NCBI RefSeq assembly: GCF_029625215.1
Contig: NZ_CP121197.1
Coordinates: 992,001-1,056,000, forward strand
Length of the DNA stretch: 64,000 nt
Source: Aurantibacillus circumpalustris
GTDB lineage: Bacteria > Bacteroidota > Bacteroidia > B-17B0 > Aurantibacillaceae
Direction of reading: 5' to 3'
Shown: positions 1 through 64,000 of the stretch, in pieces
How positions within the stretch are numbered: the first letter of the stretch is position 1
Layout: the number at the start of each line of letters is the position of its first letter
Notes under the pieces: model-generated
Database searches by the model: none
Seen by the model: the letters and a program-made list of their open reading frames with translations, nothing else
Told to the model about the DNA's origin: nothing
Program-made: the position numbers and the translations under genes

Positions 1-1
1 T

Positions 2-823
2 ACAGTAACGCCAAACGCAACTACTATTTATACTGTTGCTGGTATTACTGGCAGTTTGCCTTTTCCATCTTGCTATGGGGCAAACACAATACAAATTGTC
101 GTAAATGCTTCTCCTACTTTGGCGGTGGCACTTTCGCCTAGTGTTTTATGTTCGCAACAAGGAAGTATAACAATTACAGCTTCAGGAGCAGATAATTACA
201 CATACCTCTCAAGTTCAAGTAACCCTCAAAGCATCGCTACACCTTCTGCAGGAGCCTGGAATTTTCCAATCACCGGGAACGCTTTAAATGGATGTAGCGC
301 CTCTGGTACAGTTGTATTTACAGTAGAACCAACACCAACTGTGACGGCAACAAAATCCTCTCCAACTGTTTGTACCACCCATGAGGTTACATTAACTGCC
401 AATGGAGCTGACACTTATGTTTGGTCTGGTGCTGGCGCTGGATCTACCGCGAATCCATTAACGTACAGTTCTTCTACAACAGGTAGTAAAATTTTTACTT
501 TAATTGGAACCGATCTTGCTGGTTGTACTGGCTCGGCTGTTGTATCAGTAAATGTGATTGTTTGTAATCTGGTTGGTATTAGTGTAAATAATGCTTTTGA
601 AGAAACAGCTATCTTCCCGAATCCTTTTACGAATGAAATCAAAATAAACGTACTTGATGGAAATGTGGTTGTCTATAATGCACTTGGACAAATTGTTGTG
701 AATGCAGCGGTACACTCATCAGAAACAATTAACACTAGCGAGTTACCTAAAGGGGCTTATATTGTTAAAGCATATAACACAAACGGTGAATTAGTTAAAA
801 CAGCTAAATTGGTTAAAAACTAA
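2..823 (+). CDS. C-terminal part of a T9SS-secreted adhesin-like protein
   Basis: The reading frame is open from the first bases of the window, so the gene starts upstream. What remains is a run of Thr/Ser/Gly-rich beta-sandwich repeats with paired cysteines (two repeats resembling 'PTxxVxxSPSxxCxxxxVTITASGADxYxW'), typical of the PKD/Ig-like stalks of secreted Bacteroidota proteins. The last ~70 residues are a type A T9SS sorting domain: IFPNPFTNEI, then YNALGQIV, then LPKGAYIVKAYN and a basic end (KTAKLVKN). Such proteins are exported by Sec, pass the outer membrane through T9SS and are usually anchored on the surface or released. The ligand or substrate cannot be told from this fragment. 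The gene ends at a strong hairpin terminator. Confidence 0.85.
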   Translation, partial: TVTPNATTIYTVAGITGSLPFPSCYGANTIQIVVNASPTLAVALSPSVLCSQQGSITITASGADNYTYLSSSSNPQSIATPSAGAWNFPITGNALNGCSASGTVVFTVEPTPTVTATKSSPTVCTTHEVTLTANGADTYVWSGAGAGSTANPLTYSSSTTGSKIFTLIGTDLAGCTGSAVVSVNVIVCNLVGISVNNAFEETAIFPNPFTNEIKINVLDGNVVVYNALGQIVVNAAVHSSETINTSELPKGAYIVKAYNTNGELVKTAKLVKN

Positions 824-841
824 GTTGGTAATTCTATTATT

Positions 842-880
842 AAACCCGTTATAGCTTGCTATAACGGGTTTTTTGTTTTT
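842..880 (+). terminator. Rho-independent terminator
   Basis: A perfect 12-bp inverted repeat (AAACCCGTTATA / TATAACGGGTTT) with a 6-nt loop is followed by TTTTTTGTTTTT. It lies just after the stop codon of the T9SS protein. Confidence 0.9.
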
Positions 881-885
881 TAACC

Positions 886-914
886 TTGTTCAAACAAATG
901 ATTTGGTAAATTTA
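886..914 (+). promoter_or_regulatory. Candidate promoter of mqnC
   Basis: TTG (886-888), 18 nt, then TAAATTTA (907-914), one mismatch from the Bacteroidota -7 consensus TAnnTTTG. It lies 30 nt before the mqnC ATG and just after the upstream terminator, where a promoter is expected. Confidence 0.45.
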
Positions 915-944
915 CCGAGGTTTCGTTAACCTACTTAAATATTT

Positions 945-2072
945 ATGACAGTTGATTCACTCTTAGAACGCGCACTCAAATTTGATTTTTTGAGTATTGA
1001 AGAAGGAGTTTTTCTTTTTGAAAACGCAGCAACCGCAGATCTAGCTTTTGTTGCGAATGAATTAAAAAAAATTCAAAAGAAAAACTCAAACAAGGTTACC
1101 TGGCAAATAGACAGAAACCTAAACACCACCAATGTTTGTATAGCGAATTGTAAATTTTGTAATTTTTACAGAATACCTGGTCATAAAGAATCCTACATAA
1201 CTGACATAAAAACGTATAAGAAAAAAATTGAAGAAACAATTAAATACGGAGGTGATCAATTGTTATTGCAAGGCGGACATCATCCTGATTTAGGCTTATC
1301 GTTTTATACTAATTTATTCAAAGAAATTAAATCACATTTTCCGCAAATAAAACTACACTCTCTCGGTCCTCCAGAAATTGCCCATATCACTAAGCTAGAA
1401 AAAAGCACCCATACAGAAGTTTTAAAAGCGCTTGTAGAAGCAGGTTTGAACAGTTTACCAGGCGCAGGCGCAGAAATATTGAACGACCGTGTTCGCCGTT
1501 TAATTAGTAAAGGGAAGTGCACAGGACGTGAATGGTTGGAGGTAATGAAGGCTGCCCATCAACTGAACATCACAACTAGTGCTACGATGATGTTTGGTCA
1601 TGTTGAAACCATTTATGAACGTTTTGAACATTTGGTTTGGATACGTGAAGTCCAGGCTCAAAAACCCGCCCACGCGAAAGGATTTTTAGCTTTTATTCCC
1701 TGGCCCTTTATGGATGATGGTACTTTATTAAAACGTGTAAAAGGCGTTAAGAATACAGTAACTTCTGATGAATACATTCGCATGTTGGCACTTAGTCGGA
1801 TAATGCTTCCAAATATTGAAAATATACAAGCAAGTTGGTTAACAGTTGGTAAGGCTACAGCTCAAATTTGCCTACATTCTGGCGCAAATGATTTTGGAAG
1901 TATCATGATTGAAGAAAATGTTGTAAGTGCTGCAGGAGCACCACATAGATTTACTTACAAAACCATTCAAGAATCAATTCAAGATGCGGGGTTCGAACCT
2001 CAATTACGGAATCAACAATACGAATACCGTGAGTTGCCAGAAGGAATCGAAGAACAAATAGTAAATTATTGA
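945..2072 (+). CDS. mqnC: Cyclic dehypoxanthine futalosine synthase (MqnC)
   Basis: Radical-SAM enzyme of the futalosine route to menaquinone; it cyclises dehypoxanthine futalosine to the cyclic form. The 375-residue length fits the family. The [4Fe-4S] cluster motif is CIANCKFC (Cx3Cx2C) near residue 67, preceded by 'DRNLNTTNV' and followed by NFYR, the pattern of MqnC rather than MqnE. LLQGGHHPDLGL, the GAGAE stretch and the C-terminal FGSIMIEENVVSAAG are also family hallmarks. It implies that this organism uses the futalosine route and not the classical Men pathway. It is followed at short distance by a signal-peptide protein and purT, possibly one transcript. Confidence 0.93.
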   Translation: MTVDSLLERALKFDFLSIEEGVFLFENAATADLAFVANELKKIQKKNSNKVTWQIDRNLNTTNVCIANCKFCNFYRIPGHKESYITDIKTYKKKIEETIKYGGDQLLLQGGHHPDLGLSFYTNLFKEIKSHFPQIKLHSLGPPEIAHITKLEKSTHTEVLKALVEAGLNSLPGAGAEILNDRVRRLISKGKCTGREWLEVMKAAHQLNITTSATMMFGHVETIYERFEHLVWIREVQAQKPAHAKGFLAFIPWPFMDDGTLLKRVKGVKNTVTSDEYIRMLALSRIMLPNIENIQASWLTVGKATAQICLHSGANDFGSIMIEENVVSAAGAPHRFTYKTIQESIQDAGFEPQLRNQQYEYRELPEGIEEQIVNY

Positions 2073-2111
2073 TTTTTAATACGGAAACAGATATAAAAAC
2101 TACATTTGTTT

Positions 2112-2759
2112 ATGCTTAAAAAGCTTTTCATAGTTCTCGTATTATTGTTTTTCTCAAGACCTTCTTACTCTCAAAAAGCACAAGACACTATTTTTTTAAT
2201 GAATGGAATTGTTATTGCCAAACAGGTTATTGACACCACTTTTAATACGGTTACAATAATGAATCCAAAAAAACATTTACAAAAAATTCATTACGAAATG
2301 AACCAATTGTACATGGTAAAATTTGCAGACGGTTATAAACGCTATTACTATGTGCAAGATCCGTCAATATACAATGAGTTTACGCGCGATGAAATGTGGT
2401 TATTTATGAAAGGGGAAAGTGACGCGAGGAAAGGATTTAAAGCGAGGGGGGCATTAACAACGTCAATTTTTATAGGCTTTGCGGCCGGAGCAACGGGAAC
2501 TTTTTTTGCCCCTATTGCTCCATTCGGATTTATGGCTCTGAGCGGTGTTACTAAAGTTAAAATCAAACACAACACAGTAAGTAATCCAAGATATATCGAA
2601 GACGATGCTTATATACTCGGTTACGAAAGGGTTGCGAGACAGAAACGAAAAACAAAATCTTTAATAGGAGGAACAATTGGATTAGCCCTAGGTTATGCTT
2701 TTTATGCTATTTTTAATGATAAGTATCCAGAAAATGGCAACATAGGATTTAATAGATAA
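2112..2759 (+). CDS. Hypothetical exported protein with two membrane-like segments
   Basis: Family not recognised. The N-terminus (MLKKLFIVLVLLFFSRPSYSQ) is a Sec signal peptide. The start is the ATG at 2112; a TTG two codons upstream is less likely. The mature part begins 'DTIFLMNGIVIAKQV', a strand-rich opening shared by many small Bacteroidota envelope proteins, and two Gly/Ala-rich hydrophobic stretches (about residues 110-145 and 183-200) could cross a membrane. It sits 39 nt after mqnC and 28 nt before purT, so co-transcription is likely, but nothing links it to menaquinone or purine synthesis. TACATTTG ends 3 nt before its ATG. Confidence 0.6.
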   Translation: MLKKLFIVLVLLFFSRPSYSQKAQDTIFLMNGIVIAKQVIDTTFNTVTIMNPKKHLQKIHYEMNQLYMVKFADGYKRYYYVQDPSIYNEFTRDEMWLFMKGESDARKGFKARGALTTSIFIGFAAGATGTFFAPIAPFGFMALSGVTKVKIKHNTVSNPRYIEDDAYILGYERVARQKRKTKSLIGGTIGLALGYAFYAIFNDKYPENGNIGFNR

Positions 2760-2787
2760 ATGAATTTATAATAAGATTAATAAGAGA

Positions 2788-3957
2788 ATGCAAAAAAAAA
2801 TAATGCTGCTTGGCAGCGGAGAGCTCGGAAAAGAATTAGTTATTGCTTTACAGCGATTAGGAGAATATGTTATTGCTGTTGATAGCTATACTAGTGCTCC
2901 TGCCATGCAAGTAGCTCATACGTTTGAAGTGATTAATATGCTCGATGGCGATGCCTTGGATAAAATTGTAACGAAGCATAAACCTGATTTGATTGTACCC
3001 GAAATTGAAGCCATAAGAACAGAACGTTTTTATGATTATGAAAAACAAGGAATAACGGTTGTGCCAAGTGCGAAAGCAGCAAACTTCACCATGAATAGAA
3101 AAGCAATTCGCGACCTAGCATCTAAAACGCTTGGTTTAAGAACGGCAAAATACCAATACGCAACAACGCTCGAAGAATTTAAAGTGGCGGTTAGTGCAGT
3201 TGGAATTCCCTGTGTAGTAAAGCCTTTAATGAGCAGCAGCGGTAAAGGCCAGAGCATTGTTAAAACAGAGTCCGATATTGAAAAAAGCTGGACCTATGCC
3301 ATGGAAGGTTCGCGCGGAGATTCCAAAGAAATTATTATTGAAGAGTTTATAAAATTTGATTCTGAAATAACGCTGTTAACAGTAACGCAAAAAGAAGGGC
3401 CAACATTATTCTGTCCTCCTATTGGGCACAGGCAGGAACGTGGAGACTACCAAGAGAGCTGGCAGCCATGTGCTATCAGCGACAAGGATTTGAAGGAAGC
3501 TCAGAGCATGGCTGAGAAAGTAACCCGAGAATTAACTGGTGCTGGTATTTGGGGCATTGAATTTTTTCTAACGCCTAACGGAGTTTATTTTAGTGAACTA
3601 TCTCCTCGTCCACACGATACAGGCATGGTAACTCTAGCCAACACACAAAATTATAATGAGTTTGAATTACATGCTCGCGCAATTTTAGGATTACCAATTC
3701 CTGAAATTGAATTAATAAAGCAAGGCGCGTCAGCAGTTGTATTGGCAGAAAAAGAAGGCGGATTACCTGCTTATACAGGAGTAGTTGAAGTGCTTAAAAA
3801 CACCAATACTGATATTAAAATATTTAATAAGCCAACTACACGCCCATATAGACGCATGGCGGTTGTTTTATGTAATGATCAAGTAAATGCAGACGTCATA
3901 AAAACGAAAGAGAAGGCAATGAAGCTTGCTGTGCAAATCAAATTAGTTTATTCATGA
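2788..3957 (+). CDS. purT: Formate-dependent phosphoribosylglycinamide formyltransferase (PurT)
   Basis: ATP-grasp enzyme that makes formyl-GAR from GAR, formate and ATP, the third step of purine synthesis, without folate. The 389-residue length is close to E. coli PurT (392). The N-terminal pre-ATP-grasp domain starts [12 protein letters not shown]; the nucleotide-binding part has [14 protein letters not shown] (about 148-161); the metal and phosphate site has [14 protein letters not shown] (about 270-283). The [16 protein letters not shown] segment is typical of PurT rather than PurK. The stop codon overlaps the next gene (ATGA). purH lies 12 kb away on the other strand, so the pathway is not in one operon. 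Confidence 0.95.
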
Positions 3958-4499
3958 GATTTTTATTCATTGTACTGGTAAGTTGTTTACACTTTGTGGG
4001 TTATTCACAAATAACAGATTCTATTAATTTGGCTCCATCGAGTTTATTCAATAATTTGAAATTAGGAGATTCACTTACTTTTTATCAGTGCCATGTGGAA
4101 GAAGCCGTTCAACAACTTTCCACGGCTTCAGGTCAAACCCTTACTGGTAAGACTCAAAAATATACGATTACTGAAAAATATGTTTTAGTAAAAACAGACA
4201 TGGGTTATAATGCAAATTACTATACCTCCTCATTAAATGTTTTTCCAAACAAAAAGTTTTCGGGACTAAAAATAAGAGAACGACCTTATTGGGCTTTCGA
4301 AAAAGAAAAGACTGTAACGTTAAATGATCAAGACTTAAAAGTATTTCTGGCTTTAGAAAAAAAGGGGCATGAGGCGATTGAGTACGATTTTGGAATTACG
4401 CGGTATAACACAAATCAAATTATTATTAAACAGCACAAGAATTTTAAGCAATTGGTAATTGAAGGGAATTATGTGATTTCTAAACTAATTAAATTGTAA
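3954..4499 (+). CDS. Hypothetical exported protein, translationally coupled to purT
   Basis: The family is not recognised. The first 19 residues form a signal peptide ending GYSQ. The mature protein (~160 aa) is strand-rich with repeated Lys/Ile/Tyr patterns ('[18 protein letters not shown]', '[20 protein letters not shown]'); there is no lipobox and no membrane helix after the signal, so it is probably periplasmic. Its ATG overlaps the purT stop by 4 nt, the strongest evidence for a shared transcript. It faces cysQ tail to tail with 8 nt between stop codons and no obvious terminator. Confidence 0.6.
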
Positions 4500-4507
4500 G
4501 AATTAGT

Positions 4508-5329
4508 TTAAAACGTTTTGCACTTGGCTATAAAGTAATTGTTTTTCATTTCCTCTCTATTGTATACCATTGGCAAATTTGTACCGAGGTCTATAAGTTG
4601 ACATCCGGCTTCTTCAAGAATACACTGCCCCGCAGCGGTGTCCCACTCCATGGTTGTTCCATAACGTGAATATTCATGAGCTTTACCTTCGGCAACCCAG
4701 CACTGTTTAATGCTGCTACCAACGCTGATCATATCTACGTCTCCGTATAAATTTTTTAATTTACTTACATGTTCATTTATTTCTCTGCTAAGGTGCGAAC
4801 GACTTCCAACAACGGTATACGTTTTGGGTAATTTTTGTGATGGTAGTTTTTTAGCAAATTCAAAAAGATGATCAATTAGATTTTTTTTAGAAAGCTCTCT
4901 AATCATATCGTGTTGGGTTATTTTGTAACTACCACCATTTTTGTAACCAAAATAAATATCCTTAGCAACAGGAGCATAAATTATACCAATTACAGGTTTG
5001 TTATCTTCTACAAGGGCAATGTTAACTGCAAATTCTCCATTTCGTTTCACGTATTCTTTTGTTCCATCAAGAGGGTCTACAATCCATACTTGAGGCCATG
5101 TTTTTCGTATGGCGTAGTCTAAAATCTCTTCTTCTTCACTAATAACGGGAATATTTGAGGCAGACAATATTTTTGTAATGAATTCACCAGAAGTTTTATC
5201 TGCCAACGTTACTGGAGTATTGTCTGATTTTGTTTCAACGTAAAAATCGGTATTGTAAATTTTAAGAATTTCGTCGCCAGCTATAAAAGCCGCATTAATC
5301 GCAAGTTTTAAAAGATCTTTAGTGTCCAT
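4508..5329 (-). CDS. cysQ: 3'(2'),5'-bisphosphate nucleotidase (CysQ)
   Basis: Inositol-monophosphatase superfamily enzyme that hydrolyses PAP left over from sulfate activation to AMP. It has 273 residues. Metal-binding motifs are present: ISEEEE (about 63-68), DPLDGTKEY (85-93) and WDTAAGQCILEEAG near the C-terminus. 'KSDNTPVTLADK' at 34-45 is also typical of CysQ. The start codon lies inside the end of the upstream alpha/beta hydrolase gene (11-nt overlap), so the two are probably translated from one message together with the rhodanese gene. No sulfate-assimilation genes are visible nearby. Confidence 0.92.
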   Translation of the reverse strand: MDTKDLLKLAINAAFIAGDEILKIYNTDFYVETKSDNTPVTLADKTSGEFITKILSASNIPVISEEEEILDYAIRKTWPQVWIVDPLDGTKEYVKRNGEFAVNIALVEDNKPVIGIIYAPVAKDIYFGYKNGGSYKITQHDMIRELSKKNLIDHLFEFAKKLPSQKLPKTYTVVGSRSHLSREINEHVSKLKNLYGDVDMISVGSSIKQCWVAEGKAHEYSRYGTTMEWDTAAGQCILEEAGCQLIDLGTNLPMVYNREEMKNNYFIAKCKTF

Positions 5330-5966
5330 TAAATACTTTTTTTAGTATAGAATTAAGTTCATGTGCTTTATACACAACCATGGCATGATTACCATTTTTT
5401 ATGGGTTCAAAATTTTTTATTTTACTCGATGGTAATAAACGATCTGCCAAGCCATGTATATGATAAATTGTTTGCGAATTGTATTTTCTCGGCCAATTAA
5501 TAATCATATCAATACAATATTTAAAATAATTTGGCGGCATTGATTGAGCCATTTGCTTAAACTCAAACAAATCATTTTTTTCAAAACCAATAAACCAACT
5601 TAGTTTGGATACTAGTTTACGGTAACCACTGTCTCTTACTAATTTATGAAGCGGAAATATTTTTAAAAATTTTATGCGAATGGGTAGTTCCTCTCTCGTT
5701 TTACAGGATGAGATCAAAACAAGTTTTTTCACTTGAATTAAATCGGCAATTTCGCAACATAACATACCTCCAAATGAAACACCCATCATGTTTATTGGGG
5801 TAGACTTATCAATTTGATCAATGAAGGTTTTTGCGTAATCGCTGAGTGTAAAGGCGGGTTCAGGTTTAGGCCATTCAAGTATTTTTAGAGAATGCTGAGG
5901 TATGGAAATATTCTTAAAAAGATTTCTATCAGTGCCTAATCCAGGTATGGTGTAAACTATCTCCAA
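5319..5966 (-). CDS. Small alpha/beta hydrolase
   Basis: A compact 215-residue alpha/beta hydrolase. It starts with the usual first strand and oxyanion loop (YTIPGLGTDRNLF). The nucleophile elbow is GVSFGG (Ser64); the acid is probably Asp175 (HGLADRLLP) and the base His194 (NGNHAM), so the triad looks complete. There is no signal peptide, so it acts in the cytoplasm. The substrate is unknown; carboxylesterases and acyl-thioesterases of this size look alike. It lies between the rhodanese gene (1 nt gap) and cysQ (11-nt overlap). Confidence 0.75.
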   Translation of the reverse strand: MEIVYTIPGLGTDRNLFKNISIPQHSLKILEWPKPEPAFTLSDYAKTFIDQIDKSTPINMMGVSFGGMLCCEIADLIQVKKLVLISSCKTREELPIRIKFLKIFPLHKLVRDSGYRKLVSKLSWFIGFEKNDLFEFKQMAQSMPPNYFKYCIDMIINWPRKYNSQTIYHIHGLADRLLPSSKIKNFEPIKNGNHAMVVYKAHELNSILKKVFNGH

Positions 5967-5967
5967 A

Positions 5968-6351
5968 TTATTTTTTTTCTATCTCTAATCCTTTTCTCTT
6001 CCAATCATCAAAACCTTTTTCAAGATTTACAACTTCTTTAAAGCCATTCTTTTTCATTAGGTCAACGCACTCTCCGCTTCTTCCGCCACCCGCACAATAA
6101 ACTAAATACGTTTTTTTCTTATCTAGTTTTAAAAGTTGCGACTCAGCATCTTTTGCAAAAAAATCAATTTGGCGAGCCCCCTTTATCATTCCCTTAGAGT
6201 TAATTTCATCTGAAGTTCTAAGATCGATAAGGATCGACTGTTTTTCATCGATCAGTTTTTTGAATGTTACGGCGTCTACATTTTTTACAATAGTTTGTGC
6301 GCCTAAAGTGAAGCTTAGGCAAAAAAGGCTAAGTGTAATAAGTTTTTTCAT
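5968..6351 (-). CDS. Periplasmic single-domain rhodanese
   Basis: A 127-residue protein with a signal peptide (MKKLITLSLFCLSFTLGAQ) and one rhodanese domain. The conserved entry ILIDLRTSDEI and the active-site loop YCAGGGRSG with Cys86 are present, so sulfurtransferase or persulfide chemistry is possible. Export puts it in the periplasm, where such proteins handle thiosulfate or persulfides or have redox roles. It is the first gene of a tight set with the hydrolase and cysQ; a TATCTTTA sequence ~25-30 nt upstream (one mismatch from TAnnTTTG) may be its promoter. Confidence 0.85.
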   Translation of the reverse strand: MKKLITLSLFCLSFTLGAQTIVKNVDAVTFKKLIDEKQSILIDLRTSDEINSKGMIKGARQIDFFAKDAESQLLKLDKKKTYLVYCAGGGRSGECVDLMKKNGFKEVVNLEKGFDDWKRKGLEIEKK

Positions 6352-6614
6352 TTTAAAAATTCAGTAGATTTTAGTTAAAGATACATTTTAAGGTATAAGC
6401 TTCTTGTCTACTACTACAAATTTAGCTTTATTAAACGCAAAAAAACAAAGCATCCACTTTTGTTTAAGTAGAGCCGCCCTCCCACTTAAAGCACTAATAT
6501 TGAGATAAATACAAGTTTGTTTTTTATACTTATTAACATATTAGTACCCAAAGCTTAATTTTAGCAATGAGATATATACGGGAATTAATAAGCACATTTG
6601 TAAAAAAATAAACC

Positions 6615-7433
6615 ATGAAAAAATTCAGTTTAATAATTATTTTGACACTTTCATTTTTTGTTGGAAAAACGCAATCTCTGGATTCGCTAACAATTAATTA
6701 TTATGAAAATTTTCCTTACGCCTATTTGGAGTCAGGAAAGTTGAGAGGCATAGAGATTGATATTATTGAGGAATATGTCAACTGGTTAAAAGCGAAAAAA
6801 GGCATAACCCTTGTTCTGAACTATAAACCGTATAACGAGTTTAGTGCGTTTTATAACTCTGTTAAGAATGGTAGTTCTAAAATAATTGGTTTAGGTTCGG
6901 TAACTACTAATGCCGATAGAGAAAAAGAAGTTTCTATTTCTGCGCCGTATTTGCAGAATGTGGCTGTATTGATTACTGCCGGGAAAGTCCATACTGTCAA
7001 AGAAAAAAACCAAACAGAAGTCACAAAAGTCTTCAGTGGTTTAAATGCTATGGTGGTGAATAATTCAAGTCACATGGTGTATATGAACAGCATTAAAAGG
7101 ACATTTATACCGAACTTAAAAATAGAATCTACTGAGTCTCAAAATAAAGTATTAGAAAAAATAAGCAACGATCACACTTTTTTTGGTTACGTTGATATTG
7201 TTGCCTACTGGGCGTACCTAAAAAACAATCCGTCTAAGTTTTTAAAAATTCAGAAAGTATTCAACGAACCAAAAGAATATCTTGGGTTTATTATGCCGAA
7301 AGAAAGTTTGTACAAAAGTTCTTTAAACGAATTTTTTGAAAGCGGATTTGGATTCACATCCACAAAATCGTACCACCAGATTTTAGAAAAATATCTGGGA
7401 TATGAAATAATAGAATCGGTAGAGATAAAATAA
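6615..7433 (+). CDS. Periplasmic substrate-binding protein (SBP family 3-like)
   Basis: A 272-residue protein with a signal peptide ending VGKTQ. The mature part follows the amino-acid-binding family 3 fold: LTINYYENFPYAYLESGKLRGIEIDIIEEYVNWL is the typical first lobe, then a 'GLGSVTTNADREKEVSISAPYLQNVAVLI' segment and a hinge before the second lobe. There is no permease or ATPase gene nearby, so it may be a stand-alone sensor or scavenging protein. The 263 nt upstream hold no gene and no consensus promoter that I can see. It converges on rsmB with 2 nt between stop codons. Confidence 0.8.
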   Translation: MKKFSLIIILTLSFFVGKTQSLDSLTINYYENFPYAYLESGKLRGIEIDIIEEYVNWLKAKKGITLVLNYKPYNEFSAFYNSVKNGSSKIIGLGSVTTNADREKEVSISAPYLQNVAVLITAGKVHTVKEKNQTEVTKVFSGLNAMVVNNSSHMVYMNSIKRTFIPNLKIESTESQNKVLEKISNDHTFFGYVDIVAYWAYLKNNPSKFLKIQKVFNEPKEYLGFIMPKESLYKSSLNEFFESGFGFTSTKSYHQILEKYLGYEIIESVEIK

Positions 7434-7435
7434 CA

Positions 7436-8626
7436 CTAAGAAGTTTTTTTAAGTAAGGCCATGTAAAAGCCATCAAACCCTTCGCTTGGTAAAAGCGTGC
7501 TATCTTTTAGCAATTCAAAATTAGCGTTGTTGTTTAAAAACGTACTGACTTGATGTTGGTTTTCACTTGGCAGAATGCTGCAGGTGCTATATACCATAAG
7601 CCCACCAGTAGAGAGCATTTTTGAATAGTCCGATAAAATACTTTCCTGTATTTTTTTTGTCCGCTCAATCGTTTCTGCTGTCAATTTCCATTTGGCATCA
7701 GGGTTACGTTTGAGAACGCCCAAGCCACTACAAGGAACATCTAATAATAGTTTGGTTGCTTTGTTATGCAGTTTATTAATTGTTTGATCGGGTTCAATCA
7801 CTCGGGTTTCAATATTAGAAGCGCCTGCGCGTTTGGCGCGTTTTTTTAATTCTTCAAGTTTCCAAGCCTCTATATCAAGACTAATAACTTTCCCTTTGTT
7901 TTTCATTAAAGCAGAAAGGTGCAGGCTTTTTCCACCTGCGCCGGCGCAAGCGTCAATAACTAAATCGTTAGTCTTAGGATCGAGAAACTCGCTGATAAGT
8001 TGTGAACCGGCGTCTTGCACTTCGAACCAACCTTCTTTAAAAGTTTTTGTTTGGAAAACATTTTCACGTTTTGATAAGCGTAAAGCGTTTTCGACATTTT
8101 CAACAGAGGATGTTTCAATTTTATCTGCGAGTAATGCTTCAGAAAGTTTTTGTTTATTTGTTTTAAGTGCGTTTACACGTAAAAAAACCGAAGCTTGTTC
8201 GTTCATCGCAACAGCTTGTTTTAACCAAGTTTCTTCTCCTAATTCGTTACAGCCTAATTCCCAAAGCCAATCTGGGTAAGATTCATAGAGTGGTACATTT
8301 GTTTTTAAACTTTCTTGGTGTGCTAAAATATAAGGAACGTCAACGTGTTTAAACTCTTGCCAATCTGGTATTTCAACTTTTTTAACCACAAGCCAAACTG
8401 CTGTTATAAACCAAAAATTGGTTTGAGAATCGGCTAACTCGCTGTATAAACGAAAATTTCTAACAATATCATAAACTCCTTCTGCAACAAAGCGCCTGTC
8501 TCTGCTTCCCCATTGTGGGTTTTGTTTGAATACTTTTTCAAGCGCCTTATCTGCATATCTGTTTTTAATAAATATTTCTTGAACAGTTGCTGCAACGGAA
8601 TTAACAAGGTTTTTATAAAGTTTCAT
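7436..8626 (-). CDS. rsmB: 16S rRNA (cytosine-C5) methyltransferase of the RsmB/NOP family
   Basis: SAM-dependent RNA m5C methyltransferase. The N-terminal ~130 residues are a NusB-like RNA-binding part. The Rossmann domain has DACAGAGGKSLHLSALM (SAM loop), DVPCSGLGVLKRNPD (first Cys) and YSTCSILPSENQ (second, catalytic Cys). The ATG at 8626 (MKLYKNLVNSV) was chosen as start; the frame extends 13 codons further, but a TATCTTTG promoter-like box lies there, 4 nt before this ATG. Target C967 is inferred from the family; some Bacteroidota members modify other cytosines. Confidence 0.87.
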   Translation of the reverse strand: MKLYKNLVNSVAATVQEIFIKNRYADKALEKVFKQNPQWGSRDRRFVAEGVYDIVRNFRLYSELADSQTNFWFITAVWLVVKKVEIPDWQEFKHVDVPYILAHQESLKTNVPLYESYPDWLWELGCNELGEETWLKQAVAMNEQASVFLRVNALKTNKQKLSEALLADKIETSSVENVENALRLSKRENVFQTKTFKEGWFEVQDAGSQLISEFLDPKTNDLVIDACAGAGGKSLHLSALMKNKGKVISLDIEAWKLEELKKRAKRAGASNIETRVIEPDQTINKLHNKATKLLLDVPCSGLGVLKRNPDAKWKLTAETIERTKKIQESILSDYSKMLSTGGLMVYSTCSILPSENQHQVSTFLNNNANFELLKDSTLLPSEGFDGFYMALLKKTS

Positions 8627-8630
8627 TTTG

Positions 8631-8638
8631 CAAAGATA
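8631..8638 (-). promoter_or_regulatory. -7 box (TATCTTTG) 4 nt before the rsmB start
   Basis: A perfect TAnnTTTG match on the minus strand. If used, transcription would start at or very near the ATG (leaderless message). A good -33 element is lacking: the nearest TTTG is 24 nt away. Confidence 0.4.
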
Positions 8639-8731
8639 GTGGTAATTACCAATACCACTTGGCAAAGCCTTAATAAATATAGATTAACTCCGATTATAGA
8701 AATGGTTTTGCGTTGGATATTAGGAGTGTAA

Positions 8732-11500
8732 CTATCGAACAACTTGTACGGTACCTTTCAGTGTCCGCTTGACAATACCTTTTAAACGTGGTTCGTAAAC
8801 ATCACACACATAGAAGAATGTTCCTTCACTTACAGGAACTTTTGTAACATTACTGATACCGTCCCATTTGAAATATGGATCCTTTGTGGTATAAACGAGA
8901 TGTCCCCAACGATCAACAACAGAAAGGTCAATTTCCTTTATCTGTCTGACTCTTATCGCCTGAAAAAAATCGTTTACCTCATCTTTATTTGGTGAAAATA
9001 CATTTGGTAATTCAAATATTGGACAATTATCAATACAAAAATCAGGGCTCAAAGGCCCAACATTTTCGTGTATATCAGTAGCTTTTACAGCGTAACAACC
9101 TGAAAACAAATTAGGGTCATCTTGTTTGAAGACTAAAGGCTCATTTCTTAAAATCTCCGCAATTTTTTTATACTCCGAATTTACAAAAGATTTATAGTAA
9201 AGCGTGTATTTAGCCACGTCGTCGCTTCTATATATTTGACTGATGTCGCCCCAACTAACGAGAACTATGCCATACGGACAGTCTGCATCAATACTAATTG
9301 TAGGGGTTGTTGGTGGAATAGTATCAACGGCTTTTGCACACGATATTTGCGATTTATTTATCAGAGGGCTATAAATACTAGGGTCCGAGTACTTTCCTTG
9401 ACTGATAACATAATAACAGTATGAACTTCCGTTTATAACATTTGAAGAGTCAATAAAACTCATTTGAGAGGTTGTGCCGGCCAAAACAAAAGCGTTAGAC
9501 GAAGAATCTCTTCTCATTATCTTATAGGAAGAATTTTTCCAAGGCGTATTTGCTGTCCATTTCAGATTAATTCTTCTATCAGAACCTTTTGTGGTTAAAA
9601 AAACAGACGGGGCTTTTTGCGAAGAACCAATTGTAGTCGTTCCTGAAATAAACTCAACAAGATACTCTTCAGTACCTACTTCGGTATTAAAATCTTTGTG
9701 AACATACTGAGTATCTAGGAGTGCTACAAGATTACTAGTAAAGGTTGCAATAGTTGTGTATGTGCCGCTTGAGCCAGATCTGTGTTTGAGATTAAGTTGA
9801 TAAGGACCTGTAAAAATAGTAGTGTCGAAGTTTGCTGTACCAGTAAGAGGATGAATCCATTTTAATAAAATTGCTCCGGTAGCCGAGGTAGAATCTACAT
9901 CTACATTGAGTAAAACCGGAACATTACGTTTTAGTTTTGCGCAAATTTGCGAACTTCCAAATGTCTCGGTCCCATCCTTGTATACCGCAACAACCATATA
10001 ACTGTAGTCTTGACCAACAATTAAACCTTCACCGTTGTTATTATCTGTAAATAAGTTAACGGAAGCAGTAACATTGCCTATTAATGTAAATCCGCTGGAT
10101 GCGGGAACACCAACCTGGCAGGGCTCAGGTATGTATGGATTACAATCTTGTTTGCGATAAATTTTATATCCGACGAGCGGATTTTCTGTTGGACTACATA
10201 CCGAAGGGCTCCAACTAACTTTCATATCAGATCCGCTTGGTACAGCCGTAACATTTTTTACGGATGGTGGAACAACTCTTATATCAAAGGTGCTAAAAGA
10301 AGCCAGTTTGATAGGAAATTTAGGAGTTCCATTATCCTCAACTTTAAAAGTGGTATAATAGTGCTGGTTTCTAATGTGGTTGCAATTTGTTTGCCAGGAA
10401 AAAAATACTGCAAAAGAACTTCCTGTTGAGGTGTAGGTGTTTCCGGATTGAGGATTAAACGTGGCGATTGGACTATTTGCTTCAAAAGCACCACCGCCGC
10501 CTTTTACGGTTACAAAGCTGCCATTATTTAGATCCTTAACGATAAGATTAGCTGTAACAGTTTTTCCTGCTTCAACACAGGCGCTAGGCACGGTTATGGA
10601 TGGCGGGGAATTATCGCAGGTTCTTACAATTACCTGCATATCTCGTAGCACATATCCTATTATTTCGTATTTACGACTTGTGTTTTTTCGCCATTCAATT
10701 ACCTTAAAAGCGATGTTGTATTCAGCTTGATAAATAGGATTACACCAACGCAATAAACCTGTAACGGGATCAATACCAAAGGATCCGCCAGCCTGTGTTT
10801 CGGGATCAAAATAACCTACAACGGTTTGGCCCTTTTGCCCTCTTGGGGTTGAAATTTCATAACTTAAACTGTCACCATCTGGATCGAAAGCTCCAGGGTT
10901 ATGTTCAAAACAAACGCCAATACAGGCTTTATCAATTGGAGCGAAATCGAAAATGGGAGAACTATTGGCGCCGGTAAAAGCATTTATGATTAACCTAGAT
11001 TCAATATGAAAAGGCTCATCAAAAGAGTTTCGCATATTCCTTACTCCATTATTACGATTCGGGTCTAGTGTACTAATTATATAATCTCCCGGACCAGGAT
11101 AAGTGTGAACAATGCCATAAATGTTTTTTTTCACTTTATAATCTGCATCGCTTACAATTAAAGAGCCGCAGCCAATAGCGGTATTGTTCATAGAGCCACA
11201 CCCACAAATATTGAGAGGGTTGTTTAAACGCGGAGCAATACCTATGTCTCCGTCTCCAAAATAGATAGTGTCCTTACAACGGTCAGCAATTCCGTTGCCG
11301 CCTGACAATATCGCATCATCGGTGTAAATAATGACTGTAATGGAGTAAGTGTAAACCTGCACTGTAATTCCAGCTTGCACGGTATAAAAGGGAGCAATAC
11401 GCACATAAGTGATTTCACCGGCGCGGTTATGACTAGCTCTTATGGTAAGAAAGCTTACAAGTGTAAAAAACAGAACGAAAAGAGGGAGGCGTTTAAACAT
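8732..11500 (-). CDS. Large T9SS-secreted protein with FnIII repeats and type B sorting domain
   Basis: A 922-residue secreted protein. A signal peptide ending near IRAS is followed by 'HNRAGEITY', an opening seen in many gliding/adhesion-related Bacteroidota proteins. Residues ~25-290 form a beta-rich N-terminal domain with Cys pairs and GDGD. Several fibronectin III-like domains follow (for example 'VKNVTAVPSGSDMKVSW ... GYKIYRK' and two further copies). The last ~90 residues are the gliding-motility-associated CHU_C type B sorting domain: FELPNVFSPNKDEVNDFF, DRWGHLVY, WDG and VSEGTFFYVCDV. Likely surface-attached. It lies 8 nt downstream of another T9SS cargo gene, probably co-transcribed. 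Confidence 0.85.
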   Translation of the reverse strand: MFKRLPLFVLFFTLVSFLTIRASHNRAGEITYVRIAPFYTVQAGITVQVYTYSITVIIYTDDAILSGGNGIADRCKDTIYFGDGDIGIAPRLNNPLNICGCGSMNNTAIGCGSLIVSDADYKVKKNIYGIVHTYPGPGDYIISTLDPNRNNGVRNMRNSFDEPFHIESRLIINAFTGANSSPIFDFAPIDKACIGVCFEHNPGAFDPDGDSLSYEISTPRGQKGQTVVGYFDPETQAGGSFGIDPVTGLLRWCNPIYQAEYNIAFKVIEWRKNTSRKYEIIGYVLRDMQVIVRTCDNSPPSITVPSACVEAGKTVTANLIVKDLNNGSFVTVKGGGGAFEANSPIATFNPQSGNTYTSTGSSFAVFFSWQTNCNHIRNQHYYTTFKVEDNGTPKFPIKLASFSTFDIRVVPPSVKNVTAVPSGSDMKVSWSPSVCSPTENPLVGYKIYRKQDCNPYIPEPCQVGVPASSGFTLIGNVTASVNLFTDNNNGEGLIVGQDYSYMVVAVYKDGTETFGSSQICAKLKRNVPVLLNVDVDSTSATGAILLKWIHPLTGTANFDTTIFTGPYQLNLKHRSGSSGTYTTIATFTSNLVALLDTQYVHKDFNTEVGTEEYLVEFISGTTTIGSSQKAPSVFLTTKGSDRRINLKWTANTPWKNSSYKIMRRDSSSNAFVLAGTTSQMSFIDSSNVINGSSYCYYVISQGKYSDPSIYSPLINKSQISCAKAVDTIPPTTPTISIDADCPYGIVLVSWGDISQIYRSDDVAKYTLYYKSFVNSEYKKIAEILRNEPLVFKQDDPNLFSGCYAVKATDIHENVGPLSPDFCIDNCPIFELPNVFSPNKDEVNDFFQAIRVRQIKEIDLSVVDRWGHLVYTTKDPYFKWDGISNVTKVPVSEGTFFYVCDVYEPRLKGIVKRTLKGTVQVVR

Positions 11501-11508
11501 GAGAAATA

Positions 11509-13485
11509 TTAATTAATAATAATTTTTTTAATAATAGAGGTATTGTTGTTACCGGAAATTTTCAAAAAATAAACGCCTTTACTTAAACCAGTTGTATTGA
11601 AGCTAAAAAGATTTTCTTTTACAGTCACCCAATCTCTCAATAAAACTTCGATTAATTTACCCTGCGGGTCTAATAATTCAAAACTGAGATATTCTGGTTT
11701 AGTTAAACTTACCTCAACGCTAAAAATATCACGAGCAGGATTAGGGTAAACAGATGTGTTGGAAAGGGATTTGTTTTTATTCTCTACACCCACTAGGTAA
11801 GCTGTAGAGGTATCGGTTTTTATTTGAGCAATCCATGCCACGTGTGCGTTTGGAAAATTTCCGTTGTAGAAACGACCTTGGTATCCACTCATCCACACTT
11901 CACCAGGAGAGTTATATTTACGTTGCGACCCCGAATAATCTCCCCAACGCTCGAGATTGCTAGTAAGCAGGTTTACGTAGGTTGTGCCATTTTGGATCCG
12001 TAAAATTGGTGAAAAATTTCCAAGTCCATCTGCTCTTACGGCTGAGCAGCCCGTAAAAACTTTATCAGAACTGTGGTTAAAACTGATAATGGAAGTATTG
12101 TCTGTATTGGAATTTCCGGCATAAGAAATATTCGGATAAGCAAAATCCATGGTATCGTTAGGTAAAATATAACCGTTTACAACAGGAGTTGTTGTCTGAA
12201 GATTGCTAATTGTTCCGTAATAAATTGTGGAATGACTATTAAGAGGGTTATTTGTGTTGTGAACATATTGAATAATTCCGTTTTCGTAAAAGGCGCCTAA
12301 GTTACGACAATCGTTGGTTGCCAGTGATTGAGAAGAAATGGTCTGTCTTCCATCATTAGGAAAATAATAAGGCTGATCGGAAACCATTGCTTTTGTTGTT
12401 ACGGTGCCAGTTGGCGAACCAATTGTATCGGTAATGTTGACCAAAAAAACGGTGTCGTTTTGTGAGGCTAAATTCCTATTTGAAACAAAATACATGTTTG
12501 GAGAATACAAATGGCTGCCACCTTTAACAGGACATAAATTTCTTATTGCTTTGCCGTTAAATTTAATATTTGAATGAAGATCGGAATTTAAAGCAACACC
12601 GTCGTAACCGTTACCTTTGTTTATTTGCCAAACTAAGGTTTCAACAAAACCAGCCTGCCACGTGCTATCGTTGTACAGAAGATTTACAGACAAAAATAAT
12701 TCTTTATCTGTCATCGCTATCATAGGATAGTCTGACCACAATCCATAATTTAATGGATCCCCGGGCAGTGTATATAAATTCCAATTGCCATTAGGATTGT
12801 TTGTTTGTGTGAACCCAACAATGATTTTACTTGTTGAGTCGGTTGAACCTACCAAACAAACTAAAACAAATCGATCGGTAGACGGGTCGTACATTACTTT
12901 GGGATCGAATTCTTGATGTTTACTATTGATAGGACTCGTAAACCCAGCTAGTGATTTGGCAGGGGAAACAGAATTAGTTACAGAGTTACGGATGTAAATA
13001 TTTGTGTTAATTACAGAAACAATAATCCCCGAATCAGAGATTGCCATATCATTATCGTTAGGAGTGCTTATGCCCCAATTGTTTCCGAAAAAACTTTGAA
13101 GTTTCACAAGATCAGGTAAAACGGATTGTGTAGCGCTGCTGCGCAAGTTCGAAGAAGTTGGCGTGTTAGAGTAATTATAAACTACCATTTTTTTTGAACC
13201 TTGTCTAGGCATTTCTTTTACCATCAGTGAAGGCGCAAAATCGTTTGTTATGGCGCTATAGTTTATGGTCGATCTTTTTGGATGAACAAAATGTGTTTTG
13301 TTTGTTGAGGCATAAGACAAACCTTGTTTGGGCATTTCAATTACTTCTTTGTTAAGAGGCTGTTCATTTGAAGCTGCCTCTACATTTACAATTCCAGCTT
13401 TGTTTATTGCAAAAGTATTTTTATTCACTTGTGCAGATAAAACAAAAGCACTAACAATAATAAAACATGTAATTAAAAACCTCAT
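11509..13485 (-). CDS. T9SS-secreted protein with a propeller-like body and type A sorting domain
   Basis: A 658-residue protein with signal peptide MRFLITCFIIVSAFVLSAQ. The central ~450 residues contain strand-turn patterns and sequences such as 'MAISDSGIIVSVIN' and 'EFDPKVMYDPSTDRFVLVCL', resembling BNR/sialidase-type propellers, but no catalytic motif was identified. The end is a type A T9SS domain: VYPNPARDIFSVEV, FELLDPQGKLIEV, LSKGVYFLKISGN, KKIIIN. It is the first gene of a two-gene set with the type B protein. The role is unknown; secreted hydrolase or adhesin are both possible. Confidence 0.82.
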   Translation of the reverse strand: MRFLITCFIIVSAFVLSAQVNKNTFAINKAGIVNVEAASNEQPLNKEVIEMPKQGLSYASTNKTHFVHPKRSTINYSAITNDFAPSLMVKEMPRQGSKKMVVYNYSNTPTSSNLRSSATQSVLPDLVKLQSFFGNNWGISTPNDNDMAISDSGIIVSVINTNIYIRNSVTNSVSPAKSLAGFTSPINSKHQEFDPKVMYDPSTDRFVLVCLVGSTDSTSKIIVGFTQTNNPNGNWNLYTLPGDPLNYGLWSDYPMIAMTDKELFLSVNLLYNDSTWQAGFVETLVWQINKGNGYDGVALNSDLHSNIKFNGKAIRNLCPVKGGSHLYSPNMYFVSNRNLASQNDTVFLVNITDTIGSPTGTVTTKAMVSDQPYYFPNDGRQTISSQSLATNDCRNLGAFYENGIIQYVHNTNNPLNSHSTIYYGTISNLQTTTPVVNGYILPNDTMDFAYPNISYAGNSNTDNTSIISFNHSSDKVFTGCSAVRADGLGNFSPILRIQNGTTYVNLLTSNLERWGDYSGSQRKYNSPGEVWMSGYQGRFYNGNFPNAHVAWIAQIKTDTSTAYLVGVENKNKSLSNTSVYPNPARDIFSVEVSLTKPEYLSFELLDPQGKLIEVLLRDWVTVKENLFSFNTTGLSKGVYFLKISGNNNTSIIKKIIIN

Positions 13486-13632
13486 ATAATTAATTTAAGT
13501 GGTTACAAAGTGATATTAAATTTATGTAAAAAAACATTTAAAACCGCCTTTTTTGGCTAATTTAACTCAATAGTTGCTTGGCCGAGTTAATGACATGCGA
13601 CTTAATTGGAAGTTCAAATTATTAGTCATTTA

Positions 13633-13664
13633 TTGCGTCGTTTAGTGATTTTATAGTAATTTTG
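13633..13664 (+). promoter_or_regulatory. Promoter of kup
   Basis: TTG (13633-13635), 21 nt, TAATTTTG (13657-13664), a full Bacteroidota-type promoter, 25 nt before the kup ATG. Confidence 0.65.
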
Positions 13665-13689
13665 CCCCGTTTTAAACTTAAAGCCCACA

Positions 13690-15642
13690 ATGGGACAGCA
13701 GCACCACGGCAACCTCAATAAAATTACACTCGGAAGTTTACTCGTTACACTTGGAATAATTTACGGAGACATTGGAACCTCGCCTCTTTATGTGATGAGC
13801 GCTGTGGTTGGGGAAAACACGGTTAATGCCAATGTAATTATTGGCGCTATGTCGCTTGTTATTTGGACGCTTACTTTTCAAACAACAATAAAATATGTAA
13901 TTTTTACACTCAGAGCCGACAATAAAGGTGAAGGCGGCATATTTTCTTTATACGCGCTTATAAAAAAAGCAAAACGTAAGTGGCTGATTTTTCCAGCAAT
14001 CATTGGTGGTTGTTGTATTTTGGGAGAAGGAATTATCACGCCGCCAATTTCCGTTGCTTCTGCAATTGAAGGATTAAAGCTTATCCCGAGGTTTAGTCAC
14101 ATTCACACAATCCCCATTGTTATTGCTATTATTACAGGTTTATTTTTCATTCAACAATTTGGAACCAAATTTATTGGAAAGTTTTTTGGCCCGGTGATGT
14201 TGATATGGTTTCTCACATTGGGTGTTATGGGCATAAATGGTTTAGCACAGAACCTAACAGTTCTAAAAGCGTTTAATCCTTATTATGGCATTAACCTTTT
14301 AGTGAATCATCCTGGCGGTTTCTGGCTATTGGGCGCTGTGTTTCTTTGTACGACAGGAGCAGAAGCGCTTTATTCAGACATGGGCCATTGTGGTAGGGAT
14401 AATATTCGTGTAAGCTGGGTGTTTGTAAAAAGTATGTTGGTATTAAATTATCTTGGACAAACGGCTTGGTTGATTTCAATGGATGGAAAAAAGCTAGCTG
14501 GTTCTAACCCATTTTATTCAATTATGCCAGAATGGTTTTTACCAGTAGGAATTGGTATTGCAACCATTGCAACCGTTGTTGCTTCGCAAGCTTTAATTAG
14601 CGGTTCGTTCACGCTTATTAATGAGGCCATGCGATTGAATTTTTGGCCGAAGGTTAAAATTAAATACCCAACGGAATTAAAAGGACAAATGTATATCGCT
14701 TCCATCAACTGGTTACTCTATTTTGGTTGCGTGGCCATTGTACTTTTCTTTAAAGAAGCTAAAAATATGGAAGCTGCTTATGGACTAACGATCATTCTTG
14801 GAATGATTATGTCTTCGCGCTTGTTGGCTTTTTTTATGCGTTTAAAGAAATATCCAAAACTATTTTTATACATTTTTATTCCGGTTTACATTATTATTGA
14901 AGGAACGTTTTTAATTGCATTGTTAGAAAAATTCCCAAAAGGCGGTTATGTTACCTTTTGCATTGCCCTATTTTTAGCGGGAATAATGGGCTGCTGGTAC
15001 ATGGCTAAATTAATCCGTCGCAGATACATTGACTTAGTTCCTCTCGATAACTATAAGCCTATGTTAGTGGATTTAAGCACTGATCCAAGTATTCAGAAGT
15101 ACGCTACACATTTAATTTACATGACGAGTGCAAACAATCCTAATGAAATAGAATCAAAAATCATTTATTCTATTTTACAGAAGCGTCCGAAAAAAGCAGA
15201 CATCTATTGGTTTGTGCACGTTGACGTAATGGATGAACCATATCGCATGGACTATAAAGTAACACACATTGCAAATGAAGATATCATACGTGTTGACTTT
15301 AGAATTGGATTTAGAATTGCCCCGCGCGTAAATCTGATGTTTAGAAATGTGGTGACGGACCTTGTAAAGAATGGGGAAGTGGATATTACAAGTCGTTACG
15401 AGTCTTTAAATAAAAACAATGTAATAGGTGATTTTAAATTTGTGGTTTTGGAAAAATTCTTGTCCTACGAAAACGATTTACCTTTATACGAAAAACTAAT
15501 TCTTAATATTTATTTTACTTTGAAACGGTTCAGTTTGAGTGAAGCCAAAGCTTTCGGTTTGGATAGTAGTTCTGTTAAGGTTGAGAAATTTCCAATGGTG
15601 ATTAGTCCTCCGAAGGATATCGTGTTGAAGCGAATATCATAA
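13690..15642 (+). CDS. kup: Low-affinity potassium uptake protein Kup
   Basis: Inner-membrane K+/H+ symporter, 650 residues, close to the family length. The conserved N-terminus LVTLGIIYGDIGTSPLYVM is followed by about 12 membrane helices up to residue ~440, including ADNKGEGGIFSLYALI and the GAVFLCTTGAEALYSDMGHCGR loop. A ~200-residue cytoplasmic C-terminal domain follows. It stands alone with its own promoter. The gene converges on purH; between them (15643-15790) there is only a weak 7-bp inverted repeat. Confidence 0.95.
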   Translation: MGQQHHGNLNKITLGSLLVTLGIIYGDIGTSPLYVMSAVVGENTVNANVIIGAMSLVIWTLTFQTTIKYVIFTLRADNKGEGGIFSLYALIKKAKRKWLIFPAIIGGCCILGEGIITPPISVASAIEGLKLIPRFSHIHTIPIVIAIITGLFFIQQFGTKFIGKFFGPVMLIWFLTLGVMGINGLAQNLTVLKAFNPYYGINLLVNHPGGFWLLGAVFLCTTGAEALYSDMGHCGRDNIRVSWVFVKSMLVLNYLGQTAWLISMDGKKLAGSNPFYSIMPEWFLPVGIGIATIATVVASQALISGSFTLINEAMRLNFWPKVKIKYPTELKGQMYIASINWLLYFGCVAIVLFFKEAKNMEAAYGLTIILGMIMSSRLLAFFMRLKKYPKLFLYIFIPVYIIIEGTFLIALLEKFPKGGYVTFCIALFLAGIMGCWYMAKLIRRRYIDLVPLDNYKPMLVDLSTDPSIQKYATHLIYMTSANNPNEIESKIIYSILQKRPKKADIYWFVHVDVMDEPYRMDYKVTHIANEDIIRVDFRIGFRIAPRVNLMFRNVVTDLVKNGEVDITSRYESLNKNNVIGDFKFVVLEKFLSYENDLPLYEKLILNIYFTLKRFSLSEAKAFGLDSSSVKVEKFPMVISPPKDIVLKRIS

Positions 15643-15790
15643 AACGGGAAGACCGCTTAGTACGTAACCATTTTAAACGTGCAATGAAATTAAACTGAGT
15701 GGATCATGCACGTATTCAATAGCTAGGTCAAGCCAAATAAATAGACAAGTCTAAAATTAAAAACTTAGAACTTTTGAGCGCTGTTAATAA

Positions 15791-17317
15791 TTAATGTTTA
15801 AAATGTCTCACGCCTGTCATCACCATGCTCATTCCATTTGCATCACAATAAGCAATACTTTCTTTGTCTTTTATAGAACCGCCTGGTTGAACAACTGCTC
15901 TAATTCCCGCATCATGAGCTATTTCGACACAATCAGGAAATGGAAAAAAAGCATCACTTGCCATTACCGCGCCGTTTAAATCAAAACCAAAACTTTGTGC
16001 TTTGTGAATGGCTTGCCTTAATGCGTCCACGCGTGAGGTCTGACCAGTGCCACTTGCAAGGAGCTGACCGTTCTTAGCAAGAACAATGGTATTTGATTTG
16101 GTGTGTTTTACTAATTTATTAGCAAATAATAAATCTTTAATTTCACTCGCAGAAGGCTTTAATGTTGTTACTGGCTTTAAATCTGCTTCTGTTTCTATCT
16201 TTAAATCTTTATCTTGTTCAATTACACCATTCAATAAAGTGCGGAACGAATTTTTATTAAACCCTACCTTATTTTGAATAAGGATAATGCGGTTTGGTTT
16301 TGATTTTAACAAAGCTACAGCGTCGTTGTTATAACCAGGGGCAATGATAACTTCACAGAATAATTTATTTATTTCAGTGGCTGAATCGATGTCGATTGTT
16401 CTGTTAGCGATTAACACACCGCCAAATGCAGAAGTTGGATCGCCAGCCAAAGCGTCCTTATAAGCTTGTGCAATGGTATCTCTTGAAGCTACACCACAAG
16501 CGTTGTTGTGCTTTAAGATCGCAAAAGTAGGTTCGGTAAAATCGCCAATTAAATTTACAGCAGCGTCTACATCTAATAAATTATTGTAGGATAATTCTTT
16601 GCCGTTCAATTTTGTAAATAAGGCATCAATGTCGCCGTAAAAAGTTCCCTTTTGGTGTGGGTTTTCGCCGTAACGTAACACCTGACTTTTTTGAACGCTC
16701 TGTTTGAATTCAGGAATATTTTCGCTTTGATTAAAATAGTTAAAGATAGCAGTATCGTAATGCGATGAGGCGGCAAAAGCCTTTGCAGCAAAACGTTTAC
16801 GGTCTGCCAACTCTGATTTACCGTTTTTAGTTTCTAATAAATTTAATAATTCTGAATAATCGTTGCGTGAAGAAACAATCACCACGTCATTAAAATTTTT
16901 AGCAGCGGCACGAATTAAAGAAATTCCGCCGATGTCAATTTTCTCAATGGTATCTGGCTCTGAGGCTTTAGCTGCAACAGTTTCCTCGAAAGGATATAAA
17001 TCAACTATAACTAAATCAATATCAGGTATGTTATGTTGTTGTTTTTCTTTTATATCAGAAGCATTATCTCTGCGATTTAAAATTCCCCCAAAAATAGCGG
17101 GGTGCAATGTTTTTACGCGACCACCGAAAATTTCGGGATAGCTTGTAACAGAATCTACAGCCGTTACAGGAATATTTAATTTTTCAATAAAAGAAAGTGT
17201 GCCGCCTGTACTATAGAGCTTTACATTTAATGCGTGTAGTTTTTTAATAATCGGCTCTAAATTGTCTTTGTAATAAACTGAAACCAGTGCACTTTTGATC
17301 GTTTTTGAATTGCCCAT
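15791..17317 (-). CDS. purH: Bifunctional AICAR formyltransferase / IMP cyclohydrolase (PurH)
   Basis: Carries out the last two steps of IMP synthesis. It has 508 residues. The N-terminal MGS-like cyclohydrolase domain (about 1-195) includes STGGTLSFIE, the substrate loop VTSYPEIFGGRVKTLHPAIFGGIL and VDLYPFEE. The transformylase domain carries RYGENPHQKG, the catalytic region KHNNACGVA, DPTSAFGG, and the C-terminal SDAFFPFPD, VQPGGSIKD and TGVRHFKH. All key residues appear present. A TATCTTTG box ends 17 nt upstream of its ATG. It stands alone. Confidence 0.96.
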   Translation of the reverse strand: MGNSKTIKSALVSVYYKDNLEPIIKKLHALNVKLYSTGGTLSFIEKLNIPVTAVDSVTSYPEIFGGRVKTLHPAIFGGILNRRDNASDIKEKQQHNIPDIDLVIVDLYPFEETVAAKASEPDTIEKIDIGGISLIRAAAKNFNDVVIVSSRNDYSELLNLLETKNGKSELADRKRFAAKAFAASSHYDTAIFNYFNQSENIPEFKQSVQKSQVLRYGENPHQKGTFYGDIDALFTKLNGKELSYNNLLDVDAAVNLIGDFTEPTFAILKHNNACGVASRDTIAQAYKDALAGDPTSAFGGVLIANRTIDIDSATEINKLFCEVIIAPGYNNDAVALLKSKPNRIILIQNKVGFNKNSFRTLLNGVIEQDKDLKIETEADLKPVTTLKPSASEIKDLLFANKLVKHTKSNTIVLAKNGQLLASGTGQTSRVDALRQAIHKAQSFGFDLNGAVMASDAFFPFPDCVEIAHDAGIRAVVQPGGSIKDKESIAYCDANGMSMVMTGVRHFKH

Positions 17318-17334
17318 TTTTTCGAAATAAAGCG

Positions 17335-17342
17335 CAAAGATA
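17335..17342 (-). promoter_or_regulatory. -7 box (TATCTTTG) upstream of purH
   Basis: A perfect TAnnTTTG match on the minus strand, 17 nt before the purH ATG. No clear TTG lies at the -33 position. Confidence 0.45.
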
Positions 17343-17398
17343 AGTGAAGAAATGGAACGAGTAAGTATTGTTTAAAAACGTTGAAAAGCAAGAGAGAT

Positions 17399-17459
17399 TT
17401 GCCACGAATTTCACGAATTAACACAAATCATTAGTGAAAATTAGTGTAATTGGTGGCAA
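17399..17459. repeat. Dispersed palindromic repeat, copy 1
   Basis: An imperfect 26-nt inverted repeat: arms begin TTGCCAC and end GTGGCAA, with the core CACGAATT/AATTAGTG, and a ~9-nt loop. Its right arm, read in reverse complement, matches 24 of 26 bases at 47873-47898. Lies between purH and the next gene. Confidence 0.65.
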
Positions 17460-17487
17460 TCTCTTCGAAGTTCTAATTGAGGAGAGG

Positions 17488-17871
17488 TTATTTGTTCGCT
17501 AGCTCAGTAAGCCATTCCATCGCTTTTTGCCGATCTTCAAAAAATTTAGTGGGGACTTTAGGCCGTTTAATTTTTAGAAACAAATTGCCCATGATTGTAT
17601 CGAGCGGTTTTTTGCTGTGTAAAGCTAAAGCCGCTACGTTTTTAGAATATTCTTCCGACGCGGCAGCATCTCTTGCTGCAAATGAAACGGAAGTGTTGTC
17701 TTCTCCTTCAATTAGTACAAAAAACTTAGCGTTTGGTTTGTATGAATCGGATAAGTCTCTTGATTCCCAAACGTCTTTTTCCGTTAGCGTTTGATTCGCT
17801 TTTACTTTCACCTCTTTAATAAGGTTATCATGAATGATCATTTTAAAAACTGGTGTTTCAAATTCTTTCAT
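17488..17871 (-). CDS. Small STAS-like protein, paralogue of the 48282-48662 gene
   Basis: A soluble 127-residue protein without signal or membrane segment. Alternating strands and helices and the C-terminal block NLFLKIKRPKVPTKFF ... KAMEWL match a second protein in this window (NFFIKVNRPSVPSKLF ... GAMHWL at 48282-48662), so they form a family within this genome. The fold looks like a SpoIIAA/STAS-type domain (I recall DUF7793-type proteins as similar); this is inference. Function unknown. The only neighbours are purH and a lipoprotein, each with a gap. Confidence 0.65.
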   Translation of the reverse strand: MKEFETPVFKMIIHDNLIKEVKVKANQTLTEKDVWESRDLSDSYKPNAKFFVLIEGEDNTSVSFAARDAAASEEYSKNVAALALHSKKPLDTIMGNLFLKIKRPKVPTKFFEDRQKAMEWLTELANK

Positions 17872-17973
17872 GTCAAAGTATTTGAAAGTAAAATTACTTA
17901 TATAAACGTAATAAGCAAGACCACCGAAGCTTGTAGTATTTTGTTAAATGTTTCTGAAAATTAAACTAAAGGT

Positions 17974-18456
17974 TTATCCTACGCTAAATATTGTTTCAGT
18001 TTGAACATTTGTACCGCTGTTATCCGGAAGGGCAGATTTTGAAGCCGGGGGAATTACAACAACTTTAAATTGAAGACCGCCTGGATTGTCTGGAGTGTTT
18101 CCATTTCCAAGCGTCACATATATATTCACTTTACCGAGTTGATAGTCGTAGTTATATTGAGTATTGCCATAAGCAAAAGGCATGGCTGCCCATTGTGTGG
18201 TTGTGGTCCCTATTCCTAAAAATACTTGTATAGTGCCACCATTTACAACCGCTTCGGTAATAGCGGGAACGGTGAATGTTACATCGTACGAGTTCTCAGA
18301 ATTGTTATAAGTCCAACTAGAATTAACGGCAGTTTGTGTATAAGACTGAACGTTGGAACTCCCATCTTTCCCTTGTGGCCCTGTTTCTCCCTTTTTACAT
18401 GAGGTAAAATTTAATAGGCACAAGCATAATGCTGTAAAATTAATAGATCTCTTCAT
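17974..18456 (-). CDS. Lipoprotein with a short collagen-like segment
   Basis: A 160-residue protein with a lipoprotein signal; the lipidated Cys is Cys20 (LLNFTSC/KKG). Directly after it comes GETGPQGKDGSS, three to four Gly-X-Y triplets, as in many Bacteroidota lipoproteins that carry a mini-collagen stretch. The remaining ~120 residues are beta-rich (NSSWTYNNSENSYDVTFTVPAI ...) and end without a sorting domain. Probably an envelope protein; function unknown. Confidence 0.7.
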   Translation of the reverse strand: MKRSINFTALCLCLLNFTSCKKGETGPQGKDGSSNVQSYTQTAVNSSWTYNNSENSYDVTFTVPAITEAVVNGGTIQVFLGIGTTTTQWAAMPFAYGNTQYNYDYQLGKVNIYVTLGNGNTPDNPGGLQFKVVVIPPASKSALPDNSGTNVQTETIFSVG

Positions 18457-18519
18457 AACGCTGGTTTTATATTTATTTTAAAATGATTCATTGTTAGCTT
18501 AATTTAGGAGGCGACACAG

Positions 18520-21500
18520 TTAGTAACCTAGTGCCGGCCCAAGCCACTTCTCAGCCTCTTCAAATCTCATGCTTTTACGTTTTGCGTAATCTTTGACTTG
18601 GTCTTTGGTTATTTTTCCAACACCAAAATAATGTGCTTGTGGATGCCCAAAGTATAACCCGCTCACGGCAGCTGTTGGCACCATGGCTAAACTGTCGGTA
18701 AGTTTTATGCCGGTGTTTTTTTCAACGTCCAACAATTTCCAAATGGTGAGTTTTTCTGTATGATCAGGTTGTGCTGGATAACCTGGCGCGGGACGAATAC
18801 CGGCATACTCTTCTTTGATTAATTCTTCGTTGCTAAACGTTTCGTTTTTCGCATAACCCCAATATTCTTTGCGTACTTTTTTGTGAAGTAATTCTGTGAA
18901 AGCTTCCGCCAAACGATCGGCAATGGCTTTCAACATAATGGCACTGTAATCGTCGTGATCTTTTTCAAAACGAGCTACGTGTTCGTCAATGCCAATACCA
19001 GTAGTGGAAGCAAAGGCACCAAGATAATCTGTTGTTGGTGTGTTAGAACCATTTTTCGGTTTAATAAAATCGGCAAGCGCAATATTGTATTGACCCGCAG
19101 GTTTTTTGGTTTGTTGACGAATAGAATGAAAAAGGTATTTATTTGTTCGGCCATTTTCATACACCACTTCAATATCATCATCATTAACCGCTTGCGCAGG
19201 ATAAATCCCAAATACCGCATTGGCTGTTAACCATTTTTCTGAGATGATTTTTTTAAGCATGTTTTGTGCATCGTCAAATAATTTTTGCGCTTCTGCGCCA
19301 CGTGTTGGATCTTTTAAGATTTTTGGATAAGAACCTTTCATTTCCCAACTGTGGAAAAACGGCGTCCAGTCGATGTATTCAGAAATTTCTTTTAAATCGT
19401 AGTTGCTAAATACTTTGTTTCCAATAAAACTCGGTTTGGTTATTTCTGTTTTATTCCAATCGATTGGGAATTTATTTTGACGCGCTTCTTCCATCGAAAT
19501 AAATTTATTTTGCGACTGAGCATTTTTATTTTGTTCACGTACACGATCGTAATCTTTTTTAACTTCCAACATAAAATCGTCACGCAATTCATTTGAAATT
19601 AAACTGCTTGCCACAGGAACTGATTTACTTGCATCGTTCACATGTACTACCGGACCAGAATAATTTTGCGCAATCTTCACCGCAGTATGCACTTTAGAAG
19701 TGGTTGCTCCTCCAATCAATAAAGGTGTTTTAAAACTTAAGCGTTCCATTTCTTTGGCAACGTGCACCATTTCATCTAGCGATGGCGTTATCAATCCACT
19801 TAAGCCAATAACATCCACATTGTGTTTTTTAGCTTCTTCTAAAATTTTATCAGCAGAAACCATTACCCCTAAATCGATTATTTCGTAATTGTTACAAGCT
19901 AAAACAACGCCCACAATGTTTTTTCCAATATCATGCACATCGCCCTTAACTGTCGCCATTAAAATTTTACCAGCATTTGTTCTGCCATCTCCAACAATGC
20001 CCGCTTTGGCATTATCTTCTTTTTCTTTTAATAAATAAGGTTCTAAATAGGCAACAGCTTTTTTCATCACACGCGCACTTTTTACAACTTGCGGTAAAAA
20101 CATTTTTCCGCTTCCAAATAAATCGCCCACAATGTTCATGCCCGCCATAAGCGGACCTTCAATCACGTGCAACGGTCTCCCTAATTTTTGTCTGGCTTCT
20201 TCTGTATCAACGTCAATATATTCTACTAAGCCTTTTACAAGGGCATGACTTAAACGTTCTTCTACTGTTCCTTTGCGCCAAGCTTCGTCTTTTTCGGTTT
20301 TTTCTTTAGTAATTCCTTTTAAAGATTCAGCATGCTCCACTAAACGCTCTGTAGCATCATCGCGGCGATTCAATAAAACGTCTTCAACTAATTCGAGTAA
20401 TGTTTTATCAATATCGTCGTAAACCTGTAATTGAGCAGGATTCACAATTCCCATGTCCATTCCGTTTTTAACAGCATGGTATAAAAAAGCACTGTGTATG
20501 GCTTCACGCACATGATCATTCCCTCTGAAAGAAAAGGACACATTACTCACTCCACCGCTTACTTTTGCAAATGGAAGATTTTCTTTAATCCATTTTGTAG
20601 AATTAAAAAAATCAAGAGCGTTCAAACGATGTTCCTCCATGCCTGTAGCTACTGGAAAAATATTAGGATCGAAAATAATATCCTGTGGGGGAAATTTTAC
20701 TTTATCAACGAGAATATAGTAAGCGCGTTTGCAAATTTCTTTTCGTCTTTCAAGTGTATCGGCCTGACCAACCTCATCAAAAGCCATCACAATTACAGCT
20801 GCACCGTATTGTTTTACTTTGTTTGCTTGTTCAATAAATTTTTCTTCGCCTTCTTTTAAAGAAATGGAATTGACGATTGCTTTTCCTTGCACACATTTTA
20901 AACCCGCTTCAATCACGCTCCATTTAGAAGAATCGATCATAATAGGGACGCGACAAATATCCGGTTCAGAGGCAATTAAGTTGAGAAAAGTTGTCATAGC
21001 CGCTTCACCATCTAACATGCCTTCGTCCATGTTCACATCAATAACCTGTGCACCGCCATCTACTTGGTCTTTTGCGATAGACAAAGCCTCTTCATAATTT
21101 CCTTCTTTAATTAAACGCAGAAATTTTTTGGAGCCAGTAACATTTGTTCTTTCGCCTACATTTAAAAAATTACTTTCAGCAGTTAATGTGTATGGCTCTA
21201 AACCACTTAGATGCATCAAGCTATCGCGTTGAGGTTTTTTGCGAGGCTTGGCGTCTTTTGCTAACTCAGCGATACGTTTAATGTGTGAAGGTGTTGTTCC
21301 GCAGCAACCACCTACAATATTTAAGAAACCGGCGTTTAAAAAATCTTCAATTTGGTGTCCCATTTCATGCGCGTCCTGATCGTATTCACCAAATTGATTT
21401 GGTAAACCGGCATTAGGATAAGCGCTTACGTAAAAAGGAGCTTTATCAGAAAGTTCTTCTAAATAAGGACGCATGTCTTTTGCACCCAATGCACAATTTA

Positions 21501-22230
21501 ACCCCACACTTAAAAGTTCAACGTGAGAAACAGAATTTAAAAAAGCTTCTGTGGTTTGTCCTGATAAAGTTCTGCCACTGGCATCGGTAATCGTTCCCGA
21601 AACCATCACTGGCATTTTTTTGTTTATCGAGGCGCAATAATTTTGAATCGCATACAATGCCGCTTTGGCATTGAGTGTATCAAAAATAGTTTCAATTAAA
21701 AGTAAATCGGCGCCACCGTCAATCAATCCTTTTACTTGTTCGGTATAAGCAGTCGATAGTTCATCAAAAGTAATCGCGCGATAACCAGGATCGTTTACGT
21801 TAGGAGATAAAGAAAGCGTGCGGTTAGTGGGACCAATTGCTCCCGCTACAAACTTTGGAATGTGTGCAAATTCCGGAAACTCTTTTTTAAATTCAACTAT
21901 CGCTTCTTTAGCAATCTTAGCTGATTCATAATTGAGTTCATACACAAACTCTTGCATATCGTAATCGGCCATAGCAATAGAGGTATCGCTAAAAGTGTTG
22001 GTTTCAATGATGTCCGCACCGGCCTTTAAATATTCTTTATGAATGGTTTTAATTATAACAGGTTGGGTAATCGACAATAAGTCGTTATTGCCTTGCAGAT
22101 CTTTGTGCCAATCGGCAAAGCGTTTCCCGCGGAAATCTTTTTCCGTTAATTTGTACTGTTGAATCATGCTGCCCATGGCGCCATCAATAACCAGTACGCG
22201 TTTTTCTAGTTCTTCTTGTATCGTATTCAT
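18520..22230 (-). CDS. metH: Cobalamin-dependent methionine synthase (MetH), full length
   Basis: Transfers a methyl group from 5-methyl-THF to homocysteine through cobalamin. All four modules are fused in 1236 residues (E. coli MetH is 1227). The homocysteine domain has [13 protein letters not shown] and zinc ligands around GLNCALGA and GGCCGTTP. The pterin domain has [13 protein letters not shown]. The B12 domain has [14 protein letters not shown] with the axial His. The C-terminal activation domain has [17 protein letters not shown]. Expression is probably limited by SAM through the riboswitch directly upstream. It needs B12, but no B12 synthesis or uptake gene is in the window. Confidence 0.97.
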
Positions 22231-22272
22231 ATATAAAATAAAAATCCCTTCCGTTTTTTATCGGAAGGGATT
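22231..22272 (-). terminator. Riboswitch-controlled terminator before metH
   Basis: Perfect 11-bp stem (AATCCCTTCCG / CGGAAGGGATT on the minus strand) with an 8-nt loop, followed by TTTATTTTATAT and then the metH ATG. A terminator in a 5' leader is only useful if regulated. ACTAAT at its 5' edge (22270-22275) can pair with ATTAGT just after the aptamer (22299-22304), giving an alternative antiterminator. Confidence 0.8.
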
Positions 22273-22310
22273 AGTTTATGTTTTGTTTAAAATGTTTGAC
22301 TAATGTGCTC

Positions 22311-22484
22311 CGACTTATTTTTCCAAACTATGTTTGGACGAATTCCCACCTTCTTTTAAAGAATGAAAAATGAAAAATTGAAAATGAAAAATTGAAATTC
22401 TTCATTTTTAACTCTTAATTCTTAACTAATTAAAGGGTTGGTAAAGCTTCAAAGGGCGTATCCCTCAGCTTTTCTTAATAAGTG
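22311..22484 (-). promoter_or_regulatory. SAM-I riboswitch (S-box) in the metH leader
   Basis: Reading the minus strand, the aptamer starts ACTTATTAAGA, then the P2/kink-turn block GCTGAGGGATACGCCC, TTTGAAGC and CCAACC, and ends with GGTGGGAATTC, the hairpin CCAAAC-ATA-GTTTGG and AATAAGT. The first and last segments pair (P1). These match the SAM-I consensus in order. A long A/T-rich arm separates the two halves. Binding of S-adenosylmethionine should stabilise P1 and let the terminator next to metH form, shutting off the gene when SAM is abundant. Confidence 0.85.
22361..22410. repeat. A-rich low-complexity repeat inside the riboswitch arm
   Basis: Tandem, slightly varied units of GAAAAATGAAAAATT and GAAAATGAAAAATTG, followed by a partial inverted copy (CTTCATTTTTAA). 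It lies in the variable P3 region of the SAM-I aptamer and makes the arm unusually long. Confidence 0.7.
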
Positions 22485-22502
22485 TTTTTAAAGAACGAGG
22501 AT

Positions 22503-22533
22503 CAAAGATATTACATTTTAACTGAATTCACAA
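22503..22533 (-). promoter_or_regulatory. Promoter of the metH leader
   Basis: On the minus strand TTG (22533-22531), 20 nt, TATCTTTG (22510-22503). Transcription would start just before the aptamer (5' edge 22484). The rest of the intergenic stretch up to 22687 shows nothing else recognisable. Confidence 0.7.
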
Positions 22534-22687
22534 TTGTGGCTATAGATTTTTTATAAATTAGGCACACAAGCTTATTATGATAAATGTTAAAAGAAAAAGC
22601 TAAGAGTAAAAAACACCTAACTTAGTGTGTAGTTCAAAATCAACGTAGTCTATTAATTGAATCGAGTTAACCATTAAAATTTTACCC

Positions 22688-25600
22688 ATGAAAAACATCT
22701 TCTCTTTTACAGGCCGTTTCATTTTTCATTTTTTGTTAGTGTTGGCTTCGATGTTCAATGTCGCTTATAGCAAAGACGGAGATAAAGGGCTCTCGCAAAA
22801 AAAGCAAAAGCCCAACGGCACGCTGAATGAAATGGAACAAGCCAATAATTGGCTCCAAAATCAAGCAGTAGAATTTTTGGAGAACAAAGGGCAGATAATG
22901 AACTCGGACAACAAACCAGCCTTAGACGTTCTTTTTAAAGCGGAAGCACCTGGAGTGGATATTTATGTTACTAAAACAGGAATTTCTTATGTTTTTTTGA
23001 AGTATGGAGAGATTGAAAAGGAAAGTAAAAAAGACAAGGATGAAGAATATTACAATGAAGAAGAGAACATTAAAATAAGTTATGAGCGCATCGATTTAAA
23101 TTTAGAAGGCTCTAAGATCTTAACAGAAAACATTATTAAGGAAGACGCCGGCATTGCCTACTACAACTATATTTTGGAAAAAGGCACGACTTATTCTCAT
23201 GTAAAAAAATACAAAAAAATTACGGTTAGAAATGTTTATCCTGGAATTGATTGGGTTCTCTATAATTCTAGCGGCACTGGATTTAAGTATGATTTTATTG
23301 TTCATCCGGGTGCGGATTTAAGCCAAATTCAAATGGTTTACAATAGCAAAAAGGAAATAGTGCTAGATGATAAAGGCAATTTAAACATCGTGGGTATAAA
23401 TGGAAAAATACAGGAAAAAGCACCTTATAGTTATTTTTCTGAAAGCAAAAACAAAGTTGAAAGTAGTTTTAAATTAATATCGTCTAAAAAAAAATCAGGC
23501 AGGAACCAAACCAACATAGGTTTTGATATTCCAGGTGTTCAAACACTGACACAAACTTTAATTATTGATCCTCAATTAGTTTGGGCAACTTTTTACGGCG
23601 GCACAAGCTACGAAGGAACATACGCAATAGATACCGATCAATTAGGAAATGTTTTTTTGTGCGGTTATTTGGGCAGTAACAATTTTCCAGTGCAATCAAT
23701 GGGTACGTATTTTCAATCAACATGGTCATCAGGCGTCGGATTTGTTGTGAAGTTTAATAATACTGGCACACTTTTATGGTCAACTTATTTTGGTCCGGCA
23801 CAGGTTAACTATCTTGCTACAGATAATCAGGGAAATGTGTTTTTATGCGGGTCATCAAGTTCATCATTATTTCCAACGGTTACTGCGAACACTTATTTTC
23901 AAGCGAATACAGGTGGAGGTACAGATGCTTTTATTTCGAAATTTGATAATCTGGGAAACTGTGTGTGGTCTACTTTTTATGGTGGCACTAGCTCAGACTT
24001 TGCCACTGGTGTCTGCACAGATATTACTGGTAACGCATTTTTGATTGGAACCACAAATTCCGCAAATTTTCCTATTCAAAATTCAGGTAGCTATTTTGAG
24101 TCTTCAATAACTGGAAATAACAGTGGATTTATTGTAAAATTTGACAATTCTGGTAACCGTTTATGGGCAACGTATTTAAAAGGGCTTACTCAGCCTATAG
24201 GAACAACGGACATTAAGGGAAATGTTTACATAACAAGTTCAAGCAGCACTTTGATTCCATTGTACAATCCAGGAGGTTCTTCCTATTTTCAGGGAACTAT
24301 TTCAGGCACAAACGATGCGAGTATACTCAAATTTGACAACCTAGGAAATCAACTTTGGGGAACCTATTATGGCGGTAGTGCAGGAACTGATCAGGCAAAA
24401 AGTTTGGCCGCGGATAAATTTGGGAACATTTTTGTTTGTGGCGTAACAACGTCAACCGATTTTCCTGTTCAAAACGCAGGATCATATTATCAGCCGACCA
24501 TGACTGGCCCGCAGTACGATGTATTTATTTTAAAATTTGATAGTACTTCAACCAGAAAATGGGCGACCTATGTTGGCGGTAGCAGAAACGATTATCAGTC
24601 GGAAAACGATAATTTAACCATTGATACTTGTGGTAATGTGTTTCTAGGTTTTACAACACAGTCCCGTAATATACCTCTTCAATCTGCCTGTGATGGAGGT
24701 ATGTTTGATAATAGTATCGACACATCAGTAAGTATAAATTATGATAATGTTTATTTGGCGCGTTTTTCGAATAGCGGAGACCTTTTATGGTCAACCTATT
24801 TTGGTGGTGATGGCCGAAGTTTTAGAACAACGTTAGGAGCAGATAAATTTGGCAATGTGTTTTTCAGCGGAGAATGGAACGGGGTTGTTAATCCGGCAAC
24901 GTATCCTTTGGTGTATCCTCCAAGTCCAACATACACATCTGGATTTATGGGATATGAAGATTTATACGTTGCTAAATTTACAAATAACCTTAGTGTCCAG
25001 AGTTTTTCGTATGGAAGCATTTGTGTAAACCAAACAAATCCATTACCTGTTTTAGCGCCTGGTTTTTTGAGCGGAGGAACGTTTAGCGCTTCCCCGGGTT
25101 TAACTATAAATCCGCTTACCGGACAATTAACGCCTTCTGTTTCTGCCATAGGGACTTATACAATTACCTATCATATGACGCCTTGCTATTGCCCTGGCGC
25201 AGTTTTGGTTAAAGTAGGAACGAGCACGGTTTCTTTATTAGCTGCTCCTGCGCTTAGCCTGTCAGGTAAAACAAGTATTTGTTTAAAAGAAAGTGTAACG
25301 TATACAGCCAGTGGTGCCCCAACATATACTTGGAACACCGGCGCACACAGCACTACTGTGAATGTTATTCCAACTACCACTGCCACTATTGTTTATACAG
25401 TGAGCAGTGCTGGCAGTAGCGGCTGCGTCTCCAAAAAAACAATCACCATAACAGTAAATAAATGTACAGGATTAGAAGACATTGAAATGAACGGTATTAA
25501 AATTTTAATTTATCCAAATCCGAATTCAGGGTATTTTACAATTTCATCAAATGCTGATATCGATTTAGAACTTACAAATGAATTAGGCCAAGTAGTAAGA

Positions 25601-25726
25601 CAAATAAGGTTGTCAGAAAAAAACGAAAGAAAATCTGAAATTCAGAATATATCGCCAGGGGTTTATTTTATGAAAGATAAAAACTCAAAACAAACAAGTA
25701 ATTACAAAATTGTAGTAACGAATTAA
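22688..25726 (+). CDS. T9SS-secreted SBBP beta-propeller protein
   Basis: A 1012-residue secreted protein. The signal peptide ends near VAYSK. Residues ~55-290 form the N-terminal domain usual in this family ('FLENKGQIMNSDNKPALDVLFKA', 'GIAYYNYILEKGTTYSHVKKYKKITVRNVYPGID', 'YDFIVHPGAD'). Then come about seven SBBP repeats, each marked by W-S/A/G-T-Y/F-Y/F-GG and 'DxxGNVFLCG', forming a beta-propeller up to ~residue 770. Ig-like segments and a type A T9SS domain (IYPNPNSGYFTISSNAD ... SPGVYFMKDKNSKQ) end the chain. A surface or released structural/adhesive protein; substrate unknown. Confidence 0.86.
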   Translation: MKNIFSFTGRFIFHFLLVLASMFNVAYSKDGDKGLSQKKQKPNGTLNEMEQANNWLQNQAVEFLENKGQIMNSDNKPALDVLFKAEAPGVDIYVTKTGISYVFLKYGEIEKESKKDKDEEYYNEEENIKISYERIDLNLEGSKILTENIIKEDAGIAYYNYILEKGTTYSHVKKYKKITVRNVYPGIDWVLYNSSGTGFKYDFIVHPGADLSQIQMVYNSKKEIVLDDKGNLNIVGINGKIQEKAPYSYFSESKNKVESSFKLISSKKKSGRNQTNIGFDIPGVQTLTQTLIIDPQLVWATFYGGTSYEGTYAIDTDQLGNVFLCGYLGSNNFPVQSMGTYFQSTWSSGVGFVVKFNNTGTLLWSTYFGPAQVNYLATDNQGNVFLCGSSSSSLFPTVTANTYFQANTGGGTDAFISKFDNLGNCVWSTFYGGTSSDFATGVCTDITGNAFLIGTTNSANFPIQNSGSYFESSITGNNSGFIVKFDNSGNRLWATYLKGLTQPIGTTDIKGNVYITSSSSTLIPLYNPGGSSYFQGTISGTNDASILKFDNLGNQLWGTYYGGSAGTDQAKSLAADKFGNIFVCGVTTSTDFPVQNAGSYYQPTMTGPQYDVFILKFDSTSTRKWATYVGGSRNDYQSENDNLTIDTCGNVFLGFTTQSRNIPLQSACDGGMFDNSIDTSVSINYDNVYLARFSNSGDLLWSTYFGGDGRSFRTTLGADKFGNVFFSGEWNGVVNPATYPLVYPPSPTYTSGFMGYEDLYVAKFTNNLSVQSFSYGSICVNQTNPLPVLAPGFLSGGTFSASPGLTINPLTGQLTPSVSAIGTYTITYHMTPCYCPGAVLVKVGTSTVSLLAAPALSLSGKTSICLKESVTYTASGAPTYTWNTGAHSTTVNVIPTTTATIVYTVSSAGSSGCVSKKTITITVNKCTGLEDIEMNGIKILIYPNPNSGYFTISSNADIDLELTNELGQVVRQIRLSEKNERKSEIQNISPGVYFMKDKNSKQTSNYKIVVTN

Positions 25727-25731
25727 TTTTT

Positions 25732-26151
25732 ATGTCAAAACTAATTTTTACGTTTTGTTGTTTGTTTTTTACAACAAAAATTGTTTCGCAAAAACAGTAT
25801 ACCGAGGTTATCGCTCTCATGAAAATTCAAGAGGAGTGTTGGAACAGGGGTGACATACATGGTTTTATGAATTATTATTGGAAAAGTGATAGCCTTAAAT
25901 TTATTGGAAGCAAAGGGATAACCTATGGCTGGCAGAGAACGTTGGACAACTATCTTAAATCGTATCCTGATAAAGCAACTATGGGAATTTTAAAATTTAC
26001 CATTAAAGAAGCAACGCAACTTTCTCCTACAAGTATTTATGTGATCGGACAATGGGAATTAGAAAAGGAGAAACCTGTTGGTGGTTATTTCACTTTGCTT
26101 TGGAAAAAAATAAAAGACAAGTGGGTGATTGTTGCGGATCATACGAGTTAA
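25732..26151 (+). CDS. Exported NTF2-like (DUF4440/SnoaL-type) protein
   Basis: A 139-residue protein with signal peptide (ends TKIVSQ). The body has the cone-shaped NTF2-like pattern: 'YTEVIALMKIQEECWNRGDIHGFMNYYWKSDSLKFIGSKG', then strands ending 'GYFTLLWKKIKDKWVIVADHTS'. Members of this group include ketosteroid-isomerase-like enzymes and non-enzymatic binding domains; no catalytic residue can be assigned. It starts 5 nt after the SBBP gene, probably by co-transcription. Confidence 0.75.
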   Translation: MSKLIFTFCCLFFTTKIVSQKQYTEVIALMKIQEECWNRGDIHGFMNYYWKSDSLKFIGSKGITYGWQRTLDNYLKSYPDKATMGILKFTIKEATQLSPTSIYVIGQWELEKEKPVGGYFTLLWKKIKDKWVIVADHTS

Positions 26152-26154
26152 TGC

Positions 26155-26203
26155 AAATGTAAAAGGGAAGATGGAAAATGTAAGACGGAAGATGTGAAAT
26201 GGA
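26155..26203 (+). repeat. Purine-rich degenerate repeat before the DUF1653 gene
   Basis: Several loosely repeated units of 'GGAAGATG' and 'GTAAGACGGAAGATGTGAAATGG'. The next gene's start codon lies at its 3' end. Confidence 0.45.
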
Positions 26204-26405
26204 AAAGGGTTTGTACAAACATTATAAAGGTAAAATTTACGAAGTTATTGGTGTTGCGAAACACAGCGAAACGCTTGAAGAAATGGTTGTATACAGAGCA
26301 ATGTACCAAGAAGAGGGTAAAAATCTTTGGGTGCGACCAAGAATAATGTTTCAGGAAAAGATAATTATTGATGGTATTGAAATGCCTAGGTTTTCCAAAT
26401 TATAA
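26199..26405 (+). CDS. DUF1653 family small protein
   Basis: A 68-residue soluble protein matching the DUF1653 pattern: GLYKHYKGKIYEVIGVAKHSETLEEMVVYRAMY ... LWVRPRIMFQEKI. The family is common in bacteria and has an SH3-like small beta barrel; the function is unknown. Start chosen at the ATG (MEKGLYKHYKG), which agrees with the family's usual N-terminus. It stands between the NTF2-like gene and uppS. The 209 nt after it hold an 8-bp inverted repeat with a long loop but no clear terminator. Confidence 0.8.
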   Translation: MEKGLYKHYKGKIYEVIGVAKHSETLEEMVVYRAMYQEEGKNLWVRPRIMFQEKIIIDGIEMPRFSKL

Positions 26406-26589
26406 TCAAGTATTAAGTTACAGTTGTTAGCACATACTTGCCGAAGACTTTATACAACTGTGTTTTAAACAATTTTAATAAACGCTCTGTAACTATTTAA
26501 AGCTAAAATGCGTCTTAAGGCAAGGTATGCCATCATTGTTAAAATTATAAAAACGGTTTAATTTAATTAGCTGATTTTTACTATTTTAC

Positions 26590-26597
26590 TATCTTTG
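26590..26597 (+). promoter_or_regulatory. -7 box (TATCTTTG) for uppS-bamA-ompH
   Basis: A perfect TAnnTTTG match 17 nt before the uppS ATG. The -33 position holds TTAG (19 nt upstream), a weak match to TTTG. Confidence 0.5.
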
Positions 26598-26614
26598 CCC
26601 ACCCCTTTTTGAGC

Positions 26615-27361
26615 ATGGATTTAAGAGATTCTATTGATAAAAACAACATACCAAAGCATATTGCCATCATAATGGATGGGAACGGGCGCTGGGCAAAACA
26701 ACATGGAGAAGACCGCATTTTTGGTCACCATGAGGGCGTAAATTCTGTTCGAGAGATTGTTGAAGCTTGTGGTGAGGTAGGTGTGAAATATTTAACGCTT
26801 TATGCTTTTAGTACAGAAAACTGGAATCGTCCAAAAGAAGAGGTGGATGCATTGATGGAACTTTTGGTTTCAACAATTAGCTTGGAAGCCCAAAATCTTC
26901 ACAAAAAAGGTGTGAGGATGCAGGTTATAGGTGATACAGCAAGTTTACCTGCTTCCTGTCAAAAAGAATTACAAGAATCTATTGATCTTACCGCAAACAA
27001 TACCACCGTTACACTCATTTTAGCATTGAGTTACTCAAGCAAGTGGGAAATAACCGAAGCAGTGAAAAAAATTGCCGCACAAGTTGAAAAAGGAGAGTTA
27101 AAAATAAACGAGATTACCTCACGTTTATTAGATGAGAACATGAACACCAAAGATTTTCCTGATCCCGAATTAATGATTAGAACGAGTGGCGAAAACAGGA
27201 TTAGCAATTTTTTACTTTGGCAACTGGCTTACGCAGAGTTTTATTTTACGGAGGTTCTTTGGCCTGACTTCAGAAAACAAGAATTTTATAAAGCGATTAT
27301 ATCTTATCAAAATCGGGAACGCCGTTTTGGTAAAACCAGCGAACAAATATCTAACAACTAA
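26615..27361 (+). CDS. uppS: Undecaprenyl diphosphate synthase (isoprenyl transferase)
   Basis: cis-prenyltransferase that makes the C55 lipid carrier for peptidoglycan and surface polysaccharides. With the ATG at 26615 the protein has 248 residues, normal for UppS. Motifs: HIAIIMDGNGRWAK (catalytic Asp), GHHEGVNSVREIVEACGEVGVKYLTLYAFSTENWNRP, and near the C-terminus DPELMIRTSGENRISNFLLWQLAYAEFYF. The stop codon is 2 nt from the bamA start, so the two are co-transcribed, a common order in Bacteroidota. Confidence 0.95.
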   Translation: MDLRDSIDKNNIPKHIAIIMDGNGRWAKQHGEDRIFGHHEGVNSVREIVEACGEVGVKYLTLYAFSTENWNRPKEEVDALMELLVSTISLEAQNLHKKGVRMQVIGDTASLPASCQKELQESIDLTANNTTVTLILALSYSSKWEITEAVKKIAAQVEKGELKINEITSRLLDENMNTKDFPDPELMIRTSGENRISNFLLWQLAYAEFYFTEVLWPDFRKQEFYKAIISYQNRERRFGKTSEQISNN

Positions 27362-27363
27362 TT

Positions 27364-29961
27364 ATGACTAAAAGGTTCTTTAAATTAATTGCTCTTTTAG
27401 TTATCTGCTTTCAAGTTCAAGCACAGCAGTCCGATAGCTTGTTCTTAGAAGCCGCGAAAATCAAGAAAAAGTACCGCCTCGCTCCAATCAAAATTGAAGG
27501 GGCCAATTTTACAGATAAAAGTGTTATTGCATTGCTTTCGGGCCTCACAGAGGGCGAAGAAATAAGCATACCTGGAGATAAAATTACAGACGCAATTAAA
27601 AAACTATGGAAACAAGGTTTGTTTGAGGATATTCAAATTTTACAAGATAAAATTGAAGACGGAAAAATTTTCTTAACCATGAAAGTTGTAGAGCGCCCAC
27701 GCCTTACCAAATTTAATTTTAAAGGGAATGTCAAAAAAAGTGACGCAGATGAACTGAGAACAAAAATTCGTTTATTGAAAGAACGTGTTGTTACTGATTA
27801 TTTAATTGGGACAATAAAGAATACAGTGCGTGATCATTATTTGGCAAAAGGATATTATTTTAATAAAGTTGACATTACCCAAATTAATGACACGGGCACC
27901 AAAACACCTCATACAATTCTCACTATTAAGGTAACAAAGGGACGAAAGGTACGTATTGGCAAAGTTACTTTTATAGGAAATACAGTTGTAAAATCAGGAA
28001 AGCTCAGACGAAATCTCGACGACACCAAACAATTTCGTTGGTACAACCCATTTAATTCTGGAAAATATTTAGAAGAAAATTTAGAAAAAGATCTTCCGGC
28101 AATTGCAGCTAAATATAATTCAAAAGGATACAGAGATGCCCGTGTGATAAAGGACTCGGTTTATTTTATAAGCGATAACCGTGTGGCTATTGATATTTAT
28201 GTAAACGAAGGGCATAAGTTTTATTTTGGAAACTTTAAATGGTTTGGAAACACAAAGTATAGAGGCGGCCAACTAGATACTGTTTTAAATATTCAAGCAG
28301 GTGATGTTTATGATCAAAGTAAACTAGAGCAGAAGTTATACATGAATCCAAACGGATATGATGTTTCCAGTTTGTATCTCGATGACGGTTATTTGTTTTT
28401 TCAAGCTCATGAGCAGGAGAGTAATGTTCACAACGATACAATTGACTTTGATATTATGATGTATGAGGGTAAACAAGCCACCATAAACAAGGTAACTATT
28501 AAAGGGAATGATAAGACAAACGATCATGTAATTTATCGTGAAATCAGAACGAAGCCAGGTCAGTTGTTTCGTCGTTCAGATATTATACGTACAAATCGCC
28601 AGCTTGCGCAGTTAGGGTATTTTGACCCCGAAAAATTGAATGTAATTCCTACACCAAACGCAGCAGACGGCACCGTTGATATTGAGTACATTGTTGAAGA
28701 AAAACCAAGTGACCAGATTGAATTAAGTGGCGGTTGGGGAGGTCAAACTCAATACAACAGCGGTGGAACGGCACGTGGTTTAGGTATTATAGGAACCCTT
28801 GGTCTTACTTTCAATAACTTCTCTACTAGGAATATTTTTAAGAAAGAAGCCTGGAGACCTTTACCAGCAGGTGATGGGCAAAGACTGAGTCTTCGCGCAC
28901 AAACAAACGGAATTTATTATCAGTCATATAACTTCTCATTTACCGAACCTTGGCTAGGAGGAAAAAAACCAAATTCACTAACGGTATCGGCCTTTCATTC
29001 ATTGTTTAATAATACAGCCGAGGGTAAATATATTAAAGTAGATGGAATAAAAAGAATTAACCCAGCGCGCTCGAGTATGAGTATTATTGGTGGCTCTATA
29101 GGATTGGGAAGAAATTTAAAATGGCCTGACAATTATTTTAGCATGTATGCTAATGTAAATTATAATTATTATGAACTTTTAAAATATCCTTCTTTTGTTT
29201 TTCAAACTGGTTTCGCTAATGATTTAAATTTAGGAGTTACTATTTCGCGGAATTCGGTGGATGCTCCAATTTACCCTAAAAGCGGATCGAATTTTGTTTT
29301 GAGTGGGCAATTCACGCCGCCCTATTCTTTACTTAATGGAAAAAATTATTCTGACCCTAACCTAACCGACGCGCAACGTTACAAATTCATAGAGTATCAA
29401 AAATACAAAATTACAGCAGAGTGGTTCACGCAATTAACTAATAAAAAAGCTGCCGAAGGCTCAGAAGCTCGTAATTTGGTGCTTCGTACAAAAATTGGCT
29501 ATGGGTTTTTAGCGAGATATAAAAAAGAAACTGGTTTTTCTCCTTTTGAGCGCTTTTATATGGGAGGAAGTGGTATTAGCGGTTTTCAAAATTTTGTTGC
29601 GCGCGAGATCATTGGTTTAAGAGGTTATGTAGATAATTCGGTTTCTTCACAAACAGGAGACCCTATTGTTGCACGTTATACAATGGAACTGCGTTATCCA
29701 ATTAGTTTAAATCCGTCGGCAACTATTTTTATCTTAGGTTTTGCAGAGGCGGGTAATAGTTGGTCAAACTATAAACAATTTAATCCATTTGAAGTTAAAC
29801 GTAGTGCTGGACTTGGATTAAGGGTATTTTTACCCATGTTTGGTTTATTAGGAATTGATTACGGATGGGGTTTTGATCAAATCCCTGGAGGTGGTAATAG
29901 CAACGGCAATGGCAAGGGACAATTCCACTTTACGATTGGCGGAACCTTAGGTGAACTTTAA
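27364..29961 (+). CDS. bamA: Outer-membrane protein assembly factor BamA
   Basis: Central subunit of the machine that inserts beta-barrel proteins into the outer membrane. The 865-residue protein has a signal peptide (ends VQAQ), then POTRA domains from ~residue 38 to ~440 (starts such as 'PIKIEGANFTDKSVIALLSGLTEGEEIS' and 'INKVTIKGNDKTNDHVIYREIRTKPGQLF'), then an Omp85 barrel. The barrel has FYMGGSGISGF near the VRGF-like loop position and ends in a strand-rich IGGTLGEL. It lies between uppS and two OmpH/Skp genes, the usual envelope-assembly order. Confidence 0.95.
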   Translation: MTKRFFKLIALLVICFQVQAQQSDSLFLEAAKIKKKYRLAPIKIEGANFTDKSVIALLSGLTEGEEISIPGDKITDAIKKLWKQGLFEDIQILQDKIEDGKIFLTMKVVERPRLTKFNFKGNVKKSDADELRTKIRLLKERVVTDYLIGTIKNTVRDHYLAKGYYFNKVDITQINDTGTKTPHTILTIKVTKGRKVRIGKVTFIGNTVVKSGKLRRNLDDTKQFRWYNPFNSGKYLEENLEKDLPAIAAKYNSKGYRDARVIKDSVYFISDNRVAIDIYVNEGHKFYFGNFKWFGNTKYRGGQLDTVLNIQAGDVYDQSKLEQKLYMNPNGYDVSSLYLDDGYLFFQAHEQESNVHNDTIDFDIMMYEGKQATINKVTIKGNDKTNDHVIYREIRTKPGQLFRRSDIIRTNRQLAQLGYFDPEKLNVIPTPNAADGTVDIEYIVEEKPSDQIELSGGWGGQTQYNSGGTARGLGIIGTLGLTFNNFSTRNIFKKEAWRPLPAGDGQRLSLRAQTNGIYYQSYNFSFTEPWLGGKKPNSLTVSAFHSLFNNTAEGKYIKVDGIKRINPARSSMSIIGGSIGLGRNLKWPDNYFSMYANVNYNYYELLKYPSFVFQTGFANDLNLGVTISRNSVDAPIYPKSGSNFVLSGQFTPPYSLLNGKNYSDPNLTDAQRYKFIEYQKYKITAEWFTQLTNKKAAEGSEARNLVLRTKIGYGFLARYKKETGFSPFERFYMGGSGISGFQNFVAREIIGLRGYVDNSVSSQTGDPIVARYTMELRYPISLNPSATIFILGFAEAGNSWSNYKQFNPFEVKRSAGLGLRVFLPMFGLLGIDYGWGFDQIPGGGNSNGNGKGQFHFTIGGTLGEL

Positions 29962-30031
29962 AAAAAATGTTAATTAAGCGATAAAGTATACATTGGCACG
30001 TTTTATGTTTAATCTTTAAAGAAATAGAATT

Positions 30032-30556
30032 ATGACAAAGAAATTTTTAGTAGTTGCGCTTCTCTTGATTAGCTTCTTTTATGCAAGCTCACAGCCGGCG
30101 GCAAAATTTGGTTATGTTGATACAGACTACATATTAAGTGAAATTCCCGAGTATAAGGCAGCGCAAAGCGAATTGGACAAAACATCTGTAATGTGGCAAA
30201 AAGAAATTGACACGCGATACGCAGAAGTAGATAAGCTGTACAAAGCCTACCAAGCAGACGCCATTTTATTAACGGAAGAAATGAAGAAAAAACGTGAAAA
30301 CGAAATAATTAACCGTGAAAAAGAGGTTAAAGACCTTCAGAAACAGCGTTTTGGAGTAGAAGGGGAACTGTTTAAAAAACGGCAAGAATTAGTTAAACCC
30401 ATACAGGATAAGGTTTATAACGCTATTAAGGCTGTTGCAGAAAAATCTGGATTGGGATTTGTAATGGATAAAAGTGGACAGGTAGCCATACTTTATGCAA
30501 ACAGTAAATACGATAAAAGTGACGATGTATTAGTTTACCTTGGATATAAAAAGTAA
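30032..30556 (+). CDS. Skp/OmpH family periplasmic chaperone (first copy)
   Basis: A 174-residue protein with signal peptide (ends ASSQ). After a short strand (AKFGYVDTDYILSEIPEYKAAQSELD), a long charged coiled coil (about 50-125, rich in Lys/Glu and Gln) forms the tentacles of a Skp-like trimer, and the C-terminal strand block 'GLGFVMDKSGQVAILYANSKYDKSDDVLVYLG' closes the body. Skp holds unfolded outer-membrane proteins in the periplasm and hands them to BamA, the gene just upstream (70 nt). Confidence 0.9.
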   Translation: MTKKFLVVALLLISFFYASSQPAAKFGYVDTDYILSEIPEYKAAQSELDKTSVMWQKEIDTRYAEVDKLYKAYQADAILLTEEMKKKRENEIINREKEVKDLQKQRFGVEGELFKKRQELVKPIQDKVYNAIKAVAEKSGLGFVMDKSGQVAILYANSKYDKSDDVLVYLGYKK

Positions 30557-30586
30557 ATTTGAAACCTTAATCAATAAAAATAACAG

Positions 30587-31195
30587 ATGAACACAACAAT
30601 TAAAAAAGTGGTATTAACAATTGTAGCGGCTGGTTCTTTAACCTTTGCTCAATCGCAAAAAATAGCACATTTAAGTTTTGACTCTTTGGTGAATATGATG
30701 CCAGAAACTAAAATAGCCACCGAAGCAGCTCAAACATTTTTAAAAGGTCTTGAACAAGAAAGTATTGCAATGCAAACTGAACTTGAAAACAAGTATAAAG
30801 ATTACATGGAGAAACAAGCTACAATGAGCGACCTCCTTAAAAAGAATCGTGAAGAAGAACTTCAACAATTACAAAAAAGAATTGAAGATTTCAGAAATCA
30901 AGCAGATCAAGAATACAGACGTAAAACCGCAGATTTAACTGGCCCTATAATGGATAAGGCAAAAAAGGGAATTGACGCTGTTGCTAAAGAAGGTGGCTAC
31001 AAGTATGTGTTAGACACAAGCTCAGATAGAACTTCAGTGTTATATCACGAGGCTTCAGATGACATTTTATTAGCTGTTAAGAAAAAATTAGACAGTATGC
31101 CAATGGCTACAATTCCAGGCGTTGCCCCTGCGGGTTCAGGAGGTATTAAAGCTCCTCAGCAAAACGCACCAAAACAAGCTCCACAAAAAAAATAA
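30587..31195 (+). CDS. Skp/OmpH family periplasmic chaperone (second copy)
   Basis: A 202-residue paralogue of the preceding gene, 30 nt downstream. The signal peptide ends FAQSQ; 'KIAHLSFDSLVNMMPETKIATEAAQTFLKGLEQE' starts the body, followed by the Lys/Glu/Gln-rich coiled coil and 'GYKYVLDTSSDRTSVLYHEASDDILLAV'. A Gly/Ala/Pro/Gln-rich tail of ~25 residues follows that the first copy lacks. Two Skp genes in tandem behind bamA are common in this phylum; they may form mixed trimers or have separate clients. The set ends at a terminator. Confidence 0.9.
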   Translation: MNTTIKKVVLTIVAAGSLTFAQSQKIAHLSFDSLVNMMPETKIATEAAQTFLKGLEQESIAMQTELENKYKDYMEKQATMSDLLKKNREEELQQLQKRIEDFRNQADQEYRRKTADLTGPIMDKAKKGIDAVAKEGGYKYVLDTSSDRTSVLYHEASDDILLAVKKKLDSMPMATIPGVAPAGSGGIKAPQQNAPKQAPQKK

Positions 31196-31199
31196 TTTA

Positions 31200-31230
31200 A
31201 ACCCTCTCTAAAAAAGAGGGTTTTTTGTTT
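31200..31230 (+). terminator. Terminator of the uppS-bamA-ompH operon
   Basis: 8-bp stem (AACCCTCT / AGAGGGTT, 7-nt loop) followed by a T run. The T run overlaps the left half of the palindrome at 31223-31245. Confidence 0.85.
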
Positions 31231-31245
31231 AATATCTAAACAAAA
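31223..31245 (+). promoter_or_regulatory. Palindrome upstream of the B12-MerR gene
   Basis: Perfect 9-bp inverted repeat TTTTGTTTA-atatc-TAAACAAAA, 24 nt upstream of the TAAATTTG box of the regulator gene. The same 9-mer half-sites form the palindrome before crtI. Candidate operator for autoregulation; binding is inferred. Confidence 0.5.
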
Positions 31246-31268
31246 CAGAAAATCAACTGTTCCTCTAA

Positions 31269-31276
31269 TAAATTTG
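31269..31276 (+). promoter_or_regulatory. -7 box (TAAATTTG) 4 nt before the B12-MerR start
   Basis: A perfect TAnnTTTG match; the ATG follows after 4 nt, so the message could be leaderless. No good -33 element; an activator or the palindrome may replace it. Confidence 0.4.
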
Positions 31277-31280
31277 ATGT

Positions 31281-32165
31281 ATGTCATCTAACTATTCGAT
31301 AAAGGATCTTGAACTTCTGTCTGGCATAAAAGCACACACACTTCGTATATGGGAGCAACGTTACAAGGTTCTTAAGCCTGAGAGAACAGAGAGCAACATT
31401 CGTTATTACACGAATACAGACCTTAGACGAATATTAAACATTTCTATTCTAAATAAAAATGGACATAAAATTTCCAATATTGTAGAATTAAATGATTACG
31501 ACCTTAAACTAGAGGTTGAAAAATACCTCAACAATTACCTTAAAGAAAGCGATCAAATCGAAAGCCTTTATATTTCATTATTGGAACTAAATGAACAACG
31601 CTTCGAAAATATCATTAACAATGCGATCGATAATTTTGGTTTTGAAAACACCATCGAAAAAATTGTATTTCCGTTTTTAAAACATTTGGGTAACATGTGG
31701 CAGGTTGGCGCCATAAGTCCAGCGCAGGAGCATTTTATTTCAAACTTAATCCGCCAAAAAGTAATCGCAAATATTGATAAAGCGGTTCCTGAAAAAAGCC
31801 TTAGGCCTAAAACTTATTTGTTTTTTCTACCCAGCAACGAATTACACGAAATGGGACTGCTCTATTTACACTACCTAACGAAAGTAAGAGGATGCAACTG
31901 TGTATATCTTGGGCAAAGTGTGCCAGTAGAAGATCTGATTAGTATTTCAACAACAATTCAACCAGACTACATAGTATCTGTTTTTACAAGCCGAATGCCT
32001 GACATGAAATTAAATAGTTTTTTAAAAGCTTGCCAGGAAGGACTTGTAGAACCAACATTTCTATTAAGCGGAAGATTATTAATGGATCCCGACGAAGAAA
32101 TCGATTTACCTTCAAACAGATTTATATTATTTAAGGATTTTAATGATTATAAACAACGCCTTTAA
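31281..32165 (+). CDS. MerR-family regulator with B12-binding domain (CarH/LitR-like)
   Basis: A 294-residue regulator. The N-terminal winged-helix MerR domain (YSIKDLELLSGIKAHTLRIWEQRY ... RYYTNTDLRRI, residues 5-55) is joined to a helical bundle and a cobalamin-binding Rossmann domain. The key residues of the light sensor CarH are kept: Trp140, Glu150 and His151 (W-x9-EH) and the lower-ligand motif ELHEMG with His189. Known relatives bind adenosylcobalamin, repress carotenoid genes in the dark and release DNA in light. crtY, cruF, crtI and crtB lie 2.4-7 kb downstream. It is monocistronic, with terminators on both sides. Light control here is inference. Confidence 0.88.
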   Translation: MSSNYSIKDLELLSGIKAHTLRIWEQRYKVLKPERTESNIRYYTNTDLRRILNISILNKNGHKISNIVELNDYDLKLEVEKYLNNYLKESDQIESLYISLLELNEQRFENIINNAIDNFGFENTIEKIVFPFLKHLGNMWQVGAISPAQEHFISNLIRQKVIANIDKAVPEKSLRPKTYLFFLPSNELHEMGLLYLHYLTKVRGCNCVYLGQSVPVEDLISISTTIQPDYIVSVFTSRMPDMKLNSFLKACQEGLVEPTFLLSGRLLMDPDEEIDLPSNRFILFKDFNDYKQRL

Positions 32166-32183
32166 CCATGTTTAATAGTAATT

Positions 32184-32214
32184 AAGACTGAAAATTTTTT
32201 TCAGTCTTTTTTTT
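32184..32214 (+). terminator. Terminator of the B12-MerR gene
   Basis: 11-bp stem (AAGACTGAAAA / TTTTCAGTCTT, 3-nt loop) followed by a T run, 19 nt after the stop codon. Confidence 0.85.
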
Positions 32215-32233
32215 TGCCGTAATTTACGAGACT

Positions 32234-33697
32234 ATGCAAGCGCTATTTTTATACAACACTTTAACGAGAAAAAAAGAAGAATTTAAAGCCCTCAATCCGC
32301 CTTTTGTTGGCCTGTATGTTTGTGGCCCCACAGTATACAGCGATGTGCATTTAGGCAATTGCCGCACGTTCGTTTCTTTTGATCTTATTTATCGTTATTT
32401 GTTGCATTTAGGCTATAAGGTACGTTACGTTCGTAATGTCACTGATGCTGGGCATTTGGAGGGTGATAGAGACGAAGGGGATGATAAGTTTGCAAAGAAA
32501 GCAAAGTTGGAACAATTGGAACCAATGGAAATTGTACAAAAGTACACCGTTGGGTTTAGAGACGTGATGCGCGATTTCAATACGCTGCCACCAAGCATAG
32601 AGCCTACTGCTACTGGACATATTTCCGAACAAATTGAAATGATAAAAGAAATCATCAGCAATGGTCTGGCTTATGAAACAAGCGGCACTGTATATTTTGA
32701 TGTAGAGAAATACAGCAAAGAATTTAATTATGGCCAACTTACCAATCGCAAACTAGAAGAGTTATTGGAAGGCACCAGAGAATTAGGTGGCCAGGACGAA
32801 AAAAAAGGCAGACTTGATTTTGCACTTTGGATAAAAGCAAAACCTGAAACCATTATGCGCTGGCCATCACCTTGGGGCTGGGGCTTTCCGGGCTGGCACA
32901 TTGAGTGTTCTGCTATGAGCAGAAAATACCTGGGAGATACATTTGATATTCATGGCGGCGGTATGGATTTGCAAGCAACTCATCATACCAATGAAATCGC
33001 ACAGTCGCAAGCTTGTTATCATAAAACGCCAGTTAACTATTGGTTGCACACAAACATGCTTACAGTTAATGGAACACGTATGTCGAAAAGCGCAGGCAAC
33101 GGATTTCTACCTGGAGAACTTTTTACAGGCAATCATCCTTTGTTAGAAAGGGGCTACAAACCAATGGCTGTTAGGTTTTTTATGCTTCAAACACATTATA
33201 GAAGCACACTTGATTTTAGTAATGAAGCTTTGCAAGCAAGTGAAAAGGGATTTGAGCGTTTAATGGACAGTTACAAAACCTTGCAAACATTAAGTGCGTC
33301 TCCCTCTTCTAATGAAGACATTCAGACCATTGAAAACAAGTGTTACGAAGCAATGAATGATGATTTTAATACCTCTGTATTAATTGCACATTTATTTGAT
33401 GCTGCAAGAATTATTAATTCTGCCAACGATAAAAAAACAAATTTAACACAAGCAGACATTGACTTATTAAAAAAACTATACAATGATTTTTTGTTTGATG
33501 TCTTAGGATTGAAACAGGAAGAAAGTAATAATCGTTTAGATGCGGCTCTTGAGAAGGTAATGGAATTGGTTCTTGATATGAGGGCAAAAGCTAAGACTGG
33601 TAAGGACTTTAAGTTAAGTGATGAAATTCGCGACAAATTAATTGATGCGGGTATACAAATAAAAGACACAAAAGAAGGTAGTACCTGGAAAGTATAA
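32234..33697 (+). CDS. cysS: Cysteinyl-tRNA synthetase
   Basis: Class I aminoacyl-tRNA synthetase of 487 residues. The N-terminus YVCGPTVYSDVHLGNCRTFVSFD has the zinc-ligand Cys and the HIGH-type HLGN. GWHIECSAMS and GGGMDLQATHHTNEIAQSQAC hold the remaining zinc ligands and the substrate site. TRMSKSAGN is the KMSKS loop. The helical C-terminus ends in the usual tRNA anticodon-binding tail. It is followed after 3 nt by the glutaminyl cyclase gene, so both are likely co-transcribed. Confidence 0.96.
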   Translation: MQALFLYNTLTRKKEEFKALNPPFVGLYVCGPTVYSDVHLGNCRTFVSFDLIYRYLLHLGYKVRYVRNVTDAGHLEGDRDEGDDKFAKKAKLEQLEPMEIVQKYTVGFRDVMRDFNTLPPSIEPTATGHISEQIEMIKEIISNGLAYETSGTVYFDVEKYSKEFNYGQLTNRKLEELLEGTRELGGQDEKKGRLDFALWIKAKPETIMRWPSPWGWGFPGWHIECSAMSRKYLGDTFDIHGGGMDLQATHHTNEIAQSQACYHKTPVNYWLHTNMLTVNGTRMSKSAGNGFLPGELFTGNHPLLERGYKPMAVRFFMLQTHYRSTLDFSNEALQASEKGFERLMDSYKTLQTLSASPSSNEDIQTIENKCYEAMNDDFNTSVLIAHLFDAARIINSANDKKTNLTQADIDLLKKLYNDFLFDVLGLKQEESNNRLDAALEKVMELVLDMRAKAKTGKDFKLSDEIRDKLIDAGIQIKDTKEGSTWKV

Positions 33698-33700
33698 ATT

Positions 33701-34588
33701 ATGAAGACCCGCTTAATTAAGTTAACGCAAGTAAAAGTTGTAGCCGCTTTTTTTATAATTGTTCTCTGCGCTACGTTTGTTTCATGTGGCGATTCAAATA
33801 AAGAAAAGCCTGTAGTTATTGATCAACCTAAAGCGAAACTTGTGCCTGAAATCGCACACACGCTTGTAAACACTTTTCCTCACGACACTACGGCTTTTAC
33901 AGAGGGGCTCTTGTTTTACAATAATAATTTATTTGAAAGCACAGCGAATAATTTGAGTACCTGCGGCGGCACCGCATCGCCAGCTTATATGCCGCATACC
34001 AAATCGGCTATTGGTATCGTAAATCTTGAAAAAGGTAAACTGGATATAAAAGTCGAAATTGATAAAGCCCTATACTTTGGTGAAGGGATGGTTATACTCA
34101 ACAATAAGATTTATCAGCTTACATATATGAACCAACTGGGTTTTATATATGATGCAAAAACTTACAAAAAAATCGGCCAATTTAATTATAAAAATAAAGA
34201 AGGCTGGGGACTCACAACTGACGGCAAACACATCATCATGAGTGACGGTACTTACAATTTAACCTACCTTAATCCAGATGATTTAAGTGTTGTGAAGACT
34301 ATAGCTGTTACCGAGTCAGGTTATGGATTAGATCATATCAATGAATTAGAATTTATTAAAGGATTTATTTATGCGAATGTATGGATGACTAATTACATCG
34401 TTAAAATTGATCCCGTATCAGGTGAAGTAGTTGGAAAAATTGAATTAGATGAACTTAATGTTACAGCTAAAGCAAAATACCCCCGTAGCCTTGAAATGAA
34501 CGGAATCGCGTATGATTCTATTTCTGATCGTATATTAGTTACAGGCAAGCTGTGGCCTAACATATACGAGATTAAGTTTGCGCATTAA
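33701..34588 (+). CDS. Glutaminyl-peptide cyclotransferase lipoprotein (plant type)
   Basis: A 295-residue lipoprotein (lipobox FVSC, Cys29) with the five-bladed propeller of plant-type glutaminyl cyclases: HTLVNTFPHDTTAFTEGLLFYNNNLFEST, KLDIKVEIDKALYFGEGMVI, GWGLTTDGKHIIMSDGT, FIYANVWMTNYIVKIDP, and the C-terminal NGIAYDSISDRILVTGKLWPNIYEI. It would convert N-terminal Gln of exported proteins to pyroglutamate. In Bacteroidota, where T9SS and signal peptidase often leave an N-terminal Gln (many signals here end ...AQ or ...SQ), such an enzyme makes sense. The stop codon directly abuts that of crtY. Confidence 0.9.
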   Translation: MKTRLIKLTQVKVVAAFFIIVLCATFVSCGDSNKEKPVVIDQPKAKLVPEIAHTLVNTFPHDTTAFTEGLLFYNNNLFESTANNLSTCGGTASPAYMPHTKSAIGIVNLEKGKLDIKVEIDKALYFGEGMVILNNKIYQLTYMNQLGFIYDAKTYKKIGQFNYKNKEGWGLTTDGKHIIMSDGTYNLTYLNPDDLSVVKTIAVTESGYGLDHINELEFIKGFIYANVWMTNYIVKIDPVSGEVVGKIELDELNVTAKAKYPRSLEMNGIAYDSISDRILVTGKLWPNIYEIKFAH

Positions 34589-35761
34589 CTAATTATCAGT
34601 CTTATTAAAAAGGCGCAAGACCTTTTTATATCCAGATGGAATAAACTGCTTTTTCGGAACGTTTAAGAGAATTTTAAAAGTTTGTAGCACCGATGACTCT
34701 TCATTTAGAAAAGCAAGTAAACGGTTAATAGGATTTAACTTAAACAATAAAGTAAACACATCACGTGACGGTATTTTTTTCTCGTTTAAAACGTCAAGTA
34801 AAATACTATCAAACATTAAAAAGGTTTTGCTTCTTTTATAAGAGCGCAATAGAGAAACATTATTTTCGAGTTGATTAATAATTTGCTGAGTATTTTGCTG
34901 AATAAAATAGAAAGTATATCCTGTGCTTGGTTTGCTGTTGCCACCGGCAGTGCCAATATTAATAACCCGCTCTCCGAATGTATTTATAAACTCACCTTCC
35001 GTCATAGGAATTTCTCCTTGCTCAACAGATTCGATTGTGTATTCCTTACAATCTAAATCTATTTCAATGTATCTTTTTAGTTCTGAAGCATAAAGATCAT
35101 CTGAAATTTTTTCTGGAGAAAAGCCTGTATACTCTATTAACGCTTCATTCTTCGAAAAAGGGAGTGTGTAAAAAAAGCGACAATCGTTATACTGTTCCGT
35201 GTTAAAATTCATAAACGAAGGACAGGTTTCGTCAAAAACGGGTTTTTCTGTTTTAATCACCCAACCCATAAAATGCTGAACATAATTAATTTCTTTTTTA
35301 CGCAAACGAAGCGTTCTAACAGCACTATTAAAGATGTAGTTGGCGTTGTATGAATAAGTGGGAGTTGTTAGTACAGCTTTATTTTCATGGGTTTCAATAG
35401 CGCGTATTTCATCGGTTATAATTTCAAAACGAGCGTCTGCTTTTAGTTTTTTTAAACAGTGGTCGTAGAAATCAACGCCTCTTATCATTAAGTAGTGATA
35501 GGGATTAAGCTGATATTCTTTTTTGAACTGATTGCTTTCAAAAGTAAACTTATCCCATTTTCTAAACACTATTGAATCAAACCAATTTTCTTTTTCTTTG
35601 GTCCAGAAACACCAAGTGCGATCGTTTTTATTTTTGAGATCTTTATCAATTAACAAGATTTTCTCGAATTTAACTTGAGAATTCAGTAACTGTAGTGCAA
35701 GGGATAAACCCGCGCAACCCATGCCGGCAATAATAAAATCGTATTCTTGGGAATCATCCAT
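34589..35761 (-). CDS. crtY: Lycopene beta-cyclase, CrtY type
   Basis: A 390-residue flavoprotein that cyclises the ends of lycopene. The FAD-binding start is FIIAGMGCAGLSLALQLL; NDRTWCFW, FNSAVR, QHFMGWVI, FFYTLPFSKNEALIEYTGFS, EQGEIPMTEGEF and INIGTAGGNSKPSTGYTFYFIQ are characteristic of CrtY/CrtL lycopene cyclases. Whether it makes one or two beta rings cannot be read from the sequence. The neighbour cruF suggests a product with one ring and one hydrated linear end. It follows cruF on the same strand after a hairpin. Confidence 0.92.
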   Translation of the reverse strand: MDDSQEYDFIIAGMGCAGLSLALQLLNSQVKFEKILLIDKDLKNKNDRTWCFWTKEKENWFDSIVFRKWDKFTFESNQFKKEYQLNPYHYLMIRGVDFYDHCLKKLKADARFEIITDEIRAIETHENKAVLTTPTYSYNANYIFNSAVRTLRLRKKEINYVQHFMGWVIKTEKPVFDETCPSFMNFNTEQYNDCRFFYTLPFSKNEALIEYTGFSPEKISDDLYASELKRYIEIDLDCKEYTIESVEQGEIPMTEGEFINTFGERVINIGTAGGNSKPSTGYTFYFIQQNTQQIINQLENNVSLLRSYKRSKTFLMFDSILLDVLNEKKIPSRDVFTLLFKLNPINRLLAFLNEESSVLQTFKILLNVPKKQFIPSGYKKVLRLFNKTDN

Positions 35762-35875
35762 TTTTTAATATGAAGTTTGCTTCACAATAGTTTTATTTTT
35801 TTGGAAAACTCTAATTAGAGCTTTCAAATAAATGCATTCACTCTCGTGGTTTAAATATTGAAACGCTTTTAAAGA

Positions 35876-35918
35876 TAAAAAACTTGTGTGAAATTAAACT
35901 CGTTAAATGATCACACAA
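35876..35918 (-). terminator. Hairpin at the end of cruF
   Basis: 8-bp stem (TTGTGTGA / TCACACAA) with a 19-nt loop, followed on the minus strand by GTTTTTTATC. The stem begins at the cruF stop codon. The long loop makes it weaker than a classic terminator; it may reduce rather than stop transcription into crtY. Confidence 0.5.
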
Positions 35919-36552
35919 AATTAAAAAGTTTAATAAGATACATGAAGCCAAAGAAAAAAACCTGCAATACTAGAATAATGTAAGCTGTTTTTTTATTACC
36001 GCTTCCAACATAATTTTGTAATAGGAATGAAGTAATGAAAGAGATAATAAACCAACCAAGATAATTATGTATTCCGGCAAATCCAGTTTTAAAATGCCAA
36101 AAGTCTAAAGAAGGCGCTAATTGTTCAATCAATAGATCAATAACAGTAATAAGGCCTGCAGAACAAAGCGCATTTAGAGCCTTGTTTGAGGTCAGCGATT
36201 TAGTAAGTATAATTCCACAGGTTACCAATAGTGCCCAGTTTAGTGATATTACCAATGGAACCCCAAGTAATTTATATCCCAAGGTGCTGCCATAATGGTA
36301 ATCACCAAAAACAAATCCTGTCTTTACACCAATAACCTCTGACGCAAAACCAATAATTGCAATACATAAAAATCCTAAAACAAAATTTAATTTACTTAGT
36401 GGTTGATATATAAGAAAAACAATGCAAGTTAACGAGAGTGTATAGGGTGTAAATGGAATAAAAAAAGAAGGTTGTATAAGTAAGCCTATGGCTCCTGATA
36501 CATAAACCAGAATTAGAAAGTAAAGCAAATATTTTCGCAAATTGTTAAGCAT
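35911..36552 (-). CDS. cruF: Carotenoid hydratase-like membrane protein (CruF family)
   Basis: A 213-residue protein with 6-7 membrane helices. It carries the CruF/bisanhydrobacterioruberin-hydratase signature: 'FASEVIGVKTGFVFGDYHYGSTLGYKLLGVPLVISLNWALLV' and 'DLLIEQLAPSLDFWHFKTG', with Glu, Asp and His residues in conserved positions. Relatives add water across the 1,2 double bond of a linear carotenoid end, giving a 1'-hydroxy group as in myxol or saproxanthin. It is divergent from crtI across a 244-nt region that contains the palindrome at 36758-36786. Confidence 0.85.
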   Translation of the reverse strand: MLNNLRKYLLYFLILVYVSGAIGLLIQPSFFIPFTPYTLSLTCIVFLIYQPLSKLNFVLGFLCIAIIGFASEVIGVKTGFVFGDYHYGSTLGYKLLGVPLVISLNWALLVTCGIILTKSLTSNKALNALCSAGLITVIDLLIEQLAPSLDFWHFKTGFAGIHNYLGWFIISFITSFLLQNYVGSGNKKTAYIILVLQVFFFGFMYLIKLFNFV

Positions 36553-36757
36553 AAATTTTTAGAGTATCAATTAAACAACTTGCATTGAAGCGCTCAAACA
36601 AATAAGATAAAATAGTTAATGACACGCAATATTTAGCATATGAGTACGCGCTTCTTTCAAACAGCTGCTCCTTACGACCATGTGCTAAAAAACGAGTAGA
36701 AATCAACATATTGGCCATGTAGTAGGCTGTAATATTTGTGGTTACTTTAATTTGACT

Positions 36758-36786
36758 TTAAACAAAAATAGTCGATTTTTGTTTAA
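36758..36786 (+). promoter_or_regulatory. Perfect palindrome before crtI (candidate operator)
   Basis: 12-bp inverted repeat TTAAACAAAAAT-agtcg-ATTTTTGTTTAA, 10 nt before the crtI ATG. It contains the same 9-mer TTTTGTTTA / TAAACAAAA as the palindrome before the B12-MerR gene, in the opposite half-site order. Likely site of that regulator, by inference. Confidence 0.55.
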
Positions 36787-36796
36787 CTTGTTAATC

Positions 36797-38266
36797 ATGA
36801 CTAAAAAGAAGGTTGCTGTTATAGGAGCGGGATTTAGTGGGCTTTCCGCAGCGTGTTATTTGGCTAAATTTGGTTTTGATGTAACTGTTTACGAAAAACA
36901 CGAAGAAGTTGGTGGTCGCTCGAGAAGTTATCAGGAGGATGGTTTTGTTTTTGATATGGGCCCGAGCTGGTACTGGATGCCTGATATATTTGAAAAATTC
37001 TTTAACGATTTTGGTAAAGAAGTTTCAGATTATTATGATTTAGTAAGATTATCTCCTAGTTATAAAGTTTTTTTTAAGGATGATCAATTAGAAGTTCCGG
37101 CTTCGTTGGAAGGGATTTATGATCTTTTTGAAAGATACGAGCCAGGTAGCAGTAAAAATTTAAAAGATTTTTTGACTGAAGCGAAATACAAGTATAATGT
37201 TGGGATGCATGATCTTGTTTACAAGCCTGGTATAAAAATTTCTGAACTGATTGATTTTAAGCTTATTTCTGGCGTTTTTAAACTAGATGTTTTTAAAAGC
37301 ATGAGCGCGCATGTGCGCAAATTATTCAAGAATGAAAAACTAATTCAACTGCTTGAATTTCCGGTTCTTTTTTTGGGAGCACTTCCAGAAAACACGCCTG
37401 CCTTGTATAGCTTAATGAACTATGCTGATTTTGCCCTAGGGACATGGTATCCCATGGGAGGCATGCAAAAAATTAGTCACGGCATGTTAAATCTTGCTAA
37501 AGAACTCGGCGTTAAATTTGAAACGGGCGTTGATATTCAAAAAATTACTGTTGAACAATCTTTGGCTAAATCTATTTTTGCGGAAAAAGAACATAACAGT
37601 TTTGATGCGCTAATTTCTTCAGCTGATTATCAGTTTACGGAACAAAAGCTTTTGGAACCTCAAAACAGAAGGTATAGCAAGCATTATTGGGAAAGCCGAA
37701 AAATGGCACCCAGTTGTTTGATATATTATATTGGCGTAAAAGGACGTGTTGATAATTTGTTGCACCATAATTTATTTTTTGATGAAGATTTTGGAAAACA
37801 TGCTAAGGAAATATATTCCCACCCTAAATGGCCTGATAAGCCACTGTTTTATGTATGTTGTCCGAGTAAAACGGATACCACCGTTGCACCGGTAGGACAT
37901 GAAAATTTGTTTATTTTAATTCCTGTTGCACCAGGACTAGAAGACACACAAGAAATACGAGATAATTATTTAAAAGCGGTGTTAATCAGGCTGAAAGAAA
38001 AAACAGGTTTTGATGTGGAAAATAATACTGTACATTTGAAAAGTTACGCGCCAAGTAACTTCATAAGTGATTATAATGCTTATAAGGGTAATGCGTATGG
38101 TTTAGCGAACACACTTTTACAAACAGCTCACTTAAAACCCGGAATAAGAAGTAAAAAAGTAAAAAACTTGTTTTATGCAGGTCAATTAACGGTTCCGGGA
38201 CCTGGCGTTCCGCCTTCGTTAATTTCTGGTAAATTAGCAGCAGAACAAGTTTTAAATTATTTGTAA
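36797..38266 (+). CDS. crtI: Phytoene desaturase (CrtI family)
   Basis: FAD-dependent desaturase that turns phytoene into lycopene (or a related carotenoid desaturase such as CrtD). The ATG at 36797 gives MTKKKVAVIGAGFSGLSAACYLAK, with the GxGxxG dinucleotide motif at residues 10-15; an in-frame TTG 15 codons upstream falls before the palindrome and is unlikely. EVGGRSRSYQEDGFVFDMGPSWYWMPD and the C-terminal NLFYAGQLTVPGPGVPPSLISGKLAAEQV are CrtI hallmarks. The length is 489 residues. crtB follows after 40 nt. Confidence 0.93.
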   Translation: MTKKKVAVIGAGFSGLSAACYLAKFGFDVTVYEKHEEVGGRSRSYQEDGFVFDMGPSWYWMPDIFEKFFNDFGKEVSDYYDLVRLSPSYKVFFKDDQLEVPASLEGIYDLFERYEPGSSKNLKDFLTEAKYKYNVGMHDLVYKPGIKISELIDFKLISGVFKLDVFKSMSAHVRKLFKNEKLIQLLEFPVLFLGALPENTPALYSLMNYADFALGTWYPMGGMQKISHGMLNLAKELGVKFETGVDIQKITVEQSLAKSIFAEKEHNSFDALISSADYQFTEQKLLEPQNRRYSKHYWESRKMAPSCLIYYIGVKGRVDNLLHHNLFFDEDFGKHAKEIYSHPKWPDKPLFYVCCPSKTDTTVAPVGHENLFILIPVAPGLEDTQEIRDNYLKAVLIRLKEKTGFDVENNTVHLKSYAPSNFISDYNAYKGNAYGLANTLLQTAHLKPGIRSKKVKNLFYAGQLTVPGPGVPPSLISGKLAAEQVLNYL

Positions 38267-38306
38267 ATTATTATTTTTAAAAAAATATAAACACGTCTTG
38301 CTTATT

Positions 38307-39143
38307 ATGAAGGCAATTTTTGATCAGGTTTCTAAAAAAACGAGCAAATTGGTTACTCGCCAATACAGCACTTCTTTTAGTTTAGGCATTCGTTTTTTAA
38401 AAAGCGAGTTACATGACCCTATCTATGGAATTTACGGATTTGTTCGTTTTGCAGATGAAATTGTAGACAGCTTTCACGATTACGATAAAGAAAAGTTATT
38501 GCAAGAGTTTAAAAATGACACGTATCACAGTATAGAACGGGGTATTAGTCTTAATCCAATATTAAACACTTTTCAGCGAGTGGTGCGCACTTATAATATT
38601 GAAAACGAATTAATAGATGCGTTCCTAAAAAGTATGGCGATGGATTTGCAAAAAAAGGCTTATTCAGAAGAAGACTACAAGGATTATATTTTAGGTAGCG
38701 CAGAAGCGGTAGGTTTGATGTGTTTGCGAGTTTTCACAAATGGAGACTTCGCGCAGTATGAAAAACTAAAGCCTTATGCAATGTATTTAGGGTCAGCTTT
38801 TCAGAAAATTAATTTTTTACGTGACCTTAAGGCCGACTACGTTGGGATGGGAAGAATATACTTTCCAAATGTAAAAATGAACGAACTCAACGAAAACATG
38901 AAGAAAGAAATAGAAAAAGATATAGAGTTTGAGTTTGATCAAGGATTAAAGGGAATAAAAATGTTACCTAAAAAGGCTAGACTGGGAGTTTACGTAGCCT
39001 ATATATATTATTATTCACTTTTTAATAAAATCAAGAATTTAAAGGCATGCAATATTCTTGAAGAACGTGTTCGCATTCCAAATAGACAAAAAATATTACT
39101 ATTAGCGGGTAGTTACGTTCGAAACCGGTTAAATTTATTATAA
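38307..39143 (+). CDS. crtB: Phytoene synthase (CrtB)
   Basis: Squalene/phytoene synthase fold enzyme that condenses two geranylgeranyl diphosphates to phytoene. With the ATG at 38307 it has 278 residues. The two Asp-rich motifs are present: FADEIVD (about 49-54) and LRDLKADYVGMGRIYFP (171-187). YSTSFSLG near residue 20 is the substrate-binding start. It lies directly after crtI, so the early steps are in one operon. The geranylgeranyl diphosphate synthase gene is not in the window. Confidence 0.95.
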   Translation: MKAIFDQVSKKTSKLVTRQYSTSFSLGIRFLKSELHDPIYGIYGFVRFADEIVDSFHDYDKEKLLQEFKNDTYHSIERGISLNPILNTFQRVVRTYNIENELIDAFLKSMAMDLQKKAYSEEDYKDYILGSAEAVGLMCLRVFTNGDFAQYEKLKPYAMYLGSAFQKINFLRDLKADYVGMGRIYFPNVKMNELNENMKKEIEKDIEFEFDQGLKGIKMLPKKARLGVYVAYIYYYSLFNKIKNLKACNILEERVRIPNRQKILLLAGSYVRNRLNLL

Positions 39144-39320
39144 TAGATTTTTTTCAAGTTCTATTTGAGCGCCGGTAATTTTAACTTTATCTTCCAGATA
39201 TTCCACACAAATTTTTAATTGATAGATTTTTTATCGTTTATATTGTGCTTTAATGATTCAAAGTGGAAAAACAAACTTTTATTAACCATAAAATTTAATT
39301 TTCTTTATAAAAAAATTGAC

Positions 39321-39875
39321 ATGAAAAATTATTTTCTCACAACATGCATTTTTTTTAGTGCATATTCGCTACTAGGCCAGTCAAACATGGAAAAGGGGTA
39401 CCTTGTTACATTAAAAGGCGACACCCTAAGAGGCGAAGTAAAAATAAATCCTAAAAAAGAAATTGATAATTACAATAAAGTAACGTTTAAAGACGAAACG
39501 GGTTTGCAAAAAATATATAAACCTAATAAAACACTGGCTTACGGATTTAATAATGAGAAATTCGTCTCGATGGACTCTCAGGATGATGAAAAAAAATTCT
39601 ATAAAATAATTTGCACCGGCGTTATAAGTTTTTATAAACTTGGTTTTGAAACAATTCGTATGAATGCGGTTACTTTTGAAGAGGAATATTATGTTTCTAA
39701 AGAAGGCGATAAGGAGCTTACGGTAATAAAAGAATCAAAATTTAAAAAGCAACTAAATGAATTGATGAGTGATAATTTAGAGTTTGTCGAAGCTTACGGC
39801 GATGAAAAAAAATTCGACTTCGAAAAAGCACTTGAAATAATTACTAATTACAATTCCTGGAAAGCAACACAATAA
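39321..39875 (+). CDS. Hypothetical exported protein before polA
   Basis: A 184-residue protein from the ATG at 39321 (MKNYFLTTCIFFSAYSLLGQ, a signal peptide); the frame runs further up, but those residues are not signal-like. The mature start 'EKGYLVTLKGDTLRGEVKINPKK' is an opening widely seen in Bacteroidota periplasmic proteins of unknown role. No membrane segment or lipobox. The stop codon is 2 nt from the polA ATG. Confidence 0.6.
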   Translation: MKNYFLTTCIFFSAYSLLGQSNMEKGYLVTLKGDTLRGEVKINPKKEIDNYNKVTFKDETGLQKIYKPNKTLAYGFNNEKFVSMDSQDDEKKFYKIICTGVISFYKLGFETIRMNAVTFEEEYYVSKEGDKELTVIKESKFKKQLNELMSDNLEFVEAYGDEKKFDFEKALEIITNYNSWKATQ

Positions 39876-39877
39876 AT

Positions 39878-42703
39878 ATGATCACAAAAGAAACCGAAAA
39901 AAAATTATTTCTACTAGATGCATTCGCACTAATTTATAGAGCCTACTTTGCGTTCAGTAATAACCCACGTGTTAATTCCAAAGGCTTTAACACCTCTGCC
40001 ATTTTTGGCTTCACCAACACATTATTAGAAATTCTAACAAAAGAAAAACCAAGTCATATTGCTGTGGTATTTGATATGGAAGGCCCTACGCAGCGGCACG
40101 TTGAGTTTGAAGCATATAAGGCAAATCGCGAAGAAATGCCAGAAGATCTTCGTAAATCAATTCCTCTGATCATAGAAATGATTAAAGGATTTAACATAGA
40201 GGTTCTTGGCCTGGAAGGCTTTGAAGCAGATGATGTAATTGGAACACTTGCTATTAAAGCTGAGAAAGCAGGTTTCACCACCTATATGATGACACCCGAC
40301 AAAGATTACGGTCAGTTGGTGGACACCAACACATTTATATACAAACCGGCGAGCTTCGGAAATGGCGCCTCTATTTTAGGCCCGGAAGAAGTTTGTAAAA
40401 AATGGGACATTCGAAATGTTTCAGAATTAATTGATATTCTGGGTTTAATGGGCGATAAGGTGGATAACATCCCCGGCATTCCAGGAGTGGGAGAGAAGAC
40501 CGCCATTCAACTTGTAAAAGATTACGGAAGCATTGAAAATTTATTAGAGAATACCGATAAACTGAAAGGAAAATTAAAAGAGAAGGTTGAGAATAACAGA
40601 GACATGGCCATTCAATCAAAACGTTTGGCTACCATTATTTTAGATTGCCCAATTAATTTGGATGAAGAAAAATTAACCTTAAAGGAACCGAATAAAGAAG
40701 TATTGTTAGAGGTATTCAAAGAGCTAGAATTCAGAGCCATTGCTAAAAAAGTATTAGGTGAAGATATTGGCGGCAAAGAAAAATTACCAATTGAAAAACC
40801 TAAGGCAAATAATGCACAAGCAGATCTATTTAGTTCTCCTGATGAACAAACGAGTTCGGATTCAAATCCAGAGCCAGAACCGACGAATTTCAAAACAATA
40901 CATGATGTAGATCATAAATACGAGCTGGTTGATACAGATGAAAAAATAAAAGAATTAATTTCTCTTTTGAATCAACAATCAGAATTTTGTTTTGACAGTG
41001 AGACAACTTCTCTCAATACCTTGGAAGCAGAAATTGTTGGCTTATCCTTTTCAATAAAACATTTCACCGGATATTATGTTCCTTTTTCCGCAAATAGAGA
41101 CGAAGCAGAAACAAGATTAAATTTATTTAAAGCTCTTTTCGAGGACAACAGTAAAACACTTATTGGACAAAACATTAAATACGATTTTCAAATTCTGAAA
41201 AATTATGGTATCGAAATAAAAAACAAAATGTTCGATACCATGGTCGCACATTTTTTAATTATGCCTGAAATGCGCCATAATATGGACATTCTGGCACAAA
41301 CGTATTTGAACTATTCTCCAGTAAGCATTGAAACATTGATTGGTAAAAAGGGAAAAGAGCAAACAAGCATGCGTGATGTGGAGATTAATAAAATAAAAGA
41401 ATACGCTTCCGAAGACGCAGATATTACGCTTCAATTAAAAACAACCTTTGCTCCAAAGTTAGCCGAGAATGAAGTAGAAAAGCTTTTTAATGAAGTAGAA
41501 GTACCTCTTATTAGAGTACTAGCAAACATTGAGCGTGAGGGGATTAATTTGGATGTTCCAGCGTTGAAAGATTTTTCTTCCCAATTACAAAATGACATTG
41601 TTATTGTAGAAAAAGAAATTCAGGATTTCGCTGGAACAAAATTTAACGTATCGTCTCCAAAACAAGTGGGTGAAATATTGTTTGACTATTTGAAGATAGT
41701 TGACAAACCAAAAAAAACAAAGACGGGTCAGTACGCAACAGGCGAGGATGTTTTAAGTAAACTTGAAAACGCACATCCAATCGTTTCAAAAATTTTGGAT
41801 TACCGTGAACTGGTAAAATTGAAAAACACTTACGTGGATACATTACCTTTATTGGTAAGTCCAAAAACCGGACGCATTCACACTTCCTTTAATCAAGTAG
41901 TAGCGGTTACCGGTCGCTTGAGCAGTGATAATCCTAATTTGCAGAACATTCCAATCCGTACCGAACGAGGACGTAATATCAGAAAAGCTTTTATTCCTCG
42001 CGATAAAGATCATGTTTTATTAAGTGCCGATTATTCTCAGATTGAATTAAGAATAGTTGCAAGTATCAGCGGCGATCCAAATATGTGTGAGGCTTTTCAA
42101 TTAGGGAAAGATATTCATACTGCAACAGCGGCTAAAGTATTTGGTGTTGCAGAAGCAGACGTTACAAAAGAAATGCGTTATAAAAGTAAGAGCGTAAATT
42201 TCGGAATTATTTATGGACAAGGAGCTTTTGGTCTATCTGAGAATTTAAATATTTCAAGAACAGAGGCCAAGGAGCTTATAGATAATTATTTTAAAGAATA
42301 TGGCGCCATAAAAAGTTATATGGATGAAACCATCAACTTTGCTAGGGAGCATGGCTACGTTCAAACTTTACTTGGTCGTAAACGTTGGTTGCGCGATATC
42401 ACTTCAAATAATGCAACAGTGAGGAGTTATGCAGAGCGCAATGCTATTAATGCTCCAATTCAAGGTTCAGCTGCCGATATGATCAAAGTCGCTATGATTA
42501 ATATTTACAACGAATTAGAAAAACAGAATTTTAAAACAAAAATGCTTCTACAAGTGCATGATGAACTTGTGTTCGATGTTCATAAACCAGAACTTGAGAA
42601 AGTAAAACCAATCATTGAGAAATTGATGAGCGAAGCTTTGCCTTTAAAAGTTCCTGTTGAAGTAGGTTTGGGGACGGGTGAGAATTGGTTAGCGGCGCAT
42701 TAG
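39878..42703 (+). CDS. polA: DNA polymerase I
   Basis: A 941-residue replication and repair polymerase with all three activities visible. The 5'-3' exonuclease/FEN domain (1-~295) has FLLDAFALIYRAYFA, VVFDMEGPTQRH, GFEADDVIGTLA and TPDKDYGQLV. The 3'-5' proofreading domain keeps FDSETTSL (Asp373, Glu375) and EYASEDADITLQL, so it is likely active. The polymerase domain has LLSADYSQIELRI, YKSKSVNFGIIYGQGAFGLSE and LLQVHDELVFDV. It follows the hypothetical gene by 2 nt. Confidence 0.97.
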   Translation: MITKETEKKLFLLDAFALIYRAYFAFSNNPRVNSKGFNTSAIFGFTNTLLEILTKEKPSHIAVVFDMEGPTQRHVEFEAYKANREEMPEDLRKSIPLIIEMIKGFNIEVLGLEGFEADDVIGTLAIKAEKAGFTTYMMTPDKDYGQLVDTNTFIYKPASFGNGASILGPEEVCKKWDIRNVSELIDILGLMGDKVDNIPGIPGVGEKTAIQLVKDYGSIENLLENTDKLKGKLKEKVENNRDMAIQSKRLATIILDCPINLDEEKLTLKEPNKEVLLEVFKELEFRAIAKKVLGEDIGGKEKLPIEKPKANNAQADLFSSPDEQTSSDSNPEPEPTNFKTIHDVDHKYELVDTDEKIKELISLLNQQSEFCFDSETTSLNTLEAEIVGLSFSIKHFTGYYVPFSANRDEAETRLNLFKALFEDNSKTLIGQNIKYDFQILKNYGIEIKNKMFDTMVAHFLIMPEMRHNMDILAQTYLNYSPVSIETLIGKKGKEQTSMRDVEINKIKEYASEDADITLQLKTTFAPKLAENEVEKLFNEVEVPLIRVLANIEREGINLDVPALKDFSSQLQNDIVIVEKEIQDFAGTKFNVSSPKQVGEILFDYLKIVDKPKKTKTGQYATGEDVLSKLENAHPIVSKILDYRELVKLKNTYVDTLPLLVSPKTGRIHTSFNQVVAVTGRLSSDNPNLQNIPIRTERGRNIRKAFIPRDKDHVLLSADYSQIELRIVASISGDPNMCEAFQLGKDIHTATAAKVFGVAEADVTKEMRYKSKSVNFGIIYGQGAFGLSENLNISRTEAKELIDNYFKEYGAIKSYMDETINFAREHGYVQTLLGRKRWLRDITSNNATVRSYAERNAINAPIQGSAADMIKVAMINIYNELEKQNFKTKMLLQVHDELVFDVHKPELEKVKPIIEKLMSEALPLKVPVEVGLGTGENWLAAH

Positions 42704-42755
42704 TACTTTCGTTTTTCTAGAATCCATTTCATATATTTATATTAAATATGAATAC

Positions 42756-44945
42756 ATGAAAAATTTTATACTCTTCAGTTTTTTATTTCTACTAGTACGC
42801 TTTTCATTTTCTCAATCGGCATCTGATGCAGCTGTGCAATTAACGGCGCTTGTTCAAAATAGTCCTGCGCAAATAACTTTGAACTGGGTTGGTAATGCAA
42901 CAAGTACACAGTATCAGGTTTACCGAAAATTAAAAACAGATGTAAGCTGGGGAGCACCAGTTGCAACACCTGGAGGAACTACCAATCAATATATCGATAA
43001 CACGGTGAGTGTAGGAATAAATTACGAATACCGTGTTTCGCGGACAGGTTCCGGTTATGCAGGCCATGGTTATATAAACAGTGGTATTGAAGTTCCAGAA
43101 ACTTTTTACAGAGGAAAATTAATTTTATTGGTGGACAGCAATTTTATTGGAACCCTTTCAGCAGAAATTTCAAGACTCATAACGGATATAGAAGGCGACG
43201 GATGGGACGTTATTCGACACGATGTTTTGAGAACCGGATCGGTTACTCATATTAAAGATCTTATTGTAAATGATTACAATGAAGATACAACGGTCGCTGT
43301 AAAAGCTGTTTTTTTATTGGGACACATTCCTGTTCCTTACAGTGGAAATATTAATCCTGATGGGCATCCTGATCATTTGGGAGCTTGGCCTGCTGATTGT
43401 TATTACGCTGATATGGATGGTGTATGGACAGATAATTCGGTAACATCTACAACCGCTTCACCAGCCCGCACACAAAACATTCCGGGTGATGGCAAGTTTG
43501 ATCAAAGCATTGTGCCAAGTGATCTTGAGCTTCAAGTAGGAAGGGTTGATTTTAATGGAATGCCAACATTTACGTTGACAGAAGGGCAATTGCTTAAAAA
43601 TTATTTGGACAAAGATCATGAGTACCGTATGAAAATGTTTGTGCCAATTAAACAAGGCGTTGTAGATGATAATTTTGGATACTTTAGCAGTGAAGCCTTC
43701 GCCGCTAGTGGATACAAAAATTTTGCGCCACTTGTTGGTTCTTCAAATATAATCGCCGCTGATTATTTTACAAGTATGACAGGGTTAAGTTTCGCCTGGT
43801 CTTTTGGCTGTGGTGGAGGCACCTACACAAGTGCCAGCGGCATTGGAAATACAGCGAACTTCGCCGCTTCAAATCTTCATGGTGTATTCACAATGTTGTT
43901 CGGCTCATATTTTGGCGATTGGGATTCACAAAATAATTTTTTGAAAGCTCCATTGGCTCAGGGAAAAATACTTACAAGTGTTTGGTCTGGTAGACCACAT
44001 TATCAGTTTCACCACATGGGATTGGGAGAAAACATTGGTTATGGTGTTTTACTCACACAAAACAATTCCGGTAATCTTTATTTTGATAGTCCAACTGTTA
44101 TTACAGGACGTTGGATTCACAATGCCTTGATGGGCGATCCAACACTGAGAAATGACGTGGTTGCGCCTGTTTCAAATGTTGTGGCAACGAAAGCCGGATT
44201 TGACTGTCACATCTCTTGGTCAGCTACTACAGAAACCACTATTGCAGGTTATAATATCTATGTTAAAAACGACACGAATACAGCTTATGTAAAATTAAAT
44301 TCTCTTCCAATCAGCGGAACAACTTATACCGATAATTGCCTTTTATACAAAGGAGTTTACACCTATATGGTGCGAGTATTGAAATTGGAAAATGTTCCCA
44401 GCGGAACTTATTACAATATGAGCGAAGGTATAGCTGATACCGCTTATAATTCTTCAACAGTGAAAACACATGCAGGTTTTTTGGCCATTGTTAACGGTAA
44501 TGTTTTAAATTTAACTAACACATCAGCAAATGCTACAAACTTTTTTTGGGATCTTGGAAATGGACAAACCAACACAACGCCCTCACCAGTAATTACATAT
44601 AGTGCAAACGCTCCCTACCAAATAATGTTGGTCGCATCAAATCAATGCGATCAGGATACCGCTTATGCAGCAATATACATTGTAACGGTTGCCTTGGATG
44701 AATTATCAGAAAACGAAAATGTAATTATTTTCCCTAATCCATCTTTAGGTAAAATTAAGGTAACGAATAACAAAAATGAAAAATTCAAGATCACAATTTA
44801 TACTACTGAAGGAAAAAAGGTAGCAGAGTTTCACGAGTATAGTAAAGAGCATGAATTAGATCTTAATTATTTGGGAAAAGGATTGTTTTTCATTGAGATT
44901 GTAACGAATGAAAAAACCGCAGTCAAAAAATTGATTTTAGAGTAG
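42756..44945 (+). CDS. T9SS-secreted protein with a gingipain-like fold lacking clear catalytic residues
   Basis: A 729-residue protein with signal peptide (ends SFSQ). An FnIII-type domain (about 25-110, 'LTALVQNSPAQITLNWVG ... YQVYRKL') precedes a large central region: 'GKLILLVDSNFIGTLSAEISRLITDIEGDGWDVIRH' and 'AVFLLGHIPVPY' resemble the Rossmann-like start of C25 (gingipain) domains, and GRWIHNALMGDPTLR their end. The usual GHG and AC catalytic motifs are replaced by FGCGGG and FGSYFGDW. A second FnIII, a PKD-like domain and a type A T9SS domain (IIFPNPSLGKIKV ... KGLFFIEIV) finish it. Possibly an inactive peptidase relative; low certainty. Confidence 0.72.
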   Translation: MKNFILFSFLFLLVRFSFSQSASDAAVQLTALVQNSPAQITLNWVGNATSTQYQVYRKLKTDVSWGAPVATPGGTTNQYIDNTVSVGINYEYRVSRTGSGYAGHGYINSGIEVPETFYRGKLILLVDSNFIGTLSAEISRLITDIEGDGWDVIRHDVLRTGSVTHIKDLIVNDYNEDTTVAVKAVFLLGHIPVPYSGNINPDGHPDHLGAWPADCYYADMDGVWTDNSVTSTTASPARTQNIPGDGKFDQSIVPSDLELQVGRVDFNGMPTFTLTEGQLLKNYLDKDHEYRMKMFVPIKQGVVDDNFGYFSSEAFAASGYKNFAPLVGSSNIIAADYFTSMTGLSFAWSFGCGGGTYTSASGIGNTANFAASNLHGVFTMLFGSYFGDWDSQNNFLKAPLAQGKILTSVWSGRPHYQFHHMGLGENIGYGVLLTQNNSGNLYFDSPTVITGRWIHNALMGDPTLRNDVVAPVSNVVATKAGFDCHISWSATTETTIAGYNIYVKNDTNTAYVKLNSLPISGTTYTDNCLLYKGVYTYMVRVLKLENVPSGTYYNMSEGIADTAYNSSTVKTHAGFLAIVNGNVLNLTNTSANATNFFWDLGNGQTNTTPSPVITYSANAPYQIMLVASNQCDQDTAYAAIYIVTVALDELSENENVIIFPNPSLGKIKVTNNKNEKFKITIYTTEGKKVAEFHEYSKEHELDLNYLGKGLFFIEIVTNEKTAVKKLILE

Positions 44946-44963
44946 CGAGAAATCAGTTTTAGT

Positions 44964-46460
44964 TTAAACCTCTCTGCGCATTCTGCCCACAGGAATATCT
45001 AATTGTTCCCGATACTTAGCAACCGTGCGGCGAGCGATATTGTACCCTTTTTCGTTAAGTTTGGCGCATAATTCATCATCTGTTAAAGGATGTTTTTTGT
45101 CTTCTTTGTCAACATAATCTTTGAGAATGTCTTTTATTTCCCGGCTGCTAACTTCCTCGCCGCTATCAGTACTCATACTTTCACTAAAAAAAGTTTTTAG
45201 TAAAAAAGTGCCGTAGGGTGTTTGCACATATTTACTGTTTGCCATTCTTGAAACAGTTGACAAATCAAGCGAGACACGACTGGCAATATCTTTTAAAATC
45301 ATTGGTTTGAGTTTACTCTCATCGCCGGTTGAAAAATAATCGTGTTGATACTCGAGAATACATTTCATACACAAACTCATTGTAGCGTAGCGTTGTTGCA
45401 AAGCCTCTATGAACCAACCAGCACTTTCAATTTTACTCTTTATAAAACCGGAAGCTTCTTTACTGCTTTTTTCTTTGCTCTTGGCATATTCTTTCAACAT
45501 TTCTTTATAATCCTTGCTGATTTTTAAATCGGGCATATTACGTCCATTAATGCTTAATTCAGGAATGCCGTCTGTTACTGTAATAATAAAATCGGGAACT
45601 ACCGCACTAAAATTACTTTCTTTTGTCTCACTGTTTCCCGGACGAGGATTGAGATGCGTTATTTCATTTATAATATCTTTTAACTCTTCATTATCAATTT
45701 CCAAACGTTTAAGTATTTTATCGTAATGTTTTTTAGAAAACTCCTCCATGTGGTTCTTAATAACATCCATAGCAAGAACAACTTCTTTTGTTTTTTCGGT
45801 TTTTCTTTCCAATTGTATTAAAAGGCACTCCTGTAAATTTCTTGCGCCAACACCGGGAGGATCGAAACTTTGAATAATTTTAAGCGCTTCTTCAATTTCT
45901 TTTATGTCGGTTGTAATGTTATAATTAAAAGCAAGATCGTCCACTATTAAATCTAGTTCGCGACGAACATAACCATCCTCGTCCAAACAACCGATTAGGT
46001 AATTGCCAATCGTGTATTCCCGATCGTTAATATCTTTCAAACCTAATTGTTGTTCGAGCTGTTCCTGGAACCCAACACCTTCAACCACAACAAAGTCTCT
46101 TGTTTCTTCATCAGGCCCTTTGTTTACAACTTCGTACTTATAGGAGTCCAATTCCTCTGCATCCATGTAATCTTCCATTTCAACATCACTGGCAGAAGTT
46201 TTCATTTCTTCTTCCTTTATCTCACCATTGTCATCAAATTCCTCATCGGCAGTTATTTCTCCTTCATCTTCATTACTGAAAAGTTCTTCGTCTGTTGTAA
46301 GGGTATCTTCATCTTCTTCTAATGCAGGGTTTAGTTCCAACTCTTCTTTAATTCGTTCTTCAAGCGCAAGTGTCGGCAATTGCAAAAGCTTCATCAACAA
46401 AATTTGTTGAGGTAATAATTTTTGCGAGAGCTTTAGATATTGCGAATGTTTGAGCGCCAT
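44964..46460 (-). CDS. rpoN: RNA polymerase sigma-54 factor
   Basis: A 498-residue sigma-54. Region I (residues ~1-50, LSQKLLPQQILLMKLLQLPTLALEERI) binds activators; region II is a very acidic Glu/Asp linker (about 50-100). The core-binding and DNA-binding regions follow, with 'FDPPGVGARNLQECLLIQL' and 'LSTVSRMANSKYVQTPYGTFLLKTFFSE'. The RpoN box ARRTVAKYRE is intact near the C-terminus. It needs AAA+ activators, none of which is in the window. It starts 2 nt after the tyrS stop, so both are probably co-transcribed. Confidence 0.96.
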   Translation of the reverse strand: MALKHSQYLKLSQKLLPQQILLMKLLQLPTLALEERIKEELELNPALEEDEDTLTTDEELFSNEDEGEITADEEFDDNGEIKEEEMKTSASDVEMEDYMDAEELDSYKYEVVNKGPDEETRDFVVVEGVGFQEQLEQQLGLKDINDREYTIGNYLIGCLDEDGYVRRELDLIVDDLAFNYNITTDIKEIEEALKIIQSFDPPGVGARNLQECLLIQLERKTEKTKEVVLAMDVIKNHMEEFSKKHYDKILKRLEIDNEELKDIINEITHLNPRPGNSETKESNFSAVVPDFIITVTDGIPELSINGRNMPDLKISKDYKEMLKEYAKSKEKSSKEASGFIKSKIESAGWFIEALQQRYATMSLCMKCILEYQHDYFSTGDESKLKPMILKDIASRVSLDLSTVSRMANSKYVQTPYGTFLLKTFFSESMSTDSGEEVSSREIKDILKDYVDKEDKKHPLTDDELCAKLNEKGYNIARRTVAKYREQLDIPVGRMRREV

Positions 46461-46462
46461 AA

Positions 46463-47743
46463 TTAATTTATACTACAGAGGTAATAGTTTTTTTTACCCT
46501 TCTGAATGATAATGTATTTGTTATTAATTAAATGCGATGAATTAATAATAAGTTCAAGGCCTTCTACTTTTTCTTTGTTAACGCTCACGCCACCACCTTG
46601 AATCATTTTTCTTGCTTCACTTTTGCTAGGGAAAACAGTTGTTTTTTCCGACAACAATTCCACAATACCTGTTCCAGATTCTATTTCAGATTTCAACAAA
46701 GTGAACTGAGGTAATCCGTCAAATACATCTAAGAATGTTTCTTCATCGAGTTTTTTAAGTTCAGCTAAGCCACCATTAAATAATACAGAACTTGTGTCAA
46801 TAGCACTGTTTAGATCCGTTTCACTATGTACCAAAGTTGTTAATTCTTTTGCAAGTGTTTTTTGAAGAATTCGTTTTCCAGGATCCTTTTCGTGCTCGGT
46901 AATCATAGCTTCTGTTTCTTCTTTCGAAAAAAAAGTGAAGATCTTAATCCAACTTTTTGCATCAGCATCTGAAGTATTAATCCAGAATTGATAAAATTTA
47001 TAAGGACTTGTTTTTGTTCTATCTAACCACACACTACCGCTTTCTGTTTTTCCAAATTTTGTTCCGTCGGCTTTACGAATTAACTGTGTTGTGAGTGCAT
47101 AAGCTTCTCCTCCTGATTTACGACGGATTAATTCGGTGCCACTTGTAATGTTACCCCATTGGTCTGAGCCTCCCATTTGAAGTTTACAGTTTTGAGTTTC
47201 GTTCAACTTATAGAAATCAAAAGCCTGCAGTAGTTGGTAACTAAACTCGGTAAAGCTCATTCCTGTTTCCAAACGATTTTTAACCGAATCTTTTGCCATC
47301 ATGTAACTAACGGTTAAGTGCTTGCCAACATCTCTAATAAAAGTAAGAAAAGTGTAATCCTTCATCCAGTCGTAGTTGTTTACAAGAATCGCGCCATTAC
47401 TGGAAGAGTTAAAATCTAAAAATTTTTCAAGCTGTTTTTTAAGGCCCGCTACGTTTTTATTAAGAGCTTCTTCATCTAAAAGATTTCGTTCCGCTGATTT
47501 TCCGCTAGGATCACCCACCATCCCAGTGGCCCCACCTATTAAGGCAATAGGCTTATGCCCTGCTTTTTGAAAACGCAACAAAGTAAATACCTGGGTTAAA
47601 TGACCTATATGTAATGAATCTGCCGTTGGATCGAATCCAATATATCCGCTAATAATTTCTTTTTCCAATAATTCTTCAGTGCCCGGCATAATATCCTGCA
47701 ACAGCCCTCTCCAACGTAATTCTTCAACAAAATTTGATTTCAT
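46463..47743 (-). CDS. tyrS: Tyrosyl-tRNA synthetase
   Basis: Class I synthetase of 426 residues. [17 protein letters not shown] contains the HIGH motif, [17 protein letters not shown] and [14 protein letters not shown] form the Tyr-binding site, and KFGKTESG is the KMSKS-type loop. The last ~80 residues form an S4-like RNA-binding domain ([21 protein letters not shown]). Single-copy in this window and followed by rpoN. The 235 nt upstream hold a copy of the TTGCCAC repeat and no clear promoter. Confidence 0.96.
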
Positions 47744-47872
47744 ATAGTTTGATTTCTTTTTTTATTACTTTAACGTTACCCCTTTGACTTCAGGCCTTAC
47801 AACTGTTAAGACAAGGAGGCGATTCGTAACGAGTAAAATTACAAATATTGCCTGCATTTACAGCAATTTTTG

Positions 47873-47919
47873 TTGCCACTAATTGCACTAATTTTCACGA
47901 AGTTATTCGTGTAAATTGT
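47873..47919. repeat. Dispersed palindromic repeat, copy 2
   Basis: Begins TTGCCACTAATTGCAC; 24 of 26 bases match the reverse complement of the right arm of the repeat at 17399-17459. It continues into its own hairpin (TTTTCACGAA-gtta-TTCGTGTAAA). Located between the divergent tyrS and DUF4286 genes. Confidence 0.65.
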
Positions 47920-47978
47920 TATCGAGATAGGGTATAAATGTTTAAACGATTTAACGGAATTCTTTTTAAATTAGACCC

Positions 47979-48278
47979 ATGTTTATATACAATGTAACGG
48001 TTAACATTGATGATGAGGTTCATCAACAATGGGTAAAATGGATGAAGGAAAAACATATTCCGGATGTAATGAAAACAGGCTGCTTCATAGATAGCCAGAT
48101 GGTTAAAGTGTTGTATGTGGAAGATCATGGGCACACATTTTCAACGCAGTATAAATTTTTAGAAATGGCGGATATTGAAAAATATCAAAAAGAATTTGCG
48201 CCCGCTCTTCAAGCAGAACACAAAGAAATGTTTGGCGAAAAGTATACTGCATTTAGAACAGTACTAGAAATTCTGTAA
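47979..48278 (+). CDS. DUF4286 family protein
   Basis: A 99-residue soluble protein matching DUF4286: FIYNVTVNIDDEVHQQWVKWMKEKHIPDVMKTGCF ... KFLEMADIEKYQKEFAPALQAEHKEMFGEKYTAFRTVLEIL, a ferredoxin-like alpha/beta dimer fold by analogy to similar small proteins. The family is widespread in Bacteroidota; function unknown. It converges on the STAS-like gene with 3 nt between stop codons. Confidence 0.82.
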   Translation: MFIYNVTVNIDDEVHQQWVKWMKEKHIPDVMKTGCFIDSQMVKVLYVEDHGHTFSTQYKFLEMADIEKYQKEFAPALQAEHKEMFGEKYTAFRTVLEIL

Positions 48279-48281
48279 TGA

Positions 48282-48662
48282 TTATAAAAAACCTTGCAAC
48301 CAATGCATCGCGCCCTTTTCTTCTTTAAACAGTTTGGAAGGAACAGAAGGGCGATTTACTTTTATAAAAAAGTTTGCAAGCAAAATAACAGATATTTTAT
48401 CGGTAAGAGTTGCATAAGCAAGATGTTGTTTTGAGTAGGAGTTGTTTGCACTGTACTTTCTTGCGGCTGAACCGGCGGTTGCAAGATTTCTGACATCAGC
48501 CAGAATACAAAAAGTTAAGTTTCCGGCCAATTTGGAGGCCTCACTAAAGATTAATTCAAGTGTCTTTTCGGTGATTTCTGTGCCTTCGGTAATTCTTACG
48601 GTCAGAATTCTGTTTTCGTATTCGAGTTGACCGAATTCTTTAAAGTGAAGGGCTTGTTTCAT
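48282..48662 (-). CDS. Small STAS-like protein, paralogue of the 17488-17871 gene
   Basis: A 126-residue soluble protein. The ATG at 48662 (MKQALHFKEFG) was chosen over an in-frame TTG 3 codons upstream. 'LTFCILADVRNLATAGSAARKYSAN' and the C-terminal NFFIKVNRPSVPSKLF ... GAMHWL align with the 17488-17871 protein over the whole length. The pattern of a strand ending in ADVRN followed by a helix suits a SpoIIAA/STAS-like fold. Function unknown. A TATATTTG box lies 6 nt before the start. Confidence 0.65.
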   Translation of the reverse strand: MKQALHFKEFGQLEYENRILTVRITEGTEITEKTLELIFSEASKLAGNLTFCILADVRNLATAGSAARKYSANNSYSKQHLAYATLTDKISVILLANFFIKVNRPSVPSKLFKEEKGAMHWLQGFL

Positions 48663-48668
48663 TTGGCC

Positions 48669-48676
48669 CAAATATA
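48669..48676 (-). promoter_or_regulatory. -7 box (TATATTTG) 6 nt before the STAS-like gene
   Basis: A perfect TAnnTTTG match on the minus strand; no clear -33 element. It would give a leader of almost zero length. Confidence 0.4.
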
Positions 48677-48743
48677 ACCAATTTCGACAAATGTCAGTTA
48701 TTTATCGACGAGTTACAGTTATTGAACGAGGGGACCAAAAAGA

Positions 48744-48770
48744 AAAAAGTCGGTAACCAACCGACTTTTT
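48744..48770 (-). terminator. Terminator of the 48842-49279 gene
   Basis: 11-bp perfect stem (AAAAAGTCGGT / ACCGACTTTTT) with a 5-nt loop; on the minus strand it ends in a T-rich run (CTTTTTTCTTTTTGG). Confidence 0.8.
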
Positions 48771-48841
48771 CAACCAAAGCAACTAATTGTTTAACCCTTA
48801 ATTATGACAATTGTTACTTACTCTCTTAACAAGAAACAGCA

Positions 48842-49279
48842 CTAATTCATTTTGAATGGTGGGATTTTACCATCTTTCATTAATTGCAAGCTTTTCTTTT
48901 TATGTTCTTCGAAATTTCCAAAAGCTAAAGCGTCAAGCATTTCTTGGCGACTCATATCAGGATTATTAAAATTTTTACGAATTTCTTCTGAGCAACGGTC
49001 AACGTATTTTTCAAATTTCATTGGTGCCCACACGTATTCTTTTTTTACAGCATCTTTCTTAAAAGCAAACTCTTTTGGCAAAACACCTTCAATTTTAGAC
49101 TTTATATCCAAACCTTCATACGTTTTTGGTAATTGTCGGTTGTCAAATAAGAAGGGTTTACTCACCATAATAACATGTTTCTTGCGTTTCGGGTCTATCA
49201 TAGATAGACCTTCAATGCGTAATCCTTTTTTCTTTAGGAGTCCGTATTTTGATTCAAAGTGTTTAAGGATTTCGAACAT
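48842..49279 (-). CDS. Hypothetical cytoplasmic protein, 145 aa
   Basis: Family not recognised. It has no signal peptide or membrane segment, is basic and rich in Lys (23 or more), with helices at both ends ('MFEILKHFESKYGLLKKKGL', 'MSRQEMLDALAFGNFEEHKKKSLQLMKDGKIPPFKMN') around strand-like 'KKHVIMVSKPFLFDN'. The C-terminal helix-turn pattern may bind nucleic acid or protein, but this is weak. It has its own terminator and a 205-nt upstream gap to the anti-sigma gene, in which I see only a short direct repeat (AAGCGGTTA/AAGCGGTTG). Confidence 0.5.
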   Translation of the reverse strand: MFEILKHFESKYGLLKKKGLRIEGLSMIDPKRKKHVIMVSKPFLFDNRQLPKTYEGLDIKSKIEGVLPKEFAFKKDAVKKEYVWAPMKFEKYVDRCSEEIRKNFNNPDMSRQEMLDALAFGNFEEHKKKSLQLMKDGKIPPFKMN

Positions 49280-49484
49280 GTTTGTCTAATTAGGGTACTA
49301 AGTTAACTATAAAATTGTTAATAACTTCGTTTTAACATTAATACGAAAGTTAATATTTTCAAAGACTGTTTACGACATGTTAGGAAGCGGTTAAGAAGCG
49401 GTTGATAGTAAGTTAAATGTTTGATATTTAACCATTTAAAAAAGTTCAAAACTTATTTAAATCAGCTCATTAAGCGAAACATTT

Positions 49485-50576
49485 TTAATCCCTCTTGTAA
49501 ACTAGCACATTAAACACATAAGGATTAATGCGTTTAATTTGTTCAGAACGTTTGAGTTTCTTTAGACTGGTTTTTTTAGAATTTTGGGTCAATAAATCTT
49601 GTTTTGTGCTGTCAATTTCGCAAGATTTAATCGAATTTAGAATATTATTGGCCTTTATTGCAAATCCGGTAGCTTCTTCACCTGCCAATTTACCCTTAAT
49701 GACGCCAATTACATTACCATTTTCATCTAAAAGGGGTCCGCCGCTATTTCCTGGATTAACCGGAATTGAGATTTGGTACATATTGGTATCGTTTGAGTAA
49801 CCACTTAAAGAGCTTAGTGAACCTTCGCCATATACCATATCCTTACGAGGGTAACCTAAGGTAAACACTTTGTCACCTACATCGGTTGATTTTTCGTTTA
49901 ATGAAAAGGGCACTTGCCAGTTTTTATAAAAGTCTTTATTCTCAAGTTTTAAAACAGCTAAATCTAATTTAGGATCGAACAAAACTAATTTTGTGAGAGC
50001 TCTGTCAATAACGCCGTTTCTAACAAAAATACTATCAGCACCTTTTACCATGTGATAACTGGTTAGGATATATCCTTTATCGTTAAGAGCGAAAGCACTT
50101 CCCTCTAGATTTGCAGGGGCATAATTTATTTTTTTCCCACTTTTAGTAATACCTTCAACAACACCATCACTTGACGCTTTTAATTCCATCACCACACGGT
50201 TAAGATCGGTAATTTGATTGCTTTGTTGCTTAAGAAGGTATCCTCCAGTACTTAAAACAGCTACCGTGCTTAATACGGCTATAAGAGTTGTACTTGCTGC
50301 TACTGCTATTGTTCTGCCATGTCGCCTTGCAAAATTTTCTTCGCGGTGAATAGAAATAACTTTAGAATTCCCGAATTCTTCCTGGTGAATCGATTTTAGT
50401 TTTTTCTTTAAACTAATTCTATCGGAATTTAATTTTAAGGCATCAATGATCGCTTTGTGTTCATTAAATGCACTGGCCATTATCACATCGGTGTGTAATA
50501 ATTTTTCAAAATTAGTTCTTTCCTCTTCACTTAAGGTCTTATTCAGGTAATTATCAAATAAATCAGTAACTCTCAT
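49485..50576 (-). CDS. Anti-sigma-like membrane protein fused to an S1C serine protease domain
   Basis: A 363-residue protein. Residues 1-~85 are cytoplasmic, acidic and helical (LFDNYLNKTLSEEERTNFEKLLHTDVIMASAFNEHKAIIDAL), like anti-sigma N-termini. One membrane helix spans about 89-115. The rest is a trypsin-like DegP-type protease with the triad His175 (SYHMV), Asp205 (LDLAVL) and Ser278 (GNSGGP), all present, and no PDZ domain. By topology the protease is periplasmic. It lies 12 nt after an ECF sigma factor gene. It may sense envelope damage and control that sigma factor, possibly by self-cleavage; this is inference. Confidence 0.8.
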   Translation of the reverse strand: MRVTDLFDNYLNKTLSEEERTNFEKLLHTDVIMASAFNEHKAIIDALKLNSDRISLKKKLKSIHQEEFGNSKVISIHREENFARRHGRTIAVAASTTLIAVLSTVAVLSTGGYLLKQQSNQITDLNRVVMELKASSDGVVEGITKSGKKINYAPANLEGSAFALNDKGYILTSYHMVKGADSIFVRNGVIDRALTKLVLFDPKLDLAVLKLENKDFYKNWQVPFSLNEKSTDVGDKVFTLGYPRKDMVYGEGSLSSLSGYSNDTNMYQISIPVNPGNSGGPLLDENGNVIGVIKGKLAGEEATGFAIKANNILNSIKSCEIDSTKQDLLTQNSKKTSLKKLKRSEQIKRINPYVFNVLVYKRD

Positions 50577-50588
50577 TTTTCTTTCTCC

Positions 50589-51173
50589 TTATGATTCTTG
50601 TTCAATAGTTTTTTTATCAAAAAAGTATTTCTTTAATCGTTGTAAACATTTATACTTTTGGTTCTTAGCATTGTCTGCATTTGTATAGCCAAACTTATCA
50701 GCTATCTCATCCATATTTAATTTGTGCACATAAAAGTCTTTAATTAGCGTGGCACAAGGTTCGCCAAGTTCGAGTAGACTTCTGTTCATTTTTTCAATTT
50801 CTTTCTCTTTCTCTTGATGCTCGTCTAAATCACTTGCTACATCAACAACCTCATTTTCTGCATCTTCTTTAAATAAAAATGTTTTACCACTTTTTTTCAA
50901 GTGTTTAAGCCACAATCGTTTCGAAATGGAATAAATATAGGTTTGTAATTGACAATTCAAAGAAAATTCAGGTTTTTGTGCATTTTCATACAACGCAATG
51001 ACAGTTTCCTGATATATATCCTGAGCAGCTTCTTCTGTACCACTATTGTTTACAATAAATTTAAGAACGACGTTGTAATACTTTTTGTATAAGGCGCTAA
51101 GTACTTCACTATTACCGCTGCGTAACCCATCAATAAATTGATCGTCGGAAAATTGCAGTTTGGTAGCAGACAT
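50589..51173 (-). CDS. ECF RNA polymerase sigma factor
   Basis: A 194-residue sigma-70 family protein of the extracytoplasmic-function type. Region 2 has ALYKKYYNVVLKFIVNNSGTEEAAQDIYQETVIALYENAQ (core and -10 binding), followed by FSLNCQLQTYIYSISKRLWLKHLKK; a charged linker (EDAENEVVDVASDLDEHQEKEKEIEKM) and region 4 (LIKDFYVHKLNMDEIADKFGYTNADNAKNQKYKCLQRLKKYFF) with the helix-turn-helix. ATG at 51173 preferred over GTG two codons upstream. Its likely partner is the anti-sigma/protease encoded next, with which it forms a two-gene operon. Confidence 0.9.
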   Translation of the reverse strand: MSATKLQFSDDQFIDGLRSGNSEVLSALYKKYYNVVLKFIVNNSGTEEAAQDIYQETVIALYENAQKPEFSLNCQLQTYIYSISKRLWLKHLKKSGKTFLFKEDAENEVVDVASDLDEHQEKEKEIEKMNRSLLELGEPCATLIKDFYVHKLNMDEIADKFGYTNADNAKNQKYKCLQRLKKYFFDKKTIEQES

Positions 51174-51470
51174 AGACACGCTGTTTAAATTAATACTCTA
51201 TTTTTATAAAGGTAACCTGTTTTTGATTAAAATTTTTATTCTTCACTATTTTAAGACGCTAATTAAAAGGTTTATTCATTCATAATATTATATGTTTTAA
51301 GTCATGAAGACACAATTAAGAGCAAATTGACATTAACTTAATAGAATTTATTACTGTGATAGTCAAATAGTTACAAAAAACAGTATTCTTTTTTTGATTT
51401 TTTTGGGTTACCATTTTCTGTTTTCGGTATCAATGTAAAATCAATCACTAATTAAAAAATTAAAACTGAA

Positions 51471-51710
51471 ATGAAAAAAGTATTATCAATTATCGCTGTA
51501 GCTGTAGTAGCTACTTTCGTAGCTTGTGGTCCTTCTGCTGAAGAAAAAGCTAAAATGGAAGAAAGAGCAAAATTTATTCAAGATTCAATTGCTGCTTCAA
51601 TCAGCGAGTCTATGCAAGCTCCTGAAGCAACTGCAGATACAACTGCTCCTGCTGTTGAAGCTGCTGCTCCTGCTCCTGCTGCTGAAGCTCACGATGCGCA
51701 CGGACACTAA
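51471..51710 (+). CDS. Small lipoprotein, paralogue of the next gene
   Basis: A 79-residue lipoprotein: signal MKKVLSIIAVAVVATFVAC with lipidated Cys19, then GPSAEEKAKMEERAKFIQDSIAASISESM, a short charged helix, and an Ala/Pro/Thr-rich tail ending HDAHGH. The helix matches the next gene (CGPAAE ... HERAKIFQDSIANVI). A His-rich end could bind metal but may be chance. Function unknown. It is divergent from the ECF sigma operon across ~300 nt; within that stretch I see no consensus promoter or other feature. Confidence 0.7.
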   Translation: MKKVLSIIAVAVVATFVACGPSAEEKAKMEERAKFIQDSIAASISESMQAPEATADTTAPAVEAAAPAPAAEAHDAHGH

Positions 51711-51739
51711 GAATTTGTGTTTAGTTAGTTAGATGATTA

Positions 51740-51776
51740 GCCCCAAAGCATTGCTTTGGGGCTTTTCTGTTTTTTG
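51740..51776 (+). terminator. Terminator of the first small lipoprotein gene
   Basis: Perfect 10-bp stem (GCCCCAAAGC / GCTTTGGGGC, 3-nt loop) followed by TTTTCTGTTTTTT. Confidence 0.9.
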
Positions 51777-51786
51777 ATTAGCTTTG
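51755..51786 (+). promoter_or_regulatory. Promoter of the second small lipoprotein, inside the terminator
   Basis: TTTG (51755-51758), 20 nt, TAGCTTTG (51779-51786): both consensus elements at the usual spacing. The -33 part lies in the 3' arm of the terminator hairpin. Confidence 0.6.
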
Positions 51787-51812
51787 CTATCCATTAATCA
51801 CTTTACTTACAT

Positions 51813-52034
51813 ATGAAAAAAACAGGTTTATTTTCCGCCCTTACTTTTATTTTGATTTTAACATCGTGCGGCCCTGCTGCAGAAAACAGACAGGTGATGC
51901 ATGAGCGTGCTAAAATTTTTCAGGACTCCATTGCTAATGTTATTAGAACAACAATGGCTGAAGCTGAAGCTCCTTCAAATGTTGTTGTTATGCCTACACC
52001 AACTAATGCAGCGCAAGCGGCACCTCAAAAATAA
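51813..52034 (+). CDS. Small lipoprotein, paralogue of the previous gene
   Basis: A 73-residue lipoprotein: lipidated Cys19 (LTSC/GPAAEN), a short helix VMHERAKIFQDSIANVIRTTM with the same pattern as the neighbour, then a Val/Pro/Ala-rich tail. Lower similarity in the tail. Probably a duplicated envelope peptide of unknown role. mrp follows after 24 nt and may share the transcript. Confidence 0.68.
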   Translation: MKKTGLFSALTFILILTSCGPAAENRQVMHERAKIFQDSIANVIRTTMAEAEAPSNVVVMPTPTNAAQAAPQK

Positions 52035-52058
52035 CACCTTTTACTTTGCTCTTTAATT

Positions 52059-53138
52059 ATGGAAATTACAATTCAAAAAGTACTTGATGCTTTAAAATAT
52101 GTTGATGATCCGGATCTTAAAAAAGATTTGGTAACCCTCAACATGATTAAAGATGTTGCTGTAGATGGGAAGAACATTTCTTTCACTGTTGTTCTTACAA
52201 CTCCTGCTTGCCCTATGAAGGACATGATTCATAATGCCTGTATGAATGCAATTTTGCATTATGTTGATAAGGAGGCGAAAGTGAAAATCAACATGACGGC
52301 AACCGTTACTACTAAAAAAGGAAAAGATGAAACTACTTTGCGTGATGTTAAAAACATTATTGCGGTAGCGAGTGGCAAAGGAGGTGTTGGAAAAAGTACG
52401 ATTGCCGCTAATCTTGCAGTTGGCTTGGCGCGACAAGGCGCGAAAGTGGGTTTAGTAGATGCTGATATTTATGGCCCCTCTCAACACATTATGTTTGGTA
52501 TGCAGAATGAAGGTCCGGGTTCTGCCGAATTTAACGGGCAGAAAAAAATGGCACCTGTTGTCAGTCATGGTGTGAAATTAAATTCAATTGGTTTTTTAGC
52601 GGGACCAAATCAACCCATTGCATTACGTGGACCAATGGCGACTAAGGCTTTATCTCAATTGTTTTACGAAACCGTATGGGGTGAATTAGATTATTTAATT
52701 GTAGATCTTCCTCCAGGTACTGGAGATATTCAAATTAGTTTATGTAGCCAGGTGCCGGTAACTGGTGCGGTTGTGGTTTGTACTCCGCAAGATGTTGCTA
52801 TTTCTGACGCTAGAAAAGGAATTGCCTTATTTCAATTAGAGCAGGTAAATGTTCCAATTCTTGGTTTAGTAGAAAACATGGCCTGGTTTACACCCGAAGA
52901 ATTACCAGAAAATAAATATTATATTTTTGGAAAAGATGGTGTGAAACATTTAGCTGAAGAATTAAACGTGCCCTTAATTTGTCAATTACCTTTAGTACAA
53001 AGCGTGCGCGAAGCTTCGGATGCTGGCCGTCCGGCAGTTATGCAAGAAAACACAGTTCAAGCACTTGCATTTATGGAGATGGCGCAAAATGTTGCGCAGC
53101 AGGTTGCTATCAGAAACGCAGATCTTGTGGAGGCTTGA
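52059..53138 (+). CDS. mrp: Mrp/ApbC-type Fe-S cluster carrier ATPase
   Basis: P-loop NTPase that binds and passes on Fe-S clusters. Residues 1-~95 are a DUF59/MIP18 domain, with the CPMKDMIHNAC stretch at 51-61. The deviant Walker A is SGKGGVGKST (105-114); GLVDADIYGPSQ, GPMATKAL and VDLPPGTGDIQ are further MinD/Mrp motifs. At the usual CxxC bridge site (ENMxxFxCPxC) the sequence reads ENMAWFTPEELPENKYYIFGKDG, so the two bridging cysteines are absent. 359 residues, normal length. Confidence 0.93.
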   Translation: MEITIQKVLDALKYVDDPDLKKDLVTLNMIKDVAVDGKNISFTVVLTTPACPMKDMIHNACMNAILHYVDKEAKVKINMTATVTTKKGKDETTLRDVKNIIAVASGKGGVGKSTIAANLAVGLARQGAKVGLVDADIYGPSQHIMFGMQNEGPGSAEFNGQKKMAPVVSHGVKLNSIGFLAGPNQPIALRGPMATKALSQLFYETVWGELDYLIVDLPPGTGDIQISLCSQVPVTGAVVVCTPQDVAISDARKGIALFQLEQVNVPILGLVENMAWFTPEELPENKYYIFGKDGVKHLAEELNVPLICQLPLVQSVREASDAGRPAVMQENTVQALAFMEMAQNVAQQVAIRNADLVEA

Positions 53139-53260
53139 ACCCGTTCTTTAAGTTATTATTGAAGTAGTTTTTCCTATCTGTTACCTGTTCGTGTTTTATT
53201 AATAAAGTGGGTACAACTATTCGTTTGTTATAAACTCTCAATTATTATAAAAACTCCAAT

Positions 53261-54343
53261 ATGAAAAAGCTATTTTTTATTTCCTTGCTAATATTTTCTT
53301 TAACACTTAAGGCGCAAAAGAAATTAAAACTTTCTAATGGCGTGCATTCAGCTGATGTTGTAAAAATAGAAACAACGACATCGCCGGCAAATCCATTGTA
53401 CACCTTTTCAACATATACAGTGCCTTATCAGGAGTTTACTGGTGTATCTGTGAGCAATGGTTTAATGTGGGATGATAGTAACTTTCCAATTACGATGGGA
53501 TTTAATTTTAAACTTTACGGCGCTTCAGGTAATATCATTAATTTTGCTGAAGGCTCGTTTGCTACGTTTGATAACCCTACACTATCCGTGTTAACCCTTG
53601 CCACTCCGATGTTTGAAGACCTGTGTGATAGAGCATTCCTTCCTGCCACTTCTAATGAAGGAGATTCAGGCGGCATCTCTGATATTTCGTATTCAGTAAC
53701 CGGAACAGTAGGAAATAAAATATGTATGATTCAGGTAAAAGATGCAGGATTTTATGAAGAAATTGCAGCGTATGATACTTCTGAGAGTTATGTTAATTTT
53801 CAATTATGGTTATATGAAGGAACAAATGATATTGAAATACGCTTTGGAGATGTAAACATTCAAAACCCCCAAGACAACCTGCTTAATCCAGCAGGCTTTC
53901 ATTGTGGACTCGCAGAACAGGTAGATTTGAATACAGCTGTTAACGTTAGTGCCAATGTTTTGAATGGACCTGCTTCAAATCCAGCCATGGTTGGTTTGGG
54001 CACTACGCTCGCAGAAGTGGTTACTGGAACAGTTCAAAGTGGCAGAGTTTATAAATTTTCACGAGTTAATCCGAATTTGGTTGGAATAAGCAATGTCAAT
54101 TTTTCAGAACAAATGAGTTTCTTTCCTAATCCAGCTTCAACAAAACTTTATTGTAACACCCCAGCTGATTTAATGAAAGAAGTTGAAATTTATTTTTATA
54201 GCCTTGATGGCAAACTGGTTTCAGAGAAAAAACTTGAATCAGAAATAGACATTTCTGAAATCGGTAAAGGCGTTTATCTTTTAAAAACGAAATCTAAGAA
54301 TGGAGACTTCCACTATTCAGGAAAGCTTGTTGTAATTAAGTAA
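53261..54343 (+). CDS. T9SS-secreted protein of unknown function (type A)
   Basis: A 360-residue protein with signal peptide (ends LKAQ). The body is beta-rich without Cys pairs; 'MGFNFKLYGASGNIINFAEGSFATFDN' and 'VNFQLWLYEGTNDIEIRFGDVNI' recall nidogen-like or jelly-roll segments (such 'W.....DIEIRFG' strands occur in secreted beta-sandwiches), but the match is loose. The C-terminal ~75 residues are a type A T9SS domain: FFPNPASTKLYCNTPADL, IYFYSLDGKLVSEK, IGKGVYLLKTKSKNG, KLVVIK. The role is unknown. Confidence 0.8.
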   Translation: MKKLFFISLLIFSLTLKAQKKLKLSNGVHSADVVKIETTTSPANPLYTFSTYTVPYQEFTGVSVSNGLMWDDSNFPITMGFNFKLYGASGNIINFAEGSFATFDNPTLSVLTLATPMFEDLCDRAFLPATSNEGDSGGISDISYSVTGTVGNKICMIQVKDAGFYEEIAAYDTSESYVNFQLWLYEGTNDIEIRFGDVNIQNPQDNLLNPAGFHCGLAEQVDLNTAVNVSANVLNGPASNPAMVGLGTTLAEVVTGTVQSGRVYKFSRVNPNLVGISNVNFSEQMSFFPNPASTKLYCNTPADLMKEVEIYFYSLDGKLVSEKKLESEIDISEIGKGVYLLKTKSKNGDFHYSGKLVVIK

Positions 54344-54415
54344 AAAGCAATTTCTAAGGGCTGTTTAAAAAAAGAACTTTATATAACATGACTTAGTAAA
54401 GTTATAAGAACAGAA

Positions 54416-55042
54416 TTATTCCTCAAATGTAAGCTCGGATTTGTAAGAATATCCGTAACCTTTGCTATAATTAATACTATATTGAGAAACAAGTACAAAC
54501 TTATCACTTCTTAGTTCTTTTAATGTATAAGTAATATCAGATTGATTTCCGGTATACGTGTTTCCAAAAGTTGAAGAGCCATTTGGGTCATTAAATATAG
54601 TCACATTTGAACTAAGATTAATCACAATTTGTTCTTTATCTGAATGGTTACCAATTCCTTTCGTAAAATTTCAGGTTCCTTCCAAAGTATTAGAAGTATT
54701 ATCATTCACTTTTATTGAATTAAATCCACCATCGTTTTTAAACACCATTATATAAGAAAATGAGCCGCTATGTGAGTTTTGATAGCTGCCACCATCTGTA
54801 ACTGTTTCGAAAGTTTTTTGAGTGTAAATCGAAGTGGTTATACTTGTATGGATTCCAAGAGAGTCGGTGTTGGTGGAAGTATATTCCTCTGTACCAGTTG
54901 TTAAGTGCCATTGCCTGGAAAGTCTTGCTGTTCTTGTTTTCAACGAAATAGAAGGATCATTCTCTCCTTTTTTAAGGCATCCTGATAAGCAACAAAGTAT
55001 AAAAACTAAAATTATATTAATGAAGATGGTTTTTAATTTCAT
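54416..55042 (-). pseudogene. Lipoprotein of the 'KKGENDP' family, interrupted by an in-frame TGA
   Basis: The N-terminal part (MKLKTIFINIILVFILCCLSGC, lipid Cys22, then LKKGENDPSISLKTRTARLSRQW) is followed by beta-strand-rich sequence up to LEGT, where TGA (54671-54673) stands. The same frame continues as NFTKGIGNHSDKEQIVINLSSN ... ELTFEE. In the neighbour paralogue the corresponding codon is TGG (RTWNFT), so one G-to-A change created the stop. It could make a truncated lipoprotein. The lipocalin-like assignment is by general resemblance only. Confidence 0.75.
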
Positions 55043-55062
55043 GGGTTTTAAAAACTAAACTA

Positions 55063-55694
55063 TTATTGTATAAATATGAGTTCCGAATTGTGTTTATACG
55101 TGCCTCCACTATTGCTTGTGGAACTGTATTCAGAGACTAAAACAATTTTTTTATCTCTCAGTTCTTTTAGGTTGTAAGTAATATCAGTTTTGTTGCCGTC
55201 AAGGACCCCGTCATTATTATTAATTGAGTTTGCTCCTGTTGAATTAAAAGACTGCGAGGTAAGATTAATAACTAGTTGTTCTTTGTTATTATGTTTGCAA
55301 CATTGCTTGTAAAGTTCCACGTTCTTTTTAGAATGTTTGTGTTGACGTTGTCATAAATACTCGTGGAAGTATAGCTGCCATCATCTTTGAATTCCATTTC
55401 GTATGAAAGGCTTCCTGTCTCAACGCGAGTGTTGTTAGGCATTTCAGTCCTTTGCTCATAAGAGTTATTAGAATATGTTGTAATTCTTTTATCAAAACGC
55501 CCGCCTTGACTATCAAAAACATTATTACCCGAAACCACATCTGTGCCACTTTGTATTTTCCATTTTCCCACAACCCTTGCTTTTCTTGATACAAATGAAA
55601 TATCTGGGTCATTTTCGCCTTTTTTAAGGCAGCTTGACAAGCAACAAATGGCGATCGCAGCAAGCGTTATAAAATAAATGCGGTTTAATTTCAT
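55063..55694 (-). pseudogene. Lipoprotein of the 'KKGENDP' family, frameshifted
   Basis: A tandem paralogue, 20 nt upstream of the previous one. MKLNRIYFITLAAIAICCLSSC (Cys22), LKKGENDPDISFVSRKARVVGKWKI and the strand pattern match the neighbour. The first frame runs through KRTWNFTSNVAN and then ends within a few codons; the rest (HNNKEQLVINLTSQSF ... ELIFIQ) is in the -1 frame. Aligning with the copy shows that a single base is missing near 55293. No slippery heptamer is visible, so a mutation or a sequencing error is more likely than programmed frameshifting. Confidence 0.75.
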
Positions 55695-55772
55695 GGTTTA
55701 AATTTGGGTAAAGAATGCACAAAAATAATCTTTTTAAACACTAGTTGACAGAAAATAAATTCGAAAACAGAC

Positions 55773-56732
55773 CTACTTTACTAGATTATGTTCTTTCAAA
55801 TTCACCAACATGTTCTCGACTAATTTTGGTAAATCATATTTCACCTTCCAGCCCCAGTCTTTCTGTGCGAAAGAATCATCAATGCTTTTTGGCCAGCTAT
55901 CTGCAATGGCTTGTCTAAAATCTGGTTTATAGCTAATACTAAAATTAGGAATGTGTTTTTTTATTTCTGTAGCAATGTCTTTAGGACTAAAACTAATGCC
56001 AGATAAATTATAACTGCCACGAAGTTTTATATTTTCAGATGGCGCATGCATAATTTCAATTGTGGCGCGAATAGCGTCTTCCATGTGCATCATGGGCAAA
56101 GCAGTGTTTTCACTTAAGAAAGATTCGTACTTGCTGTTTTTTAAGGCTTCGTGAAAAATATGAACGGCATAATCTGTGGTTCCGCCACCCGGAGCGCTTT
56201 TCCATCCTATTAAGCCGGGGTAACGTAAACTTCTAACGTCAACGCCATGTTTTTTAAAATACCATTCGCACCACCTTTCACCTGCTTGTTTACTTATCCC
56301 ATAAATGGTAGAAGGCTCCATCACAGTAAATTGTGGTGTGTTTTCTTGCGGGGTAGTTGGGCCAAAAACCGCGATCGAACTTGGCCAATAAATTTGTTTG
56401 ATGTGTTTTTCTTTGGCAAGATCTAAAACATGAAATAAACTTTCCATATTTAATTTCCACGCAAACATTGGGTTTTGTTCACCTGTTGCAGATAACATGG
56501 CAGCTAAATGATAAATCTGAGTAATATTATGTTTTTTAACAATGCTAAATAAAGCGTCTTTGTTTAGAGCGTCCAATACTTCAAAAGGGTTCACTTTAAA
56601 AACATCTGACTTTCTAAGGTCGGAGGCAACCACATTATTTTCGCCGTAAATCTTTGATAAATTTTCGGTTAATTCAACTCCAATTTGCCCTCCGGCTCCT
56701 ATGATTAATACCTTTTCTTGCGTGTTTGACAT
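55773..56732 (-). CDS. tdh: L-threonine 3-dehydrogenase, SDR (UDP-galactose epimerase-like) type
   Basis: A 319-residue short-chain dehydrogenase. The NAD motif is LIIGAGGQIGVEL; AAMLSATGEQNPMFAWKLNMESLFHVLDLA, SSIAVFGP and YGISKQAGERWCEWYF (Tyr...Lys catalytic pair) follow; LRYPGLIGWKSAPGGGTTDYAV is the signature of the epimerase-like threonine dehydrogenases that oxidise Thr to 2-amino-3-oxobutyrate. The start is the ATG at 56732 (MSNTQEKVLIIGAGG); a GTG 4 codons earlier is less likely. TACGTTTG 42 nt upstream is a plausible -7 box. It stands alone and diverges from trhO. Confidence 0.88.
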   Translation of the reverse strand: MSNTQEKVLIIGAGGQIGVELTENLSKIYGENNVVASDLRKSDVFKVNPFEVLDALNKDALFSIVKKHNITQIYHLAAMLSATGEQNPMFAWKLNMESLFHVLDLAKEKHIKQIYWPSSIAVFGPTTPQENTPQFTVMEPSTIYGISKQAGERWCEWYFKKHGVDVRSLRYPGLIGWKSAPGGGTTDYAVHIFHEALKNSKYESFLSENTALPMMHMEDAIRATIEIMHAPSENIKLRGSYNLSGISFSPKDIATEIKKHIPNFSISYKPDFRQAIADSWPKSIDDSFAQKDWGWKVKYDLPKLVENMLVNLKEHNLVK

Positions 56733-56774
56733 GACTTTTATCACCTAATGGTTTGGAACAATTTTGTATCTTTA

Positions 56775-56782
56775 CAAACGTA
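56775..56782 (-). promoter_or_regulatory. -7 box (TACGTTTG) upstream of tdh
   Basis: A perfect TAnnTTTG match on the minus strand, 42 nt before the tdh ATG. The -33 position lacks a clear TTG. Confidence 0.4.
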
Positions 56783-56896
56783 AAAAGAATTTTTGATTTA
56801 AAGAGTTTTTGAGTTTTAGATTTATTGCTTAATTCCAAGATTTACCTTTAAAAGTTCCATTACAGATAATATAACCTGCAATTATTTTTATCACTT

Positions 56897-57961
56897 ATGT
56901 CAATTTTAGTAAACCGAACCGACAAAAACGTTTTAAAACAACGTTTAAAAGAAGAAAACATTAAACGTAAAACCATTTCGTTTTACCGTTATGTAAACAT
57001 TCCCGAACCAAACGAGCTTAGAAACGAACTCTACAAAGCCTGGAGCGAATGGAATTGTTTTGGCCGCATTTATCTGGCCAAAGAAGGTATTAATGCACAA
57101 ATGAGTGTACCCGAAGATAACTGGGAAGCCTTCTGGAATCAAGTAAATTCGTTGCCTTACTTTAAGGATATGCTTTTTAAACACGCAGTAGACGGAAACG
57201 GTAAATCTTTTTATAAACTCATTGTTAAGGTGCGTGATAAGATTGTTGCTGATGGTATTCATGAAGAAAATTTTGATCCAGCCAACACAGGTTCTTATCT
57301 GGATGCCAAAGGATTTAATAAAGCCATTGAAGATGAAAACACGATTGTGATTGATATGCGCAATCATTATGAAAGTGAAGTGGGAAGGTTTGAGCGAGCT
57401 TTTTGTCCGGATGCCGATACTTTTAGAGAAGAGTTACCCTTGGTAATTGATTATTTAAAAGGACAAGAAGATAAAAAGGTAGTGATGTATTGTACTGGTG
57501 GTATACGCTGCGAAAAGGCAAGTGCTTATTTTAAACATAAAGGATTTAAAGATGTAAATCACTTAAAAGGTGGCATTATTCAATACGCGCAAGAAATAAA
57601 GGAACAAAATTTAGAGAGTAAATTTAAAGGTGTAAATTTTGTTTTTGATGAACGAATAGGAGAAAGAATTACAGAAGATATTTTATCTGAATGCCATCAA
57701 TGCGGCAAGCCATGCGACACACATGTAAATTGTAAGAACGACGACTGTCATTTACTTTTTATACAGTGTGAGGAATGCTCTGATAAAATGAATGGCTGTT
57801 GCACGCCAGAGTGTGTGCGCATTGCAGCACTTCCAATAGAAGAACAACGTGAATTAAGAAAAGGACGCGTTAAAAATGGACCTGAGTGTTTGTCGGTTTA
57901 TAAAAGCCGTTTACGCCCGAATTTAAAGGAAATATTAAAAAATAACTTATCTTTAAAATAA
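56897..57961 (+). CDS. trhO: tRNA uridine(34) hydroxylase (TrhO)
   Basis: A 354-residue enzyme that hydroxylates U34 of several tRNAs, the first step toward 5-oxyacetyl/methoxy-uridine. Residues ~25-125 form the N-terminal ferredoxin-like domain (FYRYVNIPEPNELRNELYKAW, AKEGINAQMSVPEDNW); the rhodanese domain has VIDMRNHYESEVGRF and the active loop YCTGGIRCEKA with Cys199. A Cys-rich tail (CHQCGKPCDTHVNC, CEECSDKMNGCCTPEC) is normal for the longer family members. A 180-residue lipoprotein gene follows. Confidence 0.92.
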   Translation: MSILVNRTDKNVLKQRLKEENIKRKTISFYRYVNIPEPNELRNELYKAWSEWNCFGRIYLAKEGINAQMSVPEDNWEAFWNQVNSLPYFKDMLFKHAVDGNGKSFYKLIVKVRDKIVADGIHEENFDPANTGSYLDAKGFNKAIEDENTIVIDMRNHYESEVGRFERAFCPDADTFREELPLVIDYLKGQEDKKVVMYCTGGIRCEKASAYFKHKGFKDVNHLKGGIIQYAQEIKEQNLESKFKGVNFVFDERIGERITEDILSECHQCGKPCDTHVNCKNDDCHLLFIQCEECSDKMNGCCTPECVRIAALPIEEQRELRKGRVKNGPECLSVYKSRLRPNLKEILKNNLSLK

Positions 57962-57977
57962 ATTAAACCCCCCGCGC

Positions 57978-58520
57978 ATGAAAAAAATAATTACAGTTTT
58001 ATTAGGAATCTTAATATTTGTTGGATTTAGTTCTTGTGAAAAATTAAAAGAAGAGGTCAACAAGGCAGTTGAGTTTGACATGAATTACGCAAGTGAAACG
58101 ACCGTGCCATCTTCAAGTATTGCTGCTTCACAGGTGCTCGAAATTAACACTCCCGAAATTGCAACCGAATCCTCTTCTCGTTTCGGTTCTGAGGGAACAA
58201 GCTCAAGTTTGATCAGCGAAATAAAATTTAAAAAATTGACAATCTCCAATTCCAATGGTAATTTGGATTTTTTAGATTCATTGTCTATTTATATTCAAAG
58301 CCCGGGGCAGCCTGGAGAATTAGTAGCATCTAAATTAATTGTTCCAAAAAGCGTTTCCTCTTTCGAGTGCGACTTAACAGATTTAAATGTTAAGGAGTAT
58401 CTTTTTAAAGAAAAAATTCAATTTAAAGTTGTCGCCAGAGTTACTTCAGGAGGAGTCTCAGCAGGTGATCAAAAACTTAAATTGGAAGAAATATTGCACG
58501 TAAAAGGAAAACTACTTTAA
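57978..58520 (+). CDS. Hypothetical lipoprotein, 180 aa
   Basis: Family not recognised. The lipoprotein signal ends FVGFSSC with Cys20. The mature chain is Ser/Glu-rich, with 'FDMNYASETTVPSSSIAASQVLEINTPEIATESSSRFGSEGTSS' and then strands (EIKFKKLTISNSNGNLDFLDSLSIYIQSPGQPGELVASKLIVP) that suggest an Ig-like beta sandwich. It lies between trhO (16 nt) and hmgA (12 nt) on one strand and could be part of the same transcript, with no clear functional link. Confidence 0.65.
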   Translation: MKKIITVLLGILIFVGFSSCEKLKEEVNKAVEFDMNYASETTVPSSSIAASQVLEINTPEIATESSSRFGSEGTSSSLISEIKFKKLTISNSNGNLDFLDSLSIYIQSPGQPGELVASKLIVPKSVSSFECDLTDLNVKEYLFKEKIQFKVVARVTSGGVSAGDQKLKLEEILHVKGKLL

Positions 58521-58532
58521 TCAACGAGTAAA

Positions 58533-59690
58533 ATGCCGATCTATCATAAACTAGGGGAAATCCCGCAAAAGAGACATACAGTTTTTAAAAGCAAAAAAGG
58601 TAATTATTATTACGAACAACTTTTTGGCACCGAAGGGTTTAGCGGTATGGATTCATTATTATACCATGTTCACCGTCCAACTCAGGTAAAAGAAATTCTT
58701 AAAAGTTATTCGGTTGAACCTAAAATTGCGATTGGTAAAAACATAAAAGCTCTTCTACTTAAAGGCTTTGAAATAAAGCCTGCAGCAGATTTTTTAGAAA
58801 GTAGAAAAACACTTTTAGTAAATTCTGATTGTGCGATTGGTTTGGCAGCCCCAACAAAAAGTCAGACGGAGTATTTTTACAAAAATGCAGATGCGGATGA
58901 AATGCTTTTTATTCATAAAGGAAAAGGCACGCTGAAAACAATGATGGGTAACATCGATTTTGAATACGGTGATTACTTGATTATTCCACGCGGCATGATT
59001 TATCAAATGCATTTTGAAACATCGGATAACCGTTTGTTGTTTTGTGAAAGCCATTCTCCATACTATACACCGAAGAGATACAAAAACTCACAAGGACAAT
59101 TGTTAGAACATTCGCCGTTTTGTGAAAGGGATTATAAGTTGCCAACAGTTCTTGAAACGAACGATAAAAAGGGAGATTTTATCATAAAAATAAAAAAGGA
59201 AGGCATGATGCATGAAATGGTTTATGCAACGCATCCTTTTGATGTAGTGGGTTGGGACGGTTATAATTTTCCTTGGGGAATGTCTATCCATAATTTCGAA
59301 CCACTTACAGGGCGTGTGCATCAACCACCTCCAGTGCATCAAACATTCGAAACCTCAACATTTGTAGTTTGCAGTTTTTGTCCGCGCATTTACGACTACC
59401 ATCCTCTAGCTATTCCAGCGCCATACAACCATAGTAATATAGATAGTGATGAAGTGCTGTATTATGTTGATGGTGATTTTATGAGCCGCAATAATATTGA
59501 ACAAGGGCATATTACATTACACCCAAAAGGCATTCCTCACGGACCTGCTCCGGGAGCGATGGAGCGCAGTATAGGTCAGAAAGATACACAAGAGCTGGCA
59601 GTGATGATCGACACTTTTAGACCACTCATGGTTACCGAAGAGGCCATGGGTATTGATGATGGGAAGTATTATAAAAGTTGGGTGGAGTAA
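58533..59690 (+). CDS. hmgA: Homogentisate 1,2-dioxygenase
   Basis: Non-haem Fe(II) cupin dioxygenase that opens homogentisate to maleylacetoacetate, in tyrosine and phenylalanine breakdown. The 385-residue length is the shorter form I associate with this phylum. Motifs are 'NADADEMLFIHKGKGTLKTMMGNIDFEYGDYLIIPRG', 'MSIHNFEPLTGRVHQPPPVHQTF', 'CPRIYDYHPLAIPAPYNHSNIDSDEVLYYVDG' with His and acidic ligands, and 'LHPKGIPHGPAPG'. No hppD or fahA gene is nearby. The stop codon directly abuts that of trpS. Confidence 0.92.
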   Translation: MPIYHKLGEIPQKRHTVFKSKKGNYYYEQLFGTEGFSGMDSLLYHVHRPTQVKEILKSYSVEPKIAIGKNIKALLLKGFEIKPAADFLESRKTLLVNSDCAIGLAAPTKSQTEYFYKNADADEMLFIHKGKGTLKTMMGNIDFEYGDYLIIPRGMIYQMHFETSDNRLLFCESHSPYYTPKRYKNSQGQLLEHSPFCERDYKLPTVLETNDKKGDFIIKIKKEGMMHEMVYATHPFDVVGWDGYNFPWGMSIHNFEPLTGRVHQPPPVHQTFETSTFVVCSFCPRIYDYHPLAIPAPYNHSNIDSDEVLYYVDGDFMSRNNIEQGHITLHPKGIPHGPAPGAMERSIGQKDTQELAVMIDTFRPLMVTEEAMGIDDGKYYKSWVE

Positions 59691-60662
59691 TTAATACCCC
59701 AAAACATCTCTTATTTGTTTCAATTTTTCGTTCGCCAGTTTATTCGCTTTAGCTTCACCGATTGCTAACTCTTTTTCAAGTAGACCGGGATTTGACATCA
59801 AGTGATCGTATGTTTTCCGCTGCTCTTTAAATTTATCTAAAATTAATTCGAGCAAAGCTGTTTTGGCATGACCATAACCAAAGCCGCCTTTTAAATAATT
59901 TTGTCGCATGCTTTCTATTTGTTCAGTATTTCCAAGAAGTGCGTAGAGTTTAAAAGTATTATCGGTTTCAGGATCTTTAGGATCTTCCAAACTTTTACTA
60001 TCACTTACAATACTCATTACTACTTTTTTCAATTCTTTTTCAGGAAGAAAAATATTGATGAAGTTGTTATACGACTTACTCATTTTTTGTCCATCAATTC
60101 CAGGAACAATCATCACCTTAGAATCGGTAAGCGCTTCAGGAACAACTAAAACTTCTTTTCCAATTTTATGGTTGAAGGAGTTGGCAATGTCGGCGGCTAT
60201 TTCAAGGTGTTGCAATTGATCTTTTCCAACCGGAACAAATTGTGCATCGTATAATAAAATATCGGCAGCCATTAAAACTGGGTAGGTAAATAAACCGGCA
60301 TTCACATCACTTAAACGCTCACTTTTATCTTTAAATGAATGCGCATTGGCCAACATTGGAAAGGGTGTAAAACAATTTAAATACCAGGTTAACTCAGTAA
60401 CTTGCGGCACTCTACTTTGTCGGTAGAAGATGGTTCTATGTGGATCTAATCCAAACGCTAACCAAGTTGCCGCAACAGCTCGTGTACTGCTCTTAATAAA
60501 TTCTGGATCTTTTTTGCTGGTGAGCGTGTGAAGATCTGCAATAAAAAACAAACTATTGTTTTCTGCTTTTTTACTTAATTCTATGGCGGGTACAATGGCG
60601 CCGAGAATGTTTCCCAGATGAGGAATGTTTGTACTTTGAATACCGGTTAAAATGCGTGACAT
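59691..60662 (-). CDS. trpS: Tryptophanyl-tRNA synthetase
   Basis: Class I synthetase, 323 residues. The N-terminus SRILTGIQSTNIPHLGNILGAI has the HIGH-type motif PHLGN; 'FFIADLHTLT' and the binding-site block 'MAADILLYDAQFVPVGKDQLQHLEIAADIANSFNHK' follow; KMSKSYNN is intact, then the helical C-terminus. TACATTTG 12 nt before the ATG is its probable -7 box. It is head-to-tail with the FAD protein gene upstream, about 26 nt away. Confidence 0.96.
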   Translation of the reverse strand: MSRILTGIQSTNIPHLGNILGAIVPAIELSKKAENNSLFFIADLHTLTSKKDPEFIKSSTRAVAATWLAFGLDPHRTIFYRQSRVPQVTELTWYLNCFTPFPMLANAHSFKDKSERLSDVNAGLFTYPVLMAADILLYDAQFVPVGKDQLQHLEIAADIANSFNHKIGKEVLVVPEALTDSKVMIVPGIDGQKMSKSYNNFINIFLPEKELKKVVMSIVSDSKSLEDPKDPETDNTFKLYALLGNTEQIESMRQNYLKGGFGYGHAKTALLELILDKFKEQRKTYDHLMSNPGLLEKELAIGEAKANKLANEKLKQIRDVLGY

Positions 60663-60674
60663 AATTTAAAATAA

Positions 60675-60682
60675 CAAATGTA
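60675..60682 (-). promoter_or_regulatory. -7 box (TACATTTG) upstream of trpS
   Basis: A perfect TAnnTTTG match on the minus strand, 12 nt before the trpS ATG and before the stop of the upstream gene. No clear -33 element. Confidence 0.4.
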
Positions 60683-60688
60683 ATCTTT

Positions 60689-62263
60689 TTAATAATTTAA
60701 TTTATCTGCGCAGCGTTCTCCATCCATTGCAGCACTTACAATCCCTCCGGCATAACCCGCGCCTTCGCCACAAGGAAACAAATTTTTTAATTGTGGATGA
60801 CTTAGCAAATCTTTATCTCGGGGAATTCTAACTGGCGTTGAAGTCCTTGATTCCACACCTACAATAAGGGCTTCATTCGTCAAGTAGCCACGCATCTTTC
60901 CACCAAAGGCTTTAAACCCTTCCTTAAGAGTTGGACCGACTAACTTACCTAATACTTGCTGCATCTCCACACTTTTTAAACCAGGTTGGTAACTGCAATC
61001 GGGCAAAGAAGAACTTATTCTTCCATTTGTGAAGTCCTGCAATCGTTGTGCTGGTGCAGTTTGTGTTTTCCCTCCTAGTTGCCAAGCCGAGTGTTCAAAT
61101 TGTTTTTGTAATTCTAAACCTGCTAAAGCACCGTGTTGTTTGTAGATGTTAAAATCTTTTAGATCGAGTCCAACAACAATACCACTATTGGCGTAAGGGT
61201 TATTTCTTTTACTCGGACTCCAACCATTCGTAACAACTTCCTCCTGGCTTGTCGCACAGGGAGCAATGATTCCACCTGGGCACATACAAAAAGAATACAC
61301 CCCATAGCCTTTTATTTGTTGTACCAAACTATAACTTGCAGCTGGTAAAAAGTGACGTTTTTCAATAACCTCTTGCATACTGCCGCAATGATATTGTATA
61401 CTATCAACTAAAGATTGTGGATGCTCAACGCGAACACCTAAGGCAAAAGGTTTAGCTTCTAGATGAAGTTTTTTGTCGTTCAGAAGTTCGTATATGTCAC
61501 GAGCGGAGTGACCTGTAGCTAAAATGACATTTTGAACAATAAGATCTTGTTCAACTGATTCGTTCTTAATTTGAATGGAAGTAATTTTTTCGTCGTTGGT
61601 TTTGAAATCTACAAGTTTGCTATTGAATAGTACTTCACCCCCAGAACGAAGAATTGTTTCACGCATAAATTGTATGAGCTGCGGTAATTTATTGGTACCA
61701 ATATGAGGATGGGCGTCAATTAAAATTTCTTCGCTTGCGCCATGAAAAACAAAGGTCTTGAGTATTTTATCAATATCACCACGTTTGTTTGATCGCGTGT
61801 AAAGCTTACCGTCGCTGTATGTTCCGGCACCGCCTTCGCCAAAACAATAATTGCTTTCAGGATTTACAATTTGTTCTTTATTTATTGCTGCGAGATCACG
61901 CCTGCGTGCTTTTACATCTTTTCCTCTTTCAATAATTATTGGTTTTATTCCTAATACAATACACCGTAAAGCCGCGAAAAGTCCAGCTGGACCCGCACCA
62001 ATGATATGACATGTTTTTTGGGAGGAAGAAACATCGGGATAATTTAATTGTATTTTTTCTGAAAGAATTTCTTCATCAACCGAAGCAAGAACGGTGAGAT
62101 TAATTCTTATTTTTCGTCCGCGTGCGTCAATGCTACGTTTCAAAATTTTAAGATGGAGGGTGTTATTTTCTTCGAGAGAAAGTTGTTGTTTGATTTCTTC
62201 TTTAAGAAGAGCTTCACTCAAAGCGGTTTGCGGACTAACCTGTAGTTGTATTTTTGTTTGCAT
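60689..62263 (-). CDS. COG2509-type FAD-dependent dehydrogenase
   Basis: A 524-residue flavoprotein of the conserved COG2509 group. The N-terminal ~90 residues form a small ferredoxin-like part; GAGPAGLFAALRCIVLGIKPIIIERGKDVKAR is the FAD site; 'ESNYCFGEGGAGTYSDGKLYTRSNKRG', 'VILATGHSARDIYELL', 'FALGVRVEHPQSLVDSIQYH', 'GVYSFCMCPGGIIAP' and 'FPCGEGAGYAGGIVSAAMDGERCAD' are all family features. The substrate is unknown. It lies upstream of trpS and downstream of porT, on the same strand as both. Confidence 0.9.
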   Translation of the reverse strand: MQTKIQLQVSPQTALSEALLKEEIKQQLSLEENNTLHLKILKRSIDARGRKIRINLTVLASVDEEILSEKIQLNYPDVSSSQKTCHIIGAGPAGLFAALRCIVLGIKPIIIERGKDVKARRRDLAAINKEQIVNPESNYCFGEGGAGTYSDGKLYTRSNKRGDIDKILKTFVFHGASEEILIDAHPHIGTNKLPQLIQFMRETILRSGGEVLFNSKLVDFKTNDEKITSIQIKNESVEQDLIVQNVILATGHSARDIYELLNDKKLHLEAKPFALGVRVEHPQSLVDSIQYHCGSMQEVIEKRHFLPAASYSLVQQIKGYGVYSFCMCPGGIIAPCATSQEEVVTNGWSPSKRNNPYANSGIVVGLDLKDFNIYKQHGALAGLELQKQFEHSAWQLGGKTQTAPAQRLQDFTNGRISSSLPDCSYQPGLKSVEMQQVLGKLVGPTLKEGFKAFGGKMRGYLTNEALIVGVESRTSTPVRIPRDKDLLSHPQLKNLFPCGEGAGYAGGIVSAAMDGERCADKLNY

Positions 62264-62368
62264 AGGATGGAAGATTTTTATTCTTCATTACGAGTACAAA
62301 TTACATTAATTCTATGAACACATACAAATGTTTGGCAGTAAAAACAATTTTGAGATGAGGATATAGAC

Positions 62369-63127
62369 TTATCCTTCAAAAGTAATACTAAATACTACCA
62401 TGCGTGAGCGCATTTTATCGATGCTGTTTGTGAACACACTGTTTTCTTTTTTAAGAAGATTTTTTGTGCCGATCAGGAGTTTGAGTTCAAAGCCAAGTTT
62501 AAAGTATTGCAAATAAAAATCAGTTCCAGCACCGGCACTGTAAAAGAAATCGTCGCGCAGTACTTTCACAGCGTCGTCTAATTGATTAGAGCCTCCTGCA
62601 GAGCCGCTTCCGGCTTTTTTACGTGCAGAAAGATCTAAAATATAGCCACCGCCTCCAATGACATAAGCAGAAAAATTACTTTGTCGTTTAGATTGTATTT
62701 TTAATTCAAGAGGAAATATTAAGAAAACAGATTCAACTGTTTTTTCGAAGATCTTAAGGCTGTCGCGATCACTTGTGGCAAGCGTGTATTCAACTTTACG
62801 CGTTCCAAAACTAATATTTGGAGTAAGCCTTAAGCGTACATATTCAAAAAGTCTTGCGTCCGCTACAAGACCAATTGCAAAGCCAACAGAAGGTTTAGAA
62901 TAAACTGTTTTCATTCTGAAACGTGATTCACCAATAACAGTATCGGGAAACATTGAGTTAGGCACAGGATTAATTCTAAAATCAGTTTGATTACCAGCAA
63001 TTGTAAAACCGAAGTTGAGTTTTCGGCTATAGTAATTCCTCAAATTTACACCGTAGCCGTCGCTTTCTTGAGCAAATGCAAGAATGGAATTTAAAAATGC
63101 AATAAGTATTAAGGCTATTCTTTTCAG
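62369..63127 (-). CDS. porT: PorT-like T9SS component with an unusual start codon
   Basis: A beta-barrel membrane protein of the PorT family: 'NLRNYYSRKLNFGFTIAGNQTDFRI', 'KPSVGFAIGLVADARLFEYVRLRLTPNISFGTRKVEYTL', 'IFPLELKIQSKR' and a C-terminal 'RMVVFSITFEG' strand. PorT is needed for type IX secretion, which fits the many sorting-domain proteins here. The in-frame sequence upstream of residue LRNYY codes a good signal peptide only when started at CTG 63127: L/M-KRIALILIAFLNSILAFAQ. Between this and the in-frame TAG at 63149-63151 there is no ATG, GTG or TTG; other options are ATT 63136 and CTG 63148. The gene would be 252 residues. Confidence 0.78.
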   Translation of the reverse strand: MKRIALILIAFLNSILAFAQESDGYGVNLRNYYSRKLNFGFTIAGNQTDFRINPVPNSMFPDTVIGESRFRMKTVYSKPSVGFAIGLVADARLFEYVRLRLTPNISFGTRKVEYTLATSDRDSLKIFEKTVESVFLIFPLELKIQSKRQSNFSAYVIGGGGYILDLSARKKAGSGSAGGSNQLDDAVKVLRDDFFYSAGAGTDFYLQYFKLGFELKLLIGTKNLLKKENSVFTNSIDKMRSRMVVFSITFEG

Positions 63128-63217
63128 AGAGTTAATAACGTGTTTCAGCTAGGTTAAATTGTGTAAAGTTATTGATTTTGTTGGGTTTAATATTAGTCTA
63201 AAACTAATAAAAAACCC

Positions 63218-63225
63218 TAAATTTG
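63218..63225 (+). promoter_or_regulatory. -7 box (TAAATTTG) 7 nt before panD
   Basis: A perfect TAnnTTTG match 7 nt before the panD ATG; TTAG lies 21 nt upstream as a weak -33 element. A near-leaderless message would result. Confidence 0.45.
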
Positions 63226-63232
63226 TGCCCTT

Positions 63233-63583
63233 ATGGAAATTCAGGTTATGAAATCTAAGTTGCATTGTGTAACAGTTACACAAGCAGAATTGGATTATAT
63301 AGGCAGCGTTACTATTGACGAAGATTTAATGGATGCCGCAAATTTAATAGAAAATGAGCAAGTACACATTCTAAACAAGAACAACGGGGAACGCTTTGTG
63401 ACTTACGTTTTAAAGGGTGAAAGAGGAAGCGGTGTTATTTGTTTAAATGGCCCTGCTGCTTTAAAGGTGAAATTGGGTGACGTTGTAATTATTATTTCTT
63501 ACGCGAATATGGATTTTGAAAAGGCTAAAACCTTTGTTCCCTGGGTTATTTTTCCAGATACGGCAAAAAATAAAGTAAAATAA
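63233..63583 (+). CDS. panD: Aspartate 1-decarboxylase (PanD)
   Basis: A 116-residue pyruvoyl-dependent enzyme that makes beta-alanine from aspartate for pantothenate and CoA. The self-cleavage site is YIG|SVTID (Gly24-Ser25), matching E. coli numbering exactly with this start ([16 protein letters not shown]). [41 protein letters not shown] and [12 protein letters not shown] complete the family pattern. It is 1 nt from the next gene and divergent from porT. Confidence 0.96.
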
Positions 63584-63584
63584 C

Positions 63585-64000
63585 ATGGCAATTAAAAACA
63601 CCAAGTCAGTCATACAATTTGTTGTACTGTTAGGAATAGGTATTTTATTAATCTGGCTTTCTCTTACTGGTATCACTCCTGAACAAAAAGTTGAAATAGT
63701 TGTAGCGTTTCAAACAGCAAATTATTTTTGGATTGGGGTATCTATGTTAATTGCTTTATTGAGTCATTTCTTAAGAGCGTACCGATGGAACTATTTATTA
63801 AAACCAGTGGGTTATAAAACCGATTTATTAAACGCAACGTGTCATGTGCTCGTTGGATATTTTGCGAATTATGGAATTCCGCGTATGGGAGAAGTGTCTC
63901 GTTGCACACTGGCAGCGAAATATGATAAAGTGCCATTTGAGGTTGGTTTTGGAACTGTTATCACTGAAAGGATTATAGATTTTATTTTATTTTTAGGGAT
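63585..64000 (+). CDS. Flippase-like membrane protein (UPF0104/LPG synthase TM region), 5' part
   Basis: Truncated by the window end; 138 codons remain. Translation gives MAIKNTKSVIQFVVLLGIGILLIWLSLTG ... with three to four hydrophobic helices and the family motif YFANYGIPRMGEVSRCTLAAKY (the NxxxPRxGE pattern), then TVITERIIDFILFLG. Proteins of this group resemble the transmembrane domain of lysylphosphatidylglycerol synthase and are proposed lipid flippases. It starts 1 nt after panD, so the two are co-transcribed; no functional link is known. Confidence 0.8.
   Translation, partial: MAIKNTKSVIQFVVLLGIGILLIWLSLTGITPEQKVEIVVAFQTANYFWIGVSMLIALLSHFLRAYRWNYLLKPVGYKTDLLNATCHVLVGYFANYGIPRMGEVSRCTLAAKYDKVPFEVGFGTVITERIIDFILFLG

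Follow-up and report, generated by a model that had tools for sequence, protein, structure and literature searches.

The closest described relatives of the locus analyzed here are the envelope stress systems E. coli sigmaE/RseA/DegS/RseP and P. aeruginosa AlgU/MucA/AlgW, which likewise pair an ECF sigma factor with an anti-sigma factor that has one transmembrane (TM) helix and a cytoplasmic N-terminal domain. As set out in passages of PMC7593790, RseA-type anti-sigma factors are cut at site 1 by DegS and at site 2 by RseP. There, anti-sigma factor and site-1 protease are separate proteins, and a PDZ domain gates DegS (PMC7593790; PMC8103513). BlaR1 offers another comparison, since it autocleaves upon sensing beta-lactams (a passage of PMC7593790). 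Like the protein proposed here, BlaR1, the self-cleaving RsgI, and FecR-type regulators are membrane regulators cut within their own chain, although BlaR1 targets a repressor while the presumed target here is a sigma factor. Self-cleavage of RsgI and of FecR-type regulators is not known to use an HtrA domain. RskA-type class I anti-sigma factors (M. tuberculosis SigK/RskA; L202 in the genome studied here) are also encoded directly after an ECF sigma gene and have a related N-terminal domain, but RskA carries an RskA_C ectodomain and no protease domain. MarP (Rv3671c) and other membrane-tethered HtrA-like proteases share a trypsin-like periplasmic domain without a PDZ domain. MarP has several TM helices and no anti-sigma domain.

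We analyzed a 64,000-nucleotide stretch of Aurantibacillus circumpalustris DNA (the window, meaning this whole stretch), in which an ECF sigma factor gene is followed by a gene for a membrane-anchored HtrA-type protease. Our main reading, to which we give a probability of about 0.6, is that this operon pairs an ECF sigma factor with an anti-sigma factor bearing its own site-1 protease and that it controls envelope lipoproteins. By analogy, the window system would amount to RseA and DegS merged into a single polypeptide. With the sigmaE system it shares an HtrA-type periplasmic protease as the expected sensor, an available RseP-like protease, and an envelope output. It differs from RseA and DegS in that anti-sigma factor and protease would form one chain, without a PDZ domain, and from the sigmaE system in a predicted output centered on lipoproteins.

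The sigma gene and the protease gene

An earlier note on this DNA had described an ECF sigma factor gene, a gap of 12 nt, and a gene for a 363-residue protein. Both open reading frames (ORFs) are present on the minus strand, with correct coordinates, and their features are as follows.

50589..51173, minus strand: ECF sigma factor gene, 194 aa (ORF; TIGR02937 and Sigma70_r2 matches)
49485..50576, minus strand: gene for a putative single-chain anti-sigma factor and membrane-anchored S1C protease, 363 aa (ORF; Trypsin_2 match; 123 orthologous pairs)
50373..50576, minus strand: residues 1-68, anti-sigma-type helical domain (model helices; hhalign alignment to RskA-type proteins; pseudo-fusion pLDDT 90-97)
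50232..50312, minus strand: residues 89-115, single membrane helix (hydropathy peak 2.24; orthologue peaks)
50115..50231, minus strand: residues 116-154, extracytoplasmic juxtamembrane linker, the presumed site-1 region (model and orthologue lengths)
49626..50114, minus strand: residues 155-317, HtrA-type serine protease domain with H175, D205, and S278 (Pfam, PDB, and Foldseek matches; triad in 123/123)
49497..49553, minus strand: residues 342-360, conserved C-terminal helix-strand tail (KRSEQIKRINPYVFNVLVY; alignments and model)

The sigma gene starts at ATG 51173 and stops at TAA 50589-50591 by ORF reading; a GTG at 51179 lies in frame with it. Its product scores 62.8 bits against the sigma70-ECF model TIGR02937 (cut-off, 42.9; residues 25-183) and 37.1 against Pfam Sigma70_r2 (cut-off, 24; E value of 2.7e-9), with no separate region-4 match in Pfam at an E value of ≤1. 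By these scores, it is an ECF sigma-70 family member. The protease gene runs from ATG 50576 to 49485, beginning 12 nt past the sigma stop, and the gap holds a GGAG ribosome-binding-like sequence.

An AlphaFold model of the full-length protein places N-terminal helices at residues 3-11, 17-29, and 31-68. The N-terminus had been called acidic in the earlier note, which residues 1-88 are not (14 D/E versus 16 K/R); residues 1-52 contain 10 D/E versus 6 K/R. The membrane helix that the note had placed at about residues 89-115 is borne out by a hydropathy peak of 2.24 (19-residue window) beginning at residue 90, and the basic residues preceding it suggest an N-in orientation. The linker that follows is 39 residues long in the window protein and 31 to 49 among orthologues (median, 39), and its helix 118-138 sits in a low-confidence part of the full-length model.

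Pfam Trypsin_2 matches the protein over residues 159-292 (E value of 2.9e-21). MucD is the best match of the protease domain in a PDB sequence search (E value of 7.3e-18), and Foldseek matches to its fold include MucD, Deg1, HtrA, DegP, DegS, and Rv3671c. His175, Asp205, and Ser278 are all found where the note had put them, S278 within VNPGNSGGPL. With its trypsin-like fold and His-Asp-Ser triad, this is an HtrA (peptidase S1C) domain. No PDZ domain appears among the Pfam matches at an E value of ≤1, and the chain stops 46 residues after the last residue of the protease domain, residue 317. The C-terminal tail takes the position that a PDZ domain normally occupies in HtrA proteases; it reads KRSEQIKRINPYVFNVLVYK in many members, and its strand 354-360 is modeled at a block pLDDT of 90. 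Because it lacks a PDZ match and scores far under the cut-off of the curated DegS model (60.4 bits versus 422.95), the window protein is, on this sequence comparison, not a member of DegS; nor is it one of MarP, since its score of 91.1 bits, the best for the protease domain among NCBIfam models, lies under that model's cut-off of 250.

An anti-sigma-type N-terminus that travels with the sigma gene

Matches to the 363-aa protein at an E value of ≤1e-10, mostly over its full length, occur in 81 of the 87 genomes of the GTDB family; the GTDB order consists of the same 87 genomes. An alignment scan of GTDB-species contigs gave 381 relatives, the best 80 of which were taken and include Mucilaginibacter, Daejeonella, and Adhaeribacter. 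A sample of 395 genomes of the class contained 111 with a match at an E value of ≤1e-20. List inspection and fetched loci showed the full-length form in 59 of these, spread over ten families, while the other 52 match over the protease domain (7 were examined closer). In one phylum sample of 395 genomes, matches whose coordinates span the N-terminus all fell in Bacteroidia.

Pooling gave 169 sigma/partner pairs, reduced to 124 by removing identical ones and to 123 by leaving out L027, whose sigma frame is broken. All 123 distinct orthologous pairs retain the catalytic H, D, and S, and a hydrophobic peak of >1.6 is present in 121 of the orthologues. The distance from sigma gene to protease gene lies between -30 and +60 nt in 116/123 pairs, 24 of the 123 showing a 4-nt stop/start overlap. 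Conservation of the triad and of the reading frames rules out a pseudogene.

The neighbors of proteases with an N-terminal TM helix, which the earlier note had proposed to survey for ECF genes, bear out its pairing. In tblastn searches, a sigma homologue lies upstream of the long second-protein match in 140 of 141 loci, drawn from two overlapping collections and thus not 141 independent cases; the single locus without it (L131, in G304) is cut off by a contig end. Among 36 further, distant loci, the sigma gene is upstream in 29/29 that have the N-terminal domain. At the 7 protease-only relatives, a nearby sigma gene was found in none (one, L177, offers only ~335 nt upstream). When the same 395 genomes were searched with a sigma profile, the 57 best matches (E value of ≤1.3e-67, a cut placed by inspection) all fell within the 59 carrier genomes, and the next match (E value of 8.5e-63) came from a noncarrier. 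The remaining two carriers are G006, with a weaker adjacent sigma (E value of 8.7e-49, locus L143), and G304, with the cut contig. Co-occurrence of the sigma gene with the anti-sigma-type N-terminus is strict. In the loci examined, the sigma gene accompanies only relatives that bear this N-terminus and therefore travels with the N-terminus rather than with the protease domain as such. That an ordinary membrane protease should stand by chance beside an unrelated sigma gene is a reading to which we give next to no weight; it is contradicted by adjacency across ten families, by the 24/123 overlaps, and by the 0/7 sigma genes at the protease-only relatives examined.

Comparison of the N-terminus with anti-sigma families, another step raised in the earlier note, gave a profile match to the RskA type. 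A profile of 56 N-termini aligned by hhalign with the N-termini of 27 Bacteroidia RskA_C proteins at a probability of 93 (P value of 2.4e-7; the best of 50 column shuffles gave 0.064 and the reversed profile 0.36). The 27 are what was kept of 29 rows, the RskA of the window genome being among the two dropped; a single-sequence hhalign comparison with this RskA gave a probability of just 9.5 (E value of 0.0034). The NCBIfam anti-sigma model NF052375 matched 23 of 24 full-length members at an E value of ≤1 (best, 1.3e-5), the window protein scoring 15.6 bits, under the cut-off of 100. When Pfam and NCBIfam were searched with the 56 N-termini alone, zf-HC2 matched 10, NF052375 16, and NF010501 8, most families matching one member each; the window N-terminus alone matched none of these three. 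The best 60 PDB matches listed for the N-terminal profile yielded only a nuclear receptor (E value of 0.026), taken as chance.

The domain recurs behind other sigma factors. We fetched 16 loci, those of the sigma genes ranking next after the best 57, and in 14 the neighboring protein has the same N-terminal domain (HMM E values of 2.1e-7 to 6.8e-14); 13 of these 14 proteins show a clear hydrophobic helix (peak of >1.6). The domain was not seen at the other two, L350 and L352, the latter ending soon after the sigma gene. The protease-domain profile matched no frame in the 16 loci, and the ectodomains of the 14 (L338-L349, L351, and L353) look diverse. These proteins seem to form one anti-sigma family whose ectodomains are interchangeable, the window member bearing a protease.

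AlphaFold modeled a pseudo-fusion of the sigma factor and residues 1-88 (the stop read as Gly; 108 alignment rows) with a mean pLDDT of 90.7 and a pTM of 0.85. The N-terminal blocks of the full-length model (24 rows) reached pLDDT values of 54-86, from a different alignment that allows no clean comparison with the pseudo-fusion. Foldseek gave no match to the pseudo-fusion at an E value of ≤0.001 (best, 3.2e-3). Sigma chains of AlgU-MucA, SigK-RskA, SigmaE-RseA, and BldN-RsbN rank high among its structural matches, aligning over both domains at 8-14 Å rmsd only, and its VIA Z values are ≤9.0, rated middling for helical folds. Covariation between sigma factor and N-terminus (123 sequences; Neff, 81) was not above that between sigma factor and protease: 0.34% of the column pairs with the N-terminus, 0.41% of those with the protease domain, and 0.85% of those with the TM/linker part fell in the top 0.5%.

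An N-terminus that is an anti-sigma-type domain related to the RskA type is well supported by these sequence comparisons and models, because the RskA-type profile match, the recurrence behind 14/16 sigma genes, and the confident pseudo-fusion agree. Together with the sigma co-occurrence, they favor the anti-sigma-plus-protease chain that the earlier note had proposed. We judge it very probable that the N-terminus inhibits the sigma factor. Positively acting FecR-type regulators exist, and the N-terminus could act in the same way, recruiting or activating sigma at the membrane as a pro-sigma regulator instead of an inhibitor; its resemblance to RskA-type domains and anti-sigma models makes this highly improbable.

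Promoter-like sites and lipoprotein genes

A dyad, GGTTACC(TTT) ... GTATTAA, stands ahead of the sigma gene in 119/123 loci with at most one substitution. The spacer between the two 7-mers measures 14 nt in 106 of the 119 loci and 15 nt in 13, and the motif ends a median of 15 nt (range, 2 to 45) before the sigma ATG. The degenerate pattern is matched exactly 197 times in 165 kb of upstream sequence, not at all in one shuffled copy or in 155 kb of downstream sequence, and once in 206 kb of coding sequence; with one substitution allowed, the counts were 239, 1, 10, and 7, respectively. The window contains two copies, with the following features.

51190-51217, minus strand: promoter-like site GGTTACC-N14-GTATTAA of the sigma/anti-sigma operon (motif search)
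51406-51433, plus strand: divergent copy GGTTACC-N14-GTATCAA (motif search)
51471..51710, plus strand: small lipoprotein gene, 79 aa, predicted regulon member (ORF; signal peptide, lipobox-like ..FVAC)
51739..51763, plus strand: intrinsic-terminator-like hairpin after the lipoprotein gene, 11 pairs with a T-rich tail

These are the only two perfect sites in the 4.60-Mb genome, which was searched throughout at the 14-nt spacing. Matches with one mismatch occurred at control level (2+2, versus 2+3 for the reversed pattern), and two such sites were rejected for this count and for lying inside long open frames. With a conserved promoter-like site before its own operon, the sigma factor is predicted to be autoregulated, and it very probably reads the GGTTACC-N14-GTATTAA motif. 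Both this site and the divergent lipoprotein gene are additions to what the first note contained.

Up to 1,500 nt upstream was examined, and a divergent copy of the motif was found in 90/123 loci. In all 90, at least one copy precedes a small ORF whose start resembles a signal peptide and which contains a loose lipobox, and 11 loci have two or three distinct small lipoprotein genes behind divergent motifs. A loose scan of the 33 loci without a divergent motif saw no convincing small lipoprotein nearby. No ORF was found behind extra divergent matches in L088, L133, L135, and L142; one extra match in L068 leads into another gene.

As an independent check, we turned to copies away from the operon, in genomes without an adjacent lipoprotein gene. 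From the matches listed in the 87-genome search, we picked 40 conserved-looking unlinked sites. Thirteen come from genus g10 (L268-L280), all ahead of the same small lipoprotein; the sigma promoters of 12 of these genomes could be assigned to loci that lack a divergent lipoprotein motif, G078 being the exception. The other 27 include 17 ahead of DUF4349-related lipoproteins and 5 ahead of a coiled-coil lipoprotein of ~286 aa. The DUF4349 assignments rest on a Pfam score above the cut-off for L281 and below it for L289 and on phmmer matches to L283 or L289 for the others; the frames of three DUF4349-related genes (L294, L296, and L302) are short or interrupted. Five of the 40 sites do not fit: three have no nearby ORF, one has its ORF 230 nt off, and one precedes another type of protein.

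With lipoproteins behind both linked and unlinked copies of the motif, the predicted regulon is therefore centered on envelope lipoproteins. The protein could instead be chiefly a stress-induced envelope protease whose N-terminus gives feedback on its own synthesis, sigma being freed by chain turnover or titration and not by regulated self-cutting. The protease-encoding operon does itself stand behind the motif, but the other conserved motif genes are lipoproteins with motif copies of their own, not chaperones or further proteases, and we hold this account to be improbable.

A proposed mechanism

Under the main reading, cytoplasmic residues 1 to ~68 would keep the sigma factor inactive, a single helix would cross the inner membrane, and the HtrA-type trypsin-like domain would lie in the periplasm. 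An envelope signal would activate the protease, the likeliest gate being the conserved C-terminal tail or substrate binding. The activated protease would then cut the ~39-residue juxtamembrane linker, in its own chain or in that of an oligomer neighbor, and an RseP-like protease of the genome would remove the stump and free the sigma factor. Acting at GGTTACC-N14-GTATTAA promoters, freed sigma would feed back positively on its own operon and raise small envelope lipoproteins and, in some genomes, DUF4349-type and coiled-coil lipoproteins as well. That self- or trans-cleavage is the trigger seems to us somewhat favored, and RseP is a reasonably probable agent of the second cut. The site-2 candidate is L200, a 443-aa protein with a Peptidase_M50 match (E value of 1.5e-50); L201 is a second, weaker M50 match in the genome.

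Self-cleavage, within a chain or between subunits, would be consistent with a triad that never varies and with the tethering of the protease; what the triad indicates is that catalysis matters, rather than which bond is cut. The earlier note had proposed a circuit without a DegS homologue: the two-gene operon indeed encodes no separate protease, yet L003 is a second HtrA-type protease of the genome, and a separate enzyme of this kind may cut site 1. In the main alternative, the N-terminus would be an anti-sigma domain and the HtrA-like domain a sensor or effector only, with site 1 left to another protease or sigma released without cleavage; the domain would degrade periplasmic proteins, and load or conformation would set how sigma is held. 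Besides L003, this arrangement has in its favor that the window protease has no PDZ gate, HtrA proteases being generally PDZ-gated, and that the 14 related anti-sigma-type proteins without a protease-domain match need other cutting or release. The triad, invariant in 123/123 and tethered beside the presumed cleavage region, speaks against it, as a domain that only senses ligands could do without an intact triad, and we consider the arrangement unlikely.

Returning to the single chain with its own site-1 protease, we propose, tentatively and below even odds, a fully self-contained circuit in which a single polypeptide combines the roles of sensor, anti-sigma factor, and site-1 protease and cuts itself or an oligomer partner. 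Its main output would be small disordered lipoproteins, which the protease may monitor. Because the conserved output is lipoprotein, a first guess at the signal is lipoprotein load or mislocalization. If this is right, the circuit would be a surveillance loop for lipoprotein trafficking rather than for outer membrane proteins.

The literature searched held no description of an anti-sigma factor with an HtrA domain, though one may be listed in the main ECF classification work. According to passages of PMC7406223, class I anti-sigma neighbors are found for only 6% of Bacteroidetes ECF sigma factors, a figure in which anti-sigma domains of the window kind may have been missed. How the remaining Bacteroidetes ECF sigma factors are controlled would, for one clade, be answered in concrete terms by the window module, which is widely conserved. 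Its sharp promoter-like site is a ready reporter, and the lipoprotein set points to an unrecognized envelope stress response of Bacteroidia. The module may thus represent an undescribed and widely kept way of sensing envelope trouble in many Bacteroidia.

Small lipoprotein genes and the promoter-like site

Beyond the terminator-like hairpin that follows the first lipoprotein gene of the window lies a second ORF, similar to the first (79-aa) lipoprotein:

51813-52034, +, small lipoprotein-like ORF, 73 aa

A pattern search found no GGTTACC-type site upstream of this ORF. Two or three small lipoprotein genes are found close to the sigma gene in Mucilaginibacter and others (loci L106-L108, L110, L132, L135, L137, L139, L145, L148, and L151); each is preceded by its own copy of the motif (GGTTACC-N14-GTATTAA), and a D/T/K-rich repetitive tail is frequent in their products.

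The same promoter-like site precedes genes for a coiled-coil lipoprotein of ~286 aa in several genomes of the family (L284-L287 and L305) and for DUF4349-related lipoproteins in many relatives (L281-L283, L288-L299, L301, and L302). Through this shared site the DUF4349-related family, itself uncharacterised, is linked to the sigma.

Related genes in the same genome and the anti-sigma-type domain

Two other loci of the window's genome carry related genes:

L002, 859-2112, trypsin-like protein with a signal peptide
L202, 944-2283, ordinary ECF sigma/RskA-type anti-sigma pair

The trypsin-like protein is 40% identical to the window protease across the protease domain and C-terminal tail; it lacks the anti-sigma domain, and no sigma gene lies nearby in locus L002. 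The protease domain recruited into the window protein may have come from it. One draft genome (L027) has a broken sigma frame of 103 aa together with an intact anti-sigma/protease gene; the break may reflect a sequencing error.

Genes behind related Bacteroidia sigma genes (L338-L349, L351, and L353) encode membrane proteins that share the window protein's anti-sigma-type domain at their N-terminus. The ectodomains of these proteins differ greatly, and together they apparently represent a large Bacteroidia family of anti-sigma factors.
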